Below are positions 1 to 43,119 of a stretch of DNA of 43,119 nt, one piece after another. The notes under the pieces were generated by a model that was given only the letters and a program-made list of their open reading frames with translations, had not been told where the DNA came from and did not search any database. The stretch's first letter is position 1; each line of letters starts with the position of its first letter. This DNA is from Isoptericola sp. (GTDB lineage: Bacteria; Actinomycetota; Actinomycetes; Actinomycetales; Cellulomonadaceae): NCBI GenBank assembly GCA_031181105.1, contig JAPSLD010000004.1:1-43119 (forward strand), read 5' to 3'. The translations under genes and the position numbers were made by a program.

Positions 1-404
1 TGAGCCTCGTCACCCTCGTCGTCGCCGACCTGCCCGCGACGCGCCGCTTCTACGTCGACGGCCTCGGCTGGGAGCCGTTGATCGAGGCGCCCGGCGAGGT
101 CCTCATGTTCCGTGTCGGCGAGCGGATCGTCCTGTCCCTGTGGGACGAGGCCCACGCCCGCCAGGAGATCGGCCCGGTCGACAAGACCGGGACCCCTCCG
201 CTGACGCTCGCGCACAACGTCGGGTCGCGGGCCGCCGTCGACCAGGTGCTCGACGACGCGCGGCGCGCGGGCGCACCCATGGTGGGCGACGCCGTCGAGC
301 GCGAGTGGGGCGGGTACTCCGGCTACTTCGCCGACCCCGACGGCTTCCGCTGGGAGGTCGCGTGGGCGCCGGGACCGATCTCGGAGGTCGTCCTGCCGGA
401 CTGA
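1..404 (+). CDS. VOC (glyoxalase/bleomycin-resistance fold) protein, 5' end at or just beyond window edge
   Basis: The reading frame opens at base 3 and gives SLVTLVVADLPATRRFYVDGLGW, the first beta-alpha-beta unit of a VOC module, and ends with the second half around GGYSGYFADPDGFRWEVAW. The G-Y-x-x-Y-F-x-D-P-D-G stretch is the usual C-terminal strand and turn of stand-alone VOC proteins of about 130 residues. The window begins with TG, so the start codon may be an ATG or GTG whose first base lies just outside; the protein would then be complete at about 134 residues. Family members are metal-dependent lyases, dioxygenases or drug-binding proteins; the substrate cannot be inferred. It converges on ddl. 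Confidence 0.85.
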   Translation, partial: SLVTLVVADLPATRRFYVDGLGWEPLIEAPGEVLMFRVGERIVLSLWDEAHARQEIGPVDKTGTPPLTLAHNVGSRAAVDQVLDDARRAGAPMVGDAVEREWGGYSGYFADPDGFRWEVAWAPGPISEVVLPD

Positions 405-405
405 C

Positions 406-485
406 CGCGCTACCTCGGCGCGGCGCGCGCTACCTCGCCGCACCACGCGCTACCTCGCCGCAGGACGCGCTACCTCGCGGGGCGC
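406..485. repeat. 20-bp tandem repeat, four copies
   Basis: The core CGCGCTACCTCG begins at 406, 426, 446 and 466, an exact 20-bp period. Copies 2 and 3 differ only in the last four bases; copies 1 and 4 are more diverged at the end. The array fills the gap between the stop of the VOC gene and the stop of the convergent ddl gene. Confidence 0.9.
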
Positions 486-486
486 C

Positions 487-1656
487 TCACCGCAGGCCGG
501 TGCGGCGCTCGAGCGCGAGCTGGATGAGCTCGTCCACGAGCTCCGGGTAGCTCATGCCCGACGCCTCCCACATGCGGGGGTACATCGAGTACCGCGTGAA
601 GCCGGGCATCGTGTTGATCTCGTTGACGACGACCTGCTCGTCGGGCGTCACGAACACGTCGACGCGCGAGAGACCCTCCGCGCCGACCGCCTCGAACGTC
701 CGCACGGCCAGGCGGCGCACCTCCTCGGTGACGTGCTCGGGCAGATCTGCCGGGCACGCGAGCTGCACGTGCGCCTCGTCGAGGTACTTCGCCTCGAAGT
801 CGTAGAACGCGTGCGAGTCGTGGTCGACGACGATCTCGCCCGGCAGCGACGCCCGCGGCGCCGCTCCCCCGCGGCCGCCGAGCACCGCGCACTCGATCTC
901 GCGCCCGTGGACCGCGGCCTCGACGACGACCTTCGGGTCGTGCTCCCGGGCGGCCTCGACGGCGGCGGGCAGGTCCGCGAGGTCGTCGACGCGGGTGATG
1001 CCCAGCGACGACCCAGCACGCGCCGGCTTGACGAACAGCGGCAGGCCCAGCGTCTCGACCGTCTGGACGCACACGCGCGGGTTGCGCTCCCAGTCCTGCG
1101 GCCGGATGACGGTGTACGGGCCGACGGGCAGGCCGTGCCCCGCGAGCACGAGCTTCATGAAGTGCTTGTCCATGCCCACGGCCGAGGCGAGGACGCCCGC
1201 GCCGACGTAGCGGACGTCGGCCAGCTCGAGCAGGCCCTGGACGGTCCCGTCCTCACCGAAGGGGCCGTGCAGCAGCGGGAAGACGACGTCGACCTCGCCC
1301 AGCAGCGCCGGCACGTTGCCCGGCTCGAGGACGCGCAGCGCCCGCTCGCCCTGCGTGAGGGAGAGCACGACCTCGGCACCGGTCTCGTCGGTCACCTCGG
1401 GGAGGACCCCGTCGGTGATCTGCCACCGCTCGGGCTTGTCCTCCGCCACCACCCACCGGCCCTCGCGGGTGATCCCGACGGGCACGACGTCGTACCGCGA
1501 ACGGTCGATCGCGCTGAGGACGCCCGCCGCGGTCGCGGCAGAGATGGCGTGCTCGCCGGAGCGGCCGCCGAAGAGGATGGCGACCCGCGGCTTGCGCGGA
1601 GCGCCCTCCACCGGGTCGGGTACGGCGGGGACGGGAGCGGTCGTGGCGTCGGACAT
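487..1656 (-). CDS. ddl: D-alanine--D-alanine ligase
   Basis: ATP-grasp ligase that joins two D-alanines for the peptidoglycan stem peptide, acting in the cytosol. The 389-residue product has the N-terminal Ddl motif ILFGGRSGEHAIS, the central PLLHGPFGEDGTVQGLLE, the ATP-grasp lysine region FVKPARAGSSLGI, and the C-terminal metal-binding VNEINTMPGFT. The frame stays open further upstream, but the chosen ATG (MSDATTAP) lies 7 nt after a TAGGGT hexamer and leaves a normal short tail before the Ddl domain. Divergent from the acyl-CoA dehydrogenase. In many actinobacteria ddl lies next to gpsA; here three plus-strand genes separate them. Confidence 0.95.
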   Translation of the reverse strand: MSDATTAPVPAVPDPVEGAPRKPRVAILFGGRSGEHAISAATAAGVLSAIDRSRYDVVPVGITREGRWVVAEDKPERWQITDGVLPEVTDETGAEVVLSLTQGERALRVLEPGNVPALLGEVDVVFPLLHGPFGEDGTVQGLLELADVRYVGAGVLASAVGMDKHFMKLVLAGHGLPVGPYTVIRPQDWERNPRVCVQTVETLGLPLFVKPARAGSSLGITRVDDLADLPAAVEAAREHDPKVVVEAAVHGREIECAVLGGRGGAAPRASLPGEIVVDHDSHAFYDFEAKYLDEAHVQLACPADLPEHVTEEVRRLAVRTFEAVGAEGLSRVDVFVTPDEQVVVNEINTMPGFTRYSMYPRMWEASGMSYPELVDELIQLALERRTGLR

Positions 1657-1663
1657 CGGCCCG

Positions 1664-1669
1664 ACCCTA
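1664..1669 (-). promoter_or_regulatory. -10 element of ddl, leaderless type
   Basis: TAGGGT on the minus strand, 7 nt before the ddl ATG; no Shine-Dalgarno sequence fits in between. Confidence 0.6.
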
Positions 1670-1732
1670 TACGACCACCGCACGCGTGCGGCCGCCCCGC
1701 TCCGCCCGCCGTGCCGGTGTCCGGGGCGATGG

Positions 1733-1738
1733 TTGAAT
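1733..1738 (+). promoter_or_regulatory. -10-like element of the acyl-CoA dehydrogenase gene
   Basis: TTGAAT ends 6 nt before the ATG at 1745. No purine-rich ribosome site is visible, so a leaderless transcript is the simplest reading. Confidence 0.45.
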
Positions 1739-1744
1739 CGGCTC

Positions 1745-2929
1745 ATGGCCGCCAACCCCGCGACGCTCCCCGACCGCCAGATCCTCACCGACGACCTCCT
1801 GGCCACCGTCCGCGGCAGGGCCGCCGGCTACGACCGGGACAACGCCTTCTTCGCCGAGGACCTCGCCGACCTGGCCGCCGCCGGCTACCTGCGGGCGATG
1901 GTTCCCGAGGACATGGGCGGCGCAGGCCTCACCCTGCGCGAGACGGCGCGCGAGCAGGCCCGCCTCGCCGGCGCCGCTCCCGCCACCGCGCTCGCCGTCA
2001 ACATGCACCACGTCTGGGTCGCCGTCGCCCGGTACCTCCACGAGCGCGGCGACGGCTCGCTCGACTGGCTCCTGCGCGAGACCGCGCAGGGCGAGGTCTT
2101 CGGCTTCGGCTACTCCGAGGCGGGCAACGACCTGGTCCTCCTCGGCTCGCGCACCGAGGCCCGGCCCGACGGCGAGGGCGGGTACACGTTCCACGGCCGC
2201 AAGATCTTCACGTCCAACTCCCCCGGGTGGACGCGGCTGGGCGTCATGGGCCTCGACGACACGACCGACCCCGACGACCCGCGCATCGTGCACGCCTTCG
2301 TGACGCGCGACGGCGGGGGCTTCGAGATCCTCGACGACTGGGACACCCTCGGCATGCGGGCGTCGCAGTCCTGCACCACGGTGCTCGACGGCGCGCACGC
2401 GCCCGCCGACCGCGTCATGCGCCGGCTGCAGCCCGGACCCAGCCTCGACCCCTACGTGCTCGGCATCTTCACGTCGTTCGAGATCCTGCTCGCCGCGGTG
2501 TACACGGGCATCGCCGACCGCGCGCTGCAGCTCGCGGTCGAGACCGCCGGCAGGAGGACGTCGATGAAGACCGGCAAGGCGTACTCCCAGGACCCCGACA
2601 TCCGGTGGCGCATCGCGTCGGCGGCCCTGGCGCTCGACGGCATCTGGCCCCAGCTCGACCAGGTGGCGGGCGAGATCGACGCCCTCGTCGACCGCGGGCC
2701 GGGCTGGTTCCGCGCCACGGCGGGCCTCAAGGTGCGCGCCACCGAGACGGCCCGGTACGTCGTCGACGAGGCGATCCGCTGCTCGGGCGGCTCGACCTAC
2801 TTCAACCGCTCGGAGCTCGGCCGCCTCTACCGCGACGTGCTCGCCGGGATCTTCCACCCCTCCGACGACGAGTCCGCGCACTCGACCGTGGCGCAGGCGC
2901 TGCTCGGGCCGCTCGACGAGCAGCCGTGA
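1745..2929 (+). CDS. Acyl-CoA dehydrogenase family flavoprotein
   Basis: 394 residues, the usual length of the family. The N-terminal helical domain is followed by FGYSEAGNDLVLL (the flavin/substrate loop corresponding to the common T-E-x-x-x-G-S-D motif), the beta domain GYTFHGRKIFTSNSPGWT, the substrate loop WDTLGMRASQSCTTVLDGAHAP, and a C-terminal helical bundle ending near the second flavin contact (EAIRCSGGSTYFNRSELGRLYRDV). These proteins oxidise acyl-CoA thioesters at the alpha-beta carbons or act as flavin monooxygenases in sulfur or xenobiotic metabolism. The TEPxxGSD signature is not exact, so a non-classical substrate is possible. It stands alone between ddl and the cystathionine synthase gene. 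Confidence 0.85.
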   Translation: MAANPATLPDRQILTDDLLATVRGRAAGYDRDNAFFAEDLADLAAAGYLRAMVPEDMGGAGLTLRETAREQARLAGAAPATALAVNMHHVWVAVARYLHERGDGSLDWLLRETAQGEVFGFGYSEAGNDLVLLGSRTEARPDGEGGYTFHGRKIFTSNSPGWTRLGVMGLDDTTDPDDPRIVHAFVTRDGGGFEILDDWDTLGMRASQSCTTVLDGAHAPADRVMRRLQPGPSLDPYVLGIFTSFEILLAAVYTGIADRALQLAVETAGRRTSMKTGKAYSQDPDIRWRIASAALALDGIWPQLDQVAGEIDALVDRGPGWFRATAGLKVRATETARYVVDEAIRCSGGSTYFNRSELGRLYRDVLAGIFHPSDDESAHSTVAQALLGPLDEQP

Positions 2930-2987
2930 GCCCCGCGGGCCCGGACTGACGACCGAGACGGTCCTCCGGGGCGCCGGGTCGCCGTCG

Positions 2988-2993
2988 TACCCT
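2988..2993 (+). promoter_or_regulatory. -10 element of the cystathionine gamma-synthase-like gene, leaderless
   Basis: TACCCT, then exactly 6 nt to the ATG at 3000; no Shine-Dalgarno sequence. Confidence 0.6.
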
Positions 2994-2999
2994 GCGCGC

Positions 3000-4151
3000 A
3001 TGGCTCACGAGGTCTCCCGACCGTCCACGCTCTCCCCCGCCACGGTCGCCGTCACGGCGGGACGTCCGCCGCGCGTGCAGGGCGGCCCGGTGAACCCGCC
3101 CGTGGTGCTGAGCTCGACGTACGTCTCGCAGGGCACGCCGGGTCCCGACGAGCTGCTCTACACGCGCTCGGGCACCGAGACGTGGCACGCCTTCGAGGAG
3201 GCGCTCGCCGCGCTCGAGGGCGGTGCGCACGGCGTCGTCCTCGGCTCGGGGATGGCCGCGATCGCCGCGACGCTCGGCCACGTGCCCGACGGCGGTGCGG
3301 TCGTCGTGCCGCGCCACGCGTACCAGGTCTCGCTCGGCTACCTGGACGACCTCGCGGCCCGGCACGGCGTCGAGGTGCGCCGGGTCGACGTCGCGGACAC
3401 CGAGCAGGTCGTCGCGGCCCTCGACGGCGCCGCGCTGCTGCTCGCGGAGTCGCCCACCAACCCGATGCTCGAGGTGGCCGACCTGCCCGCGATCATCGCC
3501 GCGGCGCGCGAGCGCGGGGTGCGCACGGTCGTCGACAACACGTTCGCGACGCCCCTCGGGCAGCGCCCGATCGCGCTGGGCGCCGACGTCGTCGTGCACT
3601 CGGTGACGAAGTATCTCGCCGGGCACTCCGACGTCGTGCTCGGCGCCGTCGTCACGGACGACCCGCAGATCGCGGCGGACGTGCGCGCCTACCGCACGCT
3701 GCACGGCGCGATCGCCGGCCCGATGGAGGTCTTCCTCGCACTGCGGGGGCTGCGGACGCTGCACCTGCGGGTCGAGCGGGCGGGCGCGAACGCGGCCGAG
3801 CTGGCGCGCCGCCTGGCCGAGCACCCCGCGGTCGCCGAGGTGCGCCACCCCTCCCTGCCCCACGACCCCGGCCACGAGCGGGCGCGCCGGCAGATGAACG
3901 GCTTCGGCGCGATCCTGGGTCTGCGTCCGCACGGCGGCACCCCCGCCGCGGACGCCCTCGTGGCCGGCGTGCGGCTGTGGGTGCCGGCCACGTCGCTCGG
4001 CGGGGTCGAGTCGACGCTCGAGCGGCGTCGGCGCTTCACCACGGAGTCGGTGACGGTCCCCGAGGACCTCGTGCGGATGTCGGTCGGCGTGGAGGACGTC
4101 GAGGACCTCTGGGACGACCTGGTGCAGGCCCTGGACGCCCTGCGGCCGTAG
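3000..4151 (+). CDS. Cystathionine gamma-synthase/gamma-lyase family PLP enzyme
   Basis: 383-residue fold-type I PLP enzyme of the Cys/Met metabolism family. Visible landmarks are the N-terminal NPPVVLSSTYV, YTRSGTETWHAFEEALAALE (phosphate-binding Tyr/Arg of the neighbouring subunit), LGSGMAAIAA, the cofactor aspartate in VVDNTFATPL (D179), and the Schiff-base lysine in HSVTKYLAGHSD (K204). The C-terminus has the family S-LGGVES signature. It either builds cystathionine from an activated homoserine and cysteine or cleaves cystathionine; sequence alone does not decide, so no symbol is given. A homocysteine methyltransferase lies elsewhere in the window at 39 kb. Confidence 0.9.
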   Translation: MAHEVSRPSTLSPATVAVTAGRPPRVQGGPVNPPVVLSSTYVSQGTPGPDELLYTRSGTETWHAFEEALAALEGGAHGVVLGSGMAAIAATLGHVPDGGAVVVPRHAYQVSLGYLDDLAARHGVEVRRVDVADTEQVVAALDGAALLLAESPTNPMLEVADLPAIIAAARERGVRTVVDNTFATPLGQRPIALGADVVVHSVTKYLAGHSDVVLGAVVTDDPQIAADVRAYRTLHGAIAGPMEVFLALRGLRTLHLRVERAGANAAELARRLAEHPAVAEVRHPSLPHDPGHERARRQMNGFGAILGLRPHGGTPAADALVAGVRLWVPATSLGGVESTLERRRRFTTESVTVPEDLVRMSVGVEDVEDLWDDLVQALDALRP

Positions 4152-4224
4152 CCGCCGCAGATCGTCGCCGATCCGTGACCGCGCCGCGACGCTGCCGCCA
4201 CCTGCGCGTGGCAGGGTCGTGCCC

Positions 4225-4959
4225 ATGAGGACCGGTCGACGGACCCGCGGGACGACGGCGGCGCTCGCCGTGGCCGTCGCGCTCGTGCTCGGCGCGTGCA
4301 CGGGCGGCGACGACCCGGACGGCGAGGAGAGCCCTGCCGCGGCGACCACGGCACCGGGAGGGTCCGCGACGCCGAGCGGCTCGCCGTCGGGCACCGCGTC
4401 CCCGAGCGCCTCGCCCGACCACGGCGACGGGGACGACGACGGGGGCGGCGACGACGGAGACACGTCCGACGCCACGACCGACGACACGACCGGCGACGAG
4501 CCCGCCCGAGGCACCTCCCCCTTCCCGGCGGACGCGGAGCCGGACACCGCCGAGCCGTCCGGCGACGCCAGGCTCACGGTCACCGACATCCGGGTCGGCG
4601 AGCACGACGGCTACGACCGCGTGGTGTTCGACCTCGGAGGCAGCGGCACCCCCGGCTGGCGCGTGGAGTACGTCGACGAGGCGATCGACGACGGCAGCGG
4701 CAACCCCGTCGAGGTCGACGGGGACGCGGTCCTGCAGGTCGTCCTCTCGGGCACGGCGATGCCCGCCGACAGCGGTGTCGAGGAGTACGACGGCACGACC
4801 CTCGAGCCCGACGACACGGAGTCGGTCGAGGAGGTCGTGTACCGGTTCTGGTTCGAGGGGTACACGACGGCGTTCGTCGGTGTGGACGACGAGCGCAAGC
4901 CGTTCCGGGTGTTCTCGCTGACCGAGCCCGCGCGCGTCGTCGTCGACGTGCAGCACTGA
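4225..4959 (+). CDS. Secreted lipoprotein with AMIN-like C-terminal domain
   Basis: 244 residues. An arginine-rich n-region is followed by a hydrophobic core ending in the lipobox LVLGAC, so the protein is probably lipid-anchored outside the membrane at Cys. Residues about 25-110 form an Asp/Gly/Thr/Ser-rich, probably disordered linker. The C-terminal part (LTVTDIRVGEHDGYDRVVFDL through PFRVFSLTEPARVVVDVQH) resembles the AMIN-like beta domain of actinobacterial lipoproteins, which is thought to contact the cell wall. An in-frame GTG lies two codons upstream; ATG is preferred. Its stop is 10 bp from that of convergent gpsA. Confidence 0.8.
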   Translation: MRTGRRTRGTTAALAVAVALVLGACTGGDDPDGEESPAAATTAPGGSATPSGSPSGTASPSASPDHGDGDDDGGGDDGDTSDATTDDTTGDEPARGTSPFPADAEPDTAEPSGDARLTVTDIRVGEHDGYDRVVFDLGGSGTPGWRVEYVDEAIDDGSGNPVEVDGDAVLQVVLSGTAMPADSGVEEYDGTTLEPDDTESVEEVVYRFWFEGYTTAFVGVDDERKPFRVFSLTEPARVVVDVQH

Positions 4960-4969
4960 GCCGGCGGCG

Positions 4970-5989
4970 TCAGGCCCCGACGCCCTCGGCCTTCTGCGGC
5001 CGGGCGAGCAGCCCGCGCGCCATCTCGTCGACCGGCAGCCCTTCGTGGAGCACCGCGACGACCCCGGCCGTGATCGGCATGTCGACGCCGTGCTGCTGCG
5101 CGAGCTCGAGCACCGACCGGCACGACTTCACGCCCTCGGCCGTGGTCCCCGTCGCCGCCAGCGCCTCGTCGAGCGTCATGCCCTCCCCGACGTACCGCCC
5201 GAGGCGGTGGTTGCGCGACAGCGGCGAGGTGCACGTGGCCACGAGGTCACCCGTGCCGGCCAGACCGGAGAACGTCTCGACGTCGGCGCCGAGCGCGAGC
5301 CCGAGCCGCGTGATCTCGACCAGGCCGCGCGTGATGACCGTGGCCGTCGTGTTGTAGCCGAAGCCGCGCCCCTGGGCCATGCCCACGGCGAGCGCGATCA
5401 CGTTCTTCGCCGCACCGCAGAGCTCGACGCCGATGACGTCGCTGTTCGTGTACGGGCGGAAGTAGGCGTTGGAGCACGCGTCCGCGACGAACCGCGTCGC
5501 GGCGTCGTCGGTGCCCGCGACGACGGTCGCCGTCGGCTGCCGCTCGGCGATCTCGGGCGCCAGGTTGGGGCCGGAGACGACGACGACCCGGCTCTCCGGG
5601 ATCTCGAGCGCCTCGGCGATCACCTGGCTCATGCGCTCGTCGGTGCTGAGCTCGACGCCCTTCATGAGCGAGACGACGACGGCGTCCGGCTCGACGTGCG
5701 GGCGCAGTCGCTCGAGCGTGCCGCGCGCCACCTGGGACGGGACGGCGACGACGACGAGGTTCGCGCCGGCGAGCGCCGCGGCGGCGTCCGTCGTCGCCGT
5801 CATCGCCGGCAGCACGACGTCGGGCAGGTACTTGGCGTTGGTGCGCTCGTGGGTGACCTCGCGGGCGATCGCCTCGTCGCGGCCCCACAGGCGCACCTCG
5901 CAGCCGGCGTCGGCGAGCACCATGGCGAACGTGGTGCCCCACGACCCGGAGCCGAGGACGGCGGCGCGCACCGGCGTCGTGCCGGTCAC
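4970..5989 (-). CDS. gpsA: NAD(P)-dependent glycerol-3-phosphate dehydrogenase
   Basis: Reduces dihydroxyacetone phosphate to sn-glycerol-3-phosphate, the backbone for phospholipids. The 339-residue product shows the Rossmann loop VLGSGSWGTTFA (residues 11-22), the substrate lysine in SLMKGVE (K110), VVSGPNLAPEIA, the catalytic lysine in CGAAKNVIALAVG (K195), and GTGDLVATC...SRNHRLGR. The GTG start overlaps the plsC stop (GTGA, 5986-5989), so the two genes are translationally coupled; the glycerol-3-phosphate product feeds the acylation pathway in which PlsC takes part. Confidence 0.96.
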   Translation of the reverse strand: MTGTTPVRAAVLGSGSWGTTFAMVLADAGCEVRLWGRDEAIAREVTHERTNAKYLPDVVLPAMTATTDAAAALAGANLVVVAVPSQVARGTLERLRPHVEPDAVVVSLMKGVELSTDERMSQVIAEALEIPESRVVVVSGPNLAPEIAERQPTATVVAGTDDAATRFVADACSNAYFRPYTNSDVIGVELCGAAKNVIALAVGMAQGRGFGYNTTATVITRGLVEITRLGLALGADVETFSGLAGTGDLVATCTSPLSRNHRLGRYVGEGMTLDEALAATGTTAEGVKSCRSVLELAQQHGVDMPITAGVVAVLHEGLPVDEMARGLLARPQKAEGVGA

Positions 5990-6741
5990 GGGCGCTCCAC
6001 CGGGGGGTAGTGCATCTTCCTCGCCTCGTACTCGGGGTGCTTGCGCAGGTCGAACCGCGCCGCCGGCGCCGGCTCGTCCCGGAGCTCGGCCAGCAGCTCG
6101 GTGATCGCGTCCATGACCCGGTTCATCACCTCGCGCAGGGCGGCGGAGTCCACGGGCCGGTCGTACAGGTCGGACAGGTCGACCGGTGGCCCCGCGACCA
6201 TCTGCACCCGCTTGCGCGGGAACGGCTTGAGGACCCGCCCGTAGCGGCCGAGGACCTCGTGGGCACCCCACTGCGCGATCGGCACGACGGGCAGGCGCGA
6301 GGCGAGCGCGATCCGCGCCAGACCGGTCTTGGCCTCCATGGGCCACAGGTCCGGGTCACGCGTGATGGTCCCCTCGGGGAAGATCGCGACGCAGGCGCCG
6401 TCACCGAGCTGGTCGCTGGCCGCCTGGATCGAGCGGGCGGCCGCCGCGCTCCCCCGGTCGACCGGGATCATGCGCGTGGCCCGCAGCACCGAGCCGAGCA
6501 CCGGCGCCGTGAACAGGCTCCGCTTGGCCAGGATCCGCGGCTCGTACCCGTGGTCGAACAGGTAGTGCGCGAACGTCAGCGCGTCGAGCTCCGTGGCGTG
6601 GTTCGCCGCCGCGATGAAGCCGCCGCTGCGCGGCAGGTTCTCCCCGCCGCGCCACTCGTAGCGGACCATCGCGAACATGAGGCGCCGCACGAGCCAGGCG
6701 ATGGCTCGGTAGACGCGAGAGGACGGGCGGGCGATCGGCAC
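5986..6741 (-). CDS. plsC: 1-acyl-sn-glycerol-3-phosphate acyltransferase
   Basis: 251 residues, PlsC/LPLAT family. It has the acyltransferase motif NHATELD (HX4D, H48 and D53), the substrate-binding FPEGTIT motif, and VVPIAQWGAHE. It transfers an acyl chain to lysophosphatidate to make phosphatidate at the inner membrane. The C-terminus is rich in charged residues (FDLRKHPEYEARKMHYPP), usual for actinobacterial members. GTG start; TAGGCT lies 8 nt upstream, with a pyrimidine-rich gap rather than a ribosome site. First gene of a two-gene unit with gpsA. Confidence 0.93.
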   Translation of the reverse strand: MPIARPSSRVYRAIAWLVRRLMFAMVRYEWRGGENLPRSGGFIAAANHATELDALTFAHYLFDHGYEPRILAKRSLFTAPVLGSVLRATRMIPVDRGSAAAARSIQAASDQLGDGACVAIFPEGTITRDPDLWPMEAKTGLARIALASRLPVVPIAQWGAHEVLGRYGRVLKPFPRKRVQMVAGPPVDLSDLYDRPVDSAALREVMNRVMDAITELLAELRDEPAPAARFDLRKHPEYEARKMHYPPVERP

Positions 6742-6749
6742 GGAAGGAG

Positions 6750-6755
6750 AGCCTA
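6750..6755 (-). promoter_or_regulatory. -10 element of plsC-gpsA
   Basis: TAGGCT on the minus strand, 8 nt from the plsC GTG. Confidence 0.5.
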
Positions 6756-6767
6756 CCGCCGACCCGG

Positions 6768-6931
6768 CCTGCGCCTCCGCCGCGGGCGAGTGCCTCGTTC
6801 CTCGGCCCTCACCCTTCCCTACGTCTCCGGCTCAGTCGCGCTGGTGGGCGACCGAGCCTGCGACTCCGCCTGCGGGCGAGTGCCTCGTTCCTCGGCCCCC
6901 ACCCTTCGCTTCGTCTCCGGCTCAGTCGCGC
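6768..6931. repeat. Direct repeat, two copies of about 74 bp with 90-bp offset, second copy overlapping the murA stop
   Basis: Copy 1 spans about 6768-6841 and copy 2 about 6857-6931. Identical landmarks (TGCCTCGTTCCTCGG at 6791 and 6881; GTCTCCGGCTCAGTCGCG at 6823 and 6913) are exactly 90 bp apart. Only a handful of substitutions and one 1-bp indel separate the copies; the spacer is about 15 bp. The murA stop codon (6922-6924) and its last codons lie inside copy 2. Confidence 0.92.
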
Positions 6932-8238
6932 GAGACGTCGGCCCCGAGCGCGACCAGCTTGTCCTGGAACGCCTCGTAGCCGCGGTCGATGAGGCTGATG
7001 CCGCGCACCGTCGACGTGCCCTTGGCGGTGAGCGCCGCGATCAGGTGGGAGAAGCCCCCGCGCAGGTCCGGCACCTCGATGTCCGCGGCCGCGAGCGGCG
7101 TCGGGCCCGAGACGACGGCCGAGTGGTGGAAGTTGCGCTGCCCGAACCGGCAGTCGCGCCCGCCCAGGCACTCCTTGTACACCTGGATGGTGGCGCCCAT
7201 CTGGCGCAGCGCGTCGGTGAACCCGAAGCGGTTCTCGTACACCGTCTCGTGCACGATCGACAGGCCGGTGGCCTGGGTCAGCGCCACGACCAGCGGCTGC
7301 TGCCAGTCCGTCATGAAGCCGGGGTGCACGTCGGTCTCCAGCACGATGGACCGCAGGTCCCCGCCCGGGTGCCAGAACCGGATGCCGTCCTCCTGGACGT
7401 CGAACCGGCCGCCGACCTTCCGGAACGTGTTGAGGAAGGTCATCATCTCGGGCTGGGTCGCGCCCTTGATCGTGACGTCGCCGCCCGTGGCCAATGCGGC
7501 CGAGGCCCACGACGCCGTCTCGATCCGGTCCCCCAGCGCCGTGTGCGAGTACCCGTCGAGGCGGTCGACGCCCTCGATGCGGATCACGCGGTCGGTGTCG
7601 ACCGAGATGATGGCGCCCATCTTCTGCAGGACCGCGATGAGGTCCATGATCTCCGGCTCGATGGCCGCACCGGCGAGCTCGGTGATGCCCTCGGCACGCA
7701 CGGCGGTGAGCAGCAGCTGCTCGGTCGCCCCGACGGACGGGTACGGGAGCGCGATCTTGGTGCCCTGCAGCCGGCGGGGGGCCCGCAGGTGGATGCCGTT
7801 GGCCCGCTTGTCCACGACCGCGCCGAACTGGCGCAGGATGTCGAGGTGGTAGTTGATCGGCCGGTCGCCGATCCGGCAGCCGCCCAGGTCCGGGATGAAC
7901 GCCTCGCCGAGGCGGTGCAGCAGCGGACCGCAGAACAGGATCGGGATCCGGCTCGAACCGGCGTGCGCGTCGATGTCGGCCACGTGCGCCGACTCCACGT
8001 TCGACGGGTCCAGCTTCAGGACGCCGGCCTCGGCGTCCGCCTTGACGGTCACGCCGTGCAGCTCGAGCAGCCCCGTCACCACCGCCACGTCGCGGATCTG
8101 CGGCACGTTGCGCAGCACGCTCGGCGACTCACCCAGCAGGGACGCCACCATCGCCTTCGACACGAAGTTCTTCGCGCCCCGCACGGTGATCGTCCCCTCG
8201 AGCGGGTTCCCGCCGTTCACGTACAGCAGATCGTTCAT
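6922..8238 (-). CDS. murA: UDP-N-acetylglucosamine 1-carboxyvinyltransferase
   Basis: First committed step of peptidoglycan synthesis: transfers enolpyruvate from PEP to UDP-GlcNAc. 438 residues of the EPSP-synthase fold. The N-terminal RGAKN carries the catalytic Lys/Asn pair (K23, N24). The active-site loop PDLGGCRIGDRP has the PEP-binding cysteine (C121), so the enzyme should be the fosfomycin-sensitive form, not the Asp variant. The C-terminal DLRGGFSHLIAALTAKG is typical. The ATG is preceded by a weak AAGG. The last residues (ADVSRD) are encoded inside a direct repeat. Confidence 0.96.
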   Translation of the reverse strand: MNDLLYVNGGNPLEGTITVRGAKNFVSKAMVASLLGESPSVLRNVPQIRDVAVVTGLLELHGVTVKADAEAGVLKLDPSNVESAHVADIDAHAGSSRIPILFCGPLLHRLGEAFIPDLGGCRIGDRPINYHLDILRQFGAVVDKRANGIHLRAPRRLQGTKIALPYPSVGATEQLLLTAVRAEGITELAGAAIEPEIMDLIAVLQKMGAIISVDTDRVIRIEGVDRLDGYSHTALGDRIETASWASAALATGGDVTIKGATQPEMMTFLNTFRKVGGRFDVQEDGIRFWHPGGDLRSIVLETDVHPGFMTDWQQPLVVALTQATGLSIVHETVYENRFGFTDALRQMGATIQVYKECLGGRDCRFGQRNFHHSAVVSGPTPLAAADIEVPDLRGGFSHLIAALTAKGTSTVRGISLIDRGYEAFQDKLVALGADVSRD

Positions 8239-8544
8239 AGCCTTGTCATCGTCCCGTCATACAGATGCTGTGGGCTGGCGCCCGCACGGCGTGCGGGGCG
8301 CGTCGATCTTTCCTCGCCCGGTCCGGTGGTGCCAACATCCGGGCGGCCCGGCATATTCTCGTTCACCACACCTTCACGCTGCGGGCACCCGTTCGCAGGT
8401 CGACACACCGCAGGTCCACAGGCCCGCTGCCCGCGCGCGGCGTCGACGCAGGTGACGAGCCGCACACCCGGGAGCGGTCGTCAAGATGCATCCGCATCCC
8501 GAGACAAGGTTTCGTGATTCGGACACTCTGCCTACCGTCCCGCC
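8239..8544. other. 306-bp intergenic region between divergent murA and MHS transporter genes
   Basis: No credible gene. It contains a 7-bp-stem inverted repeat at 8281-8297 (CCCGCAC-GGC-GTGCGGG), a TATGAC hexamer on the minus strand at 8256-8261 that could serve murA, an AT-rich CATATTC at about 8352-8358, and the plus-strand -10 of the transporter at 8533. A minus-strand ORF across 8235-8465 looks like chance. Confidence 0.6.
8533..8538 (+). promoter_or_regulatory. -10 element of the MHS transporter gene, leaderless
   Basis: TACCGT, then 6 nt to the ATG at 8545. A possible -35 (TTCGTG) sits 16 bp upstream. Confidence 0.55.
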
Positions 8545-9912
8545 ATGACCACCACCTCCGTTGCCTCTGGCGCGCCCGGAACCTCCGGCGCGTCACCGAC
8601 CGCCGCCAACTCCCGCGGCCGCGTCGTCGTGGCGTCCCTGATCGGGACGTCGATCGAGTTCTACGACTTCTACGCCTACGCCACCGCGGCCGTGCTCGTC
8701 TTCCCGACGGTGTTCTTCGCCTCCCAGAGCCACGCGACGGCGCTCCTGGCGTCGTTCGCCGTGTTCGGCGTCGCGTTCGTGGCGCGCCCGCTCGGTTCCG
8801 TGCTGTTCGGCCACTTCGGGGACCGCGTCGGCCGCAAGGCGACGCTCGTCGCGTCGCTGCTCGTCATGGGTGTCGCCACCTTCGTCATCGGGCTCATCCC
8901 GCCGGCCTCGACGCCGGGGTGGGCGGTGGCCGCCCCGGCGATCCTCGTGCTGTGCCGGTTCTGCCAGGGCCTCGGCCTCGGCGGCGAGTGGAGCGGCGCG
9001 GCGCTGCTGGCCACGGAGAACGCGCCGGAGGGGCGCCGCGCGATCTGGGGCACCTTCCCCCAGCTGGGCGCGCCGATCGGCTTCATCCTCGCGAACACGG
9101 TCTTCATCGGCCTGGCCAACACCCTGAGCGAAGAGCAGTTCCAGGCCTGGGGCTGGCGCGTGCCGTTCCTGGCCAGCGCGATCCTCGTCGTCGTGGGGCT
9201 GTGGGTGCGCCTGCGGCTCATCGAGACGCCGGCGTTCCGCAAGGTGCAGGAGGCCAATGCCGTCGTCAACGTGCCCGTCGCGCGCGCGTTCACGGTCTCG
9301 TGGCGCCAGATCGTCGCGGGCACGTTCATCATGCTCGCCACGTACGTGCTGTTCTACCTGATGACCACGTTCACGCTCACGTACGGCACGACGCCGGCCT
9401 CCGAGACGCCCGCGGGCCTCGGCTACGAGCGCACCGACTTCCTGTGGATGCTCATCTTCGGCGTCGTCTTCTTCGGCGTGTTCACGCTCGTGTCCGGGCC
9501 GCTCGCCGAGCGCTTCGGCCGTCGCGCGCACCTCATCGTCGTCACCGCGGCGATCGCGGTCTTCGGCCTGCTGTTCGTGCCGCTGTTCAGCTCGGGCACG
9601 GTGGGCGTCCTGGCGCTGCTCGTGCTCGGCTTCTCGCTCATGGGCCTGACGTTCGGCCCGATGGCGGCCGTGCTGCCCGAGCTGTTCCCCGCGAACGTGC
9701 GGTACACCGGCTCCGCGGTGGCCTACAACGTGTCCTCGATCCTCGGTGCGGCCGTGGCCCCGTTCATCGCGGTGTGGCTGTGGACGCTCGCCGACGGGTC
9801 GACCGTGCTCGTCGGCGTCTACCTGACGGGGGCTGCTCTCGTCACGCTCGTCGCGCTGCTCCTGAGCCGCGAGACGAAGGACGTCGCGTACACCGACGAC
9901 ATCGGCGGCTGA
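8545..9912 (+). CDS. MFS transporter, metabolite:H+ symporter (MHS) family
   Basis: 455-residue, 12-helix permease. The first helix carries GTSIEFYDFYAYATAA, the hallmark of the MHS group (ProP, ShiA, KgtP, CitA relatives). The loop between helices 2 and 3 has GHFGDRVGRKATL, the MFS A-motif. CRFCQGLGLGGEWSGAALLATE in helix 4-5 is also diagnostic, and WGWRVPFLAS follows in helix 6. These are proton-coupled importers of carboxylates or zwitterionic osmolytes; the substrate is not predictable here. Monocistronic, closed by a strong terminator. Confidence 0.92.
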   Translation: MTTTSVASGAPGTSGASPTAANSRGRVVVASLIGTSIEFYDFYAYATAAVLVFPTVFFASQSHATALLASFAVFGVAFVARPLGSVLFGHFGDRVGRKATLVASLLVMGVATFVIGLIPPASTPGWAVAAPAILVLCRFCQGLGLGGEWSGAALLATENAPEGRRAIWGTFPQLGAPIGFILANTVFIGLANTLSEEQFQAWGWRVPFLASAILVVVGLWVRLRLIETPAFRKVQEANAVVNVPVARAFTVSWRQIVAGTFIMLATYVLFYLMTTFTLTYGTTPASETPAGLGYERTDFLWMLIFGVVFFGVFTLVSGPLAERFGRRAHLIVVTAAIAVFGLLFVPLFSSGTVGVLALLVLGFSLMGLTFGPMAAVLPELFPANVRYTGSAVAYNVSSILGAAVAPFIAVWLWTLADGSTVLVGVYLTGAALVTLVALLLSRETKDVAYTDDIGG

Positions 9913-9924
9913 CGGCCGCAGCCC

Positions 9925-9969
9925 GCACGGCGAGGCCCGGGTCGCGTCGCGGCCCGGGCCTCGCCGTGC
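9925..9969 (+). terminator. Strong hairpin terminator after the MHS transporter
   Basis: Perfect 17-bp stem (9925-9941 with 9953-9969) and an 11-nt loop, starting 12 bp after the stop codon. No U-tract follows, as is common in high-GC actinobacteria. Confidence 0.85.
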
Positions 9970-10018
9970 GCGAGCGCGGCGACGGCGCACCCGCCGTGCG
10001 AGCGGGTACCGGGTCGCG

Positions 10019-10024
10019 GACGCT
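10019..10024 (+). promoter_or_regulatory. -10-like element of the DUF6480 gene
   Basis: GACGCT, 6 nt before the ATG at 10031; a T-to-G variant of the TACGCT seen at other genes of this window. Confidence 0.35.
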
Positions 10025-10030
10025 CGTGGC

Positions 10031-10312
10031 ATGGGACCGAACGACCAGCACGAGCACCCGAGGGCGGCCGGCGAGGGCGGCCTCCCCGACCCGGACCCCG
10101 AGACGTCACCGACGGCCGGCGGGAGCGGGCCGGGCGGCGGCGTGGAGCCCGGCGAGACGCCCCCGGACGCCGGTCAGGTGAGCGCTCCGCAGGGGCACGA
10201 CGAGCACGGGCCGCGCCGCGGCTCGCCCTGGCTCTGGGTCGGCGGGATCGGGCTCGTGGTCCTCGTCGTCGCGCTGACCTTCATCGGCTACGCGGTGGGC
10301 ATCTGGGACTGA
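10031..10312 (+). CDS. Small single-pass membrane protein, DUF6480-like
   Basis: 93 residues: a disordered Pro/Gly/Glu-rich N-terminal part (about 60 residues) followed by one transmembrane helix, PWLWVGGIGLVVLVVALTFIGYAVGIW. This tail matches what I remember of the DUF6480 family of actinobacteria, whose function is unknown. No catalytic residues are visible. Converges on the ABC exporter gene, with a small hairpin between them. Confidence 0.75.
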   Translation: MGPNDQHEHPRAAGEGGLPDPDPETSPTAGGSGPGGGVEPGETPPDAGQVSAPQGHDEHGPRRGSPWLWVGGIGLVVLVVALTFIGYAVGIWD

Positions 10313-10324
10313 GCCGCGGTGCGG

Positions 10325-10339
10325 CCGCCGGCCCGGCGG
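10325..10339. terminator. Small GC hairpin between convergent genes
   Basis: CCGCCG-GCC-CGGCGG, a 6-bp stem, between the stops of the DUF6480 gene and the ABC transporter gene. Weak, possibly bidirectional. Confidence 0.4.
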
Positions 10340-10343
10340 AGCG

Positions 10344-12116
10344 TCAGCCCAGGCCCGACTGGGTGGTGTGCAGCTGGGCGTAGCGCCCGTCGGCCGCCAG
10401 CAGCTCGTCGTGCCCGCCCTGCTCGACGATGCGGCCCTCCTCGAGCACCACGATGCGGTCCGCCTGCCGGATCGTCGAGAGCCGGTGCGCGACGACGAGC
10501 GTCGTGCGGCCCCGCATCAACCGCGCGAGCGCCTCCTTCACGAGCCCCTCCGACTCCGGGTCCAGGGCGCTCGTCGCCTCGTCGAGCAGCAGGATGCGCG
10601 GGTCGCGCACCAGGGCGCGGGCGATGGCGAGCCGCTGACGCTGCCCGCCCGACAGCCGCGCCCCGCGTTCCCCGACGACCGTGTCCCAGCCCTGCGGCTG
10701 CTCCTGGACGAACTCCCACGCGTTGGCGTCCCGCAGCGCCTGCTCCACGCGCTCGTCGGTGGCGTGCGTCATCCCGTAGGCGACGTTGTCGCGGATGGTG
10801 CCCTCGAAGAGCACCGACTCCTGCGGGACGACGGAGACGAACCGCCGGACGGTGCGCAGGTCCAGCTGCTGCATGTCGGCGCCGTCGAGGAGGATGCGTC
10901 CGTCAGTGGGCCGCAGGAAGCCGAGCACGAGGTTGAGCATCGTCGACTTGCCGGACCCCGAGGAGCCGACGAACGCGGTCGTCGAGCCCGCCGGGATGTC
11001 GAGGTCGATGCGGTGCAGCGCGTCGGCGTCGCCGCCCGGGTAGCGGTAGGAGGCGTGCTCGAGGCGGATTGACCCCGTGACCGAGCCCACCGGGCGCTTG
11101 CCCTCGTTCTGCTCGAGGTCCGGCTCCTGGAGCACCTCGGCGATCGAGCGCACGGACTCGAGCCCTCGCGCTCCGACGGGGATGAGCATGAGCAGCTGCG
11201 TCATCCCCTGGGTGAGCAGCGCGAAGTAGGTCGACAGCAGCACGACCTCGCCCGGGCTGATCGGCAGCAGCCCGGTGAGGGAGAACACCGCGGCCAGCAC
11301 CAGGCAGCCGACGCCGAGCAGCTGCATCGTCACCCACGACAGCGAGGCGACGTGGCCGTTGAGGATGTCGAGGTGCAGCCCCGCGCGCCGGACGCCGTCG
11401 GCCCCGCTCGCGACGCGCGTGACGGCGGTCTGCTCCAGGCCGTGGGCGCGGGTGACCGGGATGAGGGAGGCCATCTCGCCCACGCGTGCGGCAAGGCTCT
11501 CCATCTCCCGGCGGAAGGCCTCGTTGCGGGCGCGCGACCGCCGGCGCAGCCCCGCCCGCAGGCCGATCGCGATCGGCACCGCGAACGCGTAGAAGGGCAG
11601 GAACTGCGGGACGGCGACGGCCGTCATGGACACGGCGCCGATCAGCACCATGGTCGCCGACAGCAAGGGGTGGGCGACCTGCTGGAGCATGAGCTCGACG
11701 TTCTCGACGTCGCGCACGACCTTCGTCTGGACGATCGAGGAGCTCATGCGGGTGTGGTAGCCGATCGACAGGGACTGCAGCCGTGCCGCCAGGGCGTTGC
11801 GCAGGCCGGCACCGGTGTCGCGCACGACCGTCATGAAGCAGCGCGTGTACACCAGGTGGTTCGGGTAGTTCTGCAGGAGCAGGACGGTCGCGATCCCGAG
11901 CCAGCCCAGCACCGACCTCACCTCGCCGCGCTCGGCGACGATGTCGATGACGGCCGCGGTGATCACCGGCAGGAACCACAGCGGGATCTCCTTGAGCGCG
12001 AACGCCAGGAGGGCGACCGTCATCCGCCCCGGACGCCGGCGCAGCAGGCGCAGGACCGAGCGCAACGGACGTGCGCCGTCGATGAGCCCGTCGGCGGAAA
12101 GCGTTTGCTCGGCCAC
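10344..12116 (-). CDS. ABC transporter, fused permease/ATP-binding (exporter type)
   Basis: 590 residues. Residues about 30-320 form a six-helix type IV exporter membrane domain; the C-terminal ATPase has Walker A GSSGSGKST, Q-loop VVPQESVLFEGT, signature LSGGQRQRLAIARAL, Walker B ILLLDEATSALD and the H-loop VVAHRLS. All catalytic elements are intact, so a homodimeric exporter is likely; substrate (lipid, drug or peptide) is not evident and no peptidase domain is present. GTG start (VAEQTLSADG) with TACGCT 6 nt upstream. Single gene, preceded by the terminator of the neighbouring dehydrogenase. Confidence 0.92.
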   Translation of the reverse strand: MAEQTLSADGLIDGARPLRSVLRLLRRRPGRMTVALLAFALKEIPLWFLPVITAAVIDIVAERGEVRSVLGWLGIATVLLLQNYPNHLVYTRCFMTVVRDTGAGLRNALAARLQSLSIGYHTRMSSSIVQTKVVRDVENVELMLQQVAHPLLSATMVLIGAVSMTAVAVPQFLPFYAFAVPIAIGLRAGLRRRSRARNEAFRREMESLAARVGEMASLIPVTRAHGLEQTAVTRVASGADGVRRAGLHLDILNGHVASLSWVTMQLLGVGCLVLAAVFSLTGLLPISPGEVVLLSTYFALLTQGMTQLLMLIPVGARGLESVRSIAEVLQEPDLEQNEGKRPVGSVTGSIRLEHASYRYPGGDADALHRIDLDIPAGSTTAFVGSSGSGKSTMLNLVLGFLRPTDGRILLDGADMQQLDLRTVRRFVSVVPQESVLFEGTIRDNVAYGMTHATDERVEQALRDANAWEFVQEQPQGWDTVVGERGARLSGGQRQRLAIARALVRDPRILLLDEATSALDPESEGLVKEALARLMRGRTTLVVAHRLSTIRQADRIVVLEEGRIVEQGGHDELLAADGRYAQLHTTQSGLG

Positions 12117-12122
12117 CGGTCG

Positions 12123-12128
12123 AGCGTA
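12123..12128 (-). promoter_or_regulatory. -10 element of the ABC exporter gene, leaderless
   Basis: TACGCT on the minus strand, 6 nt from the GTG at 12116. It lies 18 bp past the upstream terminator hairpin. Confidence 0.55.
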
Positions 12129-12146
12129 CTCGACGTGGCGGCCTCG

Positions 12147-12173
12147 GGCCGGGCCGAGGACCTCGGCCCGGCC
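12147..12173 (-). terminator. Terminator hairpin after the SDR gene
   Basis: Perfect inverted repeat of 13 bp on each side of one base (12147-12159, 12161-12173), about 30 nt downstream of the SDR stop. Confidence 0.75.
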
Positions 12174-12203
12174 GTCCCGCGCCGCCGTGCGGACGGGACC
12201 GAC

Positions 12204-13094
12204 TTACAGCGGCCGGCCGCCGGTCACGCCGAGGCGGTCCCCCGTGATGTAGCTCGACTCCTGGGACGCGAAGAACACGTACAGCGGGGCGAGCTCGGCT
12301 GGCTGGCCGGCGCGGCCCAGGGGCGTGTCGGCGCCGAACTGCTCGACCTTCTCGTCGGGCATCGTGGCCGGGATCAGCGGCGTCCAGATCGGGCCCGGTG
12401 CCACCGCGTTGACCCGGATGCCTTCCTCCGCGACCTGCTGGGCGAGCCCCTTGGTGAAGTTGAGGATGGCCGCCTTGGTCGTGGCGTAGTCGAGGAGCTG
12501 GGGGCTCGGCTCGAACGCCTGGACCGACGTCGTGTTGATGATCGACCCGCCGCGCGGCAGGTGCTCCAGGGCGGCCTTGGTGATCCAGAACAGCGCGTAC
12601 ACGTTCGTCTTGAGCACCCGGTCGAGCTGGTCCGTCGTGATACCGCGCAGGCCCTCGTCCTGGGACATCTGGTACGCGGCGTTGTTCACGAGGACGTCCA
12701 GACCGCCCAGACCGGAGACGGCGTCCGCGACGAGCTGCTGGCAGAAGGACTCGTCGCGGATGTCGCCCGGCAGCAGGACGGCCTTGCGCCCGGCGTCCTC
12801 GACCCACCGCGCCGTGGTGCGGGCGTCCTCCTCCTCCTCGGGGAGGTAGGAGAGGGCGACGTCGGCCCCCTCGCGCGCGAACGCGATCGCCACGGCGCGG
12901 CCGATGCCCGAGTCGCCGCCGGTGATCAGGGCGCGCCGGCCCTCCAGGCGGCCGGAGCCCACGTAGCTCGACTCACCGTGGTCCGGCTCCTGCGACATGT
13001 CCCCGGTGAGGCCGGGAGGCTCGAGGTCGTCGGCCGGCTGGTTCGGCTGCGGGTGCTGCGTCGTCGGGTCCTGCGGCGTGGTCTGGTCGGACAT
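12204..13094 (-). CDS. SDR family oxidoreductase with N-terminal extension
   Basis: 296 residues. A polar N-terminal tail of about 45 residues (Pro/Gln/Asp-rich, SQEPDHGESSYVGSGRLEGR) precedes a classical short-chain dehydrogenase domain: cofactor loop ITGGDSGIGRA, NNAAYQ, the serine of NTTSVQAF, the catalytic Tyr/Lys in YATTK, and VNAVAPGPIWTPL. This arrangement is that of the YghA/YhdF-type SDRs often found with general stress genes. Start set at ATG 13094 because GGGGAG lies 6 nt upstream; the frame upstream is open but lacks a better site. It lies 70 bp downstream of the reductase on the same strand. Confidence 0.9.
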   Translation of the reverse strand: MSDQTTPQDPTTQHPQPNQPADDLEPPGLTGDMSQEPDHGESSYVGSGRLEGRRALITGGDSGIGRAVAIAFAREGADVALSYLPEEEEDARTTARWVEDAGRKAVLLPGDIRDESFCQQLVADAVSGLGGLDVLVNNAAYQMSQDEGLRGITTDQLDRVLKTNVYALFWITKAALEHLPRGGSIINTTSVQAFEPSPQLLDYATTKAAILNFTKGLAQQVAEEGIRVNAVAPGPIWTPLIPATMPDEKVEQFGADTPLGRAGQPAELAPLYVFFASQESSYITGDRLGVTGGRPL

Positions 13095-13164
13095 GGAGCG
13101 CTCCCCGTGTCGTGTCGGTTGCGGCGGAGTCTCCAGGATGGGCAGGTCGCGCGTCGCTCGCAGG

Positions 13165-14079
13165 TCAGTCGCCGTCGCGCGACGAGGTGCGCAGCCGGCC
13201 GGTGCGGCTGCGGAGCGCCGCGACGACGGCGGCCATGTCGGCACGGTCGTGGCCGAGCGCCTCCGTCTCCGCGAACAGCTGCGCGCAGACGTCCATTAAC
13301 GGTGACGCGCTACCGGACCGGCGCGCCTCCTGGACGACGAGGCGGCTGTTCTTGAGCACGTCGGGCACGGCGGCGTGCACGGTCCAGTCCTCGTGCACCA
13401 GCTTGGCTGCCTTGGCCCGCGACACGGCCGACGCCATCGGGCCCGCACCGAGGATCTGCTCGAGCAGGCGCGCGTCGAGGCCGTGCTCCTCCGCGAAGTG
13501 GAACGACTCGGCGAGCCCGGTCACGAGCGTGATGAGGACGGTGTTGACGGCGAGCTTCATGGTCAGCGCCCCGGGCACCTGCCCGCACCGGAAGACCGCG
13601 GAGCACATCGGGTCGAGGAGCGGTGCCACCCGGTCGACGTCTGCGTCGTCGCCGGCGACCATCGCGACCAGCTCCCCGTCGGCCGCGGGCTGCCGGGAAC
13701 CGGAGACCGGTGCCTCCACGTAGTGGCCGCCGCCGTCGCGGACCCGGGCGGCCACGGCCCGGGAGTGCTCGGGGGCCACCGTGCTCATCTGCACCACGAG
13801 CCGGCCGGCGAGCTCGACCGTCCCGTCGGACCGGACGACGTCGTCGGTGGCGTGCTCGTCGGACAGCATGAGGAACACCACCTCGCACCGCTCGAAGACC
13901 TCGGCCGCCGAGCCGGCGACGTCCGCGCCCGCGCGCGCCAGCCGGTCGCTCGCGGCGGCCGTCCTGTTCCAGACGAGCAGCGGCCGCGTCGCGACCAGGT
14001 TCGCCGCCATGGCGGACCCCATCACGCCGAGACCGATGAACCCGACGTCGGGCTCCCCTCGCCCCGCTCCGGCAGTCAC
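13165..14079 (-). CDS. 3-hydroxyisobutyrate dehydrogenase-like beta-hydroxyacid dehydrogenase
   Basis: 304 residues. N-terminal Rossmann domain GFIGLGVMGSAMAANL, the NADP-type loop WNRTAAASDRL, VQMSTVAPEHS, the substrate-binding EAPVSGSRQPAADGELVAMVAGD, and the catalytic lysine in ALTMKLAVNTVLI; C-terminal helical domain. Relatives include HIBADH, tartronate semialdehyde reductase, GLYR-type reductases and imine reductases. The start is GTG 14079: an ideal AGGAGGAGG lies 7 nt upstream and itself sits inside the alternative ATG-initiated reading from 14100. Contains one TTA leucine codon (13297-13299). Divergent from the MocR regulator, which probably controls it. Confidence 0.88.
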   Translation of the reverse strand: MTAGAGRGEPDVGFIGLGVMGSAMAANLVATRPLLVWNRTAAASDRLARAGADVAGSAAEVFERCEVVFLMLSDEHATDDVVRSDGTVELAGRLVVQMSTVAPEHSRAVAARVRDGGGHYVEAPVSGSRQPAADGELVAMVAGDDADVDRVAPLLDPMCSAVFRCGQVPGALTMKLAVNTVLITLVTGLAESFHFAEEHGLDARLLEQILGAGPMASAVSRAKAAKLVHEDWTVHAAVPDVLKNSRLVVQEARRSGSASPLMDVCAQLFAETEALGHDRADMAAVVAALRSRTGRLRTSSRDGD

Positions 14080-14086
14080 CGTCCGA

Positions 14087-14095
14087 CCTCCTCCT
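14087..14095 (-). promoter_or_regulatory. Ribosome binding site that fixes the reductase start
   Basis: AGGAGGAGG on the minus strand, 7 nt before GTG 14079. The ATG at 14100 would place this site inside the coding sequence. Confidence 0.8.
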
Positions 14096-14208
14096 GTCAT
14101 CGCTCGTGTCGTCGCTCGTGTCGTCGCTCGAGCCGTCCCGCGCGGCGCCCCCGCGCGACACCCGGTCGGTGCGGTCCGATCCCACCCCATCCAGTCGGCC
14201 GCGGCGCG

Positions 14209-14230
14209 GTCCAGTCCGCGCATACTGGAC
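14209..14230. promoter_or_regulatory. Candidate MocR operator overlapping the mocR promoter
   Basis: Perfect inverted repeat GTCCAGT-N8-ACTGGAC in the divergent intergenic region. The right arm overlaps CATACT (14221-14226), a -10-like hexamer 6 nt before the ATG at 14233. A further half-site ATCCAGTC lies at 14190-14197. CTGGAC is the core I recall for TauR-type MocR regulators. Confidence 0.65.
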
Positions 14231-14232
14231 TC

Positions 14233-15678
14233 ATGCCAGGACCGGTCCGACGGCTGTCGGCGCGTGAGCTCCTCGTCCTCGTGGGTGACCTGAGACCCGG
14301 CACGAGCGCGTACCGGGCGCTCGCCGACCGGATCCGGCTGCTCATCACCGACGGCCGGATCCCGGCCGGCACCCGCCTGCCGTCCGAGCGCGAGCTCGCC
14401 GCCGTGGCGGGACGGAGCCGGACGACGGTCGTGGCCGCCTACCGCTCCCTCCGGGAGTCCGGTCACGTCGTCACCCGGCACGGCTCCGGGAGCCTGGCGG
14501 CACTGCCGGCGCCGGGGACACCGCAGGGGCGCCCCGACCGCGGGGTCGACTTCGCCCGGGCGGTCCCGCCACCGGTCGAGGGCCTGGAGGAGATCCTCGC
14601 AGAGGTGTCGGCACGGATGGTCCGGGCGCTCGAGGGCCCGGGCTTCGACCTGCTGGGCAACGAGGCGCTCCGGCAGGCGATCGCGGACCGCTACACCGTG
14701 CGCGGCCTCGCCACGTCCGCGGACCAGGTCCTGGTGACCATGGGCGGCCAGCACGCCATCTCGCTCACGGCCCACACGTTCCTCTCCCGGTCGGACCTGG
14801 TCCTCGTCGAGTCGCCCGGCTACCCGCACGCCTACGAGGCGCTGCGGCGCGCGGGGGCGCGCCTGGTCACGACGCCGGTCACGACCGACGGGTGGGACGT
14901 CGAGCACCTGCTGGGCTCGATCCGGCGGCTGCGTCCCGCCGCCGCCTACCTGATCCCCGACTTCCACAACCCGACCGGCGCCTCCATGCGGCCACAGGAC
15001 CGGGCGCGGGTGGCCGAGGCGGCGCGTGCCGTGGGCACGGTGCTGATCATCGACGAGACCACCGCCGACCTGGGCATCGACCGGGCGTGGGACGACGGCC
15101 CGTTCGCCCGGCACGGGCACGCCGCCTCGCCGGGGTCCGGCTCCGGCGTCGTCACGATCGGGTCGCTCAGCAAGTCCGTCTGGGGAGGTCTGCGGCTCGG
15201 ATGGGTCCGCGCCGACGCCTCGGCCGTGCGCCGGCTCGTCCAGGCGCGCCCGGCCGGCGACCTCGGCACGCCGCAGCTGGAACAGCTGCTCGGCGAGCGG
15301 ATCGTCCGCGCGCTGCCGGAGCTGCTGCCGCGCCGCCGCGAGCTCCTGCGCGCGCACCGGGCGGCGTTGAGCGCGGCCCTGGCACGGCACCTCCCCCGGT
15401 GGCACGCGCCGTGGCCCGACGGCGGTCTGTCGATGTGGGTGCAGCTCGACCGTCCCGGCAGCTCGGCGCTGACGTCGGTCTGCGAGGCACGGGGCCTGTC
15501 CCTCGTCGCCGGGCCCCGGTTCTCCGTCGACGGGACGTTCGAGCGGTTCCTGCGCCTCCCGTTCACGTCACCGGTCGCCGACCTGGACGCGGGGGTGCGC
15601 TCGCTCGCGGAGTCGTGGGAGTTGCTCTCGTCCCGGCGACCGCTCGGCCACCGCTCCCGGATGCCCGAGATGGTCTGA
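14233..15678 (+). CDS. MocR family (GntR-HTH/aminotransferase-like) PLP-dependent regulator
   Basis: 481 residues. An N-terminal GntR winged helix (residues about 24-90, with GTRLPSERELAAVAGRSRTTVVAAYRSL) is joined to a fold-type I aminotransferase domain with FHNPTGASM, the cofactor aspartate in IIDETTADL (D274) and the PLP lysine in GSLSKSVWGGLRLGW (K314). The cofactor lysine is kept, so the regulator should sense PLP or a PLP adduct with an amino compound. Probable leaderless start. Divergent from a beta-hydroxyacid dehydrogenase and followed by a membrane-protein gene; CTGGAC-type repeats occur on both sides. No aminotransferase gene of its own is nearby. Confidence 0.93.
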   Translation: MPGPVRRLSARELLVLVGDLRPGTSAYRALADRIRLLITDGRIPAGTRLPSERELAAVAGRSRTTVVAAYRSLRESGHVVTRHGSGSLAALPAPGTPQGRPDRGVDFARAVPPPVEGLEEILAEVSARMVRALEGPGFDLLGNEALRQAIADRYTVRGLATSADQVLVTMGGQHAISLTAHTFLSRSDLVLVESPGYPHAYEALRRAGARLVTTPVTTDGWDVEHLLGSIRRLRPAAAYLIPDFHNPTGASMRPQDRARVAEAARAVGTVLIIDETTADLGIDRAWDDGPFARHGHAASPGSGSGVVTIGSLSKSVWGGLRLGWVRADASAVRRLVQARPAGDLGTPQLEQLLGERIVRALPELLPRRRELLRAHRAALSAALARHLPRWHAPWPDGGLSMWVQLDRPGSSALTSVCEARGLSLVAGPRFSVDGTFERFLRLPFTSPVADLDAGVRSLAESWELLSSRRPLGHRSRMPEMV

Positions 15679-15681
15679 GCC

Positions 15682-15710
15682 GGACCAGTCCACCGCACCC
15701 TGACTGGACC
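15682..15710. promoter_or_regulatory. Second CTGGAC inverted repeat, downstream of mocR
   Basis: GGACCAGTC (15682-15690) and GACTGGACC (15702-15710) form an 8-of-9 inverted repeat with 11 nt between. It could be a MocR operator for the membrane-protein gene at 15762, a weak terminator of mocR, or both. Confidence 0.5.
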
Positions 15711-15761
15711 GCGTGGCCGTCCGTACGTCGTGGTCTCCTGGTCGGCGACGGAGGGGGCGAC

Positions 15762-16433
15762 ATGCGCAGGACCGGCACCAGCGCGGACGGACGGGGCGCC
15801 GCGGACGGAGGACGCACCGCCGGCCCCCAGCCACCACCACTCGGGGGCCGAGGCGACCCGCTCTTCGGCGCGGGCGCGACGCGCGTCGAGAAGGTCCTCG
15901 CGTCCGGCGCCGGCCTGCTCGGCGCCCTGCTCGTGGCGGGGGCGGCGGCCGCGCAGGGTTCCGGGTGGAGCGCCGCGCAGTACGCCGTCGCGGTGGTCGT
16001 CGCGTTCGACGTGGTCGGCGGGGTCGTCGCGAACGGGCTCGGCTCGGCCAAGCGGGACCACTTCGGGCCCGCGTCGGCGACGGCGCGGACGGCGGCCGGG
16101 CGAGTCGCGCGGAGGCCGGTCGTGTTCACCGCGCTGCACGTGCACCCGATCGTCGTCGCGCTGCTCTACGACCCCGTCGTCTGGTGGTGGGGGGTGGCGT
16201 GGTACCTGGTGACACTGGTCGGCTCGGCCCTCGTGCGGCTGAGTCCCCTGTACCTGCAGCGGCCGGTCGCGCTCGCGTGGTGCGCCCTCGCGGCCGTCGG
16301 CGCCTCGTTCCTGCCGTCCCCGGCGCACTGGGGGTGGCTGCCGGTCGTCCTCGTGCTCAAGCTCGTGCTCGCGCACGCGGTCCAGGAGGAGCCGTACCGC
16401 CCGGCGTCGCGCCTGGGGGCGTCACGCCGATGA
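15762..16433 (+). CDS. Conserved integral membrane protein of unknown function
   Basis: 223 residues. A polar N-terminus (about 35 residues) ends in GDPLFGAGATRVEKVL, followed by four to five predicted helices: SGAGLLGALLVAGAAAA, AVAVVVAFDVVGGVVANGL, VVFTALHVHPIVVALLY with VVWWWGVAWYLVTLVGSAL, and LAWCALAAVGASFL/WLPVVLVLKLVLAHAV. The D-V-V-G-G-V-V-A-N and ALHVHP segments look familiar from uncharacterised actinobacterial membrane proteins, but I cannot name a family. GGAGGGGG at 15750-15757 is the ribosome site. Translationally coupled to the next small gene. Confidence 0.8.
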   Translation: MRRTGTSADGRGAADGGRTAGPQPPPLGGRGDPLFGAGATRVEKVLASGAGLLGALLVAGAAAAQGSGWSAAQYAVAVVVAFDVVGGVVANGLGSAKRDHFGPASATARTAAGRVARRPVVFTALHVHPIVVALLYDPVVWWWGVAWYLVTLVGSALVRLSPLYLQRPVALAWCALAAVGASFLPSPAHWGWLPVVLVLKLVLAHAVQEEPYRPASRLGASRR

Positions 16434-16591
16434 ACCGGCTCGCCAGCTCGAGAAGGACGCCCCAGGGGATTCGCAGCGTCGCGGTGCTCGCCGCCGCGTT
16501 GGCGCTGTTCGCCACGACGTTCACGCTTCCCGACGCGCCGACGGAGCCCGTCCGCACCGATCTCCTGCCAGAGACCGTCATGGCACCGTGA
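16430..16591 (+). CDS. 53-residue single-pass small protein
   Basis: The ATG overlaps the stop of the preceding gene (ATGA at 16430-16433), so it is probably made by translational coupling. The product has a basic N-terminus (MNRLASSRRTPQGIR), one hydrophobic segment SVAVLAAALALFATTFTL, and a short acidic tail PDAPTEPVRTDLLPETVMAP. It may be an accessory subunit or a secreted/anchored peptide working with the membrane protein. I recognise no family. Confidence 0.6.
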   Translation: MNRLASSRRTPQGIRSVAVLAAALALFATTFTLPDAPTEPVRTDLLPETVMAP

Positions 16592-16620
16592 TCGGAAGCC
16601 CGACCCGACCGCGACGGGCC

Positions 16621-16626
16621 TAGACT
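16621..16626 (+). promoter_or_regulatory. -10 element of the pentapeptide-repeat gene
   Basis: TAGACT, 42 bp before the GTG at 16669; here the transcript has a leader with AGGAGG at 16656-16661. Confidence 0.5.
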
Positions 16627-16668
16627 GCTCCGCGCGCCCGATCCCCGCGGGCGTGAGGAGGCGACCGC

Positions 16669-17550
16669 GTGACCGAGCTACCGCACGAGACGCGGGACAC
16701 GCCGCCGCCCCCGCCCGCCCCGGGCGGCCGGCGAGAGCTCGAGCTGGCCGAGGCGCGCCAGGACCTGCGCGCGGACTGCAGCCGTTGCGTGGCCCTGTGC
16801 TGCGTCGCACCGGTGTTCGTCGCCTCAGCGGACTTCGCGCTCGACAAGCCGGCAGGCGTGCCCTGTCCCAACCTCCGGGGCGACGACCGCTGCGGGATCC
16901 ACGCGAAGCTCCGGAGCCGGGGGTTCGCGGGGTGCGCGGTCTTCGACTGCTTCGGCGCCGGCCAGCGCGTCACCGCACTGTTCGCCGGGTCCACGTGGCG
17001 TGACTCGCCGCAGGACGCGGCGGCCATGTTCGGCGCCCTGGACGTGCTCCGTCAGCTGCACGAGGCCCTGTGGTACCTGCGCGAGGCCGCGCACCTCGTC
17101 CCCCGCGGCCCGCTGCACGACCTCGTCGACGCCCTGATCGGGACGACCGAGGGCCTGGCCGCGAGCGACGCCGCCACCCTCGCCGACATCGACACCGGCA
17201 CCTACCGCCGCGAGGTCGGCGACCTGCTCGCCGACGTCAGCGCGGCGGTGCGCGCCCCGGGCGGCCGGCGCTGGGCGGGCAGGGACCTCGTCGGCGCACG
17301 GCTGCGCGGCGCGGACCTCCGGGAGGCCGACCTCCGCGGCGCGTATGCCATCGGGGCCGACCTGCGCGACGCCGACCTGCGCCGCTGCGACCTGCTCGGC
17401 GCCGACCTCCGTGGTGCGGACCTCGCCGGCGCCCGCCTCGACGGCGCCCTCTTCCTCACCCAGCCCCAGGTCGAGGCGGCACAGGGCGACCCGCGGACCA
17501 CCCTGCCGGCGGGGCTCGCCCGGCCGGGCCACTGGTCCGCCGGACGGTAG
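16669..17550 (+). CDS. Cysteine-rich pentapeptide-repeat protein
   Basis: 293 residues in two parts. Residues about 35-110 hold clustered cysteines: [27 protein letters not shown], a pattern able to bind zinc or an iron-sulfur cluster and similar to YkgJ-type cysteine domains. A helical linker with [17 protein letters not shown] follows. Residues about 200-260 are pentapeptide repeats of the A(D/R)LR(G/D/E) type ([16 protein letters not shown] ... [18 protein letters not shown]), forming a short right-handed beta-helix. Family-wide function is unknown; the beta-helix may mediate protein contacts. GTG start chosen from AGGAGG 7 nt upstream. Confidence 0.85.
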
Positions 17551-17579
17551 CGGCACAGGCCGGTCCCAGGTCGACCGCG

Positions 17580-17585
17580 TATCCT
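17580..17585 (+). promoter_or_regulatory. -10 element of the MarP-like protease gene
   Basis: TATCCT, 40 bp before the GTG at 17626; GGAAGGGG at 17612-17619 serves as ribosome site. Confidence 0.55.
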
Positions 17586-17625
17586 CGGCGGTCCTCGCCG
17601 TCCGGCGCCGCGGAAGGGGACCTCC

Positions 17626-18798
17626 GTGTCACTCGTCGACCTCGTGCTCGTCGTCGCCCTGGTCGTCGCCGCCGTGTCCGGGCTCCGCCGGGGACTGCTC
17701 GCCACCGTCGGCGGCCTCGTGGGGCTTGCCGCGGGTGGCCTCGCCGCGCTGTGGGCCGTCCCGGTCGTCAACGACGCGTTGCCCACCTCCCAGTGGCGCG
17801 GGCCGGCGACCCTGGCGCTCGCCGTCGTGCTGCCCCTGGTCGGGGCCTCCCTGGGCGCCGGCGTCGGCCACGGCCTGCGGCGCCAGGTGGACCGCACGCC
17901 GCTGCAGCCGCTCGAACGCCTGCTCGGCGGCGCGGTGCACCTGGTCGTCGTCGCGCTGGTGCTCTCGTTCGTCGGCACCGCGGTCAAGGCCACCGGGACT
18001 CCGGGCGTCGCCGCGGCCGTCTCGTCGTCCGCCGTGCTGCGCACGATCGAGGACCTGACGCCCACACCCGTGAGCCGCACGCTCGCCCAGATGCGGGCCG
18101 CGGTGCTCGACGACGGGCTGCCGCGGCTGGACGGCCTGCTGCTCCCCCGCCAGGCGCCCGTCGCCCCCGCGGTGGACCTCGACGACCCCGCGCTGGAGCG
18201 GTCCGCACGGTCGGTCGCACGGGTCTGGGGCACCGCGTACGCGTGCGGCACGAGCTCGACCGGGTCGGGCTTCGTCGTCGCGCCGGACCGGGTCGTGACC
18301 AACGCGCACGTCGTGGCCGGCGTCGAGCGGCCGCTCGTCGAGCTGCCGGGCAGCGCCGCGAAGGAGGGCCGGGTCGTCTACTTCGACCCGGACGCCGACC
18401 TGGCGGTCGTGGCCGTCGACGAGCTGGGCGCGGACCCGCTGACCGTGGCCCCCTCCCTCGCGACCGGCGACACGGCCGCGGTCCAGGGGTACCCGTACGG
18501 AGGTCCGTTCACCTCGACGGGCGCCGAGGTGCTCAACGTCGGCACCGTCCGGGTCCCGGAGTCCGGCGGCATCGGCGGCGGCGAGCGCGACGTCTACGCC
18601 CTGGCGGCCGAGGTGCGTCCCGGCAACTCGGGCGGCCCGGTGCTGACGACGAGCGGCGAGGTCGCCGGCGTGGTCTTCGGGCGCTCCGACTCCGAGGAGG
18701 ACCTGGCCTACGCGGTGACGACGACCGAGCTGATGCCCGTCGTCGCGCAGGCCGAGGAGCTCGACGCCGCGGTGACACCGGGAAGCTGCGCCGGCTGA
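17626..18798 (+). CDS. marP: MarP-like membrane serine protease (CvpA-like helices plus trypsin-like domain)
   Basis: 390 residues. Four predicted helices in residues 1-122 form a CvpA/colicin-V-production-like domain; a linker leads to a chymotrypsin-fold protease outside the membrane. The triad is visible: H228 in TNAHVV, D258 in DPDADLAVV, S335 in RPGNSGGPV. C207 (YACGTS) and C388 (near the C-terminus) sit where mycobacterial MarP has its stabilising disulfide. MarP supports acid and oxidative stress resistance through cell-wall hydrolase processing; that role here is inferred from architecture. GTG start with a good ribosome site. Follows the pentapeptide gene on the same strand but has its own promoter. 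Confidence 0.9.
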   Translation: MSLVDLVLVVALVVAAVSGLRRGLLATVGGLVGLAAGGLAALWAVPVVNDALPTSQWRGPATLALAVVLPLVGASLGAGVGHGLRRQVDRTPLQPLERLLGGAVHLVVVALVLSFVGTAVKATGTPGVAAAVSSSAVLRTIEDLTPTPVSRTLAQMRAAVLDDGLPRLDGLLLPRQAPVAPAVDLDDPALERSARSVARVWGTAYACGTSSTGSGFVVAPDRVVTNAHVVAGVERPLVELPGSAAKEGRVVYFDPDADLAVVAVDELGADPLTVAPSLATGDTAAVQGYPYGGPFTSTGAEVLNVGTVRVPESGGIGGGERDVYALAAEVRPGNSGGPVLTTSGEVAGVVFGRSDSEEDLAYAVTTTELMPVVAQAEELDAAVTPGSCAG

Positions 18799-18813
18799 GC
18801 GCTCCCTGCGCGG

Positions 18814-19296
18814 TCAGAGAACCCAGTCGACGTGGCCTTCCGTCGGTCCGCCGCACTCCTCCGTGCCACCCACGCGTTCCCACCCGACGTCCCTCTCGGT
18901 GCGGGCCAGCACGCCTCCGTCGTCGTCGAGCGCGCGGAGCGCGACCGGGTTCGCCGGGTAGAAGAGCGTGAAGGTCCAGGTGTCGCCGTCCCGTGACGTC
19001 GTGATCGCGGGAGGCGTCGCGTCCGGCCCTGCCGGGAACGGAGGCTGCCAGGCGTCACCCTCGCGCACCTGGACGTGTGCCACCGACGAAGGCTCACCCG
19101 CCAGCGTCACGACAAGAAGGCTCGAGTAGCCGACGGCCGCGCACTCCGTCTCCTGCAGCCCCAGGCGCGGTCCGACGATCGCGGCAGCACCGGCGAGCGC
19201 GACCACGCCGACGGCGGTGATCCCGGCCCAGAGGGGCAGGCGCAGCGGCCGTCGACGCTCCGGCTCGGACGTCTCCTCGCTGGCGGGTGGTGGCAT
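18814..19296 (-). CDS. Membrane-anchored extracytoplasmic protein, unknown
   Basis: 160 residues. A short cytosolic N-terminus rich in Glu/Arg precedes one transmembrane helix (LWAGITAVGVVALAGAAAIVG), then an outside domain of about 115 residues with two cysteines (ETECAAVG and TEECGGPTEG) that could form a disulfide. Strand-like segments (DTWTFTLFYP, VALRALDDDGGVLARTERDVGW) suggest a small beta fold. I recognise no family. ATG start with GGGGAG 6 nt upstream. Converges on the MarP-like gene, whose stop is 15 bp away. Confidence 0.75.
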   Translation of the reverse strand: MPPPASEETSEPERRRPLRLPLWAGITAVGVVALAGAAAIVGPRLGLQETECAAVGYSSLLVVTLAGEPSSVAHVQVREGDAWQPPFPAGPDATPPAITTSRDGDTWTFTLFYPANPVALRALDDDGGVLARTERDVGWERVGGTEECGGPTEGHVDWVL

Positions 19297-19389
19297 CGCT
19301 TCTCCCCGGTCGTGCCCGTCATGGACATCGTGTCGGGGGGACGGCGATCCTTGCAGCCAGGCCGCCGGTCGGACAGGTCGGCCGCGGGC

Positions 19390-19697
19390 TCAGTCCTTGA
19401 GGGGGTCGTGTCCCCAGTTCATCAGGAGTAGCGCCACCTCGTGTGCTCCACGTCACCGTCCGGACGCTGGGCCAAGTGCCGGTGGACGTACCCGACGACC
19501 TTGCGCATGTGCGCCTGGTCGTCCTCGGTCAGCTCGCTCTTCTTCGTGCGCAGCAGCTCTACGATCCGCCGGCCGGACTCGTGCCCGACCGACTCACCAC
19601 CGTCCGACTGGCCCACCGACCTCGACTCGTCGGTGCCCAACCACCGCTCCAGCTCGGTCGCCGTCATGTTGACGGCCTCGTCGAACTCCCGGCTCAC
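19390..19697 (-). pseudogene. DUF3140 protein gene with a 1-nt frameshift near the 3' end
   Basis: From GTG 19697 the frame gives 91 residues (SREFDEAVNMTATELERWL, GHESGRRIVELLRTKK, HMRKVVGYVHRHLAQRP, HTRWRYS) and stops at TGA 19422-19424. Immediately after, in the neighbouring frame, the DNA encodes LMNWGHDPLKD and a stop at 19390-19392, exactly the C-terminus I expect for DUF3140. One missing C in the TCC codon at 19425-19427 explains the break. The gene may still make a slightly shortened protein, or the base may be a sequencing error. The GTG overlaps the stop of the DUF2945 gene (GTGA). Confidence 0.75.
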
Positions 19698-19909
19698 GAG
19701 TCGTCCTTCAGCGCGGACGGCTTGTGCACCGCGTCCTTGCCGCTCTTGTCGCTGCGCACGCGGTACTGCGGGTCGTCCTTCGACGCCCGGACCGTCCGGC
19801 CCGCAGCCTCGGTGTCCTCGGTGATCTCCTCGACCACCTCGCCGTGCACCGTCTGCCCGTGGCTGGACCACGTGACCTCGTCGCCCTCGTGGAACTTCTC
19901 CTCACCCAT
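19694..19909 (-). CDS. DUF2945 (hypervirulence-associated, Tudor-like) small protein
   Basis: 71 residues: KFHEGDEVTWSSHGQTVHGEVVEEITEDTEAAGRTVRASKDDPQYRVRSDKSGKDAVHKPSAL. The opening G-D-x-V-x-W-x-S-H-G and the ending D-P-Q-Y-x-V-x-S-x-K-S-G-K-x-A-x-H-K-P-x-A-L are the DUF2945/HVA1 signature, a small Tudor/SH3-like barrel. Function is unknown in bacteria. Its stop overlaps the start of the DUF3140 gene, so the two are a coupled pair. CAGTCT on the minus strand (19916-19921) lies 6 nt before the ATG. Confidence 0.88.
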   Translation of the reverse strand: MGEEKFHEGDEVTWSSHGQTVHGEVVEEITEDTEAAGRTVRASKDDPQYRVRSDKSGKDAVHKPSALKDDS

Positions 19910-19980
19910 CTACCCAGACTGCGCCGTCTGGCCGCACCTGCACGGCGGTCGGGTGCAGGCGCTCGTGCCGAGCGCCGCGG

Positions 19981-20793
19981 TCACGTGGTGTCCGGCTCGA
20001 ACGTCGCCAAGAGCGCCTCGAGCGCCTGCTGGTCCGGGCCGACGAACGGGGTCGTCCCCGGAGCCGAGCTCGCGACGTCGAAGGCCCGTTCGATCGACGC
20101 GGCGTCACGCAGGGGCGGGAGGTGGCTGCTGAGCACCGTCGTCGGCGCGAGCCGCCGCATCGCGTCCACGGTCGCTCCGAACGCGACCGGGTCGGCGACC
20201 TGTGCCCACGGCGCGTCGACCGAGACCCACAACCGCTGCCGCTCGCGCAGCTCCTCCTCCGACACGCCGCGGACGTCGTCGCGCGCGGAGACCTCCGCGT
20301 CCTCCAGCGGAGCGCCGAAGCAGTCGGAGCTGAACAGGACGCCGTTCGACGCGTCGACGAGACCCACGGTGGCCGGGCTGTCGTACAGCGGTGGTCGGAT
20401 CCCCCGGAAGGTCCGGCCGGCGGCGGCGAGCTCCTGGCCCGGGTTGAGAAGGTGGACCCGGTGCATGGGTACCTCGTACTCGCACGAGAGGATGCCGACC
20501 CCGAGGAACGTCGTGACGAGGCGCGCGCGGGGCGCGGCGTCCAGGAGCTCCCAGAGCCCTCCGGTGTGGTCGCGGTCGGGATGCGTCAGCCACACCCAAC
20601 CCACGTCCTGCGGGTCCACCACCGAGGCGAGCGCGTCGAGGAACCCCGTGCCCGGTGTCGACAGGCCGGAGTCGACCACGAGCGCGTCCTTGCGCCCGAC
20701 CACGAACGCGTTGACCGGCAGGGTGCCGAGCCCGGGGACCTCGGCCTGGTCTGCGAGGACGGTGACGTCGTCGTCCAGTCGGTGCACGTGCAT
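19981..20793 (-). CDS. MBL-fold metallohydrolase
   Basis: 270 residues. The metal motif THPDRDHTGG (H71, D73, D75, H76) is the standard HxHxDH-like site with aspartate in place of the second histidine, as in flavodiiron-type (ODP) and some quorum-lactonase relatives. FSSDCFGAP supplies the bridging aspartate and SSHLPP the last histidine. The substrate is unknown. ATG chosen from GAGGAGG 7 nt upstream. Divergent from a TetR regulator across 76 bp containing an inverted repeat, so the regulator probably controls this gene. Confidence 0.85.
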   Translation of the reverse strand: MHVHRLDDDVTVLADQAEVPGLGTLPVNAFVVGRKDALVVDSGLSTPGTGFLDALASVVDPQDVGWVWLTHPDRDHTGGLWELLDAAPRARLVTTFLGVGILSCEYEVPMHRVHLLNPGQELAAAGRTFRGIRPPLYDSPATVGLVDASNGVLFSSDCFGAPLEDAEVSARDDVRGVSEEELRERQRLWVSVDAPWAQVADPVAFGATVDAMRRLAPTTVLSSHLPPLRDAASIERAFDVASSAPGTTPFVGPDQQALEALLATFEPDTT

Positions 20794-20820
20794 CTCGTCC
20801 TCCTCGACGAGGTATCACCA

Positions 20821-20849
20821 TTTCGGCGATACACTGGCGTTCACCGAAA
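20821..20849. promoter_or_regulatory. Candidate TetR operator between the MBL and tetR genes
   Basis: TTTCGG-N17-CCGAAA inverted repeat; extended 11-bp half-sites match at 8 positions. It surrounds TACACT (20830-20835), a plausible -10 for the tetR gene. Confidence 0.55.
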
Positions 20850-20869
20850 ACTGTCCTCCGCCCTCAGGG

Positions 20870-21550
20870 ATGTGTCAACAGGTGAGTGAGCACCTCCGTC
20901 CGACGAGCCCGCGCCCGTACCGGATGCGCAAGCGGGCCGCCGACGTCGAGCACACCCGGCAGCGCATCGTCGAGGCGACGGTCCAGCTGCACCGGACCGA
21001 GGGCCTGGACGCCTCGTACAGCGACATCGCGGCCCGGGCGGGCGTCACGCGTGCGACGCTGTACCGGCACTTCCCCGACACCGAGTCGCTGTTCCAGGCG
21101 TGCTCGGCGCACTGGATCGCCGCGCAGGTGCCGCCCGACCCGCAGCGGTGGACCGGTAACACGCCGCCCGAGCGGCTGCGAGCGGCGCTCGGCGACGTCT
21201 ACCGGTACTACGCCGACGGCGCGGACATGCTCCGCAACGTCGAGCGGGCCCAACCCACGATGCCCGCGGCGCTCGCCGAGCAGATCCGGCACACCGAGGC
21301 CGCGCTCCGCGAGGCCCTCCTCGACGCGCTCCCCCGGAACGCCCGGCACCGACCGCGGGTCACCGCCGTCGTCGGGCACGTCCTGGCGTTCTCGACGTGG
21401 CACTCGCTCGTGCTGGAGCACGGCGTCGCCCGGGACGACGCGGTCGAGCTCATGGCGCGGCTCGTCGAGACGGCGGAGGCGGACCCGGAGAGGCCCGGAT
21501 CCGCGGAGCTCCGCGGGTCCGGGCCTCTCACCAGGTGCTACGGCCGGTGA
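20870..21550 (+). CDS. TetR/AcrR family transcriptional regulator
   Basis: 226 residues from ATG 20870; starts at GTG 20882 or ATG 20924 are equally possible because none has a clear ribosome site. The N-terminal HTH is RQRIVEATVQLHRTEGLDASYSDIAARAGVTRATLYRHFPDTESLF, and the C-terminal ligand domain is all-helical. The last 20 codons are unusual: SAELRGSGPL is encoded by a long perfect hairpin, so the original stop may have been lost. Divergent from the MBL hydrolase. Confidence 0.87.
   Translation: MCQQVSEHLRPTSPRPYRMRKRAADVEHTRQRIVEATVQLHRTEGLDASYSDIAARAGVTRATLYRHFPDTESLFQACSAHWIAAQVPPDPQRWTGNTPPERLRAALGDVYRYYADGADMLRNVERAQPTMPAALAEQIRHTEAALREALLDALPRNARHRPRVTAVVGHVLAFSTWHSLVLEHGVARDDAVELMARLVETAEADPERPGSAELRGSGPLTRCYGR
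21488..21529 (-). terminator. Large hairpin inside the 3' end of tetR, probable lpdA terminator
   Basis: Outer 12-bp arms (21488-21499 and 21518-21529) enclose a 16-bp self-complementary core (21501-21516). It lies 36 nt beyond the lpdA stop on the minus strand but wholly within the convergent tetR frame. Confidence 0.75.
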
Positions 21551-21565
21551 CGGCCGAGGGACCGG

Positions 21566-22969
21566 CTAGAAGTTGATCATGTGCCCCACGACGCCGTGGA
21601 TGGCCTCCTGGAGCGCCTCGGACAGCGTCGGGTGCGTGTGCACGTTGCGCGCCACCTCGTCGGCCGTCAGGTCCCACTTCTGCGCGAGCGTGAGCTCCGG
21701 GAGCAGCTCGGAGACGTCCGGGCCGATCATGTGGGCGCCGAGCAGCTCGTTGTACTTGGCGTCCGCGACGATCTTGACGAAGCCGGTCGGGTCGCCGAGG
21801 CCGTGGGCCTTGCCGTTGGCCATGAAGGGGAACGAGGCGACCTTGACGTCGTAGCCCTCGTCCTTGGCCTGCTGCTCGGTGAGACCGAACGAGGCGATCT
21901 GCGGCGAGCAGAACGTCGCGCGCGGCATCATGCGGTAGTCGCCGAGGGTCATGGTCTCGGCGCCGCCGATCGTCTCCGCCGCGACGACACCCTGCGCCTC
22001 GGCGACGTGGGCGAGCATGAGCTTGGCCGTCACGTCACCGATGGCGTACAGGTGCGGCACGTTGGTGCGCATGTGGTCGTCGATCGCGATCGCGCCGCGG
22101 TCGGTGAGCTGCACGCCGGTGCTCTCCAGGCCGTAGCCCTCGACGTTGGGCGTCCAGCCGACGGCCATGAGGACCTTGTCGACCTCGATCGAGCCCGGCT
22201 TGTCGTCCTTGACGCCCTTGTAGGACACCTTGACCGACGAGCCGTTGTCCTCGACCGTCTGCACCGCCGTCGCGGTGAGGATGTTGACGCCGAGCTTCTT
22301 GTACTGCTTGGCGATCTCCTTGGAGACGTCGGCGTCCTCGTTCGGCAGCGCCCGGTCGAGGTACTCGATGATCGTGACGTCCACGCCGTAGTTCTTCATG
22401 ACGTAGCCGAACTCCATGCCGATGGCGCCGGCGCCGACGATGGCGACCGACTTCGGCAGCTCGCGCGACATGATGAGCGTCTCGTACGTCACGACGTTCT
22501 CGCTGAGCTCGACGCCGGGCAGCAGGCGCACCTTCGCGCCCGTGGCGATGATCGCGTTGTCGAACGTGACCGTCTCGGTGCCGCCCTTGTTGAGCGTCAC
22601 CTCAATCGTGTTCGCGTCGCGGAACGTGCCGCGGCCGTCGTACTCCGTGATCTTGTTCTTCTTCATCAGGAAGTGGACGCCCTTGGTGCGGCCGTCCGCG
22701 ACCTGGCGGGACCGGTCCCACGCCTTGCCGTAGTCGAACGTCACGTCGCCCGACATGCCGAAGAACTCGGCCTGGTGCGTGTAGATGTGCGCGAGCTCGG
22801 CGTTGCGCAGGAGGGCCTTCGAGGGGATGCAGCCCACGTTGAGGCACACACCACCCCAGTACTTCTCCTCGATGATGGCGACGGACTTGCCGAGCTGGGC
22901 CGCGCGGATCGCGGCGACGTAGCCGCCGGGTCCAGCTCCGAGGAGGACGACGTCGTAGTGGGAAGCCAT
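21566..22969 (-). CDS. lpdA: Dihydrolipoyl dehydrogenase (E3)
   Basis: FAD enzyme that reoxidises dihydrolipoyl groups of 2-oxoacid dehydrogenase and glycine-cleavage complexes. 467 residues: FAD loop [12 protein letters not shown], redox disulfide [13 protein letters not shown] (C42, C47), second nucleotide loop [21 protein letters not shown], and the C-terminal catalytic HTHPTLSE. The codon use is rich in AAG/AAC lysine and asparagine, consistent with a highly expressed housekeeping gene. It stands alone, away from E1/E2 genes, as usual in actinobacteria. TAGGCT lies 7 nt before the ATG, with a GGGGG stretch between. Confidence 0.96.
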
Positions 22970-22976
22970 GGCCCCC

Positions 22977-22982
22977 AGCCTA
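22977..22982 (-). promoter_or_regulatory. -10 element of lpdA
   Basis: TAGGCT on the minus strand, 7 nt from the ATG at 22969. Confidence 0.55.
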
Positions 22983-23091
22983 TTCGGGCTGTCGAGTCGC
23001 CGTGCTGTGAGTTCGGTCGCAGGTCGTGTCGGTGGCGGTGCGTAGCGTCGGGTGCGCTCGATCCACGAGGTCATCGACGACGGGAGGCGAT

Positions 23092-23952
23092 ATGAAGTTC
23101 GGCTTCATCGGCAGCTTCGGCACGGCGGCCCAGAACCTCGCCCTCGCGCAGGAGTGCGAGGCGCGCGGGTGGGACGGCTTCTTCACGTGGGACGCCGTCA
23201 GCATGGCCGGGTTCGGCGGCGGCGGCCTGGCGGTCTACGACCCGTTCTCGCTGCTGGCGGCGGTCGCGGCGACCACGGAGCGCATCACGCTCGGCGCGCT
23301 CGTGTTCGCGGCGCCCCGGCACCGGCCGTGGGAGCTCGCGCAGCGCGCGCTCACGGTGGACCACCTCTCCGGCGGACGGCTCGTGCTGCCCGTCGGCGTG
23401 GGCGTGACCGACGACCGGGCATTCACGTCCGTGCCCGGGCAGCCCACGGGGCTCAAGGAGCGGGCCGCGCAGCTCGACGAGAACCTCGCCTGGCTGGAGC
23501 GGTCGTGGTCCGGCGAGGAGTTCGAGTTCGACGGCGAGCACGTGCGCACCGGGCCGTTCCGGTTCCCGGAGCCGCCCGTGAACGGCCGCATCCCCGTGTG
23601 GCCCGTCGGGGTTTGGGACGCCCGGCGGCCCCCGGTGAAGAACCTGGCGCGTGCGCTGCGCTGGGACGGCGTCGTGGCGCAGCTGCGGGGCACCGCTGAC
23701 GACCCGGGGCCCGACGACGTGGCGGCGCTCGTGTCCTGGATCGAGGAGCGGCGGGCCGCGGCCGGCAGGACCGGGCCGTTCGACGTCGTCGTCCAGGCCA
23801 AGCTCTCGGCCGACCCCGCCGAGGCCGCGGACCAGGCGAAGGCGATGGACGCCGCCGGCGCGACGTGGTGGATCGAGTCGTGGTGGGACCCGGCGACGGA
23901 CACGCCGGAGTCGCTGCTGGCGAAGGTCCGCCAGGGTCCGCCGTCCCTCTGA
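23092..23952 (+). CDS. LLM class flavin-dependent oxidoreductase
   Basis: 286 residues, luciferase-like TIM barrel. [76 protein letters not shown] and [29 protein letters not shown] follow the family pattern. Members use FMN or F420 on diverse substrates; which one is not clear. ATG 23092 is chosen because GGGAGG lies just upstream, although the frame is open for another 22 codons. Closed by a long bidirectional hairpin shared with leuD. Confidence 0.88.
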
Positions 23953-23956
23953 CGGA

Positions 23957-24013
23957 CGACGAGCGTGCTGGTGCCTTCCCCAGCGGGTGGGGGAAGGACC
24001 AGCACGCTCGTCG
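23957..24013. terminator. Bidirectional terminator between the LLM gene and leuD
   Basis: A 15-bp perfect stem (23957-23971 with 23999-24013), extended by a second CCTTCCCC/GGGGAAGG stem after a one-to-two-base interruption. It starts 4 nt after one stop and ends 11 nt from the other. Confidence 0.9.
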
Positions 24014-24024
24014 GGCGGCCTACG

Positions 24025-24663
24025 TCAGGAGACGGGGCGGGCGGGCTCCACGGGGACGCTCGGCAGGTGCTTGGCCGGCAGCGTCCTCGGACGCCACGCC
24101 TCGCGCGTCGCCTCGAACGCGGTGATGTCGGCCTCGTTCTGCAGCGTCAGGCCGATGTCGTCGAGGCCCTCCATGAGACGCCAGCGGGTGTAGTCGTCGA
24201 TCTGGAACGGCACGGTGACGTCGTCCGCGTGCACGGTGCGGTGCTCGAGGTCGACGGTCACCTCGGTGCCGGGCTTGGTCTCGAGGATCTTCCAGAGCAG
24301 CTCGACGTCCTCCTGCGCGACCACGCCGGCCACGAGGCCCTGCTTGCCCGAGTTGCCGCGGAAGATGTCCGCGAACCGCGACGCCAGCACCACGCGGAAG
24401 CCGTAGTCCTTGAGCGCCCAGACCGCGTGCTCGCGCGACGAGCCGGTGCCGAAGTCGGGACCCGCGACGAGCACGGAGCCGTTCGTGTAGGCCTCCTGGT
24501 TGAGCACGAACGACGGGTCGCCGCGCCAGGCGGCGAACAGCGCGTCCTCGAACCCCGTGCGCGTCACCCGCTTGAGGTAGACGGCGGGGATGATCTGGTC
24601 GGTGTCGACGTTGCTGCGGCGCAGCGGCACCCCGACGCCCGTGTGGGTGGTGATCTTCTCCAT
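24025..24663 (-). CDS. leuD: 3-isopropylmalate dehydratase small subunit
   Basis: With LeuC isomerises 2- to 3-isopropylmalate in leucine synthesis. 212 residues: N-terminal [16 protein letters not shown], then [14 protein letters not shown] and [13 protein letters not shown], all standard for the small-subunit swivel domain. It is about ten residues longer than the E. coli protein, with a C-terminal AEPARPVS-like tail. GAGGAG precedes the ATG, 24 nt after the leuC stop, so the two are one operon. Confidence 0.96.
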
Positions 24664-24687
24664 GGCGGTTGCTCCTCGCGGGGTGGC

Positions 24688-26163
24688 TCAGACGTAGGAC
24701 GGGGCCTCGAGCGGCGCCAGCGGCGAGCCGTCGAACGTGGTCAGGTCGACATCGCCGGGCAGGTCGAGGTCGGCGAGCGACGACAGCGTGCCGCGCACCG
24801 CCGTGGCGGCCGCGACCAGCGGGGAGACCAGGTGCGTACGGCCGCCCTTGCCCTGCCGGCCCTCGAAGTTGCGGTTTGACGTCGAGGCCGACCGCTCCCC
24901 CGGCGCCAGCTGGTCCGGGTTCATGCCCAGGCACATCGAGCACCCGGCGTTGCGCCACTCGGCGCCGAACTCCTTGAAGATCACGTCGAGCCCCTCGGCC
25001 TCGGCCTGGATCCGGACCCGCGCGGACGCCGGCACCACGAGCACGCGCACGTCGTCGGCCTTCTTGCGACCCTGGAGGACCTTGGCGACCGACCGGAGGT
25101 CCTCGATGCGGCCGTTCGTGCACGAGCCGATGAAGACCGTGTCGACCTTGACGTCGCGCAGCGGCGTTCCGCCCTCGAGGCCCATGTACTCGAGCGCCCG
25201 CTCGGCGGCGACGCGCTCGTTCTCGTCGGCGATCTCGGCCGGGACCGGCACACTCGCGGACAGCGGGAGGCCTTGGCCGGGGTTCGTGCCCCAGGTGACG
25301 TACGGCTCGAGGTCGGACGCCTCGAGCACGACCTCGGCGTCGAACACCGCGTCGTCGTCGCTGCGCAGCGTCCTCCAGTACTCGACGGCCGCGTCCCAGT
25401 CCTCGCCCTCAGGGGCGTGCGGGCGGCCCTCGAGGTACTCGAACGTGGTCTCGTCGGGCGCGATCATGCCTGCGCGGGCCCCCGCCTCGATCGACATGTT
25501 GCAGATCGTCATCCGCGCCTCCATCGAGAGGTTGCGGATCGCCTCGCCGCGGTACTCGAGCACATAGCCCTGACCGCCGCCGGTGCCGATCTTGGCGATG
25601 ATCGCCAGGATGATGTCCTTGCTCGTGGTGCCGGGCGGCAGCGCGCCGTTCACCGTGATCGCCATGGTCTTGAACGGCGACAGCGGCAGGGTCTGCGTGG
25701 CGAGCACGTGCTCGACCTCGGAGGTGCCGATGCCGAACGCGAGCGCGCCGAACGCACCGTGCGTGGAGGTGTGCGAGTCGCCGCACACGACCGTCAGGCC
25801 GGGCATCGTCAGGCCGAGCTGCGGTCCCACCTGGTGGACGATGCCCTGGTCCGCGTCGCCCAGCGAGTGGATCCGGACGCCGAACTCGCGCGCGTTGTTG
25901 CGCAGCGTGTCGATCTGCGTGCGGCTCGTCAGGTCCGCGATCGGCAGGTCGATGTCGAGCGTGGGAGTGTTGTGGTCCTCGGTCGCGATCGTGAGGTCCG
26001 GACGGCGGACCTTCCGGCCCGCGAGACGGAGCCCCTCGAACGCCTGAGGGCTGGTCACCTCGTGCACGAGGTGGAGGTCGATGTAGAGGAGGTCGGGCGA
26101 ACCACCGGTCCCCCGGCGCACCAGGTGCGCCTCCCAGACCTTCTCCGCCAGCGTGCCGGCCAT
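24688..26163 (-). CDS. leuC: 3-isopropylmalate dehydratase large subunit
   Basis: 491-residue aconitase-fold subunit carrying the 4Fe-4S cluster: ligands C348 (IGSCTNGR), C408 and C411 (GCSMC). Also visible are [42 protein letters not shown] and the substrate loop [11 protein letters not shown]. First gene of the leuCD operon; ATG with GAGGAG 7 nt upstream. Divergent from the IclR regulator across 131 bp holding two inverted repeats. Confidence 0.97.
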
Positions 26164-26237
26164 CTCGAGCTCCTCGTCCGCCGCCCCCGTCGGGCGGCTG
26201 TCGCGACTGTGTTTCCGTGCGATCCGACGTGCTCGGT

Positions 26238-26254
26238 GGTTCGCTCGGCGAACC
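26238..26254. promoter_or_regulatory. Inverted repeat in the leuC/iclR intergenic region
   Basis: GGTTCG-CTCGG-CGAACC, perfect 6-bp arms. About 75 bp upstream of the leuC ATG; candidate binding site for the regulator. Confidence 0.45.
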
Positions 26255-26283
26255 GAACTTGCAATCTCAGTCCGCGAGACGTC

Positions 26284-26306
26284 AGTATCGGCCTATGGAC
26301 GATACT
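26284..26306. promoter_or_regulatory. Inverted repeat centred on the iclR start codon
   Basis: AGTATCG-N9-CGATACT, perfect 7-bp arms around ATG 26295. The left arm overlaps CAGTAT (26283-26288), a -10-like hexamer 6 nt before the ATG, so binding here would shut the gene off. Confidence 0.55.
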
Positions 26307-27014
26307 AGCGGAGTCGGCGTACTGGACAAGGCCGCGTCCGTACTGGGCGCACTGGAGGCCGGTCCCGCCACCCTCGCGCAGCTGGTCTCCTCGACCGGAC
26401 TGGCGCGCCCGACGGCCCACCGCCTGGCCGTGGCCCTCGAGCACCACCGCCTCGTGGCCCGCGACATGCAGGGCCGGTTCGTGCTCGGCCCGCGCCTCAA
26501 CGAGCTCGCCACCGCCGCCGGCGAGGACCGCCTGCTGGCGGCCGCGAACCCCGTGCTCACGGCGCTGCGGGACCACACCGGCGAGAGCGCGCAGCTCTAC
26601 CGCCGCCAGGGTGACCACCGCGTGTGCGTGGCCGCGGCCGAGCGCCCGGTCGGGCTGCGCGACTCGATCCCCGTGGGCGCCACGCTGACGATGGGTGCCG
26701 GGTCGGCCGCGCAGATCCTGCTGGCGTGGGAGGAGCCCGACCGGCTGCACCGCGGGCTGCGCGACGCGGTCTTCACCGCGACGATCCTGTCCGGCGTGCG
26801 CCGCCGGGGCTGGGCCCAGTCCGTGAGCGAGCGCGAGCTCGGCGTCGCCTCCGTGTCCGCGCCGGTGCGCGGCCCGTCGGGCCGCGTCGTGGCCGCGGTC
26901 TCGGTGTCCGGCCCGGTCGAGCGGCTGTCCCGACAGCCGGGGCGCCTGCACTCGGCCGCCGTCGTCGCCGCCGCGAACCGCCTGACCGAGGTCCTGCGCC
27001 GCGCGGGCGAGTGA
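26295..27014 (+). CDS. ndgR: IclR family regulator of leucine biosynthesis (NdgR/LtbR type)
   Basis: 239 residues. N-terminal winged helix (LDKAASVLGALEAGPATLAQLVSSTGLARPTAHRLAVALEHHRLV) and the IclR effector domain (GESAQLYRRQGDHRVCVAAAERPVGLRDSIPVGATLTMGAGSAAQILLAW). Divergence from leuCD is the conserved setting of NdgR/LtbR, which control leucine and other amino-acid genes in Streptomyces and Corynebacterium; the name rests on this context and on the sequence. Probably autoregulated through the repeat at its start codon. Confidence 0.9.
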   Translation: MDDTSGVGVLDKAASVLGALEAGPATLAQLVSSTGLARPTAHRLAVALEHHRLVARDMQGRFVLGPRLNELATAAGEDRLLAAANPVLTALRDHTGESAQLYRRQGDHRVCVAAAERPVGLRDSIPVGATLTMGAGSAAQILLAWEEPDRLHRGLRDAVFTATILSGVRRRGWAQSVSERELGVASVSAPVRGPSGRVVAAVSVSGPVERLSRQPGRLHSAAVVAAANRLTEVLRRAGE

Positions 27015-27076
27015 CCGGGTCCTGGCGCACCGACGGCGCGCCGGGGCCGGTGCTCGTGCCACGTCGTCCGCATCAG

Positions 27077-27082
27077 TACGCT
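27077..27082 (+). promoter_or_regulatory. -10 element upstream of the 55-aa membrane protein gene
   Basis: TACGCT, 52 bp before the ATG at 27135; the leader carries a GTGAGGACC ribosome site. Confidence 0.4.
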
Positions 27083-27134
27083 GCCCAGCAGCGCGGCCGT
27101 CCGGTCGCGCGATCCCGAGAGGCGTGAGGACCTG

Positions 27135-27302
27135 ATGCCGGCCAAGGCCAAGACCTTCCTGACCTGGCTCGTCGTGATCTTCGTGGTCTACGCGATCTAC
27201 ACCAGCCCCGACCGCGCGTCCGAGGTCGTCAAGGCGCTCTGGGACGTGGTCGTCAACGCGGTCGCGAGCTTCGGCGCGTTCCTCGGCGGCCTGGTGTCCT
27301 GA
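27135..27302 (+). CDS. 55-residue membrane protein
   Basis: The product reads MPAKAKTFLTWLVVIFVVYA, then IYTSPDRASEVVKALWDVVV, then a C-terminal NAVASFGAFLGGLVS. One N-terminal transmembrane helix is followed by an amphipathic segment. I recognise this as a small protein frequent in actinobacteria next to a PH-domain gene, without known function. GAGG lies 6-7 nt before the ATG. 28 bp upstream of the PH-domain gene, probably one operon. Confidence 0.75.
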   Translation: MPAKAKTFLTWLVVIFVVYAIYTSPDRASEVVKALWDVVVNAVASFGAFLGGLVS

Positions 27303-27330
27303 CCGCGGCCCGCCCGACGAGGAGGTCGCC

Positions 27331-28077
27331 GTGACACACCCGCGGAGCACCGTCGCAGCGCACGCGCACCTGCGGCGCTACGTGCTCGCGAACGAGACCG
27401 TCGTCGTCGCCACCCGCCGGCACTGGGCGCGGCTCGTCGAGCCCGCCGCGACGACGCTCGTCGCGTTCCTCCTGGTCGGCACGGCCGCGCACACGTCGGG
27501 CCTGCGCTGGCTGTGGGTCGCGTGGCTGCTGGTGCTGGGCCGCCTCGTGTGGCGGTGGTTGCACTGGTACAACGAGTGGTTCGTCGCGACGGACAAGCGG
27601 CTGCTCCTCGCCTACGGCGTCGTCATCCACAAGGTCGCGATGATGCCGCTCATGAAGGTCACCGACATGGGCTACTCCCGCACGCCGCTGGGGCAGGTCT
27701 TCGGCTACGGGCGGTTCGTCATGGAGTCCGCGGGCCAGGACCAGGCGCTGCGCCAGGTCGACTGGGTGCCCCGGCCCGACGACACCTACCGCAAGCTCTG
27801 CGCGACGATCTTCCTGCCGGGGCAGCTCCCCGGACGCGCACCCGCCCCGCGAGACGCCGGCCGTCGCCCGCCGGCGATCGTGCCCGGTGCCGGCGAGCCG
27901 CGCCCCACGACCCAGCCGATCCCCGTGGCCGGCCGCCCGGACTCGGTCGCCGGTACGGCGACCGCGACGGGCCCCGGCCGTGCGGCCCCGGCACCGTGGG
28001 CGCCCACGGGCGGCACGCGGTACCCGGCGCCGCCGAGCGACGGGGCCGGCCCCACGGTCCCCCGGCCGTTCCTCTGA
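27331..28077 (+). CDS. PH-domain (bPH2/YdbS-like) membrane protein
   Basis: 248 residues. Two adjacent helices (AATTLVAFLLVGTAAHTS and LWVAWLLVLGRLVWRWL) lead into a bacterial PH domain: WYNEWFVATDKRLLLAYGVVIHKVAMMPLMKVTDMGYSRTPLGQVFGYGRFVMESAGQDQALRQVDWVPRPDDTYRKLC. The last 75 residues are a Pro/Ala/Thr-rich disordered tail. YdbS-type proteins sit at the inner membrane; their role is unclear. GTG start with GAGGAGG 7 nt upstream. Confidence 0.88.
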   Translation: MTHPRSTVAAHAHLRRYVLANETVVVATRRHWARLVEPAATTLVAFLLVGTAAHTSGLRWLWVAWLLVLGRLVWRWLHWYNEWFVATDKRLLLAYGVVIHKVAMMPLMKVTDMGYSRTPLGQVFGYGRFVMESAGQDQALRQVDWVPRPDDTYRKLCATIFLPGQLPGRAPAPRDAGRRPPAIVPGAGEPRPTTQPIPVAGRPDSVAGTATATGPGRAAPAPWAPTGGTRYPAPPSDGAGPTVPRPFL

Positions 28078-28109
28078 GGTCCTCCGGAGAACGAGGCCAC
28101 GAACGACGA

Positions 28110-28135
28110 AGGCCCGGTCCTGACGGACCGGGCCT
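28110..28135. terminator. Bidirectional terminator between the PH gene and tRNA-Glu
   Basis: 11-bp perfect stem with a TGAC loop. It ends 7 nt from the tRNA-Glu 3' end on the minus strand and follows the PH gene stop on the plus strand. Confidence 0.85.
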
Positions 28136-28142
28136 CGCGTGG

Positions 28143-28215
28143 TACCCCCAGCGGGATTTGAACCCGCGTTACCGCCGTGAGAGGGCGGCGTCCTAGGCCG
28201 CTAGACGATGGGGGC
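28143..28215 (-). tRNA. tRNA-Glu(CTC), copy 1
   Basis: 73 nt, cloverleaf with acceptor GCCCCCA/TGGGGGT, discriminator A, anticodon loop CCTCTCA (anticodon CTC) and T-arm GCGGGTTCAAATCCCGC. The next three minus-strand bases (28142-28140) are CCA, so the 3' end is encoded. Body identical to copy 2. Confidence 0.97.
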
Positions 28216-28222
28216 CGGACGT

Positions 28223-28238
28223 CGGCTCCGAAGAGCCG
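28223..28238 (-). other. UUCG-tetraloop hairpin between the two tRNA-Glu genes
   Basis: On the minus strand CGGCTC-TTCG-GAGCCG, a 6-bp stem capped by the very stable cUUCGg tetraloop. With a second small hairpin at 28248-28261 (TCCAC-CGAG-GTGGA on the plus strand) it may mark a processing or attenuation point. Confidence 0.5.
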
Positions 28239-28270
28239 GTGAAGGGGTCCACCGAGGTGGACCTCCTGCG

Positions 28271-28343
28271 TACCCCCAGCGGGATTTGAACCCGCGTTAC
28301 CGCCGTGAGAGGGCGGCGTCCTAGGCCGCTAGACGATGGGGGC
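28271..28343 (-). tRNA. tRNA-Glu(CTC), copy 2
   Basis: 73 nt, base-for-base the same as copy 1, 128 bp away. After the discriminator A the minus strand reads CGC, so CCA must be added by the nucleotidyltransferase. Transcribed first of the two. Confidence 0.97.
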
Positions 28344-28385
28344 CTATGACTCGGCCGGCCCTCGCGGACCGCCGTGCCGGTGAGA

Positions 28386-28391
28386 ACTCTA
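28386..28391 (-). promoter_or_regulatory. -10 element for the tRNA-Glu pair
   Basis: TAGAGT on the minus strand, 42 bp before the mature 5' end of copy 2. Confidence 0.4.
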
Positions 28392-28405
28392 GCGCACCGG
28401 TGACC

Positions 28406-28419
28406 GCCCTCCGGAGGGC
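28406..28419 (-). terminator. Short palindrome after tRNA-Gln
   Basis: GCCCTCCGGAGGGC, 25 nt downstream of the tRNA-Gln 3' end; weak terminator candidate separating it from the tRNA-Glu promoter. Confidence 0.4.
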
Positions 28420-28444
28420 CGCCCGTGTGATCTAGCGCTCTGCG

Positions 28445-28516
28445 CTGGGGTACCAGGACTCGAACCTAGACTAAGTGAACCAGAATCACTCGTGCTGCCA
28501 ATTACACCATACCCCA
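28445..28516 (-). tRNA. tRNA-Gln(CTG)
   Basis: 72 nt, acceptor TGGGGTA/TACCCCA, discriminator G, anticodon loop TTCTGGT (anticodon CTG), T-arm TAGGTTCGAGTCCTG. CCA is not encoded. Like the tRNA-Glu genes it should be charged first with glutamate by GltX and then amidated by GatCAB. Confidence 0.97.
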
Positions 28517-28635
28517 TGGTGCCGGACCTTCCGGGGCAAATCCGACTTTCATCGGCGCGACCCGAAGGACCCAACGACCGAGAACATTACCGGACGAAGG
28601 CCCCTGGCTCCAAAACGGAGGCGGGGTGCCGTACG

Positions 28636-29424
28636 TCACCCACGACCGTCGCCCCAGGGTGCCGGTTCTCGGAGAGCGAGGGCGTCCGGGAGCTCGTCGA
28701 GGCCCGCGACCACGCGCACGCCGTCGGCGCGCATCGCCGCTGCGTCCACGCTGCGCTCGTGCAGGCGCCGCGTGCCCGGGCGGTCGAGCCACACGCCCAC
28801 GAGACCGGCCTCGGACGCGGCCCGTGCGTCGACCCCGGGCTCGTCCCCGACGTACGCCGTCTGCGCGGGTTCGGTGCCGAGCAGCCGCGCACCCTCGAGG
28901 AACACCTGCGGCGACGGCTTGCCGAACCCCAGCGTGTCGACGCCGACCAGCACGGGCAGCCCGTCCAGGCCGGCCGAGCGGAGCTTGCGCTCCTGCAGCG
29001 CGACGGCGGCGTTGGTGACGACCCCCACGGCGACACCCGCGCCGCGCAGGCGTTCCAGCACCGGGGCGGCGTCGTCGAACGCCGTCCACGACCGCTCGAA
29101 GGTGCCCCAGAACAGCCCGTCCCACGCCTCGAACGAGGACTCGGTGACGGGCTCCCCGCCGAAGGTGCGGTGCAGCAGGTCGGCGCGCAGTCGCCGCTGC
29201 GTCGCATGGTCGGTCTCCCCGCGGGTGTACCGGCGGTAGTACCCGCCCGGGTCGGACCGCCAGTGGTCGAGGATCTCGCCGTAGCGGTCGGCGGGGACGT
29301 GCGGCAGGTACTCGACCGCGACGGCGGTCAGGGCCGCGGCGAACGCGCCTCGGGTGTCGACGAGCGTGTCGTCGACGTCGAACAGGACGCCGTCGACCTG
29401 CGCTGCGGCCGCGCCCGTCGTCAC
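28636..29424 (-). CDS. HAD superfamily hydrolase (phosphatase)
   Basis: 262 residues. Motif [11 protein letters not shown] (nucleophile D16, acid/base D18), motif II VVTNAAV, motif III lysine FGKPSPQVF and motif [15 protein letters not shown], with an alpha-helical cap inserted after motif I (subclass I). Likely a small-metabolite phosphatase of the phosphoglycolate/pyrimidine nucleotidase kind; the substrate is open. Its GTG overlaps the gltX stop (GTGA, 29421-29424), so it is translated from the gltX message. Confidence 0.9.
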
Positions 29425-30899
29425 TGCGCCGGGGCGTCGGCGGCGGCGTCGGCCTCCGCGAGCCGGGTGATCACCGCGTCGACGCGAGCCAGCGTGCGCT
29501 CGCGGCCGAGCACCTCGAGCGACTCGAACAGCGGCAGACCCACGGTCCGGCCGGTCACCGCGACGCGTACGGGTGCCTGGGCCTTGCCGAGCTTGAGGCC
29601 GTGCTTCTCCCCCACGACCGTCACGGCGTCCTTGAGCGGCTCGGCCTCCCACGGCTCGAGGGCGGCGAGCGCCTCGCGGGCGTCGGCCAGGAGCGCGGCG
29701 GCCGGCTCCTTCATGGCCTTGGCCCAGGACCGCTCGTCGAGCACCGGCTCGTCGAGGAACAGGAAGTCGACGTTGTCGGTGATGTCGGCCAGCAGCGCGA
29801 CGCGCGACTGCGCGAGCGGCGCGACGCGGGCGAACGCGTCGGCGTCGAGCTGCTCCTCGCTCCACGGCGCCCGCGGCGGGTGCAGCCACGGGTCGACGGC
29901 GGCGACGAAGTCCTCGACGGCCATCGCCCGGATGTACTCGCCGTTGAACGCCGTCAGCTTCTTGACGTCGAAGAACGCCGACGCGCTGTTGACGTCCTCG
30001 ATCCGGAAGCGGGAGACCATCTCGTCGAACGGCAGGATCTCCTCGTCGTTGCCCGGCGCCCAGCCGAGCAGCATGAGGTAGTTGACCATCGCCTCGGGCA
30101 GGTAGCCCTCGGCGAGGTAGTCCTCGAGCGCGACCTTGTCCCGGCGCTTGGAGAGCTTCTGGCGCTTCTCGTTGACGATGACGGGCAGGTGCGCCCAGAC
30201 CGGCGGCGTCGCGCCGAGCGCCTCCCACAGCAGCTGCTGCTTGGGCGTGTTGGGCAGGTGCTCCTCGCCTCTGATGACATGGCTCACGTGCTCGTCCATG
30301 TCGTCGACGACGTTGGCGAGCAGGAAGACGGGCGAGCCGTCGCCGCGCGCGACGACGAAGTCCTCCATCGCCGCGTTGGGGAACACGGGGTTGCCGCGGA
30401 TCAGGTCGACGACGTGCGTCTCCCCCTCGTCGGGCGTGCGGAAGCGCAGCGCCCGGCCGGGCTCGTACGTCAGGCCGCGGTCGCGGCAGAACCCGTCGTA
30501 GCCCGAGTGCGGGTTGCCGGTGCGCGCGGCGACGTCGTCACGCGTGCAGTCGCAGAAGTAGGCGCGTCCCGCCTCGGCCAGCCGCGTCGCGGCCGCGCGA
30601 TGCTTGTCCACGTTGGCCGACTGGTAGTACGGCCCCTCGAACGTGGGGTCGTCCGCGCGGATGCCGAGCGCGGCCATCGCGGACAGGATGCCGTCGACCC
30701 ACTCCGGCTTGTTCCGCGAGGCGTCGGTGTCCTCGATCCGCAGCACGAACGTGCCGCCGGACTGCTTCGCGACGGCCCAGTTGAACAGCGCCGAGCGGCC
30801 TCCGCCGACGTGGAACATGCCCGTCGGGGACGGGGCGAAGCGGACACGGACGGTGCTCGAGGGGCTCGACGGGGCCGAGGAAGCAGCTGCGGGGATCAC
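29421..30899 (-). CDS. gltX: Glutamyl-tRNA synthetase
   Basis: Class I synthetase, 492 residues: the HIGH region [13 protein letters not shown] (H30 onward), LRIEDTD, and KMSKS as KLSKR (248-252). A cysteine-containing insertion [10 protein letters not shown] is at the usual zinc-hook position. Actinobacteria lack GlnRS, so this enzyme should charge both tRNA-Glu and tRNA-Gln, whose genes lie less than 1 kb downstream. GTG start 6 nt after TACGCT. First gene of a coupled pair with the HAD hydrolase. Confidence 0.97.
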
Positions 30900-30905
30900 G
30901 GCCCC

Positions 30906-30911
30906 AGCGTA
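30906..30911 (-). promoter_or_regulatory. -10 element of gltX, leaderless
   Basis: TACGCT on the minus strand, 6 nt before the GTG at 30899. Confidence 0.6.
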
Positions 30912-30918
30912 GTTGGCG

Positions 30919-31563
30919 CTAGGGCCGCGCGAACACGGCGTGCACGTCGAAGCGCAGGCGCTCGGTGCGCTCCAGCTCCAGCCCGGCGTCGGTCACGGCG
31001 CGCACGATCGTCTCGGCCGGGTGGACGACGAACCGCCAGTCGCTGCCCCGCAGCCGCGGGTACACGTTCAGCAGCGGCGCGGCCGCGCGCAGCCACCAGG
31101 CGTCGCGCGGGAACGACACGACCAGGAACCGGCGCGCCCGCGCCGCGGCGGCGGTCAGCAGGCGGCGGGCGTCCGGGTAGCAGCACACGACGCTGTGCAG
31201 CGCGACGACGTCGGCCGGCCCGGCGAGGTCCGGGGCGGCCGCGAAGTCGCCGACCCGGCGCTCGGCGCGCGCCGCGAGGCCGGTCTCGGCCAGCAGCTCG
31301 CGCGCCGCGGCGTCGTAGGCCGGTGACATGTCGACGCACACGGCGCGCCGCACGCCGGCGGAGAGCATCTCGACCTGGAAGTCCCCGACGCCGCCGCCGA
31401 TCTCCAGCAGCGTCTCGCCCCCGATCGTGCCGTCGCGGTAGAGCTCCACCGTGCGGCGCGGCAGCGTCGTCAGCCCGGAGCGCCGGTAGCGTGCGAGGGC
31501 GCGGCGCGCCTCGCGGTCGTCGAAGACGCGGTCGTAGCCCTGCGGCTCGCAGCAGGCGGACAT
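30919..31563 (-). CDS. Class I SAM-dependent methyltransferase
   Basis: 214 residues. SAM loop [16 protein letters not shown], acidic residue in [22 protein letters not shown] at motif [16 protein letters not shown], and a C-terminal SDWRFVVHP. The N-terminus begins SACCEP...[22 protein letters not shown], a pattern shared with Mg-protoporphyrin-type and other small-molecule methyltransferases. Substrate unknown. TAGGAG lies just upstream of the ATG. It is separated from gltX only by the gltX promoter. Confidence 0.83.
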
Positions 31564-31611
31564 GCTCCTATTCGAGCACGTCGCGCGAGGTTCGTCGGCC
31601 CGGGTCCGCCG

Positions 31612-32397
31612 TCAGACCGGCCGGCGGACCACCGGGTTCGCGAGCACGCCGATGCCGTCGACCTCGCACTCGACCCGGTCCCCGTGCTCGATCCGCCCGA
31701 CGCCGGCAGGCGTGCCCGTGAGGATCACGTCGCCCGGCAGCAGCGTCATCGCCTCGGAGACGAACGAGACGATGAACGGCACGTCGAAGATCATCTCCGC
31801 GGTGCGGCCGTCCTGCTTGAGCTCGCCGTTGACGCGCGAGCGGATCGCGACGTCCTCGGGGTCGAGGTCGGTGTCGATCCAGGGGCCCAGCGGGCAGGAC
31901 GAGTCGAAGCCCTTGGCGCGTCCCCACTGGCCGTCCGTGCGCTGCGCGTCGCGCGCGGTCACGTCGTTCGCGACGGTGTAGCCGAGCACGTAGCTCTTCG
32001 CGTTCTCCGGGGTGACGTCCTTGCACACCTTGGAGATGACGACGGCGAGCTCGGCCTCGTAGCTGACCTCCTGGGTCCAGTCGGGCAGCACGATCGGGTC
32101 GTCCGGGCCCACGACCGACGTGTTCGGCTTGAGGAACAGCATCGGCGACGTCGGCGGCTCGTTGCCCATCTCGCGCACGTGGTCCATGTAGTTGCGGCCC
32201 ACGGCCACGACCTTGGACCGCGGGATCACGGGCGCGAGGAGCCGCACGCCGTCGCCGAGCTCGACGCGCTCGCCCGTCGGCATCGCCGGCATGTACAGCG
32301 GGTCGCCGCCGAGCACGGCCAGGTACGTCGTGTCGCCCTCCTGCTGGACGAGGGCGAATCGGGGGTCGTCTCCGGTGGTGAATCTCGCGATGCGCAC
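31612..32397 (-). CDS. Fumarylacetoacetate hydrolase family protein
   Basis: 261 residues. FAH fold: KVVAVGRNYMDHVREMGNEPPTSPMLFLKPNTSVVGP, metal ligands in SYEAELAVVISK, GYTVANDVTARDAQ, KGFDSSCPLGPWI, and LTGTPAGVGRIEHGDRVECEVDGIG. Members hydrolyse or decarboxylate beta-dicarbonyl acids, for example oxaloacetate or acylpyruvates. The setting immediately upstream of gltX is, from memory, conserved in many actinobacteria. GTG start. Confidence 0.92.
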   Translation of the reverse strand: MRIARFTTGDDPRFALVQQEGDTTYLAVLGGDPLYMPAMPTGERVELGDGVRLLAPVIPRSKVVAVGRNYMDHVREMGNEPPTSPMLFLKPNTSVVGPDDPIVLPDWTQEVSYEAELAVVISKVCKDVTPENAKSYVLGYTVANDVTARDAQRTDGQWGRAKGFDSSCPLGPWIDTDLDPEDVAIRSRVNGELKQDGRTAEMIFDVPFIVSFVSEAMTLLPGDVILTGTPAGVGRIEHGDRVECEVDGIGVLANPVVRRPV

Positions 32398-32403
32398 CGG
32401 GTC

Positions 32404-32409
32404 AGCGTA
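32404..32409 (-). promoter_or_regulatory. -10 element of the FAH-family gene, leaderless
   Basis: TACGCT on the minus strand, 6 nt before GTG 32397; it lies between that start and the stop of the upstream methyltransferase (32414). Confidence 0.6.
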
Positions 32410-32413
32410 CTTC

Positions 32414-33328
32414 TCAGGCGCGCGCGAGCACCTCGCCGTGCAGGATCGCGAACCACCCGTCGGGCGCCTGCGCCCAGGCGAGCCAGTCCTGGGCGAGCTG
32501 CTCGAGCGCGACGTCGTCGGCCAGCCCGGACTCCTTGGCCTGGACGGCGAAGTTCGACTCGACGCAGCGCTCGGCCCACACCTGGCCCCACCACTGGCGG
32601 TCCGTCGGCGTGGCGTAGCACCACGAGGACGCGGAGGGGACCATGTGCGCGACGTCGAAGCCCGCGGACTGCACCCACGAGAAGAGGCGGCGGCCGGCGT
32701 CGGGCTCGAACCCGTACGCGTGCGTGACCTCGTGGTACAGCGTGTTCCACTCGGTCAGGCCCGCGGACTCGGGGTACCAGGCCATCGCCGCGTAGTCGGC
32801 GTCGCGCGCCGCCACGAGGCCCCCCGGCCTGGCGACGCGCTTCATCTCGCGCAGCGCGGCGACCGGGTCGGACAGGTGCTGCAGCAGCTGGTGCGCGTAC
32901 ACGACGTCGAACGTGTCGTCGTCGAACGGCAGCTCGTAGGCGTTCGCCTGCTCGAAGCGCACGTTCGTGTACCCGAGCGCGTCCGCGTGGGTGCGCGCGG
33001 CGTCGAGCACCGTCGACGACGCGTCGACGCCGACGACCTCGCCGCCGGCGAGGATGCGCGCGAGGTCCGCGGTGACGGTGCCCGGGCCGCAGCCGACGTC
33101 CAGCAGCGACATGTCGTCGCGCAGGTGCGGCAGCAGGAACCCCGCCGAGTTCTGCGCCGTGCGGGCGCGGTGCGCGCGGAGCACCGACTCGTGGTGGCCG
33201 TGCGTGTAGGACTCCGACTCCTTGCTCGGCACGGTGTGGTGCGTGCTCGGGGCCTCGATGGCGTCGGTCAGGTCGGCGCCGGCCGGGTCGGCCGCGGTGC
33301 CGTCGGTCTCGCTGCGCAGGTCGCTCAT
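32414..33328 (-). CDS. SAM-dependent methyltransferase, UbiE/type 11-like
   Basis: 304 residues. SLLDVGCGPGTVTADLARIL (motif I), VVGVDASSTVL, ELPFDDDTFDVVYAHQLLQHLSDPVAALREMKRVARPGG (motifs II-III of the type-11 group). The N-terminal about 60 residues are polar and end in HHESVLRAHRARTAQNSAGFLLPHL; the C-terminal about 100 residues are rich in tryptophan (QWWGQVWAE, DWLAWAQAPDGWFAIL). A small-molecule substrate is likely but unknown. ATG 33328 follows TACGGT by 6 nt and is also near a GAGG. Confidence 0.88.
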   Translation of the reverse strand: MSDLRSETDGTAADPAGADLTDAIEAPSTHHTVPSKESESYTHGHHESVLRAHRARTAQNSAGFLLPHLRDDMSLLDVGCGPGTVTADLARILAGGEVVGVDASSTVLDAARTHADALGYTNVRFEQANAYELPFDDDTFDVVYAHQLLQHLSDPVAALREMKRVARPGGLVAARDADYAAMAWYPESAGLTEWNTLYHEVTHAYGFEPDAGRRLFSWVQSAGFDVAHMVPSASSWCYATPTDRQWWGQVWAERCVESNFAVQAKESGLADDVALEQLAQDWLAWAQAPDGWFAILHGEVLARA

Positions 33329-33334
33329 AGCCTC

Positions 33335-33340
33335 ACCGTA
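33335..33340 (-). promoter_or_regulatory. -10 element of the type-11 methyltransferase gene
   Basis: TACGGT on the minus strand, 6 nt from ATG 33328. Confidence 0.5.
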
Positions 33341-33357
33341 GTGATTCGGCCTCGCTG

Positions 33358-33380
33358 TCTCACGCTGCTTCTCACGCTGC
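33358..33380. repeat. 11-bp direct repeat in a divergent promoter region
   Basis: TCTCACGCTGC occurs at 33358-33368 and 33370-33380, a 12-bp period, between the methyltransferase and DUF418 promoters. Confidence 0.6.
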
Positions 33381-33391
33381 GGACCTGCTGA

Positions 33392-33397
33392 CATCAT
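33392..33397 (+). promoter_or_regulatory. -10-like element of the DUF418 gene
   Basis: CATCAT, 6 nt before ATG 33404. Confidence 0.35.
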
Positions 33398-33403
33398 CGG
33401 CCC

Positions 33404-34585
33404 ATGCGGACCGAGCCCGGATCGGGCACGACGACGGCCGGCCGGCTCCGGCGCGGCACGAGCCGGCTGCTCGGCGGCCCGGGCCGCGTGACCGGCCTCG
33501 ACGTCGCGCGCGGGATCGCGGTGCTGGGCATGTTCACGGCGCACGTCGGCGTCACGGACGACGACCTCGGCTCGCTCACCGGGTGGCTGTCGCTGGCCCA
33601 CGGCCGCTCCTCGATCCTGTTCGCCCTGGTCGCCGGCGTGTCGCTCGCGCTCGTGACCGGACGCGACGAACCGGTGGACGGCGAGGCGCTCGTGCACGCC
33701 CGCGCGCGGCTGCTCGTGCGGGCCGTGCTGCTGCTCGCGCTCGTCGCGCTGCTGGACCTGCTCGGCACGCGCGTGCTGCTCATCCTCGGCTTCTACGCGG
33801 CGTACTTCGTGCTCGCGCTGCCGTTCCTGCGGTGGTCGCCGCGGCGGTTGCTCGCCGCTGCCGCCGTGGTGGCCGTCGTCGGGCCGCCGGTCGTCCTGTG
33901 GCTGCCCGCCGTGCTCGCCCGCGCGGGCCTGCGGCTGCCGGGTGACGGCTCCGGCGCGCTGACGGACTTCCTCGTGACCGGCGCGTACCCGGCCGCGGTG
34001 TGGATGGCGTACGTGCTCGTGGGGATGGCGATCGGGCGCAGCGACCTGACCTCGGAGCGGCTGCGCTCGGTCATGGTGGTCGGCGGCCTGACCGCGGCCG
34101 CGGTCGGCGCGCTCGTCTCCGAGCGTCTCGTCGCCGCGGCCGGCGGGCAGCGGGCGCTCGAGGAGCAGGTCGAGGCGACGTCGGAGTCGTTCGGCGGGCT
34201 GGCCGACCCGTGGTCGGCCCCGTGGCCGACGGGCGAGTACCTGTTCCTGGCGGGCCCGCACCACGACACGACGCTCGAGGTCGTGGGCTCGGGCGGCTTC
34301 GCGGTCGCCGTGCTCGGCCTGTGCCTGTTCGCCGGGCCGGTGGGGTCGCGCGTGCTGGCGCCGCTCGCCGCGGTGGGCGCGATGGCGCTGACCGTCTACT
34401 CGCTGCAGATCGTCGCCATCTGGCACTGGGACCTGCTCGGGTCCGAGACGAACGGGCCGCTCGCCGTCATGGTCGTGGTGACGCTCGTGGCCGCGACGCT
34501 GTGGCGGTTCTTCCTCGGGCGCGGCCCGCTCGAGCGGTTCTTCGCCCACGTCGCCGCCCGCGCGGTCCCGGCCCCGCCGAGGTAG
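33404..34585 (+). CDS. DUF418 / heparan-alpha-glucosaminide N-acetyltransferase-like membrane protein
   Basis: 393 residues with about eight to ten predicted helices. The N-terminal RVTGLDVARGIAVLGMFTAHVG and AHGRSSILFALVAGVSLALVTGR are characteristic of the HGSNAT-catalytic/DUF418 membrane families; a second motif block is PWPTGEYLFLAGPHHDTTLEVVGSGGFAVAVLGLCLF, ending with TVYSLQIVAIW. Relatives may transfer acyl groups across the membrane, but the activity is unproven for this branch. Monocistronic, divergent from the methyltransferase. Confidence 0.85.
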   Translation: MRTEPGSGTTTAGRLRRGTSRLLGGPGRVTGLDVARGIAVLGMFTAHVGVTDDDLGSLTGWLSLAHGRSSILFALVAGVSLALVTGRDEPVDGEALVHARARLLVRAVLLLALVALLDLLGTRVLLILGFYAAYFVLALPFLRWSPRRLLAAAAVVAVVGPPVVLWLPAVLARAGLRLPGDGSGALTDFLVTGAYPAAVWMAYVLVGMAIGRSDLTSERLRSVMVVGGLTAAAVGALVSERLVAAAGGQRALEEQVEATSESFGGLADPWSAPWPTGEYLFLAGPHHDTTLEVVGSGGFAVAVLGLCLFAGPVGSRVLAPLAAVGAMALTVYSLQIVAIWHWDLLGSETNGPLAVMVVVTLVAATLWRFFLGRGPLERFFAHVAARAVPAPPR

Positions 34586-34587
34586 GG

Positions 34588-35445
34588 CTACGGAGCGAGG
34601 GAGAGGGTGCCCTCGATGGTCGTGACCGTGTCACCGGCCACCCAGAGCGTCCCGTCGCCGGCGAGCTCGACGTGCACACGCCCGCGCCGCCCCAGCGCGG
34701 TGCCCTGCGACGCGACGTACGACGCCGGCAGCACCCGACCGGCGAGCCACTGGCCGATCCCGGCGTTGAGGCTCCCGGTGACGGGGTCCTCGGGCGCGCC
34801 CACCTCGGGGATGAACGCCCGGACCTCGACCGCGGCGTCCGACTCCCCCGGCGCGTACGGCCCGACGACGCCGATGCGCAGGTCGCCGAACGCGCCGAGG
34901 TCGGGTCGCAGCGCGAGCACCGCGGCGGCGTCGACGAGCCGCACCGCGACCCAGCCGGGGCCGTTGTCGACCCACGCCGCGTCCACGACGTCGGGCACCG
35001 GGATGCGCAGCGCCCGCGCGATCCGCGCGAGGTCCTCGGTGCCGACCGGGCCCGACCGCACGAGCGGCGGCGCGGCGAACGCGAGGCGTGCGCCGCCGTC
35101 GGGCAGCTCCTGGCGACGGACCGTCACGAGCCCGGCCCCGCACTCCTGCACGACGTCGTCACCCGCGGGCCGGCCGCCGGCCTCGAGCCAGGCGTGGGCG
35201 CTCCCGAGCGTGGGGTGGCCGGCGAACGGGAGCTCGCCGCCCGGCGTCCAGATCCGCAGCCGGTAGTCGGCGCCGGACCGTGTCGGCGCGAGGAGGAACG
35301 TCGTCTCCGACAGGTTGGTCCACCGCGCGAAGGCGGCCATCTGCTCCTCGGCGAGGTCGTCGGCGTCGTGCACGACGGCGACAGGGTTGCCCGCGAGCGG
35401 GCCCGAGGCGAAGACGTCCACCTGACGGAACCGGAGGGTGCTCAC
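34588..35445 (-). CDS. PhzF family isomerase/epimerase-like protein
   Basis: 285 residues of the diaminopimelate-epimerase fold. RFRQVDVFASGPLAGNPVAVV, the catalytic glutamate in NLSETTFLL, the substrate loop FAGHPTLGSAHAWLE, and GAPEDPVTGSLNAGIGQWL near the C-terminus are all present. PhzF itself isomerises a phenazine precursor, but no other phenazine genes are here, so this is one of the many orphan relatives. GTG start 6 nt after TACGGT. Divergent from an aldo/keto reductase across 38 bp. Confidence 0.92.
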   Translation of the reverse strand: MSTLRFRQVDVFASGPLAGNPVAVVHDADDLAEEQMAAFARWTNLSETTFLLAPTRSGADYRLRIWTPGGELPFAGHPTLGSAHAWLEAGGRPAGDDVVQECGAGLVTVRRQELPDGGARLAFAAPPLVRSGPVGTEDLARIARALRIPVPDVVDAAWVDNGPGWVAVRLVDAAAVLALRPDLGAFGDLRIGVVGPYAPGESDAAVEVRAFIPEVGAPEDPVTGSLNAGIGQWLAGRVLPASYVASQGTALGRRGRVHVELAGDGTLWVAGDTVTTIEGTLSLAP

Positions 35446-35451
35446 GCCGCC

Positions 35452-35476
35452 ACCGTACCGGCGGGCCTCGTAGGGT
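35452..35476. promoter_or_regulatory. Back-to-back overlapping leaderless promoters
   Basis: TACGGT on the minus strand (35452-35457) serves PhzF; TAGGGT on the plus strand (35471-35476) serves the aldo/keto reductase. They are 13 bp apart, so each -35 region falls over the other -10. Confidence 0.6.
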
Positions 35477-35483
35477 CGGCGGC

Positions 35484-36464
35484 ATGACCCACGACGACGT
35501 CGCTCCCCCTCCCCTGCGCCGCCTCGGGCGCTCCGGCCTGGCCGTGCCCGCCGTCGGGCTCGGCTGCAACAACCTCGGCCGCACCGGCACGGCGTCCGAG
35601 TCCCAGGAGGGCGCCGAGGCCGTCGTGCACGCCGCGATCGACGCCGGAGTGACGTTCTTCGACACCGCCGACCGCTACGGCGCGCGGCCCGGCCTGAGCG
35701 AGGAGCTCCTCGGGCGGGCGCTGCGCGGCCGGCGCGACGACGTCGTGGTGGCCACCAAGTTCGGCCTCGACATGCGCGGCGCGAACGGGGCCGACTTCGG
35801 TGCGCGCGGCTCGCGCAGGTACGTCGTGCGGGCGTGCGAGGCGTCGCTGCGGCGCCTGCAGACCGACTGGATCGACCTCTACCAGCTCCACACCCCCGAC
35901 CCGCTGACGCCCGTCGAGGAGACCCTCGCCGCGCTGGACGACCTCGTGCGCGCGGGCAAGGTCCGCTACGTCGGCCACTCGAACCTGCGCGGCTGGCAGG
36001 TGGCCGACGCCGAGCACGTCGCGCGCTCGCTCGGCACGGGCACCCGGTTCGTCTCGGCGCAGAACCGCTACAACCTCCTCGAGCGGGGCCTGGAGCAGGA
36101 GGTGCTGCCCGCGGCCGAGGCGTACGGCATCGGCGTGCTGCCGTACTTCCCGCTGGCCAACGGCCTGCTCACGGGCAAGTACGCGCGCGGAGAGCGCCCC
36201 GAGGGGTCGCGCCTCGTGGAGACCAAGCCGCACCTGCTCGAGTCCGCGCCGTGGGAGGCGCTCGACCGGCTGCACGCGTTCTGCGCGGTGCGCGGCATCG
36301 AGGAGGTCGACGTCGCGTTCTCGTGGCTGCTGACGCGCCCCCAGGTGTCCAGCGTCATCGCCGGCGCGACGACGCCCGAGCAGGTGCGCCGCAACGCCCG
36401 CGCGTGGTCGTGGGAGCCGACGGCGGATGACCTCGCCGAGCTCGACGAGGTCTTCCCGGCCTGA
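35484..36464 (+). CDS. Aldo/keto reductase
   Basis: 326 residues. (beta/alpha)8 NADPH reductase: LGLGCNNLG start, catalytic FFDTADRYGARPGLSEELLG (D and Y), VVATKFG (K), DLYQLHTPDP (H), and the cofactor pocket VSSVIAGATTPEQVRRNARA. Most similar in motif style to the YghZ/Kv-beta and PdxA-like general reductases. Substrate unknown. ATG 35484, 7 nt after TAGGGT. Confidence 0.92.
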   Translation: MTHDDVAPPPLRRLGRSGLAVPAVGLGCNNLGRTGTASESQEGAEAVVHAAIDAGVTFFDTADRYGARPGLSEELLGRALRGRRDDVVVATKFGLDMRGANGADFGARGSRRYVVRACEASLRRLQTDWIDLYQLHTPDPLTPVEETLAALDDLVRAGKVRYVGHSNLRGWQVADAEHVARSLGTGTRFVSAQNRYNLLERGLEQEVLPAAEAYGIGVLPYFPLANGLLTGKYARGERPEGSRLVETKPHLLESAPWEALDRLHAFCAVRGIEEVDVAFSWLLTRPQVSSVIAGATTPEQVRRNARAWSWEPTADDLAELDEVFPA

Positions 36465-36480
36465 GAGTCGTCGCCGTGCG

Positions 36481-39144
36481 TCAGGGCCGGTAGGAGCAGA
36501 AGGTCCCCGTCGTCACCGACGCGCGCAGGTGCGCGCCCAGCTCGGGGTGCTGCTCGCCGATGCGCCGGATCGCGGCCCGGACGCGCTGCGTGACGGCGGA
36601 CCGTGCGCGCTCCGCCTCGCCCGTCGTGCGGCGCGCGCGGCCACCGAGCCCGAGCGCGGCGGTGAGGTGGTCGACGAGCGCGTCGAGCTCGACGCGCGCC
36701 CGCTCGGACCGACCGGTGTCGTGCGCGTCCTCGGCGTCCTCGACCTCCGCCTGCAGCTCGCGGATCCGCTGCTCGTACCGCCGCCGGGCGGTCGCGTCGA
36801 CGAGCTCGTCGCGCGTGCCCCCGACGACGCGCGCGCCGGCCAGGTCGAGCGCCGACACCTCACGGCCGGGCGCCGCGACGAGCGTCGCGAGGTCGGCGAT
36901 GCCCTTGGCGTCCGCGAGGCGCGCCGTCCGCCCGGCGTACTCCAGGCGCCACACCTCGCCCTCGCGCACGAAGCGCGGCGGGCCCTCGGTGCGCACCCCG
37001 CCCGGCCCGGGCACCTGTCCGTGCGTCGGCTCCGGCCCCTGCCCGACGACGGCGCGCAGCGCGTCGATGCTCGTGCGGTACGCGTCGCGCACCTCGAGGA
37101 CGGCACCGCCCGCGGCCCGGGCGCGCTCGAGGACCGCTGCCCGCACCGGCGTCGCGACCGACGTGACCGGCAGCGCGGCGGCGGTCGCGGCCAGGTCCGC
37201 CCAGGCCGGGTCGTGCGCCCGCTCCAGCACCTCGGCGGCGACGTCGAGCGCGAGACGCAGGTCGAGGAGGCCGCCGGCCACGAGGAGCTCGTCGACGAGC
37301 GCGGCGGCGTCGGTGGCCGCACCGGGCAGGTCGCCGGCCGCCAGCCGCGCCCGGGCACGCGAGCGCAGCGCGAGCACCACGGCCGGCGCGTGCCGGGCCG
37401 TCCGCGCCTCCTCCAGCGCTCGTCCGGCGGCCTCGACCGCCTGGCCGTCGCTGCGCACCGTCTCCCCGCGCACCGTCTCCCCGCGGACCGTGTCGACGAG
37501 CACCGCGGCACGGGCGGCCGCGGCCCACGCCCGGTTGACGCCCGAGCCGGTCCGCGTCGCCTCCGCGTGCACGGAGCCGAGCGCGTCGAGCCCCGCCTCG
37601 ACGTCGCCGAGCTCGGTGAGCACCAGCGCGTGGGCCACGCGGATCTCCATCGCGAGCCCGTGGGCGCCGGTCGCCTCCGCCGCTGCCGCGGCGCGTTCGA
37701 GCAGCCCGGCCGCCTGCTCGGTCTCGCCGCGCGCCCGGGCGGAGAGGGCCAGCACGCGCAGCAGGCTCGCGGGCGCGAACCGGGACGCACCGGCGTGCGG
37801 CAGCGCCGCGACGGCGAGCGCGTCCGCGTCGTCGCCGCGCCCGAGCAGGTACCGGCTCGTCGCGACGGTCGCCGCGGCGTCGGGCCACAGCTCGGTGCCC
37901 GGGTCGTCCCACCGCGCGAGCACGCTCTCGCCGAGCGCGCACACCTCGGCGGTGTGCGCCTGGTGGGCCGGGCCCCACAGCGACGCGAGCAGGAGCAGCG
38001 ACCGGCGCGGTCCGGCGTCGTGCGCGAGCGTCCAGCGCAGCGACGCGGCGACGTTGTCGTAGAGGGCGAGGAGGTCGCCGAGCGCTCCGGGCGGCCAGAC
38101 GGCCGCCTCCCGCGCGGAGACCTCGCGCACCCGCTCCACCACGAGGTCGACGAACCGGCTCCGCACCTCGGCCGCCTCGCCGCCGTGCTCGAGGCGCTCG
38201 CGAGCCACCGCGCGCACGGGGTGCAGCAGCCGGTACCACGTCGCGCCCGGCGACGGCGCGGGCTCGGTCGTCACGAGCGACGCGGCGACGAGCGCCTCGA
38301 GCAGCTCGCGGGACCGTGCGGGGTCGGCGCGGCCGGCGACGTCGTGCGCCATCGCAGCCGTGAACGGCCCGGCGAACACGCCGAGCCGGGCGAAGAACGC
38401 GCGCTCCTCGGCGCCGAGCAGGTCGCACGACCACGCGACGACGTCGCCCACGCTGCGGTGCGTGACCCGCCCGCGGAAGGTGCGGCGTGCGAGCGCGTGC
38501 AGGTGGTCCTCGAGCTCGCGCACCAGCTCCGTAGGCGCGAGGACGCGGAGCCGTGCCGCGGCGAGCTCGAGGGCGAGCGGCACACCGTCGACCTGCCGGC
38601 ACACGGCCGCGAGCGCCGGCAGGTCCGTCTCCTGCACGGTCACGCCCTGGTCGCGGGCGCGCTCGAGCAGCAGGCGCAGGGCGGGCGCACCGTCGTCGAC
38701 GTCGCCGGCCGGCGTGGGCAGCGGCCCGAGGGTGACGATCGACTCGTCGGGCAGGTCGAGCGGCGAGCGGCTCGTGGCCAGCACGCTCGGCATGCGGCAC
38801 GCGGCGAGCAGGCTCGCGGTCGCCTCGGCGGCGGCGTCGAGCACGTGCTCGCAGTTGTCGAGGACCACGAGCACCGGCTGGTCGCCCGGCGACCCCATGA
38901 GCGAGTCGTAGTCGGCGTAGCCGAGCTGGGCGGCGACCGCCTCGAAGACGCCCTCCGCCTGGTCGACCCGGGTGAGGTCCACGCGGACGGAACCCTTGGG
39001 GAAGCGTGTCCCGGCGACACGGGCGGCGGCGTCGGCGAGCACGGTCTTGCCGATGCCGCCGGGGCCGGTGAGCGTGACGAGCCGGCGCTCGCGCAGGCGC
39101 GCGAGCACGTCCGCGAGCTCGTCACCGCGTCCGAGCATCTCCAT
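36481..39144 (-). CDS. Large STAND-type ATPase/regulator without a visible N-terminal DNA-binding domain
   Basis: 887 residues. It opens directly with an NTPase: Walker A GPGGIGKT (27-34), Walker B VLVVLDNCEH (91-100), sensor LATSRSPLDL, and GVPLALELAAARL, as in AfsR/LuxR-LAL and plant R-protein ATPases. A helical winged-helix region follows, then TPR-like helices (about 330-700). The C-terminal 150 residues (EVWRLEYAGRTARLADAKGIADLATLV ... RRRYEQRIRELQAEVEDAEDAHDTGRSERARVELDALVDHL ... HLRASVTTGTFCSYRP) form a domain frequent in actinobacterial STAND proteins, with a coiled-coil part. Unlike SARP or LuxR relatives there is no obvious HTH at either end. Divergent from a homocysteine methyltransferase. 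Confidence 0.85.
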   Translation of the reverse strand: MEMLGRGDELADVLARLRERRLVTLTGPGGIGKTVLADAAARVAGTRFPKGSVRVDLTRVDQAEGVFEAVAAQLGYADYDSLMGSPGDQPVLVVLDNCEHVLDAAAEATASLLAACRMPSVLATSRSPLDLPDESIVTLGPLPTPAGDVDDGAPALRLLLERARDQGVTVQETDLPALAAVCRQVDGVPLALELAAARLRVLAPTELVRELEDHLHALARRTFRGRVTHRSVGDVVAWSCDLLGAEERAFFARLGVFAGPFTAAMAHDVAGRADPARSRELLEALVAASLVTTEPAPSPGATWYRLLHPVRAVARERLEHGGEAAEVRSRFVDLVVERVREVSAREAAVWPPGALGDLLALYDNVAASLRWTLAHDAGPRRSLLLLASLWGPAHQAHTAEVCALGESVLARWDDPGTELWPDAAATVATSRYLLGRGDDADALAVAALPHAGASRFAPASLLRVLALSARARGETEQAAGLLERAAAAAEATGAHGLAMEIRVAHALVLTELGDVEAGLDALGSVHAEATRTGSGVNRAWAAAARAAVLVDTVRGETVRGETVRSDGQAVEAAGRALEEARTARHAPAVVLALRSRARARLAAGDLPGAATDAAALVDELLVAGGLLDLRLALDVAAEVLERAHDPAWADLAATAAALPVTSVATPVRAAVLERARAAGGAVLEVRDAYRTSIDALRAVVGQGPEPTHGQVPGPGGVRTEGPPRFVREGEVWRLEYAGRTARLADAKGIADLATLVAAPGREVSALDLAGARVVGGTRDELVDATARRRYEQRIRELQAEVEDAEDAHDTGRSERARVELDALVDHLTAALGLGGRARRTTGEAERARSAVTQRVRAAIRRIGEQHPELGAHLRASVTTGTFCSYRP
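37454..37498. repeat. In-frame 15-bp repeat inside the STAND gene
   Basis: Two perfect copies (37454-37468, 37469-37483) and a degenerate third; on the protein this is TVRGETVRGETVRSD within the helical-repeat region. A likely site of length variation between strains. Confidence 0.8.
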
Positions 39145-39180
39145 GTCGTCTCCCGCGGGCCGGCGCCGCTGCGGCCCCGA

Positions 39181-39214
39181 CTCACACCGTAAGGCGCGAT
39201 CTCACGCCGGAAGG
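39181..39214. promoter_or_regulatory. 14-bp direct repeat, 20-bp period, over the STAND promoter
   Basis: CTCACACCGTAAGG (39181-39194) and CTCACGCCGGAAGG (39201-39214) match at 12 of 14 positions. Copy 1 covers TACGGT on the minus strand (39186-39191), the likely -10 of the STAND gene; copy 2 covers its -35 zone and lies just upstream of mmuM. Confidence 0.55.
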
Positions 39215-39246
39215 GTGTCAGCGAAGGAACTCACCCGAGGAGAACC

Positions 39247-40185
39247 ATGTCCGCCCTCCCCCAGCTCACCGCTCCGCTGTTCGTCACCGACGGTGGTCTC
39301 GAGACGAGCCTGCTGTACCTGCAGGGCGTCGACCTGCCCGAGTTCGCGGCCTTCCCGCTGCTCGACGACGCCGCGGGCCGCGACGCGCTCAGGGCGTACT
39401 TCGCGCCCTACCTCGCGCTGGCACGCCGGCGGCGGGTCGGGATCGTGCTGGACACGCCCACCTGGCGGGCCAACCCCGACTGGGGCGCCGCGCTCGGCTA
39501 CGACCGCGAGCGCCTCGCCGCGCTCAACGAGCGGGCCGTCGCATGGGTGCGCGACCTCGCCGCCTCCCACCCGGAGGTGACCGCCGTCGTCAACGGCGCG
39601 GTCGGCCCGCGCGGTGACGGGTACGTGGTCGGCGAGACGATGACCGCCGCCGAGGCGCGGCGGTACCACGCGCTCCAGGTGCGGGCCTTCGCGCGGGCGG
39701 GGGCCGACATGGTCACGGCCGTCACCCTGACCTACACCGACGAGGCGATCGGCGTCGCCCACGCCGCCCTCGACGCCGGGCTGCCCGTCGCGATCGGCTT
39801 CACCACGGAGACGGACGGGCGGCTGCCCTCGGGTGCCGCGCTGGGCGAGGCGATCACCGCCGTCGACGCGGCGACCGACGGGCGCGTGGCGTACTACATG
39901 GTCAACTGCGCGCACCCGACGCACTTCACCGACGCGTTCGTGCAGGGCGCCCCGTGGCTCGAGCGGGTCAAGGCCGTGCGGGCCAACGCCTCACCCCTGT
40001 CGCACGCCGAGCTCGACGTCGCGACCGAGCTCCACCGCGGCGACCCCGCGGAGCTCGCCGCGTCGTACGAGCGGCTGCGGACGATCCTGCCCGACCTGCG
40101 GGTGGTGGGCGGGTGCTGCGGCACCGACCACGCGCACGTCACCGCCATCACCGAGCGGCTCACGGCCCCGGCCGCCGTGCGCTGA
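39247..40185 (+). CDS. mmuM: Homocysteine S-methyltransferase family protein
   Basis: 312 residues, Pfam S-methyl_trans fold. N-terminal VTDGGLETSLLYLQGVDLPEFAAFPLL, and zinc ligands C221 (VNCAHP) and the pair C290-C291 (GGCCGTDHAHV). Members make methionine from homocysteine with S-methylmethionine or SAM, or act on related thiols; the symbol is by family. ATG with GAGGAG 6 nt upstream. Upstream lies the shared regulatory zone with the STAND gene. Confidence 0.85.
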   Translation: MSALPQLTAPLFVTDGGLETSLLYLQGVDLPEFAAFPLLDDAAGRDALRAYFAPYLALARRRRVGIVLDTPTWRANPDWGAALGYDRERLAALNERAVAWVRDLAASHPEVTAVVNGAVGPRGDGYVVGETMTAAEARRYHALQVRAFARAGADMVTAVTLTYTDEAIGVAHAALDAGLPVAIGFTTETDGRLPSGAALGEAITAVDAATDGRVAYYMVNCAHPTHFTDAFVQGAPWLERVKAVRANASPLSHAELDVATELHRGDPAELAASYERLRTILPDLRVVGGCCGTDHAHVTAITERLTAPAAVR

Positions 40186-40237
40186 GCCGGCGGCCTCTGC
40201 CGGCCCCTGCCCGCCCCTGCCGGCTCGTGGCGCCTCG

Positions 40238-40243
40238 TACCCT
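40238..40243 (+). promoter_or_regulatory. -10 element of the 3-methyladenine glycosylase-like gene
   Basis: TACCCT, 6 nt before GTG 40250; the intervening GGAGGC could also act as a very close ribosome site. Confidence 0.5.
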
Positions 40244-40249
40244 GGAGGC

Positions 40250-41263
40250 GTGCCCTCCCCCGCTCTCGACGCACCGACGGCACCCGGCCACGCCCGGCCG
40301 GGTGCCGTCGTCGTGCCCGCGCGCGAGTGGACCACGCGGGCCCGCGCGCACGCCGAGCGCGCCGACGCGCTGACCGCCGTCTGGCGCGCGGCGCACGAGC
40401 GCGGCGCGAAGCACGCGATCGAGGACTTCCTGTTCACCTACTACCCCACCCGCCTCGGCCCGCTGCGGCGCTGGCACCCGGGCGGCGGCGTCGTGCTCGA
40501 GGTCCGGCCCGACGACGAGCGGCTCGGCTGGCGCTGGTACCGGCCTGCCGCACTGCCCGACGGCGGCACGGGCGTGACGCTCGACGTCGCGGCCTTCCTG
40601 GCCGAGCGCGGGGACGCGGTGCGGTACGTGCGCGCGCTGGTCGGCGCGACGGCGGGCCGGCCCGGCACGTTCGGCTGCTTCGGCCTGCACGAGTGGGCCA
40701 TGGTCTACCGGGACGCCGCGGCGGGCCGCGACCACCGGCACCCGCTGCCGCTGCGGCTCGGGCACGACGGCACGGACGCGGTCGTCGCGGGCCACCGCAT
40801 CACGTGCTCGCACTTCGACGCGTACCGCTTCTTCACGCCCGAGGCGCGCGACGCCAACCAGCTGCGCCCGACGCGCGAGCGCCAGCCCGCGATGGAGCAG
40901 CCCGGCTGCCTGCACGCGAACATGGACCTGTACAAGTGGGCGCTGAAGCTCGGCCCCGCCGTGCCGGGCGAGCTGCTGCTCGACTGCTTCGAGCTCGCGC
41001 GGGACATCCGCTACACGGACATGGCGGCGGCGCCCTACGACGTCTCCGCGTACGGCGTCGAGGCCGTGGCGATCGAGTCGCCCGAGGGCAAGGCGGAGTA
41101 CGTGCGCCGGCAGCGGTCGTTCGCCGAGCGATCGCAGCGGCTGCGCGCGCGGCTCGTCGCGGCGTGCGACGCGGTGCTCGACGGCGACCCGGTTCTCCAC
41201 GGCGACCCGGTTCTCCACGGCGACCCGGCGCTCGACGACGCGAGGAGCGCCGACCGGGCGTGA
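40250..41263 (+). CDS. Conserved actinobacterial protein usually labelled 3-methyladenine DNA glycosylase
   Basis: 337 residues. Recognisable blocks are HAIEDFLFTYYPTRLGPLRRWHPG, GTFGCFGLHEWAMVYR, ITCSHFDAYRFFTPEARDANQLRPTRERQPAMEQPGCLHANMDLYKWALKLGPAVPGELLLDCFELARDIRYTDMAAAPYDVSAYG, which I associate with proteins carrying that label. I see no AlkA helix-hairpin-helix or AAG motif, so the label is doubtful. Conserved His, Asp and Cys residues suggest an enzyme. The C-terminus carries repeated GDPVLH units. GTG start. Confidence 0.75.
   Translation: MPSPALDAPTAPGHARPGAVVVPAREWTTRARAHAERADALTAVWRAAHERGAKHAIEDFLFTYYPTRLGPLRRWHPGGGVVLEVRPDDERLGWRWYRPAALPDGGTGVTLDVAAFLAERGDAVRYVRALVGATAGRPGTFGCFGLHEWAMVYRDAAAGRDHRHPLPLRLGHDGTDAVVAGHRITCSHFDAYRFFTPEARDANQLRPTRERQPAMEQPGCLHANMDLYKWALKLGPAVPGELLLDCFELARDIRYTDMAAAPYDVSAYGVEAVAIESPEGKAEYVRRQRSFAERSQRLRARLVAACDAVLDGDPVLHGDPVLHGDPALDDARSADRA
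41181..41234. repeat. In-frame 18-bp tandem repeat at the 3' end of the glycosylase-like gene
   Basis: ACGGCGACCCGGTTCTCC at 41181-41198 and 41199-41216 (perfect) and a degenerate copy at 41217-41234; encodes GDPVLH repeats after the conserved domain. Confidence 0.88.
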
Positions 41264-41273
41264 GGCGGGTCCG

Positions 41274-41813
41274 TCAGGCGTGCGCCGCGCGGCGCGCCCG
41301 CAGGGCGGCCTGGGCGTTGCGGTTGGTGCACGCCGCGGAGCAGTAGCGCCGCGAGCGGTTGCGCGACAGGTCGAGCACGACGCCGCGGCACTCGTCGTCG
41401 GCGCACACGTCGAGCCTGGTGTGCTCGTCCTCGCGGATGACGTCGACCATCGCCATGGCGGTCTCGACGAGGATCCGCGTGGCGAGCGGCGCGTCGTCGG
41501 GCACGGCGTGGACGTGCCAGTCCTGGTCGCCGTGGCGGACGAGGCGCGGGACCGCACCGGCCTCGGCGAGCATCGCGTTGACCAGTCGCGCGGCCTGGTC
41601 GCGGTCGGCGAGCAGGAGCGCGCGCAGGCGGGGGGCGAGCGCACGCACCTCGTCGAGCTCGGCCTGGGTGCGGTCGTGACGGCCGGTGTAGCCGAAGCGC
41701 GCGAAGAACGCGTCGAGGTCCGCCACGGTCTCGAGCGTGCGGGGCGGCTCCTCGGCGTTGACGAGCGCGGCGGCAGCTCGCAGAGCCTCGACCGTGTCAT
41801 GAGCGAAGAGCAT
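41274..41813 (-). CDS. ABATE / CGNR zinc-finger transcriptional regulator
   Basis: 179 residues. N-terminal ABATE-type domain (LVNAEEPPRTLETVADLDAFFARFG) with the stress-type HTH-less fold, and a C-terminal zinc finger with C137, C142, C158 and C162 (VCADDECRGVVLDLSRNRSRRYCSAACTNRNAQAALRAR). The name-giving CGNR is here CTNR (162-165), a common variant; all four cysteines are kept. Predicted DNA-binding regulator. Divergent from the EamA transporter gene across 39 bp. Confidence 0.88.
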   Translation of the reverse strand: MLFAHDTVEALRAAAALVNAEEPPRTLETVADLDAFFARFGYTGRHDRTQAELDEVRALAPRLRALLLADRDQAARLVNAMLAEAGAVPRLVRHGDQDWHVHAVPDDAPLATRILVETAMAMVDVIREDEHTRLDVCADDECRGVVLDLSRNRSRRYCSAACTNRNAQAALRARRAAHA

Positions 41814-41819
41814 GTTGAC

Positions 41820-41825
41820 AGATTA
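41820..41825 (-). promoter_or_regulatory. -10 element of the CGNR regulator gene, leaderless
   Basis: TAATCT on the minus strand, 6 nt from ATG 41813. Confidence 0.6.
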
Positions 41826-41838
41826 CCCCACCCGGACC

Positions 41839-41857
41839 TAGCGTCATGAGTCATGAC
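41839..41857 (+). promoter_or_regulatory. -10 and palindrome at the EamA start codon
   Basis: TAGCGT (41839-41844) is followed by GTCATGA-G-TCATGAC (41843-41857), a perfect 15-bp palindrome that covers ATG 41853. Candidate operator for the divergent CGNR regulator. Confidence 0.5.
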
Positions 41858-42854
41858 GATGGTGGCGCATGACACCCCGGGGATGCGGGGGTCGGTGCTG
41901 GGCGTGGGGCTCGCGCTCGCGCTCGTGTCCGCCGTGACCTTCAGCCTCTCGGGCCCGCTCGCCGCCGGGCTGCTGCGGACGGGCTGGAGCCCGGGCGCGA
42001 TCGTGCTCGTCCGGGTGGCGATCGGCGCGCTCGTCGTGCTGCCGTTCGGGATCGCGTCGCTGCGGGGCGACTGGTCGCCCGTGCGTCGCAACGCCCGGCT
42101 CGTCGTCGCGTACGGGACGCTCGGCGTCGCGGCGACCCAGTTCTGCTACTTCGCGGCCGTGCAGCACATGCAGGTCGGCCCGGCGCTGCTCGTCGAGTAC
42201 ACCGCGCCGGCCGCCGTCGTCGCCTGGTTCTGGGCCCGGCACGGACAGCGGCCGGGTCCGCTCACGCTCGGCGGCGTCGGGCTCGCGGCGGTGGGCCTGG
42301 TGCTCGTGCTCGACCTCGCCGGCGCCCACCTCGACCCGGTCGGGATCGCCTGGGCGCTCGGCGCGATGGTCGGCGTCTCGGCCTACTTCGTCATCAACGC
42401 GCGCACCGACACCGGCCTGCCGCCGCTCGCGCTCGCGGCGGGCGGGCTCACGGTCGGCACCGTGGTGCTCGGGCTGCTCGCCGCGACCGGGCTCATGCCG
42501 GTCACGACGTCGCCCGCACCGGCCGTGCTCGCCGGCGCGGCGGTGCCGTGGTGGCTCGTGCTCGTCCTCCTCGGTCTCGTCACCGCCGGGCTCGCGTACG
42601 TCACGGGTGTGGCTGCCGGACGGCGCCTCGGGGCGCGGCTGTCGTCGTTCGTCGGCCTGTCGGAGGTGGTCAGCGCGGTCGTGCTCGCCTGGCTGCTCCT
42701 GGGCGAGCTGCCCGGTCCGGTACAGCTCGTGGGCGGCGTGCTCATCCTCGCCGGCGTGGTCGCCGTCCAGCAGGGCGAGGCGGCGACCGCCCGCCGCGTC
42801 GCGCCGCCCCGTCGCGACCCGGGCGACGCGGCCGACCCCCTCGCCGCGCCCTGA
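41853..42854 (+). CDS. EamA/DMT family transporter
   Basis: 333 residues with ten predicted helices in two EamA repeats (residues about 12-140 and 155-305). Typical stretches: LALALVSAVTFSLSGPLAAGLLRTGWSPGAIVLVRVAIGALVVLPF, QFCYFAAVQHMQVGPALLVEYTAPAAVVAWFW, and LSSFVGLSEVVSAVVLAWLLLGELPGPVQLVGGVLILAGVVAVQ in the last repeat. Drug/metabolite exporters of this type move amino acids, nucleosides or drugs. The last 28 residues are a polar tail. An alternative ATG lies two codons on. Confidence 0.92.
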   Translation: MTMVAHDTPGMRGSVLGVGLALALVSAVTFSLSGPLAAGLLRTGWSPGAIVLVRVAIGALVVLPFGIASLRGDWSPVRRNARLVVAYGTLGVAATQFCYFAAVQHMQVGPALLVEYTAPAAVVAWFWARHGQRPGPLTLGGVGLAAVGLVLVLDLAGAHLDPVGIAWALGAMVGVSAYFVINARTDTGLPPLALAAGGLTVGTVVLGLLAATGLMPVTTSPAPAVLAGAAVPWWLVLVLLGLVTAGLAYVTGVAAGRRLGARLSSFVGLSEVVSAVVLAWLLLGELPGPVQLVGGVLILAGVVAVQQGEAATARRVAPPRRDPGDAADPLAAP

Positions 42855-42886
42855 GAATCCGCGGGCTCGGGCCCCCGGCGCCGTGC

Positions 42887-42892
42887 CACGAT
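42887..42892 (+). promoter_or_regulatory. -10-like element of the phosphotransferase gene
   Basis: CACGAT, 6 nt before GTG 42899. Confidence 0.35.
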
Positions 42893-42898
42893 GTGCCG

Positions 42899-43119
42899 GT
42901 GACCGTGGACCGCGAGCTCGCCGCCGCCCCCGAGGGCCCCGTCGCGGTGCCGGACGCGGTCGCCGCGCTCGCGCACGACGACGTCGTCGAGCCCGTCTGG
43001 CGCAACGTCCTCGGCGGGCTGACGTTCCGCCTGCGAGGTGCCGGCGGCGACCGGTACGTCAAGTGGGTCGCGCACGGCACGCCCGAGCTGGACCTCGACG
43101 CCGAGGCCGCCCGTCTCGC
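42899..43119 (+). CDS. Aminoglycoside phosphotransferase (APH) family protein, 3' end missing
   Basis: Only the first 73 codons are inside the window. VWRNVLGGLTFRLRGAGGDRYVKWVAHGTPELDLDAEAARL matches the N-lobe of APH(3')-type kinases: the glycine-containing strand pair, the ATP lysine in YVKW, and the helix that carries the partner glutamate. Catalytic HxD and DxD motifs would lie beyond the edge, so substrate and resistance cannot be judged. GTG start, 45 bp after the EamA stop. Confidence 0.78.
   Translation, partial: MTVDRELAAAPEGPVAVPDAVAALAHDDVVEPVWRNVLGGLTFRLRGAGGDRYVKWVAHGTPELDLDAEAARL

Follow-up and report, generated by a model that had tools for sequence, protein, structure and literature searches.

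The window (the whole 43,119-nucleotide stretch of Isoptericola DNA that was analysed) carries at 13165-16591 a β-hydroxyacid dehydrogenase gene, a divergent MocR-type regulator gene, a membrane-protein gene and a 53-residue reading frame. All of these, and two CTGGAC repeats, had been listed in a first-pass annotation and are present (Table 1). The genome (G000) amounts to 2.75 Mb in 272 contigs and is 74% complete.

Table 1. Features of the locus, in window coordinates
Feature	Position	Strand	Remarks
β-Hydroxyacid dehydrogenase	13165..14079	-	GTG start; Pfam NAD_binding_2 and NAD_binding_11; divergent from yczR
Third box, ATCCAGT	14189..14195	+	Direct repeat, 20 bp upstream of GTCCAGT
Candidate operator 1, GTCCAGT-N8-ACTGGAC	14209..14230	.	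Arms 14209-14215 and 14224-14230; over presumed yczR promoter
Putative -10 hexamer CATACT, leaderless yczR transcript	14221..14226	+	Proposed from the sequence
yczR-type MocR regulator	14233..15678	+	GntR winged helix and aminotransferase-like domain; NF052290
Candidate operator 2, GTCCAC-N10-CTGGAC	15688..15709	.	Arms 15688-15693 and 15704-15709; 9 nt past yczR stop
Membrane protein, family without Pfam or NCBIfam model	15762..16433	+	Conserved D83, G86, G87, R98, H126, P129, K200, H205
53-aa protein	16430..16591	+	One hydrophobic segment (13-35); ATGA overlap with membrane-protein stop
Pentapeptide-repeat protein, N-terminal cysteines	16669..17550	+	Pfam PF00805; same islet
Islet missing from congener G001	13126..17552	.	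SDR and MarP genes adjoin there

The genes lie in a 4.4 kb islet. In congener G001 the neighbouring SDR gene (92%) directly adjoins that of MarP; in three other congeners read, MarP has no SDR beside it. Gain in the window lineage and loss in G001 are both possible, and the regulator tree described below favours gain. The G+C content of the islet (0.759) is close to that of the rest (0.738). The pentapeptide-repeat gene occurs only in G000 and in a sister species, G015, among 18 genomes of the genus, and shows no sign of belonging to the regulon.

The regulator and its candidate operators

The regulator scores 548 bits against the NCBIfam YczR model NF052290 (cut-off 487.4) and far under the cut-offs of the PdxR, rhizopine MocR, EhuR, PtsJ and GabR models. 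Asp274 and Lys314 are invariant across the YczR alignment; the available text of Milano et al. (2016; PMC4944035) gives this Asp/Lys pair its PLP-binding role in YczR, and the positions were mapped onto the window protein in this analysis. Mapping by eye against the same text also locates the winged-helix Glu52-Arg53 and a floor motif that reads Ile-Asp274-Glu and then Thr, Ile replacing the Val of Val-Asp-Glu-Thr.

Operator 1 is a perfect inverted repeat in the divergent region and, as the first-pass annotation had it, overlaps a -10-like hexamer with its second arm. It abuts a leaderless-looking ATG, and the hexamer with its six-base gap to that ATG would fit a leaderless yczR start; no promoter emerged when 14060-16000 was scanned for the sigma-70 consensus. 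The third box at 14189-14195 is an addition to the first-pass annotation. The second repeat, previously paired over 15682-15710, does exist, but the pairing does not hold. That arrangement, as we read it GACCAGT-N13-ACTGGAC, was set aside: G015 keeps GTCCA, not GACCAGT. We re-paired the site as in Table 1 because GTCCA is kept in G015 and the spacing is then that of site 1, giving both sites the common geometry GTCCAS-N10-CTGGAC.

The pattern GTCCAG-N4..20-CTGGAC occurs twice in the window, at site 1 and at an unrelated place at 20981, against 0.06 expected, and 0 of 100 shuffles reach two. A 7+7 repeat with up to two mismatches and spacers of 7-8 returns exactly sites 1 and 2 in the 43-kb window; 60 simulated windows gave a mean of 0.28 and a maximum of 2, the pattern having been picked after the sites were seen. 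Across the incomplete 2.75 Mb genome GTCCAS-N9..10-CTGGAC is found in three places, namely sites 1 and 2 and the start of a coding gene read as pheS. G015 has six: the two orthologous sites, the pheS site, two in or near coding frames and one at a contig end. The reversed control pattern is commoner when counted strand-wise (12 versus 4 in G000, 15 versus 10 in G015). The pattern alone is therefore not rare, and the evidence lies in placement and conservation. Compared with G015, the window agrees at 14/14 positions in the boxes of site 1 and at 75/139 in the rest of that intergenic region; for site 2 the figures are 11/12 for the boxes and 54/71 for the surroundings.

The available part of PMC4944035 reports a YczR motif of GTCCACT / ACTGGAC / GTCCATT for Gammaproteobacteria and of GGCCA-N12-TGGCC for Actinobacteria. 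The window boxes resemble the gammaproteobacterial GTCCACT / ACTGGAC. The regulator had been likened to TauR, which would make the locus a regulon for taurine or a related sulfonate, and CTGGAC does lie within the TauR consensus CTGGACYTAA, arranged as direct repeats (available text of PMC5320631). Those direct repeats are not present at the locus, where the boxes form inverted pairs without the YTAA tail, and a scan of seven proteins between 12.2 and 18.8 kb turned up no taurine gene. We reject the TauR reading, now barely conceivable, because the best model is YczR and the boxes are nearer the published YczR motif.

Both the window's genome and G015 hold a second YczR with an adjoining yczE-type gene (L035, L036). 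The two paralogues in one genome stand beside different boxes, GGCCAAT/AGTGGAC by yczE and GTCCAGT/ACTGGAC at the window locus.

Recurrence of the neighbourhood and of the sites

YczR with a divergent yczE is described by Milano et al. (PMC4944035, available text), and PMC6677901, in the part available, calls YczR a putative regulator of yczE; the words YczE and YczR are absent from the main text of PMC5320631 as far as it was available. Our survey agrees: yczR is divergent from yczE in 103 of 128 loci compared, a count that includes the window and G015, possibly holds one species twice and by its distance rule places L050 and L051 outside the yczE type, though a yczE-like gene adjoins both. 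In 44 of 49 loci (30 loci and 19 further stretches, window included) the divergent genes are mutually homologous, the exceptions being the window, two copies of its G015 ortholog, L020 and L043. Both divergent proteins scored, from canonical loci, pass the YczE model NF052291. At the window yczR the divergent gene is the dehydrogenase, not yczE. In the literature searched, most subscription journals lying outside its coverage, no YczR regulon lacking yczE came to light.

A scan of genome contigs confirmed at least 588 relatives. Among the best 80 of them, Leucobacter chromiisoli (L069), Microbacterium yannicii (L070) and a Leucobacter MAG (L141) each combine a divergent dehydrogenase (63-65% to that of the window) with a membrane-protein homologue (57-62%). 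When the L070 dehydrogenase was searched against 248 genomes of the order, five had a match at 1e-70, which added G795 and G878 (loci L193 and L194). These two hold a yczR of the window clade, a CoA-transferase-like gene behind the dehydrogenase (confirmed by Pfam in L193) and an SDR gene downstream of yczR; neither gave a membrane-protein match, the L193 contig ending 1.3 kb past the SDR. With the window and G015, seven genomes have a divergent dehydrogenase beside yczR, and five of the seven, window included, have the membrane-protein family. In Blastococcus (L071) a clade yczR has no dehydrogenase or membrane-protein gene within the 9 kb covered; on the divergent side its contig stops 1.6 kb past yczR.

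The eight regulators (window, G015, L069, L070, L071, L141, L193 and L194) fall on one side of a tree branch with support 99/96, and the seven with a dehydrogenase on one with 100/99. The tree holds 60 rows, was midpoint-rooted and includes every third yczE-type row, with L020 and L051 left out. The window regulator and those of L069, L070 and L071, the clade members scored, all pass NF052290. The clade's immediate neighbour is Mycolicibacterium palauense, and the surrounding group consists mostly of rows from Microbacteriaceae and Arthrobacter; the canonical Cellulomonadaceae YczRs lie apart from it. From this position the window yczR was probably gained from outside its family. We take this family to be Cellulomonadaceae, since in the tree Cellulomonas alba (L147) clusters with its members.

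L070 carries on the dehydrogenase strand genes for an FAD monooxygenase, a hotdog thioesterase, a cupin, an SDR, the membrane protein and a serine hydrolase, with a partial CoA-transferase-like gene on the other strand at the end of the locus. L069 has a CoA-transferase and the dehydrogenase to one side and a cupin, SDR, membrane protein, alpha/beta hydrolase and CMD-family protein to the other, and L141 has the dehydrogenase, SDR and membrane protein. G482 (L192) combines the membrane protein, SDR, CoA-transferase and a TetR gene, with no yczR in the 16 kb read. The relatives' SDR, cupin and CoA-transferase are not near the window locus, which speaks against a module there. The best SDR match in the window's own genome (50%) lies on a separate contig of 4.2 kb, which shows no operator-like site; for the CoA-transferase the best match is partial, at 36%.

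A candidate operator precedes the yczR ATG in all eight clade members with 0-4 mismatches: none in the window and G015, one in L141 and L071, two in L069 and L070, three in L194 and four in L193. Its shuffle P (2000 shuffles, floor 0.0005) is 0.0005-0.002 in six, 0.0115 in L194 and 0.06 in L193, where the site is weak. The pattern was taken from the window and its spacer range from the window, G015 and L070, so that the P values of these three are tied to that choice and those of the other loci are nearly free of it. In G015, L069, L141, L071, L193 and L194 an exact ATCCAAT precedes the first box by 30-31 bp; L070 has none. The 5′ regions of the 103 yczE-type loci, used as controls, show two mismatches in three cases and three in 17, as expected for a related motif.

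Behind the yczR stop, the second site has two mismatches in the window, one in G015, three in L069 and one in L193 (P 0.0005-0.0145). Elsewhere there are four in L141 (P 0.12), five in L194 and six in L070 and L071. A site with three mismatches or fewer is found in four of the six clade members with an SDR or membrane-protein gene downstream and in 0 of 102 yczE-type controls (102 of the 103 loci were testable; four mismatches occur in 4, five in 16, six in 68 and seven in 14). The fifth of the six, L141, thus compares with 4/102 controls, and the sixth, L194, has no 3′ site though an SDR follows. The site lies 2-10 nt past the stop in the window, G015, L069 and L193, and in weaker form in L141, spanning at least three genera. 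L070 has no 3′ site; matches stand instead before its cupin (one mismatch) and thioesterase (three) genes.

Two rival explanations bear on these sites. Operator 1 could serve plain autoregulation of yczR, with the dehydrogenase and membrane-protein genes as passengers and site 2 a chance or decayed copy. The Blastococcus locus, with operator 1 and neither gene in 9 kb, would suit this, as would the missing site 2 of L194, the weak one of L141 and the pattern matches elsewhere in the genomes; yet site 2 recurs behind yczR in at least three genera, none of the controls has it at three mismatches or fewer, the L070 sites stand before cupin and thioesterase genes, and the dehydrogenase is kept in seven genomes. 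We consider plain autoregulation unlikely. Site 2 might also be a terminator or processing hairpin of yczR, as an inverted repeat right past a stop codon, and the fold predicted for L069 does join its arms in a stem of 5 bp. Its folding is no better than that of shuffles at all four loci examined (z 0.23 to 0.88), nothing terminator-like was found in 14060-16000, and its letters match operator 1; a role in RNA is very unlikely.

The dehydrogenase and the membrane proteins

The nearest PDB relatives of the dehydrogenase are 3doj, 3pef, 3pdu and 2uyy, named in the PDB listing as dehydrogenase-like protein, 3-hydroxyisobutyrate dehydrogenase family protein and N-PAC. We take 3doj to be plant GLYR1, 3pef and 3pdu the succinic-semialdehyde reductases of Geobacter, and 2uyy human NPAC. 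The enzyme has the cofactor loop GLGVMG at 16, PVSGSRQPA (the PVSGSxxPA motif) at 124 and Lys175 in MKLAVN, the presumed catalytic lysine. No NCBIfam equivalog cut-off is reached. The dehydrogenase is closest to glyoxylate/succinic-semialdehyde reductases, and by its motifs the GLYR type fits. Homologues at 45-56% occur in G030, G031, G044, G063, G069 and G240, none adjoining a yczR of the window clade. In G063 the homologue is about 7 kb away from a yczR of the canonical kind, and a second match in G030 is at 38%.

No Pfam or NCBIfam model matched any of 19 sequences of the membrane-protein family above its cut-off, and a profile of the 19 gave nothing credible against the PDB (best E 0.41). 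Four sequences went into an AlphaFold model, whose mean pLDDT of 56.6 is too low to base a fold search on; it shows eight helices, five long and three short, of which about six look membrane-like. By a Kyte-Doolittle scan with threshold 1.6 there are two hydrophobic stretches only. Charged conserved residues alongside hydrophobic stretches suggest a membrane enzyme or a carrier, with no choice between them. Homologues were found in 3/78 relatives and in 18/394 genomes of the class, the window's own genome being in both counts, and the L070 protein as query matched in 3/299 genomes of G067's family. A TetR-type gene directly adjoins the homologue in 14 of 16 neighbourhoods read by eye (five of the 14 were scored, all Pfam-confirmed), which counts against the module. 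Five neighbourhoods hold an F420-type reductase-like gene (by eye; one confirmed), and one has an FAD monooxygenase at 35% to that of L070.

The 53-residue protein has a 52-residue ortholog in G015 (41/52 identical). It was seen only in the window and G015 among 231 loci by tblastn at E 1e-3, and so does not look like a core component, although a search of this kind can miss a protein of such small size. The comparison with G015 gives dN/dS values of about 0.25 for both yczR and the dehydrogenase, 0.49 for the membrane-protein gene and about 0.39 for the 53-residue frame. By these values all four look like kept coding genes, and the last two look less constrained than the first two.

A candidate YczR module and its known counterparts

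The first-pass annotation proposed one regulon of dehydrogenase, regulator and membrane protein, and the comparison supports this: gene order and repeats recur in other actinobacterial genera, the check that the annotation itself had set. The YczR membership, the recurrence of the gene set and of the operator-type sites, and the islet can be read directly from the sequences. On this basis, the locus would hold a YczR-family MocR factor without an adjoining yczE that controls a small metabolic module through two operators, a reading to which we give a probability of roughly 70%. Such a YczR-run module in a small group of soil actinobacteria, probably one not described before, is probable because matching DNA sites mark both neighbours.

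We infer the following scheme. YczR would bind GTCCAGT/ACTGGAC-type boxes at both operators. At operator 1 the inverted pair would cover the presumed -10 of a leaderless yczR transcript, so that the regulator would repress its own gene, while the third box, lying 20-31 bp upstream, may reach toward the dehydrogenase promoter. Operator 2 would govern the membrane-protein transcript and, in relatives, a cupin/SDR/membrane-protein operon. If YczR works as GabR and PdxR do, binding of an amino compound or of PLP at the aminotransferase-like domain might shift the dimer between box pairs and so switch the module. A small aldehyde or hydroxy acid connected with the amino compound would be converted by its putative enzymes, a GLYR-like reductase joined in relatives by an SDR, a family III CoA-transferase and a cupin, and in one by an FAD monooxygenase and thioesterase. 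More tentatively, the clade YczRs may sense the same amino compound as their yczE-linked relatives, the membrane-protein family being an alternative to YczE for handling it; we regard this idea as doubtful.

If correct, no earlier YczR regulon would be known to include enzymes, and the substrate of this one would reveal both the YczR effector and the job of YczE; the route through dehydrogenase, SDR and CoA-transferase would be one not described so far. Published work on YczR, as far as available, is computational and gives no effector or YczE function, and a clade in which enzymes replace yczE gives direct access to an effector. The two paralogues with different boxes in one genome make a clean case for studying operator specificity. 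The membrane protein, for its part, belongs to a family without a Pfam or NCBIfam model, otherwise found mostly beside TetR genes.

Several known systems can be set against the locus. In Cupriavidus necator a MocR homologue is divergent from the mmsA1 operon, the 3-hydroxyisobutyrate dehydrogenase lying in a different operon by an AraC-type gene (PMC6572756, available part). The glyoxylate/succinic semialdehyde reductases 3doj, 3pef and 3pdu have PVSGSxxPA and the MKLxVN lysine in common with the window enzyme, which differs in its link to a MocR factor and, in relatives, to an SDR and a CoA-transferase. According to the available text of PMC5320631 (Suvorova and Rodionov 2016), two direct boxes with one inverted box form the commonest MocR layout (32% of regulons), and direct repeats in characterised motifs lie two or three turns apart. 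The window shows two direct boxes and an inverted one, as in MocR regulons such as those of GabR and PdxR, whereas its regulator belongs to another subfamily and no gab or pdx gene is among the seven proteins scanned. With the YczR-YczE pairs of PMC4944035, as far as described there, the locus shares the model family, the PLP-binding Lys and Asp, the type of box and a site just before the regulator gene. It differs in its divergent gene, a dehydrogenase, in an extra candidate operator behind yczR, and in that yczE is kept elsewhere in the window's genome with a YczR of its own.

The islet and its pentapeptide-repeat protein

In congener G001 the SDR and MarP-family protease genes adjoin; the 4.4-kb islet that separates them in the window is absent, and about 31 bp of G001 sequence occupy its place. 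Matches to the islet's pentapeptide-repeat protein are patchy (23 of 78 relatives).

Feature coordinates in the window and in the compared loci
Feature	Source	Position	Context
Islet, 4.4 kb	Window	13126-17552	Flanked by SDR gene and MarP-family protease gene
N-terminal cysteines, then pentapeptide repeats (protein)	Window	16669-17550	
Short ORF	Leucobacter chromiisoli (L069)	5595-5810	yczR-dehydrogenase interval
Short ORF	Leucobacter MAG (L141)	3105-3386	yczR-dehydrogenase interval
Short ORF	Microbacterium yannicii (L070)	about 5750-5990	yczR-dehydrogenase interval
Short ORF	Blastococcus (L071)	1395-1568	Alone

The short ORF

All four short ORFs encode a single hydrophobic stretch and a DDYDTRRP-like tail. 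By eye, a remnant of this tail may persist in the sister species G015 and, less clearly, in the window, where a TCGCTCGTGTCG repeat lies near 14100-14140.

Related genes elsewhere

Around the window's membrane-protein family in other actinobacteria (L166-L181), the adjacent gene is in most cases a TetR gene, sometimes with F420-type reductase-like genes also nearby. YczR-like copies without an adjoining yczE, outside the window's clade, are found at L043 (genome G054) and in Streptomyces (L136, L146, L148). At L094, whose record bears the title Vibrio cholerae strain 35D, the yczR/yczE pair groups with Arthrobacter; contamination or mislabelling is the probable explanation.
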